37,161 bases of DNA from Candidatus Methanoperedens sp. (lineage in GTDB: Archaea > Halobacteriota > Methanosarcinia > Methanosarcinales > Methanoperedenaceae). The position numbers and the translations under genes are program-made. Under the pieces are notes generated by a model. That model was not told the origin of the DNA, made no database searches, and worked only from the letters and a program-made list of their open reading frames with translations. The stretch lies in NCBI GenBank assembly GCA_026552855.1, contig JAPMTX010000155.1, positions 1 to 37,161 of the forward strand, read 5' to 3'. This document shows, one piece after another, positions 1 through 37,161 of this stretch (positions are counted from its first letter, which is position 1; the number at the start of each line of letters is the position of its first letter).

Positions 1-279
1 GCCTTATATCCACTCTCAACAGTCTGACAAACTTCTTAATATATATCCCCTCAAATTTATATGGGGGTTAAGAATATTTAAATATATTTGAATGGTTAAT
101 GTGACAATGTCAAGTTAATAATAAATCATAATATGAGGGCATAAAAGTTACCGGCGGTTTTTATTAATCTATAGTAAGTACCGTAAATTTAAATAACCAT
201 AGAAATAGACAATAAAGCTGGGGAAGCATTTTGGCAAAAGTTTAGAAAAGGCTTGAAGGATAGATGCAAAATATCATAA

Positions 280-1134
280 TCATGTGGTCTTTTTAAAACA
301 GCTCTCGTCTTTCTCTGTATATGCCTCGGCTTTTTCCCAGATGGTGAAGAACTTCTTCCTCAATTCCTCAGCAAGCTTTGTATCCCTGATATTGACCACA
401 GCAAAAACTTCATCAGGAGCTAACGGGTTTAGCATCTGGAGCAGGATATTTTCCCGGTCTATTATATCAAAAGGCGTGGCAGGTATTGTCGCAAGCCTGC
501 AATTGAACTCGTTCCCCATGTGTTTAAGCAGTTGCTTAACAGCAGGATAGTCTTCAAGCAAACTGAAATCCACATCTTTATTAAGGATTATCTTGACCTC
601 CACACCCTTTTTGATCGTTTCATAAAGGGCGTTGACGATATCAAGGTGTTCCTCCTTCATCAGCTCTTTTTTTAGTCTTTCTGACGTCATCTTGGGAGCC
701 ATGAAGAACAACAGTTCCTTCTGCGACCCGGATATGCATTCCCTGACAAGCTCACGGGATTTTTCTTCGCCTATAGCAACAGTCCAGAAAGTCCTGGCAG
801 ATCTGTTCGTCCTCAAACCTGTAAGCTCTGAAGTCAGGTTATTAGCCAGAGCCCCTATCTCTTCACCCTCGCGCTCGAGCTCTTCCTGTTTGTTTTTCAA
901 AAGCCTCTCAAGCGCGGTAGAAGGCTCTACGCATGCATACTTTCTCGGACGTGTATCCTGGGCGCGTATCAGGCGGAACTCTTCAAGGTCTGAGAGCACG
1001 TTGTATATCCGTCCCATGGGTATTTTCGCCTTTGCCGCTATCTCGTTAGCCTCTGCATCACCGAGTTTCAGAAGTGCTACGAACGCCTGCGCCTCATAAC
1101 CCGTGAGCCCTAATTTTCTCAGCTTCTCTATCAC
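280..1134 (-). CDS. TrmB-family transcriptional regulator
   Basis: A 284-residue cytoplasmic DNA-binding protein. Residues 1-75 form the TrmB winged helix: LGLTGYEAQAFVALLKLG, then IPMGRIYNVLSDLEE as recognition region, then PRKYACVEP, which is typical of TrmB proteins. A charged coiled coil (about 75-105) links to a C-terminal sensor-like domain (120-270). The start is GTG at 1134; a TATA-like box on the reverse strand (1157-1164) lies about 23 bases upstream, so the message is probably leaderless. It diverges from the RND exporter genes, and a perfect inverted repeat sits between them, so it probably controls that operon and itself. The ligand is not predictable. Family assignment is firm; the target is inferred. 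Confidence 0.88.
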   Translation of the reverse strand: MIEKLRKLGLTGYEAQAFVALLKLGDAEANEIAAKAKIPMGRIYNVLSDLEEFRLIRAQDTRPRKYACVEPSTALERLLKNKQEELEREGEEIGALANNLTSELTGLRTNRSARTFWTVAIGEEKSRELVRECISGSQKELLFFMAPKMTSERLKKELMKEEHLDIVNALYETIKKGVEVKIILNKDVDFSLLEDYPAVKQLLKHMGNEFNCRLATIPATPFDIIDRENILLQMLNPLAPDEVFAVVNIRDTKLAEELRKKFFTIWEKAEAYTEKDESCFKKTT

Positions 1135-1169
1135 ACTGGTTAATTTTTCTCCCTGATATTTAAAACTTT

Positions 1170-1201
1170 TGAATTAAACCACTTTAGAGTTGTTTAATTC
1201 A
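1170..1201. promoter_or_regulatory. Inverted repeat, candidate TrmB operator
   Basis: TGAATTAAAC (1170-1179) and its exact reverse complement GTTTAATTCA (1192-1201) are separated by 12 bases. The right arm ends six bases before the forward TATA-like box and the left arm begins just upstream of the reverse one, so a bound protein could affect both divergent promoters. Operator function is inferred from position and symmetry. Confidence 0.6.
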
Positions 1202-1207
1202 GAACAA

Positions 1208-1215
1208 TTTAAATA
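1208..1215 (+). promoter_or_regulatory. TATA box for the RND exporter operon
   Basis: TTTAAATA at 1208-1215 sits immediately after the candidate operator and about 72 bases before the first exporter ATG. It matches the archaeal TATA consensus; the implied leader is roughly 45-50 bases. Confidence 0.45.
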
Positions 1216-1286
1216 CATGGAAGGAAAGAATAAAGGAAAATTAGCAGGGATTGAACGAACACCAATTAAAAATACTTTAGGGATTT

Positions 1287-2465
1287 ATGCCAGATCTTCT
1301 CGAAACAAATTTGAAGAAGCTTGCTGAGATTCAAAGAAAACATACAAGGGTACTTGCGGTTCTGGTGGTTCTCGTAACGCTCGTACTGGGAATCGGTCTT
1401 AAAGACCTGACCATAAACTCGGATATCAGGAAAGAGATGCCCACCGAGATGCCAATATACAAACTCAATGATCAAATCTCAGACAAGTTCGGGGGCGCAG
1501 ATACAGTTGTGATAGCAGTACAGCTCGATGAATCCGTGGACTCGAAAAGCGCTGTCCGGGATATCCGTGACCCGGAATTGATAAAATCCCTCATGTTCCT
1601 CGACGAGAACCTGAGGGGTGAAGCGGGTGTGACCAGCATCGCTTCGCCTGCAAGTTTTTTCAGGGGCAAAAAGACAGTCTCGGCTGAAGAAATGACCGCA
1701 ACGCTGAGCACTCCGCAGGCGGAGGCGTTTTTTAGTAAGGATTACAGAATGGCGCTTATGTACATTACGGCAGATATAGGCTCGGGTGAAGATAAAGTAC
1801 AGAGCTTTAACAAACTTATCCAGCAGCAGATCGATTATACCCCGAAACCGCCTGGCGTAAAATTCAGCATCACTGGCGCGCCTATTCTCAGGATGACCAT
1901 CTTCGATCTGCTGAAGAGGGACGCCGCTTTTACACTCGCAGTGTCTGCTACCCTTATATTGATACTGCTTTTTGCAATGCAGCGGTCGTATATGCAGGGA
2001 CTTCTTGTATTCATCCCGCTCTCTCTCGGACTTATATGGACTATGGGAACGCTTGGATGGCTCGGAATACCACTCTCCGTGGCTACAGTGGGTCTAAGCT
2101 CCATGATCATGGGGCTCGGAGTAGAGTACGGCGTATTCGTGGTAAGCAGGTACAAAGAAGAGAGAGACAAGAGGGTGAGCCAGCTTGAATCTATGAAGAC
2201 AACGGTGCACGGGATAGGAACTGCAGTTATCGGGTCTGGACTGACCACGATCGTGGGTTTCGGGGTGCTGTCGTTCACAACCATGCCCATGATACAGCAC
2301 TTTGGTCAGACGCTCGCTCTGGGGATAGCCTACTGTCTACTTGCAGCGCTTTTTGCTAACCCCGTACTGATACTTCTGGAAGAGGATTATGAGTACAGCA
2401 GGACTCATAGAAAACTTGAGAAACTCACCAGGAAAAAAGAAGAACATATGCAAAGGGGCAGGTAA
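1287..2465 (+). CDS. RND/MMPL-type exporter, half-size subunit 1
   Basis: A 392-residue membrane protein of the RND superfamily (MMPL/HAE3 type). There is one N-terminal membrane helix (about 24-42), an extracytoplasmic domain to about residue 205, then a cluster of about five helices (206-365) holding the glycine-rich stretch SMIMGLGVEYGVFVVSRYKEE typical of RND helix 4 and its cytosolic exit. This is one six-helix RND unit; canonical RND pumps have two fused units. The next gene encodes the other unit, so the pair probably forms a heteromeric pump. The ATG at 1287 follows AGGG at 1279-1282. The substrate is unknown; hydrophobic or amphiphilic molecules are usual for the family. Confidence 0.85.
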   Translation: MPDLLETNLKKLAEIQRKHTRVLAVLVVLVTLVLGIGLKDLTINSDIRKEMPTEMPIYKLNDQISDKFGGADTVVIAVQLDESVDSKSAVRDIRDPELIKSLMFLDENLRGEAGVTSIASPASFFRGKKTVSAEEMTATLSTPQAEAFFSKDYRMALMYITADIGSGEDKVQSFNKLIQQQIDYTPKPPGVKFSITGAPILRMTIFDLLKRDAAFTLAVSATLILILLFAMQRSYMQGLLVFIPLSLGLIWTMGTLGWLGIPLSVATVGLSSMIMGLGVEYGVFVVSRYKEERDKRVSQLESMKTTVHGIGTAVIGSGLTTIVGFGVLSFTTMPMIQHFGQTLALGIAYCLLAALFANPVLILLEEDYEYSRTHRKLEKLTRKKEEHMQRGR

Positions 2466-2466
2466 T

Positions 2467-3615
2467 ATGATCAACAAGCTCATTGAAAAATATTCAGGTT
2501 TTATAACGCGCCGCCCTTTTATAGTGCTGGTACTTGTAGTTCTTATCACTGTGTTCTCAATCCAGATGGCAGGCACCATCCAGACAAAAAAGACCGAGAT
2601 GAGGGATTTCCTTCCAAAGGATGTCGAGGCTATTGGTACCCTTTTCGCGGTAGAGGATGAGTTCGGCAGCACCAATATCGTGTATCTTGTTGTAGAGGTG
2701 GACCCCCAGTATACAGGGTCGGATGAGGTCCCGGATGTCAGGGATCCCAGGGCTATAAGGTATATGAACCAGCTTTCGGACCTGGCGCTCCATACGCAGG
2801 ACGTGCTTGAAGTCACAAGCCCAGCCTCAGTTCTGAAGAGTATAAACGACGGCAGGCTTCTGGAATCCCGGAGGGATATCCAGGAGATTACTTATAAGAA
2901 CGGGCTGCTTGATAGCTATGTCAGTAAGGACTACGCCCTGGCGCTGGTAAAGGTAAAAACGACCGACGATGTTGATCTTGAGAACCTTGAGAGGGAACTT
3001 GATAAGATAATCGCCCAGGTTCCGGAGCCACCCGGAATAAAAACAAGCCTCGGCGGCAGTGTGATGGAAAGCAGAGTTATGGAAGAATCCATAGGTCCTG
3101 ATATGGCAAGAACTTCCCTTTACTCACTTGTCGGGATCCTGGCTATCATACTGCTCCTGTTCCGCTCGATCAAATACGGGTTCACGCCCATGACCACGAT
3201 AATATTCGGGAGCATCTGGGCGATGGGCTATGTAGGGCTTATCGGGATGGGATTGACCTCCCAGACCTCAGGTGTGCTGTCAATGATAATGGGCATAGGG
3301 ATAGATTTCGGGATACAGGTGGTCACAAGGTACAGGCTTGAGCTTCCAGGCAAGTCTCCAGAAGAAGCGATGGCGGTCTCGCTGAACAATGTCATGATCC
3401 CCATGTCCACGACAACGCTTGCAGCTCTCATAGGCTTCGGGGCTATGTCCCTTGGCAAGCTGACATTTTTAGCAGATATGGGGACGATAATGGGCTACGG
3501 GGTCGTGGCAAGTATGCTTGCGGCTATAACAATAGTCCCTGCACTTATTGTCATATTTGATAAATTTAATATAAAAACTATGTATGAGAAATTAACAAAC
3601 AGATTAGAGGTTTGA
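2467..3615 (+). CDS. RND/MMPL-type exporter, half-size subunit 2
   Basis: A 382-residue six-helix RND unit, homologous to the preceding gene product: N-terminal helix (about 17-36), extracytoplasmic domain, then about five helices with SMIMGIGIDFGIQVVTRYR. The ATG at 2467, one base after the upstream stop, is preferred to a longer in-frame start at 2389 because the extra 26 residues would overlap the upstream gene and GGGGCAGG lies just before 2467. The paired RND helices carry an acidic residue in the GIDFG segment (GVEYG in subunit 1), where RND proton relays are found. It is probably co-translated with subunit 1 and with the secreted protein that follows after two bases. Confidence 0.85.
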   Translation: MINKLIEKYSGFITRRPFIVLVLVVLITVFSIQMAGTIQTKKTEMRDFLPKDVEAIGTLFAVEDEFGSTNIVYLVVEVDPQYTGSDEVPDVRDPRAIRYMNQLSDLALHTQDVLEVTSPASVLKSINDGRLLESRRDIQEITYKNGLLDSYVSKDYALALVKVKTTDDVDLENLERELDKIIAQVPEPPGIKTSLGGSVMESRVMEESIGPDMARTSLYSLVGILAIILLLFRSIKYGFTPMTTIIFGSIWAMGYVGLIGMGLTSQTSGVLSMIMGIGIDFGIQVVTRYRLELPGKSPEEAMAVSLNNVMIPMSTTTLAALIGFGAMSLGKLTFLADMGTIMGYGVVASMLAAITIVPALIVIFDKFNIKTMYEKLTNRLEV

Positions 3616-3617
3616 AT

Positions 3618-4874
3618 ATGAGAAGCAGATTATTTTCCGGGATTACCCTGATAGGCATGCTGATAATATTTTCAGCAGGATTAAGTCCTGCTGCCGCCGG
3701 TCCTATTACCGGAGGTACGGGAAGCAAGATACAGATGAATTTCATGTACCAGGACCCTGATCCTGCAGAGGCTGGAAAATATATAGATTTAAGATGGCAG
3801 ATCGTGAACACGGTGGGTGGAACGACAGAGAATCTCAGGTTCCGCCTTGAGGCTGGGTATCCGTTCACTTTTGATGCAGGCGATACGCCAGACAAGTACC
3901 TGGGTACATCGGCAGGAACGAACGATAAGGAAATCTACTATATCCTGCACTACAAGCTCAAAGTAGCGGATAGTGCGCTCAAAGGAACATATAATGTAAC
4001 GCTGGGATGGACGACCGGGGAAGGATGGACAAAGAAGGATTTCCCGGTATACATCGATCCCAGGCAATCCGATTTCGTGGTGGGCGCTCTTGTGACCTCG
4101 CCTGAGAAGCTGATAGCGGATACGGACGAAGCAAAGCTGTCGGTCAATATCGACAATATAGGGAAGGGCAAAGCCGAGAATGTCAAAGTTAAGCTTCTTT
4201 TGCCTGAAGGATTTAAGCCTACGTACAGTTACTCGGATGAGGACAGCCTCGGCATAATCGATAAGGGAAGCAGCAAGGAAGCGACTTTTTACGTGGATAT
4301 CAATGAGAACATCACTGAAGGGGAATACGGCGCAAAACTCAATATTACATACAGGGACGAGAACGATGAGGATAACCAGTACAGGACAAAGACCCTTGAC
4401 CTGAGGATTCCCATCAAGCCTGCCCCGCATCTTATTATTGAATCCATTGCATCCACTCCGGAGAACATAGTGCCAGGAGGTAAAGCCGATATCCTCATAA
4501 AGGTCAGGAACGCAGGCAATGAGAAGGCTCAGTCTGTTTCCCTGCGCGTGTTCAAAGACTCATCCCAGCCCTTTGAGTTCAGCGAAAAATCGGATTTCAT
4601 TGGAAAACTGGAACCCGGAGAGAGCGGCGAGGCTGTGATAAGATTGGGAGTCGATGGTGCCGCAGCTGCAAAGAAGTACCTGCTTGATGTGGAATTGAGA
4701 GGCATCGACCAGAAAGAGAACGTAGTGGTGTTCAGGCGGACCGTGCCGCTGACCGTAGCAGCGGAATCCGGCTCGCCGTTGAAATCCATGGGCTTGCTGC
4801 TTGGAGCGGTTGTTGTACTCGGCGGTGCAGGTGCGGCGTACTATTTAAAGAACGGGAGGAGAAAGAGTTTATAA
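3618..4874 (+). CDS. Secreted, C-terminally anchored COG1361-like protein
   Basis: A 418-residue extracytoplasmic protein. It has a signal peptide (residues 1-27, ending LSPAAA), then repeated beta-sandwich (CARDB/S-layer-like, COG1361) domains marked by phrases such as KLSVNIDNIGKGKAENVKVK and ADILIKVRNAGNEKAQSVSL, and a single C-terminal helix (about 392-411) followed by a basic tail. The ATG at 3618 has AGAGGT at 3606-3611; a TTG six bases earlier overlaps the upstream stop and is less likely. It is the third gene of the exporter operon. COG1361 proteins often accompany archaeal RND exporters, and an envelope-adaptor or periplasmic partner role is inferred. Its stop abuts the pheT stop with no spacer. 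Confidence 0.75.
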   Translation: MRSRLFSGITLIGMLIIFSAGLSPAAAGPITGGTGSKIQMNFMYQDPDPAEAGKYIDLRWQIVNTVGGTTENLRFRLEAGYPFTFDAGDTPDKYLGTSAGTNDKEIYYILHYKLKVADSALKGTYNVTLGWTTGEGWTKKDFPVYIDPRQSDFVVGALVTSPEKLIADTDEAKLSVNIDNIGKGKAENVKVKLLLPEGFKPTYSYSDEDSLGIIDKGSSKEATFYVDINENITEGEYGAKLNITYRDENDEDNQYRTKTLDLRIPIKPAPHLIIESIASTPENIVPGGKADILIKVRNAGNEKAQSVSLRVFKDSSQPFEFSEKSDFIGKLEPGESGEAVIRLGVDGAAAAKKYLLDVELRGIDQKENVVVFRRTVPLTVAAESGSPLKSMGLLLGAVVVLGGAGAAYYLKNGRRKSL

Positions 4875-6473
4875 CTATAATTTCAGTTCAAACCCGATGA
4901 TGGGATGTTCCAGCCCGAAGTTCAAAATGACCTCAGGGTGAATCTCACCGAACACCCCGGCTCTTTCGCCATTGATCATGATATCCGCGCGCCTGCCCTC
5001 GATGAAGGCAGGATCGCCAGATTCAGCGACCTCGTACTCCAGGTGCCTCTCCCTCATCACGGCATCCACCACAGACTGGATCTCGGTGAAATTAGCCTGC
5101 GGATGAATGGCGACAGCCCCAAGGCGCTGCCCGGTCATGCAATTCATCACTGTTTCGCCCACTTCGAATATCCGCTGAGGCAGCTCACGGTGCTGGTTTA
5201 TCGATAATATTTCAAGCAGGTTGGGCAAAAGCGAGGGACGGACTATGGTGTGGTCCTCGCTTATGGGGTACAGGATATGGGTGATGCCTTTTTCCTTTTC
5301 CCGGCGCATCATCTCGAACTGGACGCGCTCGTTTGTGAGCGTGAAGGGCATTACCTCAAAATAGCCGAGCCCGATCATGATCTCACGGAGCGAGTCCCTA
5401 AGCTTTGAGATCGGGTGCGCGCTGCCGATAGTGGAAGTTGGCGGAAGCTCAGGCTTTATTTTATCAAAACCGTACCCTATGGCAATATCCTCTATCAGGT
5501 CCCAGCTATGCAGGATATCCGCACGGTAAGCCGGAACCGATACTTCGATCATATTTCTTGAAGCTTTTGCGCCGTACCTCATCTTTTCAAGGCTGCGTGT
5601 GATCTCTTCATCTGTAAGTTTGAGCCCGAGAAGCTCTTCGACCTCGCTCCTTTTTAATTCCATGCGGGCGGGCTCAAGCTGCGGGGTCTGCATTCTGTCG
5701 TCAATGGTAACAGATTCGATTCTCCCTCCGCGTTCTGCCAGAGAGGCTGCTACGATATTCAGGGCAGTAGATACGGCAGGATCAAGACCTGTCACTTCAA
5801 TAAACAGGTCGGTTGTTTCTTCTGTTACCCGTGTAAGTTCGCCGTTGATGATGGGCGGGAATGAGAGCACATGGTTATCGGCATCAAGAATGAGCGGGTA
5901 TTTATCGAATTTTTCAAGGATGTGCGCGAATTTGATACCTTTTGGATGCTTCTCAAGTATCTCCTTCAAAGTCATTGGTTCTGTGAAGTCAAGAGGCACG
6001 AACCTGAAATTCGGCTGTTTTGCAACGTACCTGAAAGGCGGTTTTATCCTTGCGAGATCGTGAACTCCTATGGAAACTTTCCTCCGGTTCCTCCCCACAG
6101 CCCAGTGAAGCGACTCCTGAAGCGCCATAAGCGATTCGATGCTGCGGGAATTGAACCGCATCCCGCGCACGACCGCACATGCAAGGTACGGTCTGATTTT
6201 CTCAATCTCCTTATCTTTTGTTATTTTTATCCCCGACGGGGTGACTTTGAACTCCCGGATGCCGGTCTCTATATCAAGGAACCCACGCAGCGCGCGCGCC
6301 ACTCCTTCCACACTGTAAAGGTCGGGTCTGTTCGGGAAGAACTCGATATCAACATGGTCTTCCTCGATCCGCTCGATATCGCATCCCATCATCGGGATCC
6401 GCCGGATGATTGTGTCTTTATCTGCTCCTGAAAGTTCCTCAAGGTCGTCGTAGTATAGCGTAATAACAGGCAT
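4875..6473 (-). CDS. pheT: Phenylalanyl-tRNA synthetase beta subunit
   Basis: A 532-residue cytoplasmic subunit of the alpha2-beta2 enzyme that charges tRNA-Phe. The length and the N-terminus ([16 protein letters not shown], then [20 protein letters not shown]) match archaeal/eukaryotic PheT, which lacks the bacterial N-terminal EMAP-like extension. A B3/B4 editing domain is expected in the first half, a B5 domain at about 265-335 ([19 protein letters not shown]), and a catalytic-like core with [11 protein letters not shown] and RIFEVGE in the second half. The ATG at 6473 is preceded by AGGCGA. pheS is not adjacent. It is convergent with the secreted protein at 3618-4874 and divergent from 6704. 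Confidence 0.96.
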
Positions 6474-6703
6474 TGTAATCGCCTGAAAAAGGAATGGATA
6501 ATATATTAATTATTCTGTTCAACAAGCTGTAGACTGCGGTCAGAAGAATAAGCTGTTATTATAACTTTATATAGATTGTTTTTCAAAGAAAAGCATTTAT
6601 AAACAACAAAAAACCGAAATAAACTTTATTAAACTGTAAAAAGTATAAAAACTTTGGATAAATTTATATTAGTAGTGTCCGTTCAGAGACAAGTGATCAA
6701 AAT

Positions 6704-8290
6704 ATGACAAAGTGGTTGAGGCGGGTACAGGATAAGGTACAGGATAAGGTACGGGATAAAAGAGAAAAACCTTTTATAAGCGTTGTCATCACACTGGCTA
6801 TTGTTTCAATGCTAATTCTCTCTGGCCCTGCAAATGCTGTGCAGGTTAGTATAAATGCCACTCGTTTGGATAACCTCAGGGTGGGAGAAACCGGTTCTTT
6901 TTATGTTAATGTAACAATTGGTGCAAATGAAAGGATTCCAGTTACTAATATCTCTGTTGAGGGTCTTCCAGAAATCGAGGGGTCTCCCAGCGGTATATTG
7001 ATTTTCAATGTAAGCGATTTCGATAAGACGGGTGATTTTAGGATAAAGGGTAATTACAATATATCCTTAATCGAGCAGTACGGGCTGGTTAAAGGTTTTG
7101 GATACGGCTACGGTTATGTTAATAACAGTGGTTCACCGCCTTATTCAGGGTATGGAGACAGATATCAGTTCTATGGATATGGCTACGGTTATGGATACGA
7201 TTCAGGTAGCTCCACGTCTTACACAAGGCTCGTATATAAAATAGCAGTAAATACAACTGGAGCAGAAGCAAAGCAATACGAGGCAACCGTAAAAGTTAAC
7301 GCGGGCGATGATGTAACGGGCAAGAGTGTGGTGTTTGAGGAATCTCTAAGTTTCAGTTTACAGCCTGCTTCCCCGCATGTTCAAGCATCCGGTTCGCCGG
7401 CAATAACAGGATTTGCTCCTAAAACATCGCCTGTCATGAATTTTATCGGGGAAGCCAGAACATTCAACATTACCACCAATCAGACGGTGAATGTAACATG
7501 GTATATCAACGGGACTGAGGTATTCAGCCAGACTGGTAATGATGAATCATCTTACACCAATAACAGTGCAGCGCGGGGAACATGGATTGTAAATGCCACA
7601 GCAAGGAACGCCAACGGCACAGTTTCAAAAGAGTGGACCTGGATAGTGATAACGCCCACTTCACCTGCAAGAATACATGCCTCGGTAGAGATCAAACCAG
7701 ATACCCTGAATCTTGCCAGCAAAGGAAAATTTAAAGCTTTCATTACCCTGGGCGAAGGCTACAGTGCGGCGGATATAGATCCCGGAACAGTGATATGCGA
7801 GGGTGCCCGTGCCATTAAATGGAAGATCTCGAAGAAAAATGGCGGCACGTTAATAACTACGTTTAACAGGCAGGATTTAATAGGTGTGCCTGCTGGAAAC
7901 GATGTGACCCTGAACGTTACAGGAAAACTTTATGATGGAACATCCTTTGAAGGCAGCGATATAGTAAGGACCATGTATAAAGGAACGAAGAACGATGAAG
8001 ATGACGACGAAGTTGACGAGGAACATGATGAAGTTGACGAGGAACATGATGAAGTTGACGAGGAACATGACGAAGTTGACGAGGAACATGACGAACTTGG
8101 TGAGAAACATATCAAGCGTGTGGACAATGACAGTGAAGATATCAAGAATGTAGATCACGGCAATAAGGGTGGCAATAAGGGTATCAAGAACGTAGACCAT
8201 GACAATGAGAAAATGCCTAACAAGAATAACGATAAGAAGGAGAATAAAGGCAAAGGCAAAGGCAAAGGCAAGGGAAAAGGCAGAGACTGA
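6704..8290 (+). CDS. Secreted repeat-rich protein with acidic-His and Lys-Gly tail
   Basis: A 528-residue protein of unknown function. The N-terminus has three VQDK-type repeats and then a signal or anchor helix (about 26-46). The ectodomain carries many N-glycosylation-type NxT/S sites, two clusters of alternating Gly-Tyr (GYGYGY) near 130-160, and a PKD/Ig-like segment (NQTVNVTWYINGTEVF, then GTWIVNATARNANGT). The tail has four perfect DEVDEEH units plus a diverged one, then NKGGNKGIKN-type repeats and a terminal KGKGKGKGKG run. The ATG at 6704 follows a good archaeal Shine-Dalgarno (GTGATC, 6693-6698). A strong hairpin terminator follows. The acidic-His repeats suggest divalent metal binding and the Lys-Gly end a polyanion contact; both are guesses. 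Confidence 0.7.
   Translation: MTKWLRRVQDKVQDKVRDKREKPFISVVITLAIVSMLILSGPANAVQVSINATRLDNLRVGETGSFYVNVTIGANERIPVTNISVEGLPEIEGSPSGILIFNVSDFDKTGDFRIKGNYNISLIEQYGLVKGFGYGYGYVNNSGSPPYSGYGDRYQFYGYGYGYGYDSGSSTSYTRLVYKIAVNTTGAEAKQYEATVKVNAGDDVTGKSVVFEESLSFSLQPASPHVQASGSPAITGFAPKTSPVMNFIGEARTFNITTNQTVNVTWYINGTEVFSQTGNDESSYTNNSAARGTWIVNATARNANGTVSKEWTWIVITPTSPARIHASVEIKPDTLNLASKGKFKAFITLGEGYSAADIDPGTVICEGARAIKWKISKKNGGTLITTFNRQDLIGVPAGNDVTLNVTGKLYDGTSFEGSDIVRTMYKGTKNDEDDDEVDEEHDEVDEEHDEVDEEHDEVDEEHDELGEKHIKRVDNDSEDIKNVDHGNKGGNKGIKNVDHDNEKMPNKNNDKKENKGKGKGKGKGKGRD
6724..6759 (+). repeat. Three tandem 12-bp repeats at 5' end of gene
   Basis: Unit GGTACAGGATAA occurs at 6724, 6736 and 6748 (the third has one A-to-G change). 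The units stay in frame and encode VQDK, VQDK, VRDK. Confidence 0.85.
8006..8110 (+). repeat. Tandem 21-bp repeats encoding DEVDEEH
   Basis: Four nearly identical 21-bp units run from 8006, 8027, 8048 and 8069. A fifth, diverged unit (DELGEKH) ends at 8110. Differences are mainly synonymous GAC/GAT changes, so the array expanded recently. Confidence 0.9.
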
Positions 8291-8331
8291 TACATATTAT
8301 TGAATTCAGGTATAATCGCCCCTCACTTATC

Positions 8332-8369
8332 AATAATTGGGATAAAACCCAATTATTATTTTTTATTTT
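8332..8369 (+). terminator. Hairpin plus T-rich tract
   Basis: AATAATTGGG (8332-8341), a six-base loop, and its exact complement CCCAATTATT (8348-8357) are followed by a T-rich run. This closes the gene ending at 8290 and insulates the tRNA that follows. Confidence 0.75.
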
Positions 8370-8450
8370 GGTTGCTTTTAACACTCAAATTTTTTTTATA
8401 AACGATAAGTTAAAGTCTGTATACTGATATTTAGACCTGAAACTTCCAGA

Positions 8451-8540
8451 GGGCGCGTGGCCTAGTCCGGATATGGCGGCAGCCTCCTAAGACTTTTTGG
8501 AGTAAGCTGTAGGTCGGGGGTTCGAATCCCTCCGCGCCCG
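8451..8540 (+). tRNA. tRNA-Arg (anticodon CCU) with a 15-nt intron
   Basis: The acceptor stem GGGCGCG/CGCGCCC (8451-8457, 8533-8539) is perfect. The T arm is GGGGG-TTCGAAT-CCCTC (8516-8532). The anticodon stem GCAGC/GCTGT (8479-8483, 8506-8510) encloses anticodon CCT at 8486-8488. An archaeal bulge-helix-bulge is visible: central 4-bp helix CTCC/GGAG with a three-base TAA bulge on each side. Cleavage at the canonical positions removes 8490-8504 and leaves the 7-base loop CTCCTAA. The discriminator is G8540. CCA is not encoded. Confidence 0.92.
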
Positions 8541-8560
8541 TTCTTAACTCAGCGGTATCC

Positions 8561-9643
8561 ATGCATTATCATATTATTTTAACAAAAGAATGCAACCTCA
8601 ACTGCTCCTACTGCGGGGGCGGAAGCGACTCACCTCCAAAGGAAATCCAGTACTCTATCCAGGATCTTAAATCGTTCATATCACAGGATGATGCGCCTGT
8701 TATAGAGTTCTACGGCGGTGAGCCTCTCCTCCGGATTGAGACGATGGAGAGAATAATGGACGCAATACCCGCGCGTTTTGTCATCCAGACGAACGGCATG
8801 TTTTTAGACTGGGTTAAACCGGAATACCTGAAGAGACTCCACTCCATCCTTGTTTCACTTGACGGGAAAAAGGAAGTGACTGACAGGAACCGCGCTGACG
8901 GGGTTTACGACAGGATAATGAGAAATATAGAAACGATAAGGCAAAGGGGATTTTGCGGCGACCTTATCGCGCGGATGACTGTCGCTCAGGGCGCAGATAT
9001 ATACGGTGACGTGCAGCATCTCGCAGGATTAAACGTTTTCGACCATATCCACTGGCAGCTCGGATTTGAGATGTTCTGGGAAAGCGGAATAGACGATGGT
9101 CCCGAACTTGAAGGGTGGGTCCGGTCGTATAATGCAGGCATCTCATCGCTCGCGGACTGGTGGGTCAAAGAGATGGCGCGCACAGGGAAAGTTCCAGGAA
9201 TAGTTCCGTTCATAGGTATTATGAATTCACTTCTCTCAGGCAGGGAATCACGCCTCCGATGCGGCTCAGGTATCGATTTTTTTACGGTCATGCCCGACGG
9301 CAGGCTCTCCGCGTGTCCCGTATCCATTGATTTTGATTTCTCGGTAATAGGTTCGATATACCACGATGCACCTTCCTACCTCTGCAATAAGGTATGCGTC
9401 GGCGAACCCTGTACCTCATGCAATATATTCAATATCTGCGGAGGCAGGTGTCTTTTCGTGAACCGCGCTCAGGATATGCTGAGAAGGAACGGGTATGCCC
9501 TGATATGCTCGACTGTAAAACATCTCGCGGGTGAAATGCAGGTTGCTCTTCCGCAGGTCAGGGAGTTGATTGACAAGGGGGGGTTAAAGAGACAGGATTT
9601 CGAGTATCCTGAATTCAATAATGGTTGCGAGATTATACCGTAA
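8561..9643 (+). CDS. Radical SAM enzyme, putative peptide-modifying (AF1577-like)
   Basis: A 360-residue cytoplasmic iron-sulfur enzyme. The radical SAM CX3CX2C motif is CNLNCSYC at residues 11-18, followed by the GGEP-type SAM-binding stretch FYGGEPLLR. The C-terminal third has a cysteine cluster (LRCGSG, LSACPV, KVCVGEPCTSCNIFNICGGRCL) that resembles the auxiliary-cluster SPASM/twitch region of enzymes that modify ribosomal peptides or proteins. I recall a putative peptide-modifying family around AF1577 with this layout, but no precursor peptide is evident nearby. The ATG at 8561 is only 20 bases after the tRNA, with no room for its own promoter and only a weak ribosome site (GCGGT). Confidence 0.8.
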   Translation: MHYHIILTKECNLNCSYCGGGSDSPPKEIQYSIQDLKSFISQDDAPVIEFYGGEPLLRIETMERIMDAIPARFVIQTNGMFLDWVKPEYLKRLHSILVSLDGKKEVTDRNRADGVYDRIMRNIETIRQRGFCGDLIARMTVAQGADIYGDVQHLAGLNVFDHIHWQLGFEMFWESGIDDGPELEGWVRSYNAGISSLADWWVKEMARTGKVPGIVPFIGIMNSLLSGRESRLRCGSGIDFFTVMPDGRLSACPVSIDFDFSVIGSIYHDAPSYLCNKVCVGEPCTSCNIFNICGGRCLFVNRAQDMLRRNGYALICSTVKHLAGEMQVALPQVRELIDKGGLKRQDFEYPEFNNGCEIIP

Positions 9644-9657
9644 GATGAAAGAATCGC

Positions 9658-9702
9658 ATAAGTGTATTTATAAACAATAGGTAGTTTAATAAATACACTT
9701 AT
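9658..9702. promoter_or_regulatory. 14-bp inverted repeat in the cooS promoter
   Basis: ATAAGTGTATTTAT (9658-9671) and its exact reverse complement ATAAATACACTTAT (9689-9702) flank 17 bases. TATA-like sequences lie in or beside both arms, and the repeat is about 72-116 bases upstream of the cooS ATG. A second small palindrome, ACTCA-TAG-TGAGT, follows at 9704-9716. Position favours an operator for cooS over a terminator for the radical SAM gene, since no T-run follows. Confidence 0.55.
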
Positions 9703-9773
9703 CACTCATAGTGAGTAGGTTTATACATTATAGGAATAGTATGGATATCATAATCAAAACCGGAGGTACTAAA

Positions 9774-11690
9774 ATGGTTGATATATTGAATAAAATCGGA
9801 ATCGGAAAAGAGAGCGGAAATGTCACAGCACATAAATCCACTCAGGAGATGTACGAAAGAACTTCTAAGATGAACATCCCCACTATATTTGACCGCTACA
9901 ACGCCCAGCAGCCCCAGTGCACTTTCGGAGCGCAGGGCATCTGCTGCCAGCTCTGCAGCCATGGTCCCTGCAGGATAACCAACAAAGCCAAAGCTGGCAT
10001 ATGCGGAGCAACAGCAGACGTGATCGCAGCCAGGAATTTCCTGAGACTTACGGCAGGCGGCGCGGCAGCCTATACCCACCACCTGGAGATGGTCGCAAAG
10101 ACGCTCAAAGCCGCAGCCCAGGGAAAGACCTTGTTCAAGATACAGGACCCTGCCAAGCTCAGGGCAGTCGCAGGGGCTATCGGGCTTGATACAACGAAAT
10201 CCACAGAAGAGCTTGCTGTCGCACTGGCTGATGCTGTGCTGGCTGAATTGAAGAAGGGCGCGGATGAGCCGCTTGTACTTGTCGAGAAGTTCGCGCCAAA
10301 GACCAAGCTTGAGGCATGGAAGAAGCTTGGCATTATCCCCGGAGGCACGTACGCCGAGGTGGGCGAGGCTATGACAAAGACGCTGACATCCATCGATACT
10401 GATCCCGTTGACCTTTTGCTCACAACGCTGAGGGTGGGAATAGCCACAGGGTACATGGGTCTTATCGCCACGATAACCCTCCAGGACATACTGCTCGGCA
10501 CTCCGACACCAACCCGTTCCACAGCAGACCTCGGTATCATTGACCCGAAAGCCGTGAATATCGTAGCTCACGGGCACGTCCCGCTTATGGCGACCGCGGT
10601 CATCAAGGCTGCACAGAGCCCTGAAATGCAAAAACTTGCAAAGGAAGCGGGTGCCAGCGATATAAAAGTGCTGGGCTCCATGTGCACAGGACAGGAACTC
10701 ATGCAGCGCTCAGCCACTTCAGCAAAAGGATTCGCCGGACAGACAGGCAACTGGATGAACCAGGAATACCTCATAGCCACGGGCGCCATAGACCTTGTGA
10801 TGATGGACCTGAACTGCTCCACGCCTGCGCTGAAGACCATGGCTGACAATTTCCATACAAAGGTCATTTCGGTCGATAAACTCGTGAGGATGGCGGGCGT
10901 AACAGACCACCTTGACTTCACGCCTGAGAAAGCTGATGAGCAGGCGAAGCAGATAGTGAAAATGGCGGTCGAGGCGTACAGGAAGAGGAATAACGGGAAG
11001 GTGCATATACCCAGATACAGCTCGGAAGTAATGGCAGGTTTCTCTGTCGAGAGCTGCAAGGCTGCGCTCGGAGGAAGCTGGAACCCGCTCATCGATGCCA
11101 TAAAGGCAGGAAGCATAAAGGGAATAGTGGCTGTTGTGGGCTGTACCACGGCAAAGACGAACCACGATACAGTTTCAGTAAAACTCTCGCGCGAACTCAT
11201 CAAACGCAACATAATGGTGATAAATGCAGGCTGCGTCAGCTCAGCCACACAGATAGAGGGGCTCATGAAGCCTGAGGCTGCTGAGCAGGCTGGCGAAGGC
11301 TTGAAGGCTGTGTGCAAATCCCTCGGTATCCCGCCGTGCATCAACTACGGCTCGTGCGTGGACATAGGCAGGATAGGCGTGGCTGTGACTGAGATCGCGG
11401 CAGCCCTCGGCGTTGACCCGAGCGCACTGCCTGTCGCAGCATCAGCGCCTGAGTACCTTGAGCAGAAGGCTATTGCAGATGGAGCATTCGCGGTCGCATT
11501 CGGGCTCCTGCTGCATCTCGCGCCTGCGCCGCCGGTCACAGGAGCGCCACTTGTTGCAAAGGTGCTCACGAACGATGTTGAAGCGCTGACGGGCGGAAAG
11601 GTGCTTGTCGAGCCTGACCCGGTGAAAGCTGCGGATGCGATCGAGGCGCACCTCAACTCCAAGAGATCTGCACTGGGACTGCCGGTATAA
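9774..11690 (+). CDS. cooS: Anaerobic carbon monoxide dehydrogenase, catalytic subunit
   Basis: A 638-residue Ni-Fe-S enzyme that interconverts CO and CO2. From ATG 9774, the D/B-cluster cysteines are at about 49, 57, 58, 61, 66 and 77 (CTFGAQGICCQLCSHGPC, then GICGA). C-cluster ligands are all present: His in VAHGHVPL, Cys in GSMCTGQE, DLNCSTPA, VVGCTTAK, INAGCVSS and NYGSCVDIG, plus the catalytic Lys in EQKAIADG. The ATG at 9774 is chosen because GGAGGT sits at 9762-9767 and CooS proteins begin near here; a start at 9711 would add 21 unrelated residues. No cooF or hydrogenase gene is adjacent; a cooC lies at 20.7 kb. The electron partner is unknown. Confidence 0.95.
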   Translation: MVDILNKIGIGKESGNVTAHKSTQEMYERTSKMNIPTIFDRYNAQQPQCTFGAQGICCQLCSHGPCRITNKAKAGICGATADVIAARNFLRLTAGGAAAYTHHLEMVAKTLKAAAQGKTLFKIQDPAKLRAVAGAIGLDTTKSTEELAVALADAVLAELKKGADEPLVLVEKFAPKTKLEAWKKLGIIPGGTYAEVGEAMTKTLTSIDTDPVDLLLTTLRVGIATGYMGLIATITLQDILLGTPTPTRSTADLGIIDPKAVNIVAHGHVPLMATAVIKAAQSPEMQKLAKEAGASDIKVLGSMCTGQELMQRSATSAKGFAGQTGNWMNQEYLIATGAIDLVMMDLNCSTPALKTMADNFHTKVISVDKLVRMAGVTDHLDFTPEKADEQAKQIVKMAVEAYRKRNNGKVHIPRYSSEVMAGFSVESCKAALGGSWNPLIDAIKAGSIKGIVAVVGCTTAKTNHDTVSVKLSRELIKRNIMVINAGCVSSATQIEGLMKPEAAEQAGEGLKAVCKSLGIPPCINYGSCVDIGRIGVAVTEIAAALGVDPSALPVAASAPEYLEQKAIADGAFAVAFGLLLHLAPAPPVTGAPLVAKVLTNDVEALTGGKVLVEPDPVKAADAIEAHLNSKRSALGLPV

Positions 11691-11711
11691 ATATATCCAG
11701 GTATCCGAAAA

Positions 11712-11740
11712 GATGATGTGCCTGAAGCATGCGCATCATC
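11712..11740. terminator. Inverted repeat between cooS and the reverse small gene
   Basis: GATGATGTGC (11712-11721) pairs with GCGCATCATC (11731-11740), with one G-U wobble and a 9-base loop. A weaker hairpin (GCAGGA 11760-11765 with TCCTGC 11780-11785) follows. They lie between convergent genes, so a terminator role is likely, though no long T-run is present. Confidence 0.4.
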
Positions 11741-11808
11741 TCTACGGTATCCGGAGTGAGCAGGAAAATGTGGTGGATCTCCTGCGGTACTGCCCCCTGC
11801 TGACTTTT

Positions 11809-12099
11809 CTATTTTTTATATACAAGTGCTCCGATCAGTACTGCCAGTATACCTATCAGCACAAATCCAAAGCCCTTCATAGCGAACACAGCATCAATCG
11901 CAGATGCGATTCCCCAGAGGATCAGGAAAAACCCGCTACCGACTATCGAGATCGAAACCCCGATAGTAAATAGCTTCTTTCTGGATTTCTCTATTCCCTC
12001 TACTATGTCATCGCCAATTCCACGCTTATGCGCTTCGCTTAATCCCTGGATAATTGATTTTGAAAGACCGCAAAGGAAATCTATTGTACCTTCCTGCAC
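11809..12099 (-). CDS. Small two-helix membrane protein
   Basis: A 96-residue protein with an amphipathic, charged N-terminal half (about 1-42) and two hydrophobic helices (about 44-68 and 74-92) ending in LVYKK. It starts with GTG at 12099, overlapping by one base the stop of the upstream gene (TAG/GTG), so translation is probably coupled. I do not recognise a named family. The pairing with a YqjD/DUF883-like anchor protein suggests an envelope-associated function. Confidence 0.65.
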   Translation of the reverse strand: MQEGTIDFLCGLSKSIIQGLSEAHKRGIGDDIVEGIEKSRKKLFTIGVSISIVGSGFFLILWGIASAIDAVFAMKGFGFVLIGILAVLIGALVYKK

Positions 12100-12290
12100 T
12101 AGTCTTTTCCCCTTGACATCAGGTAGCCCACGATTAGTCCCCCGACGAACGCTCCCGCCACATAGGCAAGAGGTTGTTCTTTGATCTTCTCTTCAGCATA
12201 TTCTTTTCTCTCCCGAAGTGCTTTAGATAGCTCATCAACCTTAGCACTCAAGGTTTCCAACATTTTTGATGTTTCTATCTCTTCTGCCAT
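12099..12290 (-). CDS. YqjD/DUF883-like membrane-anchored helical protein
   Basis: A 63-residue protein: a charged coiled-coil N-terminus (1-35, SKMLETLSAKVDELSKALRE) and then a glycine-rich C-terminal membrane helix (AYVAGAFVGGLIVGYLM) ending RGKD. The QPLAYVAGAFVGGLIVGYL signature resembles the C-terminal anchor of DUF883/ElaB-YqjD proteins, which tether ribosomes in bacteria; no such role is shown here. The ATG at 12290 has GGGAG upstream, and a TATA-like TTTATATAC lies on the reverse strand near 12326-12334. A longer reading to 12599 runs antisense into ccmA and is not supported. Confidence 0.65.
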   Translation of the reverse strand: MAEEIETSKMLETLSAKVDELSKALRERKEYAEEKIKEQPLAYVAGAFVGGLIVGYLMSRGKD

Positions 12291-12402
12291 AAAATTTTGC
12301 TCCCATGTATATTTTGTTATCATGTGTATATAAACTTTCACATCAAGAGAAAAATATAAACCCTGAATAGTCCTATTTAAACAAAAAAGCAGGTGAAATC
12401 CT

Positions 12403-13110
12403 ATAATATCCATTGAGAACCTCTCAAAAGCCTTCGGCACAAACATTGTTTTAAGGAACATCAACCTCAAAATCGAGCAGGGCGAATTCCTGACCATATT
12501 CGGTCCCAACGGCGCAGGGAAAACAACTCTTATTAAAATAATCTCTACCCTGATAAGCCCCACTTCGGGCAGGGTCGTTATTGACGGCATAGATATCAAA
12601 GGGAACCCGATAGAAGTAAGGAAAAAGATAGGCGTGATCTCTCATGAAACGTACCTCTACCACGAACTGACCGCTGCTGAGAACCTTCGGTTCTTCGGGA
12701 GGATGTACGACACTGCGGCTCTTGAGCCCAGGATAGACGACCTGATAAAGCAGGTAGGATTGAGCTACAGGAAGAACGACCGGGTGAGGACGTTCTCCCG
12801 TGGCATGAAGCAGCGCCTCTCCATAGCGCGTGCGTTGATCCACGACCCAATCATACTTTTGTTCGATGAGCCCTATACCGGTCTTGACCAGCATGCAAGC
12901 GCTACTTTTGACAGGATACTCTCAAGCACCAACGCGCACGATAAGACGCGGATCCTCATCTCCCACGACATAGAGCGGGGCATCTCCATGTGCGACAGGG
13001 CGCTCATCCTCACCAACGGCAGTATAGCGCACGAGATGAGCAAGAGCGAGATACGCGACCTTGCGCAGTGCAGGATGATATATGAGAAGTACGTGGAGGA
13101 GCGCAGATGA
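12403..13110 (+). CDS. ccmA: Heme exporter ATP-binding protein CcmA, non-canonical start
   Basis: An ABC ATPase of about 235 residues for the CcmABC complex in cytochrome c maturation. It has Walker A GPNGAGKTT (nt 12505-12531), signature FSRGMKQRLSIARAL, Walker B ILLFDEPYTGLD and switch His in LISHD. No in-frame ATG, GTG or TTG precedes Walker A: an in-frame TGA lies at 12394-12396, and the first usual start codon (GTG 12634) would remove the nucleotide-binding site. A good Shine-Dalgarno (AGGTGA, 12391-12396) is six bases before ATA at 12403, giving the family-like N-terminus (M)ISIENLSKAFG; ATA 12406 and ATT 12412 are alternatives. It overlaps ccmB by ATGA. A mutated or misread ATG is the alternative explanation. 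Confidence 0.85.
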   Translation: MISIENLSKAFGTNIVLRNINLKIEQGEFLTIFGPNGAGKTTLIKIISTLISPTSGRVVIDGIDIKGNPIEVRKKIGVISHETYLYHELTAAENLRFFGRMYDTAALEPRIDDLIKQVGLSYRKNDRVRTFSRGMKQRLSIARALIHDPIILLFDEPYTGLDQHASATFDRILSSTNAHDKTRILISHDIERGISMCDRALILTNGSIAHEMSKSEIRDLAQCRMIYEKYVEERR

Positions 13111-13796
13111 AGTTCCTTGAGATCGCACGGAAGGATTTAAAAGCTGAGTTCAGGACGAAACAGATGTTAAACTCTATGATGATATTCGCTCTTCTTGTTA
13201 TTGTTATTTTCAGTTTCGCCTTCGGGAACGAGGCTTCGATCTTCGTTCAGGGCATTAACAAGAAGGTCATCGACCTGCTGGCGCCTGGAATCCTGTGGAT
13301 AGCGTTCACCTTTGCAGGGATGCTCGGTCTCTCGCGGTCGTTCGCAGGCGAAAAAGAAGAGGGATGCCTTGAAGGGTTAAAGCTCTGCCCTGTGGACAGG
13401 AGCGATATATACAACGGTAAGGTCCTGTCCAATGCTGTCCTTATGTTCCTGATGGAGATCATAACCATACCTGTCTTTGCGGTGCTTTTCAGCTATGATA
13501 TTAAAAACCTCCCAGGTATGCTGCTGGTCGTTTTACTGGGGACCCTGGGGTTCATTTTCGTTGGTACGCTCCTCTCTGCGCTTGCAGTGAATACGCGCAC
13601 GCGCGAGATACTGCTTCCCGTGATCCTGTTCCCTGTACTGCTTCCCGTGATCCTCTCAGCCGTTACTGCGACAGGAACAATGCTTGCATCCGGCAGCATC
13701 TCAGATATAACAGGAGAGCTTCAGATGCTTGCTGTTTATGACATCATTTTCTTCATAGTAGCGCAGCTTGTATTTGAATACACGATTGAGGATTGA
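13107..13796 (+). CDS. ccmB: Heme exporter permease CcmB
   Basis: A 229-residue, six-helix permease partner of CcmA. CcmB hallmarks are the N-terminal IARKDLKAEFRTKQ, LLAPGILWIAFTFAGMLGLSRSFAGEKEEG, the LCPVDRSDIYNGKVL loop, and LLPVILFPVLLPVILSA. It starts at ATG 13107 overlapping the ccmA stop (ATGA). With CcmA and CcmC it releases heme-loaded CcmE from CcmC during cytochrome c biogenesis; ccmE and ccmF are not in this window. Confidence 0.88.
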   Translation: MKFLEIARKDLKAEFRTKQMLNSMMIFALLVIVIFSFAFGNEASIFVQGINKKVIDLLAPGILWIAFTFAGMLGLSRSFAGEKEEGCLEGLKLCPVDRSDIYNGKVLSNAVLMFLMEIITIPVFAVLFSYDIKNLPGMLLVVLLGTLGFIFVGTLLSALAVNTRTREILLPVILFPVLLPVILSAVTATGTMLASGSISDITGELQMLAVYDIIFFIVAQLVFEYTIED

Positions 13797-13886
13797 AACC
13801 AATATTGTTATAAAGGATGACATTATTGTAACATTAACAACTATTATTACAACTGATATTACAACTGATGTAAAGTGAAAGATAAT

Positions 13887-14573
13887 ATGCTAAAAAAGAC
13901 ACTTTTCGCCCTTACCGCCGTACTGATGCTGATCTCAATATATCTCGTGTTCTTCGTCGCCCCCATTCCAATTAATCCAACTAAAGCAGGTGGCGACCCG
14001 GTTAACTTCAAAATCTTCTACTTCCACCTTCCTATAGCAATATCCGCGTATCTCGCTTTCGCTGTTGTGTTCATCTCAAGCGTTTTATACCTGAGAAGTA
14101 AACAGCAGAAATGGGATATAGTCGCTATATCAGCCGCAGAGGTAGGCGTTATCTTTGCATTCCTGACCCTCGCCAGCGGGTCGATATGGGCAAGATCAGC
14201 CTGGGGCGAGTACTGGGTAACATGGGATGTGAGGCTCAATACGTCGCTTGTGCTGTTCCTGATTTACCTCTCCTACCTGATGGTGCGTCAGGCTGTTGAA
14301 GAGCCTGAGAAAAGAGCGAGGTTATCCGCGGTCTTCGGGATAGTGGGATTCATAGGCGTGCCGCTGAGCTTCATGTCGATACGGCTTTGGACAAAATCCA
14401 CAGTCCATCCGGTTGCTGAACTGAATTATTCCACGTTCAGTCCCCTGCTCGTTACCCTGATTGTGAATTTTGCGGCGTTCTTCCTGCTTGTAGCATCCCT
14501 TATGCTGCTCAGGATAGATAACGAGAAGTTGAAAGAGAAAATAAACGAGCTTAAAAGAGCAAAAAACCTGTAA
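13887..14573 (+). CDS. ccmC: Cytochrome c biogenesis protein CcmC
   Basis: A 228-residue, six-helix membrane protein that handles heme for attachment to CcmE. It carries the tryptophan-rich WWD motif (WGEYWVTWDVRL, about 106-117) and the two flanking histidines, H47 (FYFHLPIAI) and H174 (KSTVHPVAE), which ligate heme. The start is ATG 13887; an in-frame GTG at 13875 would add four residues and cannot be excluded. A 90-base gap separates it from ccmB and contains a tandem ACAACTGAT repeat. It ends four bases before the convergent rps3ae stop. Confidence 0.92.
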   Translation: MLKKTLFALTAVLMLISIYLVFFVAPIPINPTKAGGDPVNFKIFYFHLPIAISAYLAFAVVFISSVLYLRSKQQKWDIVAISAAEVGVIFAFLTLASGSIWARSAWGEYWVTWDVRLNTSLVLFLIYLSYLMVRQAVEEPEKRARLSAVFGIVGFIGVPLSFMSIRLWTKSTVHPVAELNYSTFSPLLVTLIVNFAAFFLLVASLMLLRIDNEKLKEKINELKRAKNL

Positions 14574-14577
14574 AAAA

Positions 14578-15165
14578 TTAAGAGGCTACCGCGCCGGGTT
14601 CAGCCTCTATTTCTGTCTTCCGTATCTCCACCCTTCGCAGGGGGTAGATGGGTTTAACGTCGTGGTAGATATTGGCTGAGAGCTTTCCTGTTACGACTTC
14701 CTGTACGAACTGAGCCATGTCCAGTTCTTTCGCCCTCGCCGCTATAACGCCGTTCATTATTGAGCGTATCTCTTTTATCTGGTTCGCCCGCGCTCTTTTT
14801 ATGGTGAAGCACGACGGTTTTACGCGTATGGTATAATTATCCTTTGTCCTGACAGAGACGTTCGTCTCTATACTGGATGTCTGCCTCTTCACGAGCGAGC
14901 GCAGGTAATCCTGCGTCAACTGGTGACCTGTGAACTTCGTGTATGCTGAGTCGCCCCCCACGCTGTCCACTTTCAGGACCAGCTTGATATTCTGTTTTGA
15001 AAGGTCGTTCGTCAGCTCCCCCAGGGTCACTTCGATCACCCTTCCGACCAGTTTCTCAGGCTCATCAGCTACGGTCTCTCCGATACTCGCTTTTCCGAAC
15101 ATTTCAGGTGCAACCAGGTTGTACCATTGCTTGGCTTTCCAGCCTTCTGCTTTTGCTACTGCCAA
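14578..15165 (-). CDS. rps3ae: Ribosomal protein S3Ae (eS1)
   Basis: A 195-residue archaeal/eukaryotic small-subunit protein. The N-terminus AVAKAEGWKAKQWYNLVAPEMF and the following IGETVADEPEKLVGRVIEVTLGEL are typical, as is YPLRRVEIRKTE near the end. The start codon is TTG at 15165, supported by a strong GGAGG at 15173-15177 and by the conserved N-terminus beginning there. A TGTGAAT-ATT-ATTCACA palindrome (15197-15213) lies just upstream of the gene. Confidence 0.96.
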   Translation of the reverse strand: MAVAKAEGWKAKQWYNLVAPEMFGKASIGETVADEPEKLVGRVIEVTLGELTNDLSKQNIKLVLKVDSVGGDSAYTKFTGHQLTQDYLRSLVKRQTSSIETNVSVRTKDNYTIRVKPSCFTIKRARANQIKEIRSIMNGVIAARAKELDMAQFVQEVVTGKLSANIYHDVKPIYPLRRVEIRKTEIEAEPGAVAS

Positions 15166-15325
15166 ATAAGTTCCTCCAGGTTATAAGGATTAAAAATGTG
15201 AATATTATTCACAAATCAAATGCTTAATAAGGTATTGAGTACTTAATACTTTTGGATACGCTGGCTTATATATTAAAGAACGACATCCTTAAGTCAAGTG
15301 AGGTTAATTCAGCACCGCCCACCAT

Positions 15326-15408
15326 GCGGGGGTAACCAAGCGGCCAAAGGTGATAGACTCAAGATCTATTCTCGCAGGAGTTCGAGGGTTCAAATCCCTT
15401 CCCCCGCA
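15326..15408 (+). tRNA. tRNA-Leu (anticodon CAA)
   Basis: The acceptor stem GCGGGGG/CCCCCGC is perfect (15326-15332, 15401-15407) and the discriminator is A15408. Anticodon stem ATAGA/TCTAT encloses loop CTCAAGA with CAA at 15360-15362. The long variable arm (about 15370-15383) marks a class II leucine tRNA. T arm GAGGG-TTCAAAT-CCCTT precedes the acceptor. No intron, no encoded CCA. A TATA box (TTATATATT, 15266-15274) precedes it. Confidence 0.95.
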
Positions 15409-15488
15409 TCCAGACAAAAAATGCATACTTCCACGTATTTGCCTCTTTTATATACCAATGATAATTTAGCTGCGATTATCAGGCTGAT

Positions 15489-15519
15489 TTCACACATACC
15501 TCACAACCCTGTTTATATA
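15489..15519 (+). promoter_or_regulatory. Taxis-type promoter element, copy A
   Basis: TTCACAC (15489-15495), five bases, TCACAA (15501-15506), two bases, CTGT (15509-15512), then TTATATA (15513-15519). The same layout with identical spacing precedes the RAD55-like ATPase and the chemoreceptor. The TATA box is about 32 bases before the small ORF at 15551, ideal for transcribing it. Confidence 0.65.
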
Positions 15520-15550
15520 CATGGGTTTTAAGAGATATCCATAGACTCCT

Positions 15551-15722
15551 ATGGACTGCATAGACCTTCAGCAACAAATAGAAGAAAAGAAATATAAAAT
15601 AGATATAGATATAATCTACAAAGAGATTGCAACTAATCGGAGTACCAGAAGACGCAGTACAGCTAAAAGAAGGTAAACTATGGCTGATTTTAGCAGTTTT
15701 TGGCTGGCAGCCGGATAGTTAA
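15551..15722 (+). pseudogene. Short frameshifted ORF under taxis-type promoter
   Basis: ATG at 15551 opens a 41-codon frame (MDCIDLQQQIEEKKYKID, ending at a TAA at 15674-15676). From about 15640 another frame reads GVPEDAVQLKEGKLW and then ILAVFGWQPDS to a TAA at 15720-15722, and the two parts join naturally if one frameshift is assumed near 15635-15642. The joined product would be about 57 residues with a charged N-terminal half. I recognise no family. The promoter element just upstream argues that it is, or was, a real gene. The rest of the 15409-15740 stretch holds nothing else I can name. Confidence 0.35.
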
Positions 15723-15740
15723 TCCCGCATCTTATCGCTT

Positions 15741-16028
15741 TTACTTCACCACTTCAACCTTCTTTATCTTGGGTACCTTTTCTTTCAATTTCGTCTCAAG
15801 TACCGCAACAATAGTACTTGCAGGTATGCAGCATCTTCCGCAGCTTATCCCCTGCCGGGTCTTATATTCCCTGAGGAACGTGCTGAACGTAACTGGCACT
15901 GTGGTTCCGGTGATCCTCACCCTTACAACCCCATCCTGAGTACCTACAAGTTCAATATCCCCGCCGTCCTCCCTGAGGCTCCTGCGAAAGCCAGCCAGTA
16001 TCTCATTTATTGAATCCTCTCTTCCCAT
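15741..16028 (-). CDS. NifU C-terminal-domain-like protein
   Basis: A 95-residue protein related to the NifU/Nfu C-terminal iron-sulfur scaffold domain: an N-terminal helix with INEILAGFRRSLREDGGDIELV, a beta strand DGVVRVRITG, then a cysteine motif ISCGRCCIPASTIVAVLE followed by LKEKVPKIKKVEVV. The CxxC needed for cluster binding is present with an extra adjacent Cys. Compared with ordinary Nfu domains there is an insert (TTVPVTFSTFLREYKTRQG) before the cysteines. It starts at ATG 16028, 33 bases after the ABC ATPase stop, so it is probably the last gene of the importer operon. It could be cluster delivery or a divergent relative. Confidence 0.72.
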   Translation of the reverse strand: MGREDSINEILAGFRRSLREDGGDIELVGTQDGVVRVRITGTTVPVTFSTFLREYKTRQGISCGRCCIPASTIVAVLETKLKEKVPKIKKVEVVK

Positions 16029-16061
16029 AATACATGATTCGCCTCAACAACGATAAACCCG

Positions 16062-16820
16062 TCAGTACTTGCCCGCCGCCCTTTTTATCTCCGCTCCCAG
16101 CGACCTGAGTACCGAATCGCGAAGCAGGTTCGCTTCCAGGCTCGTCCTCACCCTGGGGCGGGGCAGGTTGTTCTCGAAGATCTCCTTCACCGTGCCCGGG
16201 CGTGCTGACATCACAACCACCCTGTCAGAGAGGTATACAGCCTCATCCACGCTGTGCGTGACGAAGAGAGCGCTTATGTGCTCTTTCTCCCAGATGCGCA
16301 GAAGCTCAGCCTGCATCAGGTTCCTTGTCTGCGCATCAAGCGCGCCGAAAGGTTCATCCATCAGCAGGAGCTTGGGGTGATTGGCATACGCTCTCGCTAT
16401 CCCGACCCTTTGCTTCATCCCGCCTGAGAGTTCGAGGGGGTAATGGTCCTCAAACCCCCGCAAGCCCACAAGGTCGATGTAATGCTGCGATATCCGCTCG
16501 CGTTCCTCTTTCGGCAGTCCTTTTACTTCAGGTCCGAACTCTATATTCTCCCGCACCGTCCTCCAGGGGAAAAGCACGTACTCCTGGAATACGAAGCCGC
16601 ATTCCTTATTCACGCCTTCAATCCGTTTCCCGTCCAGGAAAAGCTCGCCCTCTGTAGGCGTATCCAGTCCTGCTACGAGGCGAAGAAGCGTGGTTTTTCC
16701 GCATCCGCTCGGACCGAGGAGGCATACGAACTCCCCATCTTCAACTTCGAGGTTCACATCCGAGACCGCAATAAAGTTATTGAATCTCCTGGAAACGCCC
16801 TGCAGCGCTAATCTACCCAT
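16062..16820 (-). CDS. ABC importer ATPase (nitrate/sulfonate/taurine class)
   Basis: A 252-residue ATPase. It has Walker A LLGPSGCGKTTLLRL, Q-loop VFQEYVLFPWRTVREN, signature LSGGMKQRVGIARAY, Walker B LLLMDEPFGALDAQTR and H-loop FVTHSVDEAVYLSDRV. The FGALDAQTR and ARPGTVKE phrases place it with SsuB/TauB/NrtD-like ATPases. It overlaps the permease by 13 bases and shares its operon. The substrate cannot be read from the ATPase. Confidence 0.92.
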   Translation of the reverse strand: MGRLALQGVSRRFNNFIAVSDVNLEVEDGEFVCLLGPSGCGKTTLLRLVAGLDTPTEGELFLDGKRIEGVNKECGFVFQEYVLFPWRTVRENIEFGPEVKGLPKEERERISQHYIDLVGLRGFEDHYPLELSGGMKQRVGIARAYANHPKLLLMDEPFGALDAQTRNLMQAELLRIWEKEHISALFVTHSVDEAVYLSDRVVVMSARPGTVKEIFENNLPRPRVRTSLEANLLRDSVLRSLGAEIKRAAGKY

Positions 16821-17614
16821 TTTATGAACCTCTTCTGAAGAAGGAGTATACTGATGTTCATGATGTACCCGATGACGCCTATCACTACCATGCCAGCCAC
16901 CATTTCAGCGTAGCGCCCGATATCGCCCATGTTCCATATGAAATACCCAAGTCCTACCGGGCTCCGGATAACCATCTCAGCAGCGACTATTGCCATCCAG
17001 CCCACGCCCAGACCTATCCGCAAGCCAGCGACTATGGAAGGAAGAGCAGATGGGATGACCACCTTCGTCACTATGTTCGATTGAGAGGCGCCAAGCGTCT
17101 TTGCAGCATCGATCAGCCGCACATCTGTAGATTTTACCCCGTATATGGTGTTCAGGATAATGGGAAATACCATGCCGATGAACACAATAAAAATCGAGCC
17201 CCCGCTGACAAGAATAAATATAGCCAGCGGTATCCATGCCATCGGCGGCATGTTCCTTACGATCTCGATTATGGGATTGAGGATGTTGTATATGAGCTTT
17301 GAGTATCCTATCCCTATGCCTACAGGAACGCCTACGATGAATGCTATGATACCGCCCTGGATAACGCGCCCCAGGCTGGCCTGCACATGGTCAGAAATCC
17401 CGTACGTGATCACAGGACCGTGAGCCTGCGAGAACAGAGAACCTGAGAACGCATACCAGGTCTCAGGCGGGGTGGGAATATCCTTCAGCCGCATGAAGGG
17501 GACGTTGAAAGTACCGTCCCTTGCAAACATCACCAGGGCATACCACAGCAGTACAAAACCGATAAGGGAGAGGACGTTAATGATCAGTCCATTTCTCCCT
17601 GCCCCGTTTTTCAT
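16808..17614 (-). CDS. ABC importer permease (SsuC/TauC class)
   Basis: A 268-residue inner-membrane permease with an N-terminal helix (about 11-30), a hydrophilic segment (31-75) and about five further helices. The cytoplasmic EAA loop is DAAKTLGASQSNIVTKVVIPSALPSIVAGLRIGLG, typical of binding-protein-dependent permeases of this class. The ATG at 17614 shares its A with the stop of the binding-protein gene (TAATG), so the two are translationally coupled. Confidence 0.92.
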   Translation of the reverse strand: MKNGAGRNGLIINVLSLIGFVLLWYALVMFARDGTFNVPFMRLKDIPTPPETWYAFSGSLFSQAHGPVITYGISDHVQASLGRVIQGGIIAFIVGVPVGIGIGYSKLIYNILNPIIEIVRNMPPMAWIPLAIFILVSGGSIFIVFIGMVFPIILNTIYGVKSTDVRLIDAAKTLGASQSNIVTKVVIPSALPSIVAGLRIGLGVGWMAIVAAEMVIRSPVGLGYFIWNMGDIGRYAEMVAGMVVIGVIGYIMNISILLLQKRFIKWVD

Positions 17615-18714
17615 TAAGAGACGACCTTAACTCCTTCCTTATCAGCAGCCATCAGGAAAAGCACATGCTGTATCGTACCCGGTCCTGGGTATCCCACGGT
17701 CTTTCCTCTCAGGTCTTTCAGTGAGGTTATGTTACTCGCTACAACTATCACCGAGCCCTCATCATTCATGCCTGCTATAACCCCCACGCGCGCATCATCG
17801 ACCGTGAAATCGTTGCTGTTTATCCTGTGAATGATCACAGGAGGGATGCCAAGGCTTCCCACATCCACAGTGCCGGCTTTGAAGCCATTCTGCATCTCAA
17901 ACGCTCCGTTCTGGAACGGCGCTCCTTCTGCAAGGGTGATATTTATCCCTACATCCTTGTACCAGCCCTTTTTCCACGCCACGAAGAACGGCAGTTCATG
18001 TATATCATTGATAAGGTAGCCGTAGCGGACGGTTACAGGTTCTTTCAGCGACAGGCTGCTTAGACTGGCATCTTTGTTCTGCACAGCCCATTCAACATAC
18101 TGGTTGGTTATCAGTGAATTCGCATAATCGGATGCATTCTTATACCCTGACTGGTTCCACTTTGCAGGGTCAAATATCCCGAAGTCCTGTATCTTATTGA
18201 TAAAGGTCGCAGTTCCCGGAACATCAGTAGTGTATACGAACTCGACATCAGAAAGGCTCATATTAGCCGCGTTCCGGTCAGTGAGACCGCCGAAATCCAT
18301 TGTATAGTTGATCAATTCTTCATGGTCGGGTGAACCCGGGCTCTTTGCTTTATTAATATAATCCACCGATCTAAGCTGCATAAGAGCCATGCGTTTGAGT
18401 ATCTCATCAGAGTTTTTTGTATTCTTATGCCAGTTATAATTGTATGCGACCACACAGCAGGGATGCTCTTTCCATATATCGCCTGAGTATAGCAGGGGTT
18501 TCCCGTACCCTTTAGTGACGGCTAATGACGGGTAGGGTTCCCACATTATGAACCCGGCGATCTCGCCGGTTGCAAGCCTCTGCACCATGTCCTGTCCGCT
18601 CATCTTTACGAGGTTGACAGGCTCCGAGGTCTCAGGGGGTTTATTACTTTCAAGGCATCCGGCTATCAATATGCTCAAACCGATAATGATAAGGATTTTT
18701 AATGAAGCTCTCAT
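17614..18714 (-). CDS. ABC importer binding lipoprotein, circularly permuted
   Basis: A 366-residue lipoprotein (lipobox LIAGC, Cys20) of the NMT1/SsuA-like class. Residues 33-214 (VNLVKMSGQDMVQRLATGEI, then FIMWEPYPSLAV) are what normally forms the second half of such proteins. Residues 225-366 (VTVRYGYLINDIHELPFFVA, then KAGTVDVGSLGIPPVI, LKDLRGKTVGYPGPGTIQHV, ending DKEGVKVVS) are what normally forms the first half. The normal order would join GVKV at the end to VNLVKMSG at the front. The signal peptide, the uninterrupted frame and the one-base overlap with the permease all argue for a functional gene. A tandem-duplication-then-truncation origin is likely. The ligand is unknown. Confidence 0.88.
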   Translation of the reverse strand: MRASLKILIIIGLSILIAGCLESNKPPETSEPVNLVKMSGQDMVQRLATGEIAGFIMWEPYPSLAVTKGYGKPLLYSGDIWKEHPCCVVAYNYNWHKNTKNSDEILKRMALMQLRSVDYINKAKSPGSPDHEELINYTMDFGGLTDRNAANMSLSDVEFVYTTDVPGTATFINKIQDFGIFDPAKWNQSGYKNASDYANSLITNQYVEWAVQNKDASLSSLSLKEPVTVRYGYLINDIHELPFFVAWKKGWYKDVGINITLAEGAPFQNGAFEMQNGFKAGTVDVGSLGIPPVIIHRINSNDFTVDDARVGVIAGMNDEGSVIVVASNITSLKDLRGKTVGYPGPGTIQHVLFLMAADKEGVKVVS

Positions 18715-18725
18715 GGTTTCCCTCT

Positions 18726-18743
18726 ATAATAATTAATTATTAT
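18726..18743. promoter_or_regulatory. Perfect 18-bp palindrome before the importer operon
   Basis: ATAATAATTAATTATTAT is an exact palindrome 12 bases upstream of the binding-protein ATG and within the divergent region shared with the HTH regulator gene. It may be the regulator's operator, or simply AT-rich leader; the symmetry is exact but the sequence is low complexity. Confidence 0.4.
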
Positions 18744-18847
18744 CATCTCTAAGCCAGCGTATTTAACAGTTTCCATATTTGCTTCCGTAATAACCCAAAT
18801 GTATTAATAAACCATTCTATATATACAATCGTGATAATAGGACAGCA

Positions 18848-19366
18848 ATGACGGCAGACGATCTTATAAAAGCGGCGGCAGAATCCGATGAAGCCTTTAT
18901 CAAGGAGTTCGGAAGGATAATCAGGGAAGAACTGCGCATGACAGCAGCGGAGTTCAGCGAGAGCTCAGGCATTCCTCCGAGCACGGTTTACAAGTTGTTA
19001 TCAGGGCACAGGGAGCCCAATATCAAGACGCTCCGGCAGATAGTAAGGATGCTTCGCAAAATGGAAGGCACTGAAAAAGTTGATTTTATTGCGGTCATTG
19101 CAGCCCGCCCTGTGCTTGATTACATCACCGAGAAAAAACTGAAAGTGGGTGGGCGGCTCCTGACTATAAGGGAATACTCAGCCACATCGATGGAGGAAGC
19201 TATCATCGCCGCGATCAGGGCTGAGAGGGACGGCGCCAAGGCTGTGGTCTGCGCGCCCATAGTGAGCACCACGGTCGAGAAGGTGCTGCGCATCCCTGTT
19301 GCCATTATCATGCCCAGGGACAGCCTTATGGAAGCCATAGAGCTTGCAGCAAGGAAAATGGGTTAA
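18848..19366 (+). CDS. HTH regulator with PrpR-N-like sensor domain
   Basis: A 172-residue DNA-binding protein. Residues 25-75 form a Cro/XRE-type helix-turn-helix (LRMTAAEFSESSGIPPSTVY, KLLSGHREPNIKTLRQIV). Residues 80-172 (VIAARPVLDYITEKK, then MEEAIIAAIRAERDGAKAVV, IPVAIIMPRDSLMEAIELA) resemble part of the PrpR N-terminal sensor fold. It diverges from the ABC importer operon and may regulate it. It overlaps the next gene by one base, so it heads the operon with the cysteine-cluster protein. Family placement of the sensor part is tentative. Confidence 0.75.
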   Translation: MTADDLIKAAAESDEAFIKEFGRIIREELRMTAAEFSESSGIPPSTVYKLLSGHREPNIKTLRQIVRMLRKMEGTEKVDFIAVIAARPVLDYITEKKLKVGGRLLTIREYSATSMEEAIIAAIRAERDGAKAVVCAPIVSTTVEKVLRIPVAIIMPRDSLMEAIELAARKMG

Positions 19367-19992
19367 TGGTAATGGAGAGAAAAGAGAGGGAGATAGCCCG
19401 GTTGGAAGAAGCCCTGGAAGAGGCTGCCGGGATAGATGAAGGGAAGCTTGCCGCTGAAATAAAAGCCATCGGGTTTAAGTGCCAAAAGTGCGCAGAGTGC
19501 TGCAAAACAGAATACGGGGATAATACCGTAACCGTTTTTCCTTTTGAGATAGAGCGCATACGTGAAACAACAGGGCTGAACAAAGAAGAGATAGTAACAC
19601 CGATGCCTTCTGAGGATACCGACCCTGAAGGGAATATACATACCTTTGAATGGGTGCTGCGGAAAAACGAGGACTGCATTTTTCTCAGGATCGGCTTATG
19701 CAGAATATACGGGTGCAGACCGCGTATATGCAGGACGTATCCTTTTTATCTGCTGGAAGGGCGCCTCGGGGTCTCAGAATGCAGGGGACTTGGAGGCGAG
19801 ATAAGTTATGAAGAGAGTATGGGGATTGCGGCACTGCTGAAAGAGAGGTACATAGCTGAAATCAAAGAATCCATTTCACTTCTTGAAAGGTTCAATGGGT
19901 TTAAACCCGGGAGCGGGGGCAATATATGCGTACACGATAGCGAGGGCGAGCACTGGGTTGATATAGAATTACAAGATACAGGCAAGATTTAA
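19366..19992 (+). CDS. YkgJ-type cysteine-cluster protein
   Basis: A 208-residue protein of the YkgJ/CxxCxxCC family (possible iron-sulfur or zinc site). The conserved cysteines appear as FKCQKCAECCKTEYGD, then CIFLRIGLCRIYGCRPRICRTYPF, then SECRGLG. An N-terminal charged helix (1-35) precedes the cluster. Translation starts at ATG 19366, overlapping the regulator stop, or at ATG 19372 two codons later. Function in this family is unknown; the context with an HTH regulator offers no substrate. Confidence 0.82.
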   Translation: MVMERKEREIARLEEALEEAAGIDEGKLAAEIKAIGFKCQKCAECCKTEYGDNTVTVFPFEIERIRETTGLNKEEIVTPMPSEDTDPEGNIHTFEWVLRKNEDCIFLRIGLCRIYGCRPRICRTYPFYLLEGRLGVSECRGLGGEISYEESMGIAALLKERYIAEIKESISLLERFNGFKPGSGGNICVHDSEGEHWVDIELQDTGKI

Positions 19993-20058
19993 TATGGTTA
20001 AGGTAAGTGTTGTATTAGAATCATGCAAAAACTCTCAGAGAAGTAATCGGAATATTCT

Positions 20059-20685
20059 ATGAAACTCCTTGCACTCTCAGACCTCCATGGCGATTACTCC
20101 CACATCGAAGCCATTCGCAATAAAGCAGGCATATTTGATGCTGTACTGATTGCCGGGGATATAACTAACTTCGGACCTGATGAGCATGCGCTGGAATTAC
20201 TTAAGATGTTCAGGGAGCCTGTGCTTGCAGTCCCGGGGAACTGCGATAACCCCTCGATCCTGAAGCTGCTGGATGAGAACGCCATAAACCTCCATAATTC
20301 ATTGCATACATTCGGAGGACTGACCTTTATCGGTCTTGGCGGCTCAAACCCCACGCCTTTTAATACGCCTTTTGAGCTTTCAGAGAAGAAGATAGGCGAA
20401 TATATCGGCAAACTGCTGATGGGCTTAAAGGGCAGGGTTATTTTATTATCCCACGCACCTCCGCGAAATACGACAGATAAACTGCCGCACGGCAACGCAG
20501 GCAGCGAAGCATTAGCCAGATACCTTGGAAGGTTCGACCTCATTGTATGCGGTCACATCCATGAAGCCAGGGGCTCGGTACGCGTGAACGGCACGCTCGT
20601 GGTGAATCCAGGCGTGGCATCAAAGGGGCAGGCTGCACTTATAACGGTAGACAGAGAGATAAACATAGAATTCATCGGTACGTAA
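20059..20685 (+). CDS. Calcineurin-like metallophosphoesterase
   Basis: A 208-residue phosphoesterase of the YfcE/MJ0936-like class. All metal-binding motifs are present in order: LSDLHGD (DxH), AGDITNFG (GD), PGNCDN (GNxD), LLSHAPP (H) and CGHIHEARG (GHxH). The usual substrates are phosphodiesters or phosphomonoesters; the true one is unknown. Its stop overlaps the cooC ATG by one base (TAATG), and cooC overlaps radB, so the three form one operon. Confidence 0.9.
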   Translation: MKLLALSDLHGDYSHIEAIRNKAGIFDAVLIAGDITNFGPDEHALELLKMFREPVLAVPGNCDNPSILKLLDENAINLHNSLHTFGGLTFIGLGGSNPTPFNTPFELSEKKIGEYIGKLLMGLKGRVILLSHAPPRNTTDKLPHGNAGSEALARYLGRFDLIVCGHIHEARGSVRVNGTLVVNPGVASKGQAALITVDREINIEFIGT

Positions 20686-21443
20686 TGATCAAAATAGCGA
20701 TTTCAGGTAAAGGCGGCGTCGGAAAGACGACTGTCTCAGGCACGCTGGCGCGGATCCTTGCAAGAAACGGTTACGATGTACTGGCGATCGATGCAGACCC
20801 CAGCATGAATCTCGCCTCTGCGCTTGGCATAAAGAACCCGCCAAGACCATTGACCGAATTCAAGGAACTCATAGACGAGAGGGCAGGAGGACATTCAGGG
20901 ATGTTCAAACTGAACCCGAAGGTGGACGATATCGCTGAGAAATTCGGCATCACAGGACCAGATAACGTGAAACTGCTCGTGCTCGGCACTGTGGAGAGGG
21001 GAGGGAGCGGCTGCATGTGCCCCGCAAGCTCGTTCTTAAAGGCACTTCTGCGGCATGTGATCCTGAAAATGAACAGCGTTGTCATCCTTGACATGGAGGC
21101 GGGAATAGAGCATCTCGGGCGCGGTACCACGAGGGGAATAGATATCATGCTCATCGTAGTTGAGCCTGGAGCGAGGTCGATAGAGACCGCAGGGAGAATA
21201 GTGGAACTTGCGCGCCAGATAGATATAAGGAGATTCGGCGCCATAATAAATAAAGCAGCGGGAGATGTAAAAGAGGTCACAGATAAGCTTCAAGGATACG
21301 GTATAGACGTAGCAGGCGTGATACCGTATGACACAGCCCTTATCCGGGCTGATATGGACAGTATTGCTCCCATAGATAAGGGAGGGACGGCGGTTGAGGC
21401 TATGAAGGAGATATTGAATAAGTTACCGGTCAGGAAGGAATGA
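20685..21443 (+). CDS. cooC: CO dehydrogenase nickel-insertion ATPase CooC
   Basis: A 252-residue MinD/ParA-like ATPase. It has the deviant Walker A SGKGGVGKTT (residues 7-16), the AIDADPSMNLA switch region, and a CxC motif C110-M-C112 in GGSGCMCPASS, matching the nickel-binding cysteines of CooC. EAGIEHLGRGTTRGIDIMLIV and VVEPGARSIETA further match this family. CooC dimerises with ATP and supplies Ni to the C-cluster of CooS, which is encoded 9 kb upstream here. It is embedded between a phosphoesterase and radB by overlapping starts and stops, so it is not in a co operon. Confidence 0.9.
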   Translation: MIKIAISGKGGVGKTTVSGTLARILARNGYDVLAIDADPSMNLASALGIKNPPRPLTEFKELIDERAGGHSGMFKLNPKVDDIAEKFGITGPDNVKLLVLGTVERGGSGCMCPASSFLKALLRHVILKMNSVVILDMEAGIEHLGRGTTRGIDIMLIVVEPGARSIETAGRIVELARQIDIRRFGAIINKAAGDVKEVTDKLQGYGIDVAGVIPYDTALIRADMDSIAPIDKGGTAVEAMKEILNKLPVRKE

Positions 21444-22132
21444 GCAGCATAAAAACACAGGATAGGATTCCCTGCGGATGCAAATGCATCGACGATCTCC
21501 TCGGCGGGGGGTTTGAGAGCGGGATAATCACGCAGCTTTACGGCGCATCAGGTACGGGAAAGACGAACATATGCATTCAGCTTGCTATCCAGTGCGTCAG
21601 GGGAGGGAAGAAGGTCATTTTCATAGACACAGAAGGTTTCTCAGCAGAGCGGTTTAAACAGATAGCTGGCGAGGATGCAAAAAAAATAGCAGGCGACATA
21701 ATCATATACGAACCTTCAAGCCTTGAACAGCAGTATTCAGCCATCGTTGACCTTGAGAAAATAATGAGCGAGAGGATAGGGCTGATAATCCTGGACTCGG
21801 CTGCGCTCTATTACAGGCTCGGACTGACACGTGAAGACAGGGATGAGGAAAACATGGCACTGCGGCGCGAGCTTGTTAACCAGATAGGCATCCTTCACGG
21901 GATAGCCAGAAGGCATAACGTGGCTGTGGTAATAACGAACCAGGTCTATAAGGATATTAATACAGGCGAGATACACCCTATCGGAGGGACTGCAGTGGAG
22001 CACCTCTCAAAGACCATTATACTGCTTGAAAAGATCGGGATATCCAGGCGAAGAGCCACGCTGCAGAAGCACAGATCAAAAAGCGAAGGCGCTTACTGCG
22101 ATTTCATGCTGACAGAAAAAGGCGTGGAGTAG
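21440..22132 (+). CDS. radB: DNA repair and recombination protein RadB
   Basis: A 230-residue RecA-superfamily ATPase and archaeal RadA paralog, without RadA's N-terminal helix-hairpin-helix domain. It has Walker A GASGTGKTN, Walker B LIILDSAALYYRLG, the start GCKCIDDLLGGGFESG, and the C-terminal VITNQVY and GGTAVEHLSKTIILLEK stretches characteristic of RadB. ATG 21440 overlaps cooC by four bases (ATGA). The role is as recombination mediator or RadA modulator. Confidence 0.95.
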   Translation: MSSIKTQDRIPCGCKCIDDLLGGGFESGIITQLYGASGTGKTNICIQLAIQCVRGGKKVIFIDTEGFSAERFKQIAGEDAKKIAGDIIIYEPSSLEQQYSAIVDLEKIMSERIGLIILDSAALYYRLGLTREDRDEENMALRRELVNQIGILHGIARRHNVAVVITNQVYKDINTGEIHPIGGTAVEHLSKTIILLEKIGISRRRATLQKHRSKSEGAYCDFMLTEKGVE

Positions 22133-22133
22133 T

Positions 22134-22568
22134 TTAAGATTTACGCCCCTGCAGCAATTTGAAAATTTTTTGCAAAAAAACCCTGGGCGTTGTCTCCTGC
22201 GGCGCTTCTCCGGGTTTTGAAGGTCCAGGCGCCTCTCCGGGTTTTGAAGGTTCGGACGCGCCGGCAGGCTTCTCCTTCTTCTTTGGTTTTGTCTCCCTTA
22301 AGAGGTACCATGACAGCACCTCGGCATACGCGATAATCCCGATGTATGCTGACCAGATGAGAAGCAGTATATGGACATTATATACAGGCACCATGACCGA
22401 GAACTGCTCTATCGAGAGGAAATCCAGTGTAAGACCGGGCAGCAGGAGAACAGAGATCGCGGGAAGGAGTATCAATACGAATGCAGAGAGCATAGGCGAG
22501 ACATATACGAGTATGACCAGGACGATCAGCGCGTATATAAAAAAGACCAGAAGCGAAAGAATATCCAT
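22134..22568 (-). CDS. Membrane protein with Pro/Gly-rich cytoplasmic tail
   Basis: A 144-residue protein with hydrophobic segments at about 4-24, 28-50 and 65-90 and then a charged linker KPKKKEKPAG, a repeated SKPGEAP(GP) tail and a C-terminal amphipathic FLQKIFKLLQGRKS. No family recognised. It lies five bases downstream of the 550-residue secreted protein and is probably co-transcribed with it. It is convergent with radB, with one base between the stops. Confidence 0.65.
   Translation of the reverse strand: MDILSLLVFFIYALIVLVILVYVSPMLSAFVLILLPAISVLLLPGLTLDFLSIEQFSVMVPVYNVHILLLIWSAYIGIIAYAEVLSWYLLRETKPKKKEKPAGASEPSKPGEAPGPSKPGEAPQETTPRVFLQKIFKLLQGRKS
22201..22254. repeat. Two tandem 27-bp repeats
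   Basis: Two 27-bp units (22201-22227 and 22228-22254) differ at about three positions and encode, on the reverse strand, successive SKPGEAPGP-type units of the tail of the overlapping gene. Confidence 0.85.
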
Positions 22569-22572
22569 TTTA

Positions 22573-24225
22573 TCACCTGTCCTTTAACCTGATAAACATC
22601 ATTGCAACAACCGCCGCGCCCGCGATGATCCCTGAGATCGCCATAAATGATGTGAGCATGAATGCCAGTATATCACCCTGCTTTGCATCCAGCGGTGATG
22701 CAGTATTATTCTCAGGGCTCACCTTTTTATCCACAGTATCCCTTGGGACCGTAAGTCCGACCTCCTCCGAGCGCGCCTGTCTGGCAATACCGCGGATATC
22801 GCGATACGTTGCCTCTGCTGCTGGCAGGACTACAGCATCGCCCTGTAAAGAGTACGTGATAACAGCGCTTTCACCAGCCTCAAGGAAGCCGGACCATGAC
22901 GTATCTCCCCGGGTAACCGGAGAGCCGTCAGGTATATTATCTGATACGTTCACCATTGCAGATCTATCTCCAGAGTTATTTATATTGATCTTTACATTAA
23001 TTAAATTATTTATTTTTGAAGCGGATTTTGTAATAACGATCAGAGGTCTGTGCACCATCATCATAACTTCGTTTGAGTATGAAGCGTTCTTTTTCCATTT
23101 CGCCACAGCAGGCGGAAGTATATAGCGCCCGAGCTTTTGGGGCGAAACAGGATACGTGATATTCGCCGAGTCTCCGGGTCTCAATCTTACTGTCCAGTTA
23201 AGCTGTTTTAAGCTGAGCTTCTCGTCAATGACTGTATCATATATACTGACCGATTCCTCGGTTTGTCCGCCATTGTAAACATATAGCTCAACAGTCAAGT
23301 TCTGCTCGTCCGTATCCCGGGGAGTCCATTTCCGTATCGAGATAAGCGGCAGGACACGGATAACTTTACTGGTTGTGGTTGAATATCCGTTGCCGAAATA
23401 ATCACGTACCCATACTGTTGCTGTTATGGTTATAGTAGAATTCTCAGGCGGCTGTTTGATAGAGGACCGGAACGACCTCGCTCCGGTGACATTTGTCAAT
23501 GAGAACGCTGCAGGCAGGATATCCGCGCTCATGCTGCTCTCTAAAACCACACCCTCGATATTCTGGACCGTATCAGTTTCAGTCTCCACCGATACCTGGA
23601 CTGTCTCATCCGGGTAATATTCATCCTTATCTGTTGAGATACTGGCTCTTGCCGCTGGCATCGGGTATGTCAGGAGTTCAAGTTTCACAGAGCCGGTCTG
23701 GTTTATATCCGCAGCGATAATCCTTAAGTTCCCGTAGTCACGGGAGCTATTTTCAAAGAACTGCTCCGTATTTAGCGTATTTTTGCCTGATACGGTCAGG
23801 TTCACCGAGTCAGGACTGAACGTTTCTGTACTGACAGTATAATTCTCTACCGTGTATTTTTCGCCCCATTTCAGTAATTTGCTGCCTGTCTGCCTCCAGA
23901 CCGCTTTATCCTCAGGCGTACTGATGGAGAGCCAGGAGTACTTTCCCCTTATCCCGAGCAGGGTAATCCGTATAAAATCCTGCTCATGGAAATCATTTAC
24001 TCTCAGTTCTTTTTCTCCAACTACTTTCTGGTTCTTATAAATAACAATACCGGCTTTATCGCTGCCTATGGATTTTGCAGTTACGAGGTAATTCTCAAAT
24101 CCCAGCGTCTCGTTTACCCTGATGAATCCTGAAGATTTGATAACCCAGACTGTATCAACCATACTGGCAGATGCAGCAGGGATTAGACCGATAATTATCA
24201 GGCATATTATTATTTTTACTTTCAT
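22573..24225 (-). CDS. Large secreted COG1361-like membrane-anchored protein
   Basis: A 550-residue extracytoplasmic protein: signal peptide (1-20), a beta-rich N-terminal domain (21-130), two or three Ig/CARDB-like repeats (for example TVELYVYNGGQTEESVSIYD and VKININNSGDRSAMVNVSDN), and a C-terminal anchor helix (about 520-545, SFMAISGIIAGAAVVAMMFI) ending RLKDR. It shares the repeat logic of the protein at 3618-4874 but is not a close copy. It is probably the first gene of a two-gene unit with the following membrane protein. An envelope or surface role is likely; no specific function. Confidence 0.72.
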   Translation of the reverse strand: MKVKIIICLIIIGLIPAASASMVDTVWVIKSSGFIRVNETLGFENYLVTAKSIGSDKAGIVIYKNQKVVGEKELRVNDFHEQDFIRITLLGIRGKYSWLSISTPEDKAVWRQTGSKLLKWGEKYTVENYTVSTETFSPDSVNLTVSGKNTLNTEQFFENSSRDYGNLRIIAADINQTGSVKLELLTYPMPAARASISTDKDEYYPDETVQVSVETETDTVQNIEGVVLESSMSADILPAAFSLTNVTGARSFRSSIKQPPENSTITITATVWVRDYFGNGYSTTTSKVIRVLPLISIRKWTPRDTDEQNLTVELYVYNGGQTEESVSIYDTVIDEKLSLKQLNWTVRLRPGDSANITYPVSPQKLGRYILPPAVAKWKKNASYSNEVMMMVHRPLIVITKSASKINNLINVKININNSGDRSAMVNVSDNIPDGSPVTRGDTSWSGFLEAGESAVITYSLQGDAVVLPAAEATYRDIRGIARQARSEEVGLTVPRDTVDKKVSPENNTASPLDAKQGDILAFMLTSFMAISGIIAGAAVVAMMFIRLKDR

Positions 24226-24290
24226 TATAGTTTAGTTCAAATTATATTGTTTGGAGTTCCTCTTTAGTTTTGGTCTGAAATATACTCATC

Positions 24291-24318
24291 TTCACACCCT
24301 TATTTATATCAGTGTGAA
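24291..24318. promoter_or_regulatory. TATA box flanked by mirrored TTCACAC sites
   Basis: TTCACAC (24291-24297) and its exact complement GTGTGAA (24312-24318) flank the TATA box. TCACAC, two bases, four bases, then TTATAT is in register with the proximal half of the taxis-type element seen at 33227 and 34495; the distal TTCACAC of that element is absent. It lies 108 bases before the HEAT-CheC gene. Confidence 0.5.
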
Positions 24319-24339
24319 TCCAAGGCGAATATAACTGAA

Positions 24340-24361
24340 AAGTTTGAATAAAGTTTGAATA
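24340..24361 (+). repeat. Tandem 11-bp direct repeat in leader
   Basis: AAGTTTGAATA is repeated exactly at 24340-24350 and 24351-24361, downstream of the TATA box and upstream of the HEAT-CheC gene. Confidence 0.8.
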
Positions 24362-24425
24362 AATACAGAAAAACAGTCGCTAATTGATTGCTATACCTGT
24401 TCCCTTATCAAAAGAGGTAATCTGA

Positions 24426-26600
24426 TTGCCTTTCGACCACACTGATATTAAGGAAATGAAGCGTAGCGGAGACGTTGAGGGTCTGCTATCTCTCCTTGAT
24501 ACAGGTGATGTAAAGGAGATAAGGGAAGCTGTACGCATTCTTGGGGAACTGAGGTACAGGAAGGCTGCAAGACCTTTGATCGGGTTGCTTGAAAAGGATG
24601 ATATCCAGGTCAGGGCGAACTCAGCGTGGTCCCTGGGCGAGATAGGGGAGGCTAAGGCTGTACTGCCCCTGATAGGGCTGCTGAACGATCCGAGCGAGAA
24701 CGTGCAGATATACGCAGCATGGGCGCTCGGCAGGATAGGGGATAAACGTGCGATCAACGCCCTTGAAGCTGCCCTTGAGAACGGCTCGACCGAATTGAGG
24801 AAACATGCCAAGGAAGCGATAGCCAGGATAGAATCGAATACGGACGGTAAGCGGTATAAGGACAATGGGGGCTACAGGGAGGATAATATAATAAACTCCT
24901 CAGAGCCGGTCGAGATCCCGCTTGTGACTCTTGATGTCCCGATGGACAGGCTTGAATGCGATTATATAACCAGGGCAGAGGGGGAATCAAAGAAGGGCAA
25001 AATGAAATTCTCAGGGGATGTGGCAGTAAAAGACATAATCAATCCCGGTCAGGGCAGTACCCGCCAGATTACCCTTGGCTTAAAAAAGAATTTCGGCGGA
25101 CTGGTATCTGTTGATGTACTGTTCAGGTACAAAGATAATAAAGGAGATACAAGCTCGGTATGGGTACGGATGGCGACTTCCGGGGAGAGTCCGGCAAAGA
25201 CGGGCGGAGACGATATCAAAGAGAGAGAGCCTGACCTTGAAGCTGAAGAGCCGGTAGAGGAAACAGGAAGAAGGGTACGCCGTCATGATGTTCAGAGAGC
25301 CAGGGCAAAACCCGGAAGAAAAATTTCTCCAAGGCGTGTGGAGTACGAGATCCCGGAATACAGGCAGGAAGAGCCTGAGGATGACGTACGGGAAGAGGAG
25401 CAGCCCGCTGCAGAGGAATTTGTTCCTGAGGAGCGTCCTGAGCGGAGAGCCTTGAAGAGGAGAGCTGCAGCAAGACTGGAAGCAGTCCCCTTTGATAAAG
25501 AGAGAGAGGAACCAGGAGCCAGGGAGGATACCCAGGCAGAGCGGTCTTTAAAGGAAAGACCTGAGCATGGAATCAGAGATATAAAAGCAGAAAGAGCAGA
25601 AAAGGCAGAAGAGGCAGAGAAGATAGACAAGGTAGAACCTGCGGCAGGAGTGGTTAAGACACAGGCAATACCCGTGGTAGATAAGGCAGCCGAAAAATCG
25701 CAGGAAAAAGAGATCAAACCTGATAGAGCAGAAACAAAAGTACAGGAGATCAAGCCTAAAGCAGTTCCGCAACCCCAGGCTGAGAGACAGGTCGAAAAAC
25801 CACAGGTTAAGGAGACTAAAACAGAGAAGATAGAGCCGAAAATACAGGAGGTAAAGCCGGTAAAAGCGGAACCTGAGATAAAGGCGCAGCTACCCCCGCA
25901 GGCTCAGGTCGGGAAGGCAGCCGAAAAGCCACAGGCGGCACCCCAGCCAGCATCTCAACCAGTACCCCAGCCGGCACCCCAGACGGCTAAGGCAGGAGTT
26001 AGCGTGGATTCTGCTGTAAAGTTCTTATCCGATATTGGTATGTCCGGTGTAACTGAGGCAGCCTCAACGGTCACGCAACTGGGCGGACAGGAGGCAGAAG
26101 AGCTTCAATCCAGGCTGCGCACTCTTCCTGCAGACCAGATACCTGAGGAGATCGTTAATCTTGGCGAATATGCTGCCTCTATTGAAGTAAAACTTCACGG
26201 TAAAAGCCAGGCAGGGGAACTGAACGGTATAATGCATATGTATTTCTCAAAAGATGTTGCCCTGTCCATTGCAAACGAACTGCTTGGCAATCAGCCAGAT
26301 GCGGCTGTAAAAGAATTCAATGAGGACATTACCTCCACATTGAAAGAAACAGCCAATATTTTCGGCGGTCAGTACGTAAGCGCCATATCCGAATACATCG
26401 AAATTCCCATCCTGCTGGAAGCGCCGAATTTTAAGACAGGTCCTTCATCGCAGCTTGCCGAATCCATGATGAAAGATATTGCAGGGAAAATCGATTTTGC
26501 GCTTGCGACAGACCTTGCCTTCGGGAACAACAAGACCGGAAGGCTGATCATGCTCCTTGACCCGAAATCCTATGATATCATTATAACTAAGCTATTTTAG
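24426..26600 (+). CDS. HEAT-repeat/CheC-type phosphatase fusion
   Basis: A 724-residue cytoplasmic protein. Residues 10-135 form about four HEAT/PBS-lyase-type repeats (VRANSAWSLGEIGEAKAVLP, then VQIYAAWALGRIGDKRAI). Residues 155-260 are a beta-rich domain I cannot name. Residues 265-520 are a highly charged, proline-rich low-complexity linker. Residues 525-724 resemble CheC/CheX phosphatases, including S637-x3-E641-x2-N644 (STLKETAN), the catalytic signature of that family. The start is TTG 24426 with GAGGT upstream; ATG 24456 is an alternative. A partial taxis-type promoter precedes it. It may dephosphorylate CheY-P or another receiver; the HEAT part may bind a partner. The architecture is unfamiliar to me. 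Confidence 0.75.
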   Translation: MPFDHTDIKEMKRSGDVEGLLSLLDTGDVKEIREAVRILGELRYRKAARPLIGLLEKDDIQVRANSAWSLGEIGEAKAVLPLIGLLNDPSENVQIYAAWALGRIGDKRAINALEAALENGSTELRKHAKEAIARIESNTDGKRYKDNGGYREDNIINSSEPVEIPLVTLDVPMDRLECDYITRAEGESKKGKMKFSGDVAVKDIINPGQGSTRQITLGLKKNFGGLVSVDVLFRYKDNKGDTSSVWVRMATSGESPAKTGGDDIKEREPDLEAEEPVEETGRRVRRHDVQRARAKPGRKISPRRVEYEIPEYRQEEPEDDVREEEQPAAEEFVPEERPERRALKRRAAARLEAVPFDKEREEPGAREDTQAERSLKERPEHGIRDIKAERAEKAEEAEKIDKVEPAAGVVKTQAIPVVDKAAEKSQEKEIKPDRAETKVQEIKPKAVPQPQAERQVEKPQVKETKTEKIEPKIQEVKPVKAEPEIKAQLPPQAQVGKAAEKPQAAPQPASQPVPQPAPQTAKAGVSVDSAVKFLSDIGMSGVTEAASTVTQLGGQEAEELQSRLRTLPADQIPEEIVNLGEYAASIEVKLHGKSQAGELNGIMHMYFSKDVALSIANELLGNQPDAAVKEFNEDITSTLKETANIFGGQYVSAISEYIEIPILLEAPNFKTGPSSQLAESMMKDIAGKIDFALATDLAFGNNKTGRLIMLLDPKSYDIIITKLF

Positions 26601-26624
26601 TGAGATTAAAGTATAGCATAATTC

Positions 26625-27281
26625 TTAAATTGCCGTAATACTTCCATCTCTATTTTTTATCTCAAAATTAAAAACACTTATCTCTTTTTCACTTTCGACC
26701 ACTTTTCTTTCGATTTCGATTACTTTTCCTTTTTCGATATATTCATCCCATACCTTTGTCACTCTCAACCTGGCTTCATAATTCCCTGCTGCCAGTTTCC
26801 CGATTGGTATTATCTCAGTAGGAAGTGTTTCCACTGGCAAATCAGGACTCCAGTCGATATACGTTGCATAAACAGTGAATACATTCCCTTGTTTTTCTAC
26901 CTTGTCGATGGTTATACTAGCTTCTGCTTCAGGAAAAACCCCTCTGAATACTACGAGATTCAGATCGTCATTAGCAGAAAAAATAGATTGTTGTGATGCT
27001 TTTTTATTAATGATATCTCTCAAACTCTCCCTAACCTCAGGGATACTACCTTTGATTACAGTGAACATGCCCTCAGATTTATTATAGGACCCTGCTGGTG
27101 TAGCATTATAGGACCCTGCTGGTGTAACCAAGTCTATTTCGGGATTGACCTCCGGTACCTCTGGTTGTTGTGATATACATCCTGATAGTATCGCTAACGC
27201 TATGGTTGAGACTACCAATAATCTTAGCTTAAAATTTTTGCTACTTTCATTTTTGCATCTATTCGGGTGCTTTTTTAACAT
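26625..27281 (-). CDS. Lipoprotein of unknown function, copy 1
   Basis: A 218-residue lipoprotein: a basic N-terminus, a hydrophobic stretch (about 20-33) and lipobox LSGC with Cys35. It has a TPAGSYN repeat (65-80) and a C-terminal domain with GMFTVIKGSIPEVRESLRDI, DDLNLVVFRGVFPE, IIPIGKLAAGNYEARLRVTK and ISVFNFEIKN. The frameshifted gene at 27689-28269 is its diverged paralog. No known family. It ends 24 bases from the HEAT-CheC stop, convergently. Confidence 0.7.
   Translation of the reverse strand: MLKKHPNRCKNESSKNFKLRLLVVSTIALAILSGCISQQPEVPEVNPEIDLVTPAGSYNATPAGSYNKSEGMFTVIKGSIPEVRESLRDIINKKASQQSIFSANDDLNLVVFRGVFPEAEASITIDKVEKQGNVFTVYATYIDWSPDLPVETLPTEIIPIGKLAAGNYEARLRVTKVWDEYIEKGKVIEIERKVVESEKEISVFNFEIKNRDGSITAI
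27081..27128. repeat. Two tandem 24-bp repeats
   Basis: Units at 27081-27104 and 27105-27128 differ at one base and encode TPAGSYN-A and TPAGSYN-K on the reverse strand, just after the lipobox region. Confidence 0.9.
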
Positions 27282-27688
27282 CTAAATCACACTAATAGGC
27301 ATTATACGAGGTAATATTTAATAATTACATACAAACCATCGAGTTAAGGCTGAATAATTTGATGATTTGCTAAAAATGATATTGTCAACGCCGTTATAAT
27401 TTTACAATCACGTTGAAATTTTATAACGTCATTAAGAAGTTATTGTAACTATGCACTTAATTCGTAAAAAGATTTTCAATGTTAAATTATGCTCAGTATA
27501 GCTGATGCTGGAAGATCTGTTCTCATGTGTAGGCGCATATTCGCTTTTGCGTGCTCCGTTTAGGGCAGGTTGCAATCCTCATGATTCTGCTTTGATGGCT
27601 CGATGCTAAACTATTTTAATTAATACCGAGATATATACTGAATGTTTATGGATGACCGAACTGCAAATTTAAGGAGGAATCACTGGAA
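27282..27688. other. 407-base gene-free stretch between the lipoproteins
   Basis: AT-rich sequence with no convincing gene. It contains an 8-bp inverted repeat (CGTTATAA 27392-27399, TTATAACG 27421-27428) and, at the right end, GGAGG (27673-27677) serving the next gene. Promoters for both divergent lipoproteins must lie here. I see no named element. Confidence 0.5.
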
Positions 27689-28269
27689 TTGGTGCCAAGA
27701 CTATTCTTTGTTTCAATCATCGCAATGATATTATCAGGATGCATATATCAACAGCCTGAGGTAATGAAAGTCAATCCTGTGACAGATTCCTTAGGCTCTC
27801 CTCTCGAAGGATATACAGGTAAATCTGAGAGTATGTTTATGGTACTTAAAGGTAGCATCCCTGAGGTTAAAGAAGGCTTGTACGATATTGTTGTTAAAAG
27901 GCAGATCAACCATCCTCTTTTTCTGTTGATGATAATCTAAATTTAGTTGTATTTAGAGGAATTTTCAGCACAGGCGGATACGGCATAATTATTGACAAAG
28001 TGGAAAGGTTAAGAAATGAAATTATAGTTCATGCCACATATGTAGATCCAGGAAAAGGGGTTGGAGTTACGGGCGCATTCACGCAACCTATGGCGATAAT
28101 ACCGATCGGGAGACTGGACGCTGGGGATTATGAAGCCAGGCTGAAGGTAACTATGGCAGAAGATTATGTTAATGAAATAAAAGTAACTGAACCCGAAAAA
28201 CAATTGAATGTTTTTAATTTCGAAGTTAAAAAGGTACTCTTACCAAGCGGCGAAAATATAGTGGACTAA
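27689..28269 (+). pseudogene. Frameshifted lipoprotein paralog, copy 2
   Basis: Two frames match the lipoprotein at 26625-27281. The first (27689-27940) gives FVSIIAMILSGC (lipobox), then SESMFMVLKGSIPEVKEGLY. The second continues DDNLNLVVFRGIF, IIPIGRLDAGDYEARLKVTM and LNVFNFEVKK to 28269. A single missing A in AAAA at 27896-27899 (copy 1 has a longer A run at the equivalent place) accounts for the break. The likely start is TTG 27689 (or CTG 27683) after GGAGG at 27673. It is a recent pseudogene, a sequencing error at a homopolymer, or a phase-variable gene. Confidence 0.7.
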
Positions 28270-28440
28270 TTTTTATTATAGTGTAATGTTTTGCGCCAGA
28301 GAATTAGATAAATAACAGAGTGTATATACAAATCACGGATAATGCCTGCGATAGCTATAGCATTGAGAATATCGATGTCATTAAAAATTTTAACGGCATT
28401 GAAATTTTTAAGCCTCATTGTAATATTACATGCCATTTGA

Positions 28441-28620
28441 AATATATACAACCTGTTCTATCTAAAAAATGAGTTTGTGAAGTCCAAGGGTCAAAAGGTT
28501 TGGAAATTCAAGCACTTGGTTGCACTTGGATTTTTACAGCCAGAAAGACATGGAGTTCAACACATTTCACCAAAGATGAGGCTGAACCCCATGTTTGCCC
28601 GAAGGTATGGTAAATGTTAG
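28441..28620 (+). pseudogene. Orphan 59-codon coding fragment
   Basis: Within the 412-base gap 28270-28681, one frame stays open from the TGA ending at 28440 to TAG 28618-28620. It reads like real protein: FVKSKGQKVWKFKHLVALGF, LQPERHGVQHISPKMRLNP. There is no plausible start codon or ribosome site at its front, so it looks like the C-terminal remnant of a lost gene. No family recognised. Upstream, TTAAAAATTT (28381-28390) and its complement (28402-28411) form a 10-bp inverted repeat. Confidence 0.35.
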
Positions 28621-28681
28621 CTTTGAATTCATTTAAAGCTAACGCCGAGCCTGATGATAGCAAAGACCGAAGAGAATATAA

Positions 28682-29116
28682 ATGGAGGAATTAAAAACTG
28701 ATAGAAATATGGCGAAGGAGAATGAAAAGTCTTTAAATAGTAGTAATAGAGGGTTCTGGAGAAAAGTATTGTACTTACTAATGGCTATTATCGTAATAAC
28801 CTCCATCATTTTTGTTATAAATTTTAAACAAGAGGAGACATTACCTTCCGAAAATGGAACATTAATAGAAAATACAACATTAATACAAGAAAAAATAAAA
28901 AGTAAACTAATCGGAATGGAACTAACCTACTATGATAAAAGAGGAGAGCTTGAGAAATATACTGTCAATGAAAGTGATATCAAAATGATAAATGAGACAT
29001 GGCTTGATAATAAAAGAGTTTGGAAAGTAAGAATTGGAGTTGGGATTTCATGGGATTATTACTTTGATGAAACCGGAGAAAATATAGTGAAGACTGTGCA
29101 ATTATTTAGAACGTAG
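28682..29116 (+). CDS. Single-helix membrane-anchored protein, unknown
   Basis: A 144-residue protein: a charged cytoplasmic N-terminus (1-27), one membrane helix (about 28-47, VLYLLMAIIVITSIIFVINF), and a small extracytoplasmic domain ending in VWKVRIGVGISWDYYFDETGENI. That last portion is reminiscent of PepSY-like modules, which often accompany thermolysin-type proteases, and a frameshifted protease gene follows immediately. The similarity is weak. Codon use is AT-rich, like its neighbours. Confidence 0.6.
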   Translation: MEELKTDRNMAKENEKSLNSSNRGFWRKVLYLLMAIIVITSIIFVINFKQEETLPSENGTLIENTTLIQEKIKSKLIGMELTYYDKRGELEKYTVNESDIKMINETWLDNKRVWKVRIGVGISWDYYFDETGENIVKTVQLFRT

Positions 29117-29131
29117 AAAAAGGTGACGAAC

Positions 29132-31791
29132 TTGTTATATTTACAGAAATTCCTAGCGAATAAGATTTTATTAAAAGCAATGATTTTATTAATACTAATT
29201 GCTTTACTCAATGGTAGTATTCGATTAGTGTCAGCAAACAGTGAAAACGAATCGAAAATGAATCAATCAGATTCAAAAGATGAAGTCGTATATGCTTTCA
29301 ATAATTTTAATCAAGAGAATAACTTTCAGTGGAAGATTGATTGGAATAATGAGACTGGAACTCCCAAAACTCTTTATAAATACCACAGTTCTCAACTAAC
29401 AGCTAACAAACTAAATGATAATCCGGAAGATAACGCTAGAGGATTCTTAATGAATCATAGTGATCTCTTTTTAATGAAAAGAGATTTAGCTGATTTGAGA
29501 ACTACCAAAATCAGCTACGGTTTGGCATCGTCTCATGTAAGGTTCATCCAAACATATAACAACCTTACAGTAATTATGGTGCTGAAACTTCGGTTCATAT
29601 GAATAAAGATGGGGAGATTGAATTATTACATAATAATTACAAGCCACAGATTAATATCAATATTTCCAATAAAAAAATATCAAAAGATGAATCGATTAGT
29701 ACAGCGATAAAACATTTAAAACTCAATAGCATAGTGGAAGCGGGAATCAATGCCGAACTGGTTGTTTATCCTAAAGAGAACAGCTATTATCTTGCATGGA
29801 AAGTGTTAATACCAGCGTATGAACCACTTGGTTATTGGCTCACATTTATAGATGCAACGAATGGAAACATTCTGGATCAATTCAATCTAATTAAATTTGC
29901 AGACGGGTGGGGTTACGTTTTCGATCCGGATCCCGTTGTAACTTCTGGGAATAATACTCTTAGAGATAATAATAACTCGGATAATGATATTCTAACACAG
30001 CAAAGATTTAACCGGACTTTAAAAGATCTTGATGGTTCCGGTAATTTAACAGGACCTTATGTGGATTTAACTGCACCTAGAATTATGGGCTATAAACCTG
30101 CTGGTCTTACAAATGAAACTTCACTACATTTTAATTATACAAGATCCGATGACAGATTTGAGGAAGTAAATATATATTATCATATAGATAAGTTCCAACG
30201 CTATATCCAGTCTCTTGGGTTCACGAATGTGAATAATCGTCCGATACCCGTACATGCTCATTATCAATCAAGCGATAATTCATTTTATTGGTCGGCTGAT
30301 AGAGGATTACATTTTGGTGATGGTGGTGTTGATGATGCAGAGGATGCTGATATAATCTTGCATGAGTATGGACATGCCATTCAAGATGATCAAGTTCCAG
30401 GATTCGGGGCCGCTGCCGAAACTGGAGCTATGGGAGAGGGATTTGGAGATTATATTGCTGCAAGTTTCTTTTCTGCAGTAAATAATGGATTCCAAAGAGC
30501 ATGTGTAGGGGATTGGGATGCCACGAGTTATAGCGCAAGTAACCCGCCATGTACAAGGAGAGTAGATGGGCAGAAGCATTACCCTGAAGATATTGTAAAC
30601 GAGGTACATGACGATGGTGAGATATGGTCTGCATCGCTGTGGGATATTTGGCTCCTCTTAGGAGCAACTGTAACCGATAAAATAGCCATTGAAGGTAACT
30701 TTTATCTAAGCCCTAATTCCAATTTTAACGATGGCGCTAATGCAATTGTTCTCGCTGATAGAAATCTCTATGGTGGAGCACATGTTTCTTCAATAGAAAC
30801 AGTTTTTAAGAATCGTGGAATATTTCCTAACAATTCAGATTTCCTTTCAGGTGGTTGGTTCTACAGAAAGCAGAAGAATATCACCGGCTCAACAGCAGGC
30901 GCACAGACAAACTACCAGATGAAGCTTACAATCTATAACAGCTCTGGCACTGACACACCCGGCAACATCTATCTCGGAGGCAACGCTAAGAGCGATTTTA
31001 GCGACTTGAGATTCACTAAATCAGATGGAGTCACATTACTGGACTACTGGATAGAATCCTACACTCCGGGAGTAAACGCAACTGTCTGGGTCGAGGTGGA
31101 TTCCATTCCAGCCAGCCCGAATACTGCCAGTATCTATCTGTATTATGGCAACAGTTTCGCTTCATCGTCGAGCAACATCCATAATACATTCCTTTTCGGA
31201 GATAATTTTGAGGATAGTAGCTGGACGGCTAATAACTGGAATCTATTTACAGGCGGATACACATTAGTATCAGCTACGCAGCGCGACGGCAGCACAGGCA
31301 ATGTTTTAAAAAGCAATAACAATAGTGGTCAGACTCATATTATTGCTAATGTCGCGGCAGATAATATCGTAATTGAGGCTAACGTGAAACCGCTATATGA
31401 TGCTGGAGGAACTATAAACTATGGAGTTACATTCAGGGATAGCAGCAATTTGAATACTGTGAATTATTTTAAACTTGAGTATCTCAATTGGGGTCCTGCA
31501 GGACATAATTTGCATTATGTAGGGTGCGCTCCAGAGACAAGACTTACAGGAATCGGGTGGACAATTAATAACTGGTATATGCTGCAGGCACAAATTTCCG
31601 GAAGTTCTTTAGTTATGAAACTTTATGACCGCAACGGAAATTTAATCCAAACTATACCCAAAACAGCAAGCTGCAGCCTTACAAATACGTGGCTGGGTAT
31701 ATACAGCGGCGATTATTCAGGCAACACGGCATATTATGATGCCTTCAGGGTAAGGAAATACGTATCTCCTGAGCCGGCATGGGGAAGCTGA
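29132..31791 (+). pseudogene. Secreted M36/M4-like metalloprotease, frameshifted, with DUF2341
   Basis: The first frame (to 29602) holds a signal peptide and an FTP-type propeptide. The second continues it from about 29575: YGAETSVHMNKDGEIELLHN, then a PepSY-like segment, the zinc motif HEYGH (nt 30361-30375) and the third ligand region GAMGEGFGDYIAAS. From about 30848 a DUF2341 domain (GGWFYRKQKNITGS, then LDYWIESYTPGVNATVWVEV) and a LamG-like domain follow. Two extra bases (29573-29574) after NNLTV break the frame. The likely start is TTG 29132 after AGGTGA. Without the break it would be a secreted zinc protease of about 886 residues. Confidence 0.75.
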
Positions 31792-31864
31792 AGAATTCCC
31801 CTTATCTTAATGTCCAGCAACCCTCTGGGGCACATCAAGAAATGTATTCAACTTCAACCACCGT

Positions 31865-31914
31865 AAAGGACGCTAAGACCGCAAAGCATAGCAGCATCAG
31901 TCTTAGCGTCCTTT
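31865..31914. repeat. 15-bp inverted repeat of the CGCAAAG/GACGCTAAG type
   Basis: AAAGGACGCTAAGAC (31865-31879) and its exact complement (31900-31914) flank 20 bases containing CGCAAAG; more CTTTGCG copies lie at 31911-31917 and near 31970. The sequence resembles dispersed CGCAAAGGACGC-type intergenic repeats known from many prokaryote genomes. It lies between convergent genes and could also terminate transcription in both directions. Confidence 0.7.
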
Positions 31915-32025
31915 GCGCTCTGGTATGAAAAACATTTCATCGCCATCCATGAACCACAATCCATGGCTGACTTTGCGGTGTTTAACTTAATCAATCTCCA
32001 TAGAATATCTCAGAAGACTGCCGCA

Positions 32026-33114
32026 TCATTCGGTATAATACATCTCGTTGCCGCGGATTACCCTGTCTGCATCTCTCTCAAGCCTTGAGATAACATTTTT
32101 ATCCAGTTTCTTCCCTGTAAGCTGCTCTATGAACACAAGGGACTTGGCATGGTCCTCAGGGAGCAGTTTCCATGTGGGTCTCTCCACATAATAATCTATA
32201 CCGTTGGCATAGGTCATCATTTTTGAATATACTTCTTCGCTTATCCACCCCACCTCAATGTAATATTCAAGTATCTCAGCAAGATTGTTCCGTCCCACCC
32301 TCTCCAGCAGGAACTCTATCCAGTTCAGGACGATTATGGATGTCTCAGCCCTGTTATCGAGGTGGGTTAATTTTACCGCATTACTGCCCTGTACATGTTG
32401 CTGCGGTGTATCTTTAGGTGCCTGCCCGGCATCCTGTGCGGACTGGTCAGGCGAATCGGGCGAAGGTGCATTTTTTTGCGTTTGCTGCTCAAGGAAAGGC
32501 TTTAGGTTCTCTAAAACCTGCTCTATGAGGGCATCGGGCTTGGGTACGGATGTCTCCATCACCTGGGTCAGTTCCTCCAGCCTCTCTTCAATGGCTTTGA
32601 ATTTGGTATCGAACTCCTGCCTCAGATCCGGGGGGATCTCAGGTGCTCTCTGGCTCAAGGCTTCTATTTTTTTCTCGATCTGCTCTATTTTCTCAATTGA
32701 CGCAGCAGCATCCTTCTCCCCTACGAACGGGTTCACGGTGCTTGAGACGACCTCGTATAGCGATAACAGCTCAAGGAGGCTCTCATCTATTTTATCCAGC
32801 CTGTCTTTGAACTCGTCAAGGCGCGCCTTGGAAGCCGAGACCGTGCTTTCCATCTTGTTTAATTTAACATCAAACTCTTTTACGGATTCGGTATTGGCGC
32901 TGATCTGCTCAGACTTGGCATTGATCATCTCTTCGATCTTTTTGGCAGATTCCTCCTGGCTCTTTTTGATCTGCTCGGCGATGTCTGAGGCTGCAGGTGC
33001 ATTAGCTTCCTGGGCTTTTGTTTCGGATGTCTTTTTTATCTTCTCGATCTTTTTTATAAGGGACTCTTCAGGCATCCTTAATTTTTTGAATTTCTCTGAT
33101 AAGCCCTCAAACAT
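32026..33114 (-). CDS. Archaellum accessory protein, fused FlaC-FlaD/E type
   Basis: A 362-residue cytoplasmic protein. Residues 40-115 are coiled coil. Residues 116-132 are the FlaC signature (LSLYEVVSSTVNPFVG). Residues 135-245 are further coiled coil and a Gln/Pro-rich linker. Residues 248-310 are the FlaD/E domain (SIIVLNWIEFLLERVGRNNL, then LEYYIEVGWISEEVYSKM). In euryarchaeal archaella, FlaC/D/E link the motor to chemotaxis signalling through CheF. No fla/arl motor genes are seen here, but MCP and CheW genes lie just beyond, in the opposite orientation. Confidence 0.88.
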   Translation of the reverse strand: MFEGLSEKFKKLRMPEESLIKKIEKIKKTSETKAQEANAPAASDIAEQIKKSQEESAKKIEEMINAKSEQISANTESVKEFDVKLNKMESTVSASKARLDEFKDRLDKIDESLLELLSLYEVVSSTVNPFVGEKDAAASIEKIEQIEKKIEALSQRAPEIPPDLRQEFDTKFKAIEERLEELTQVMETSVPKPDALIEQVLENLKPFLEQQTQKNAPSPDSPDQSAQDAGQAPKDTPQQHVQGSNAVKLTHLDNRAETSIIVLNWIEFLLERVGRNNLAEILEYYIEVGWISEEVYSKMMTYANGIDYYVERPTWKLLPEDHAKSLVFIEQLTGKKLDKNVISRLERDADRVIRGNEMYYTE

Positions 33115-33226
33115 GCATTTCCCTTCTTATGATTATAATCATCACTACGATACTACGTTAATGTTATTTCAAGTTATTTATATTTTTGTGCTTTTGTTTC
33201 ACCGGATTCAATGGTATGGGAAGTAA

Positions 33227-33257
33227 TTCACACGCATTTCACAATTCTGTTTATATA
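33227..33257 (+). promoter_or_regulatory. Taxis-type promoter element, copy B
   Basis: TTCACAC (33227-33233), five bases, TCACAA (33239-33244), two bases, CTGT (33247-33250), TTATATA (33251-33257). The TATA box lies about 43 bases upstream of the ATPase ATG, giving a leader of about 20 bases that includes its ribosome site. It is identical in layout to copies A and C. Confidence 0.75.
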
Positions 33258-33299
33258 GAGTACACCAATATCCCTTATCCAAATAAAGTGAGGTTTGAT

Positions 33300-34052
33300 A
33301 TGAGAGTAAGAACTGGAATTGAAGGATTTGATGCACTCGTTGAGGGAGGGTTGCCCCAGGGAAGGCAGTATCTGCTGAGCGGGTCGCCCGGCAGCGGGAA
33401 AACAACCTTTGGGGTGCAATTCCTTGCAGCCGGGGCGATGGAAGGGGAAGCAGGCGGATATGTGGCATTATCAGAGAGCATAGGGACTATTATAGAGGAC
33501 ATGTCGCGGTACAGCCTGAATATCGACGACTCCATCAAGAAAAAGAAATTGTTTTTCCTGGATATCGGTCCCACCATGAACTACGGGGATTACGATGAGA
33601 ATTCAACGCTTATCACTACCAGCTATGACCAGCAGTCTACAGAATCTCCTGCGAATACGCCCCCGACTCCGCATACGGTGTACAAGAACGTGGAGACGCT
33701 GGTGAAACAGTACGGTATCAAGAGGCTGGTAATAGATTCACTTTCCGCTATCCGGTTCACTTCACAGCATCCTGCGATGGAGGAGAGAAGCATAGGAAGG
33801 TTCATCCGTAACCTGAAGAATCTCGGCTGTACAACGCTGCTCCTGTCGGAACTTCTTAAACCCGATGCCTATACGATAGAGCAGTTCGCTTCACACGGCG
33901 TCATATTCCTGCACAACTACATGGATAAGCAGGGAAATATGAGCAGAGCCTTGCAGATTATCAAGATGAGAGGAACAAAGCACGATTGTGAGATGCACGG
34001 CGTTGAATTCACAGACAAAGGATTAAGAGTGCTGAAATCTGTAAAAAAATAA
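33300..34052 (+). CDS. RAD55/KaiC-like RecA-superfamily ATPase
   Basis: A 250-residue single-domain ATPase. It starts RTGIEGFDALVEGGLPQGRQ, has Walker A GSPGSGKTT, YVALSE, and Walker B RLVIDSLSAIRF, with TTLLLSELL and an IIKMRGTKHD C-terminus typical of KaiC/RAD55 proteins. ATG 33300 with GTGAGGT upstream is preferred to a longer start at 33186, which would run through the promoter element. It is not FlaH-like in sequence. It is the first gene after promoter copy B and lies ten bases before the next gene, so a regulatory or signalling role tied to taxis is plausible. Confidence 0.85.
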   Translation: MRVRTGIEGFDALVEGGLPQGRQYLLSGSPGSGKTTFGVQFLAAGAMEGEAGGYVALSESIGTIIEDMSRYSLNIDDSIKKKKLFFLDIGPTMNYGDYDENSTLITTSYDQQSTESPANTPPTPHTVYKNVETLVKQYGIKRLVIDSLSAIRFTSQHPAMEERSIGRFIRNLKNLGCTTLLLSELLKPDAYTIEQFASHGVIFLHNYMDKQGNMSRALQIIKMRGTKHDCEMHGVEFTDKGLRVLKSVKK

Positions 34053-34062
34053 TGGAAGGGGT

Positions 34063-34491
34063 TTGAGCATTATTAGCGGCAAAACATCTGAGAAGGAGCA
34101 GCTTATAAATAAAATATATGAGCTGGGGTTTGAAGTGGGATATAAGAACCACTCAGAGATAGGCTGGGTGCTCAGAGAATATAACAAGCTTATAAGCGAG
34201 GCGCAGAGCCTGGGTATCCAGTCGCCCGAGAACTATTACAATGACGGGAAAGTGAAAGGCAAAGCGAACAGGGATAAGGGGATAAGCGAGTATTCGGGAA
34301 AGATGGCGCAGGGCGCTGCTACCGACCTCCCCGCAGGGTCGGATACTGATGCAGATGATCTTCCGGATGAGGAGCGTACAGACCGTGTTCTTAGAAAGCC
34401 GTCCATTGATCAGCTTCCACACCTCGTTGAAAAAATCAGCATGATCGATATCCCTAAATTTCTTTACGGGTTCAAACTTTTAAAAAAATAA
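34063..34491 (+). CDS. Conserved-looking protein of unknown function in taxis operon
   Basis: A 142-residue soluble protein that I do not recognise. The N-terminal third is helical (EKEQLINKIYELGFEVGYKN, then WVLREYNKLISEAQSLGI), the middle is Gly/Asp-rich and disordered-looking, and the C-terminus returns to a short helical motif (IDQLPHLVEKISMIDIPKFL). It starts with TTG 34063 after GGAAGGGG and follows the RAD55-like ATPase by ten bases, so the two are probably one transcript. The conserved ends joined by a variable linker suggest an adaptor binding two partners. Confidence 0.6.
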   Translation: MSIISGKTSEKEQLINKIYELGFEVGYKNHSEIGWVLREYNKLISEAQSLGIQSPENYYNDGKVKGKANRDKGISEYSGKMAQGAATDLPAGSDTDADDLPDEERTDRVLRKPSIDQLPHLVEKISMIDIPKFLYGFKLLKK

Positions 34492-34494
34492 CGG

Positions 34495-34525
34495 TTCACA
34501 CGTTTTTCACAAATCTGTATATATG
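34495..34525 (+). promoter_or_regulatory. Taxis-type promoter element, copy C
   Basis: TTCACAC (34495-34501), five bases, TCACAA (34507-34512), two bases, CTGT (34515-34518), ATATATG (34519-34525). The TATA box is about 96 bases before the chemoreceptor ATG. Confidence 0.75.
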
Positions 34526-34620
34526 GTAGTGTATTCTTTTTAATTTACAAATAAAAATGTATTTATGCGGCTGCAGTGCTGCATAAAAAAAGTTGGAGAA
34601 GATTAAAAAGGAGATTTAAC

Positions 34621-36903
34621 ATGGTTAGCATAAAAGATATATCTTTAAGCAAAAAGCTGTTGGGCGGATTCGGGCTTGTCAGCATTTTGCTGATAATAGT
34701 CGCGGTGGTGAGCATCACAACGATAAGATCTCTTGATGCCGACACACAATCTTTAGTCGACAATGAAATCAAATTACAGGAAAAAGCTCTTGAAATAGAT
34801 GTCAATATGCTTGAAGCGAGACGCTATGAGAAAGACTTTTTAATGACGCATGACCTGTCGAATGTCGATAAAGTGACGAAAGCAACCGATAATGTCTCGA
34901 AAATCTCGGAGGAAATAAAGAAGCTGGATGTCCCGCAGGAAAGAAAGGACATGGCAGACAAAATGATAGTATTGATAGGGGATTATAAAAAAGGGGTCCT
35001 GGATGTAGTCCAGCTTTCCAAGACAAAAGGGCTGGATGAGAACTCGGGGCTCCAGAATGACCTCAGGACTGCTGTGCATGGAGTAGAGGACGACATTAAA
35101 AAACAGAGCGATGACCTGCTCATGGCAGACATGCTGACATTAAGAAGGAACGAGAAGGACTATCTCCTGAGAGGCGATGTATCATACCAGAAAACCTTGC
35201 ATGATAATGAAAAGATACTCCAGAACCACCTCGCTGCAAGCAAGATACCCCAGAATGTTAAAGATGATATTAACGCCAAACTCCTGGTGTACACCGCTGC
35301 ATTTGATAAGGTTGTAAATATAGACGCCCAGATAGCATCCAAAACAAACGAGTACAAGGATACGGTCCACCAGATAGAGCCATTAGTAGATGAATTTATG
35401 ATGGATGCCCGGTATGACGAAAATGCACAGATTGCGGAAACTGACAAAACAAATGCGACAGCACAGACCACCGTGATAGTATTATCCGTCGTTGCAGTCG
35501 CAGCAGGTCTTTTCATCGGAGTATATATCTCCCGCGCCATCACCAAACCCGTGGACAGTATGCTCCAGGCTTCCAATAAAGTCGCAGCAGGCGACCTCAC
35601 GGTAGAGGTGAAGAGTGATTCCAAGGATGAGGTAGGACAGTTATCTTCGGCTATCCAGGCAATGACAGAGAGCTTAAAAGGCGTTCTTGGCAAGGTACAG
35701 AACTCTGCTATGAGCGTTTCCTCAACTGCGCAGGAACTTTCAGCATCAAGCGAGGAGATGAAAGCCTCCACCGACCAGATATCCAACACTACACAGGATA
35801 TTGCCAGGGGCGTAAGCCAGCAGGCATCAAAGATGACAGAGATCAGCCGCGCCATGAAGGAGATGGCAGAGAGCGTTCAGCAGGTCGCAGCCAATTCCCA
35901 GAAGGCTGCTGAGGGAGCGGATGATGCCAACAAGACCGCACAGGAAGTAGGCAAGATATCAGGCGAAGTTGCGCAGAAGATGACAGAGATTCAATCCACA
36001 GTAGATAACTCTGCCGCTGTCATAAAAGAACTTGACAGCAAGTCCCAGAAGATTGGCGAGATAATAGGAGTGATTACCAATATTGCAGACCAGACAAACC
36101 TCCTTGCTCTGAATGCTGCCATAGAAGCCGCCCGCGCAGGAGAACATGGAAGAGGCTTTGCTGTGGTCGCTGACGAGGTAAGAAAGCTTGCTGAAGAATC
36201 AAGAGGTGCAGCCAATCAGATCACCGAACTCATAAAAGAGGTACAGAAGGGGACAAAGAGAGCCGTAGAAAGCATGGATAAAGGTACCAAAACAGTCAGT
36301 GAGGGTGCAAAGACAATCGAAACGACTGTATCGTCCATCAATATGATAGTCCAGGCTGCCGGGAACGTGGCTACGATGGTACAGGAAATAGCTGCTGCAG
36401 CAGAAGAACAGTCAGCATCCGTAGAAGAGGTCACAGCTTCTGTTGAGGACGTTTCCGCAATAAGCGAAGAATCCGCAGCAGGCACTCAGGAAGCATCTGC
36501 CGCTGCTGAGGAGCAGGCAGCATCGATGGAGCAGCTCGTGAGAGCAGCCCAGGAACTGGCACAACTGGCAGAGGAATTACAGACTGAAGTTGCTAAATTC
36601 AATCTTGGTGCAACATCAACAATCAAGCATATTGACGAGCAGTCAAAGAAACCCCAGGCAGAACGAACATCACTCGATAAGCATGAACAAAAAGCCTCTG
36701 CAGCTATGAAGCATGTGGATGAGATCTTAAAACATGAGACGAAACCATCAATAAGATATGATATACCGAAGGTAAATAAACAGAAACCTGAGCCCAGGAA
36801 TAAGAAGCCTGAGGAGCAGGAACAGAAATCAGCCATTAAACAGGATACTCCAGGAGATGTGGAGGACGTGACGGCATCCATGTTCGAGAACATTGTTAAG
36901 TAA
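34621..36903 (+). CDS. Methyl-accepting chemotaxis protein (HBM sensor, HAMP)
   Basis: A 760-residue chemoreceptor. TM1 is at about 14-35, followed by a helical ligand-binding domain with repeated RxxEKDFL/Y motifs ([20 protein letters not shown]), the mark of helical bimodular (HBM) sensors. TM2 is at 283-303 and HAMP at 304-356. The signalling hairpin has the conserved tip [20 protein letters not shown] near 488-507 and then [17 protein letters not shown] charged tail (660-760) follows. ATG 34621 is preferred over an in-frame GTG at 34576, since GGAGA precedes it and helix 1 begins there. It precedes cheW by 13 bases. The ligand is unknown. Confidence 0.95.
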
Positions 36904-36916
36904 CAGGAGAAGAAGT

Positions 36917-37161
36917 ATGGCAGAACTACCCCAGGATAAAAAAACAGCATCGGACGGCGAGTTCCAGCTTGTAGTGTTCAGCATAGGCACTGAAGAGTTC
37001 GGCGTAGATATCATGAAAGTGCAGGAGATAATCCGCATGACCAGCATCACGAAGATCCCCCAGGCGCCTGAATACATAAGGGGAATAATCAACCTGCGCG
37101 GCAGGATCATAGTGGTTATAAACCTGAACGTGGTGCTGGGCATGGCGAGCAAGGAGCAGGA
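36917..37161 (+). CDS. cheW: Chemotaxis coupling protein CheW (partial)
   Basis: The first 81 residues are visible and run off the window. FQLVVFSIGTEEFGVDIMKV, then VQEIIRMTSITKIPQAPEYI and RGIINLRGRIIVVINLN match the start of CheW, which links receptors to CheA. ATG 36917 has GGAG at 36906-36909. It is operonic with the chemoreceptor. Confidence 0.92.
   Translation, partial: MAELPQDKKTASDGEFQLVVFSIGTEEFGVDIMKVQEIIRMTSITKIPQAPEYIRGIINLRGRIIVVINLNVVLGMASKEQ

Follow-up and report, generated by a model that had tools for sequence, protein, structure and literature searches.

Importers of the NitT/TauT/SsuA class transport small anions, sulfonates and precursors. Their substrate-binding proteins (SBPs) of the NMT1/SsuA/TauA/NrtA type (PF13379, PF09084, TIGR01728) are presumably type II proteins of cluster F. 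Few ABC binding proteins with a natural circular permutation seem to have been published: in the literature covered here, with subscription journals largely outside it, one clear case was found, the binding lipoprotein TpMglB-2 (Tp0684) of Treponema pallidum (PMC4990184). TpMglB-2 is reported to hold its ligand in the interlobe cleft and to alter its shape when the ligand binds; the authors propose the designation 'Type Ic / Cluster Bc' and discuss anchoring as a reason. Among the matches listed from the same literature, there was no report of a naturally permuted SBP of the NMT1/SsuA type or from an archaeon. SBPs also act outside transport, and sensor kinases activated by them are known, as in LuxP-LuxQ, TorT-TorS and XylFII-LytS (PMC6321045).

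The SBP described here is encoded in a stretch of 37,161 nucleotides, henceforth the window, from Candidatus Methanoperedens sp. (assembly GCA_026552855.1, contig JAPMTX010000155.1). Its frame of 366 codons is open from ATG to TAA on the minus strand (17614-18714) and begins with a lipoprotein signal peptide of 20 residues (18655-18714, minus strand), the last of which is the cysteine of the lipobox LIAGC. The TAA stop shares a single base, 17614, with the ATG of a permease gene of the BPD_transp_1 family (16808-17614, minus strand), which is followed by an ABC ATPase gene (16062-16820, minus strand). The protein thus has the export signal and tether of NMT1/SsuA-type SBPs as well as the linked permease and ATPase of their operons. 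A regulator of the HTH_3 family is encoded divergently (18848-19366, plus strand), separated from the SBP gene by positions 18715-18847; in a homologue of this regulator (L129), a PrpR_N match stayed below the cut-off (21.7 versus 29.1 bits). Next to the regulator lies a YkgJ-like gene (19366-19992). Downstream of the ATPase, a small protein of 95 residues with a NifU-like domain (15741-16028, minus strand; Pfam, 49.6 bits) had no match in the five loci compared from neighbouring genomes.

Domain models place the two halves of this SBP in reversed order. Pfam NMT1_2 aligns with its positions 151-228 to residues 30-106, whereas NMT1 aligns with its positions 5-117 to residues 241-362, and NCBIfam SsuA_fam with its positions 1-128 to residues 229-363. 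Residues 30-222 (18049-18627, minus strand) are therefore the canonical second half, from profile position 133 onward, ending in the alignment with an extra linker between the two former termini, and residues 228-363 (17626-18033, minus strand) are the canonical first half (profile positions 1-131). Because the second half comes first, and not in the canonical order of NMT1/SsuA-type SBPs, we class the protein as a circularly permuted derivative rather than as a plain member of NMT1_2 (PF13379), despite its score above the gathering cut-off (75.6 versus 24.7 bits). SsuA_fam (TIGR01728) gives it 76.4 bits in two stretches, below the curated cut-off of 163.5 bits, compared with 172.5 bits for a canonical relative of the same genus (L065), which is matched over the whole protein in one stretch and in normal order. 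Such low scores of permuted SBPs arise because each half matches the family models apart. At E values up to 1, the only Pfam matches were NMT1_2, NMT1 and Phosphonate-bd. Membership in SaoX (NCBIfam NF040735) was rejected at 47.9 versus 300 bits; the likeness is a half match, with model positions 125-219 at residues 27-121.

A profile was built from 16 canonical archaeal proteins encoded at 15 loci. Its positions 1-131 align with residues 228-363 of the window SBP (68.5 bits) and its positions 133-256 with residues 30-164 (63.1 bits); when the sequence is rotated, the two pieces merge into a single alignment that scores 144.9 bits and in which one profile position separates them at the old cut. 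With both halves far above noise and reversed, and with all 25 A-type loci from other genomes (L006-L030) showing the same order, a chance arrangement is excluded. Rotation raised the score in all 78 permuted proteins examined, which had been preselected as permuted by half-profiles, so that the comparison tests the join and not how often the order occurs. Median scores rose from 63.1 to 134.9 bits in group A, to which the window SBP belongs (n=21), from 70.8 to 150.6 bits in group B (n=23), from 67.3 to 132.3 bits in group C (n=13) and from 91.7 to 187.5 bits in group D (n=21). Over these 78 proteins, the N-terminal piece begins at canonical position 119-144 (median 133; 132-133 in groups A, B and D, 139 in group C) and the C-terminal piece stops at position 122-135 (median 131; group medians 124-132, with 124 in group A). 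In the alignment, after the canonical C-terminal sequence (LFDLTFVNEL in L163), the permuted proteins have some 15-20 extra residues before the canonical first strand (TVRYGYL) begins. As these residues bridge the two old ends, almost nothing has been lost, and the W-E-P and HPCC motifs are common to the window SBP and its canonical archaeal relatives. The first-pass annotation of this DNA, made from the letters alone, had proposed an SsuA/NMT1-type lipoprotein with swapped halves, an intact frame, a lipobox and a stop overlapping the permease start of an ABC operon, and had suggested aligning the rotated protein with its relatives; the results above bear this out, including the near-seamless join that it foresaw between the C-terminal GVKV and the N-proximal VNLVKMSG.

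It is highly probable that the window SBP, taken as a whole, is the lipoprotein of a NitT/TauT/SsuA-class importer that descends from a circularly permuted ancestor and works as a normal bilobed binding protein. The chain would begin in the canonical second half, continue past the old C-terminus, reach the old N-terminus by way of a short new linker and end where it began, and the two lobes would still assemble into a ligand-closing protein. Going by homology and by what is established for type II SBPs, we take the cut to lie in lobe 2, between the helix that follows the GKTVGYPG strand and the next strand. The lipid tether, attached at the start of lobe 1 in the canonical arrangement, would thereby sit on a surface loop of lobe 2, leaving the cleft unchanged, and the system is expected to import its substrate. 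An AlphaFold2 model of the window SBP, computed from an alignment of only 21 close relatives (the protein itself and those of 20 related loci), reached a mean pLDDT of 44.9 and a pTM of 0.47. When solved structures were searched by sequence, no chain had a best stretch spanning both halves, and TpMglB-2 was not among the 17 solved sequences matched at E values up to 1. Like TpMglB-2, the window SBP is a natural permutant lipoprotein whose gene is clustered with permease and ATPase genes and which has relatives in several organisms. TpMglB-2, however, is bacterial, with a type I (sugar) fold of cluster B and a fourth lobe crossover; by sequence and Pfam, the archaeal window SBP does not derive from that fold but from an NMT1/SsuA-type parent, with clear homology in both halves.

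The reversed order is conserved. In a search of 60 related genomes, group A orthologues of 64-92% identity were found in 22 of 30 genomes of the same genus and in all three genomes from elsewhere in the family, and the 20 named records matching by sequence come from Candidatus Methanoperedens and relatives. Every A-type locus examined (L001, L006-L030, L035-L054) is permuted; neither a permuted nor a canonical version was found in five of the 30 same-genus genomes. What the first-pass annotation had treated as an isolated oddity is thus shared by all orthologues examined, and permuted relatives make up two or more large groups in archaea. That homologues might all have this order proved true of the orthologues but not of the wider family, in which the order is canonical, same-genus relatives included. 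Since the orthologues are permuted while the wider family is canonical, the permutation is, judged from the comparison of genes, inherited and old rather than a sequencing error. The lipobox pattern occurs in 21 of 21 group A, 20 of 21 group D and 12 of 13 group C proteins, the exceptions being one group D protein with CLGC instead (L132) and one group C protein without a CLGC-like motif (L156). In the stretches fetched, a permease gene was present downstream of the SBP in 17 of 21 group A, 20 of 21 group D and 12 of 13 group C cases. No second copy of either half scoring above 7.6 bits, as a tandem-duplication intermediate might leave, was seen in the fetched loci, a weak search with at most three matches listed per frame. 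The A1 profile also found stretches interrupted by a stop codon and matching only in part, at G017:C43:123113-123502, G004:C12:38748-39053 and G016:C19:36516-36725; these are possibly remnants of permuted SBPs.

Three same-genus genomes without a group A gene (G007, G012 and G016) carry a canonical SBP together with a permease and an ATPase (loci L065, L064 and L066). The first-pass annotation had suggested looking for unpermuted orthologues in related genomes; the A orthologues themselves are all permuted, and these canonical operons occur instead of them. The window ATPase is 78-82% identical to those of the three canonical operons and the window regulator 83-89% identical to those at L065 and L066 (no regulator was found in L064), whereas the permeases share 41-47% and the SBPs 34-35% identity, the latter over 93-108 residues. 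At the DNA level, blastn against L065 and L066 detected 74-79% similarity at about 16072-16787, in the ATPase gene, and at about 18758-19362, from within the divergent intergenic region (starting at 18758-18760) through the regulator, with nothing between; L064 was similar at the ATPase only. Within one genus, a permuted SBP and its permease are thus flanked by a regulator and an ATPase that also occur in operons with a canonical SBP and another permease. The YkgJ-like gene beyond the regulator was found in permuted loci L035 and L037, but none was found in L064-L066; what is shared is therefore limited to the operon and its regulator.

The trees of the two subunits conflict. The window permease, with the other group A permeases, joins permuted group D (support 100/99), and a grouping of A with the congeneric canonical operons is rejected (AU, P = 1.9e-5); the ATPase of group A joins the congeneric canonical operons (100/99.8), and a grouping of A with D is rejected (AU, P = 0.03), the groups for these tests having been named after the trees were seen. 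The simplest reading is that the flanks were kept while SBP and permease were exchanged together between them, the permuted SBP bringing its own permease; the two thus look like a pair that can be exchanged as one. As the window regulator is closer to regulators of canonical loci (64-68% identity to four of them, 47-57% to four others) than to those of groups D and C (38-54%), it was probably the permuted pair that came in.

Related permuted proteins extend well beyond the family. In a survey of 237 genomes of the class, most of the surveyed genomes being drafts, a profile of groups A and B matched in 35 at E values up to 1e-20; 34 of these have permuted proteins, and the only match in the other, G012, is in canonical order. 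In a sample of 392 genomes from the phylum, full-length matches in one piece (E up to 1e-40) were found in at least 29 genomes, at least 25 of them outside the family, with one partial match besides; these counts are lower bounds, up to five candidates per genome having been scored. Groups A, B or D are present in families f1, f2, f6, f10, f16, f18, f31, f33 and f35, and Pfam confirms the reversed order in four group D proteins, one group B protein and the protein of G060.

Group C is a third and more distant permuted group, with proteins of about 400-420 residues. It was first spotted by N-terminal matches and then checked with half-profiles in fetched loci; its own profile matched in 27 of 246 genomes. 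Its members occur in families f11, f17, f20, f26, f27 and f28 (in f11 and f28 by one-piece match only). In three group C proteins, Pfam places the NMT1_2 second half close to the N-terminus (residues 25-142); the first half of group C proteins was identified with a half-profile and the canonical profile, and its score is only 10.2 and 10.9 bits in two of the group C rows. Group C (L149-L162) has extra residues within the first-half segment (around SRPDVADLIVNGQ in L149) that are absent from the alignments of groups A, B and D. One divergent member (L156:4150-5337) has a hydrophobic N-terminus without a lipobox, as in group B, yet is followed by permease and ATPase genes.

Further observations concern the surroundings of permuted loci and other replicons. 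At one locus (L133:3950-4828, genome G361), a canonical-order NMT1_2 protein of 292 residues (Pfam, 35 bits), with no evident signal peptide, is encoded about 60 bases upstream of a permuted SBP on the same strand. At four permuted group D loci of family f10 (L137-L139, L141), the gene next to the SBP operon on its upstream side belongs to one and the same cluster; the scanned representative (L137) is MtrH-like, a hint, for the organisms of f10 only, at methylated compounds as substrate. With the window SBP as query, tblastn against plasmids matched 53 records, in none of which a single place covered 80% of the query. A group D query matched 157 records, 20 of them with at least 80% coverage (18 from Pseudosulfitobacter and one each from Methylocystis and Marinobacter); among the matches listed, 60 of 60 were in two pieces, and the five records opened out of the 157 (Pseudosulfitobacter, Methylocystis, Marinobacter, Klebsiella and Thermomicrobium roseum) all had canonical order. 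In viral contigs, 29 stretches fit a pattern in a search with the A1 profile, none of which encodes a relative.

Group B differs from the others in its genomic context. A member is encoded in the genome of the window itself (L055) and is likewise permuted, with 32% identity to the window SBP. Of 23 group B genes, 22 lie directly behind a gene homologous to part of a dCache-HAMP sensor kinase, the exception being L082; 14 overlap the kinase gene, 11 of them by exactly four bases, and in the one kinase that was scanned Pfam identified a dCache-HAMP-HisKA-HATPase architecture. No ABC permease or ATPase gene was found downstream of any of the 23. Farther upstream, many are accompanied by genes for a small winged-helix-like protein and for a receiver protein bearing an HTH of the AsnC type. 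All 23 proteins have a strongly hydrophobic N-terminus and none has the lipobox pattern, two of them having a cysteine in this segment, namely L086 and L085, where it lies in YAGC, possibly an unusual lipobox; in most, about 10 residues separate the hydrophobic stretch from the first strand. Group B apparently no longer takes part in transport and, by analogy, may form a binding-protein-coupled sensor. With its gene directly behind that of a dCache kinase, it is a functional candidate for comparison with LuxP-LuxQ, TorT-TorS and XylFII-LytS (PMC6321045), from which it differs in being archaeal and of a permuted NMT1/SsuA type with its own short membrane anchor. At another locus (L063:1453-2379, G013:C226), a group B protein is fused in frame behind a kinase-like HAMP segment without a kinase core, and the other SBP half lies in a separate frame, as would result from a deletion accompanied by decay or from misassembly.

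How often the permutation arose was addressed with trees. Trees of rotated SBP sequences place groups A, B and D in one group and group C in another, with canonical sequences between them. The first was built from 82 of 102 rows and the second from 65 of those; loci left out as repeats of genes held elsewhere were L002, L004, L006-L034 and L095-L127, which include the permuted loci L028-L030 from other genera of the family. L062 was kept although it contains an N, and L063, L067 and L091, which lack one half, are outside the 102 rows. Operon trees comprised 53 operons, and 49 in the joint test of permease and ATPase; subunit trees comprised 53 sequences per subunit and later 28 permeases and 27 ATPases. 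The best trees require two changes of order, and in the joint permease and ATPase tree it costs 11.9 log units to bring all permuted rows together (AU, P = 0.052). Both results are in line with two origins at about the same site, one for A, B and D and one for C. The SBP data, on the other hand, do not reject a single origin of all permuted rows (AU, P = 0.354), the cut sites of the groups are near each other, there are long branches, and the joint test mixes two histories, since those of permease and ATPase differ. On balance, we regard a twofold origin as possible but lean away from it.

A bolder proposal would give the permutation itself a function. A tether on lobe 2 might alter docking, each permuted SBP would need a matching partner, and the same cut would have been made twice, independently, in archaea. 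The partner of group A would then be its own permease, exchanged jointly with the SBP between the kept regulator and the kept ATPase, and that of group B would be the dCache sensor kinase, with which the SBP makes contact by means of its very short membrane anchor. We consider this proposal unlikely in its full form.

A domain-swapped dimer, in which a neighbouring chain supplies the segment that completes each lobe, so that the unit is dimeric rather than a permuted monomer, is quite improbable. Swapped elements have been described in circularly permuted constructs of ribose-binding protein (PMC10601554), and the bridge between the old termini of the window SBP is only about 15-20 residues long in the alignment; the cleft binding and shape change reported for the natural permutant TpMglB-2 (PMC4990184) nevertheless speak against such a dimer. 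Judged from the fold geometry, the linker also looks long enough for the neighbouring old termini in lobe 1. Still less probable is that the window SBP serves as a signalling receptor instead of a transporter subunit, as its group B relatives behind sensor kinases, one of them in the same genome, might lead one to expect: in group A the permease start lies over the SBP stop, an ATPase and a lipobox are present, and the permease tree tracks SBP type. Finally, the window genome is a draft of 211 contigs with an estimated contamination of 6.49%, but a sequencing, binning or assembly error, including the rearrangement inside 17614-18714 that the first-pass annotation had allowed for, or a decaying gene can be set aside with near certainty, as the same order recurs in independent genomes of several families with frames open nearly throughout.

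The reading of the window SBP as a bilobed importer lipoprotein with swapped halves adds to TpMglB-2 a second natural case of a permuted ABC binding protein, in the NMT1/SsuA kind, with homology clear enough to locate the cut and with relatives in many archaeal families. Group B suggests that the permuted scaffold has found a second use, serving a two-component system as its membrane-anchored receptor. The genus of the window, moreover, holds a natural experiment, in which a closely similar regulator and ATPase are combined in some genomes with a permuted SBP and its permease and in others with a canonical set, and this makes the role of tether position and lobe order in permease docking testable.
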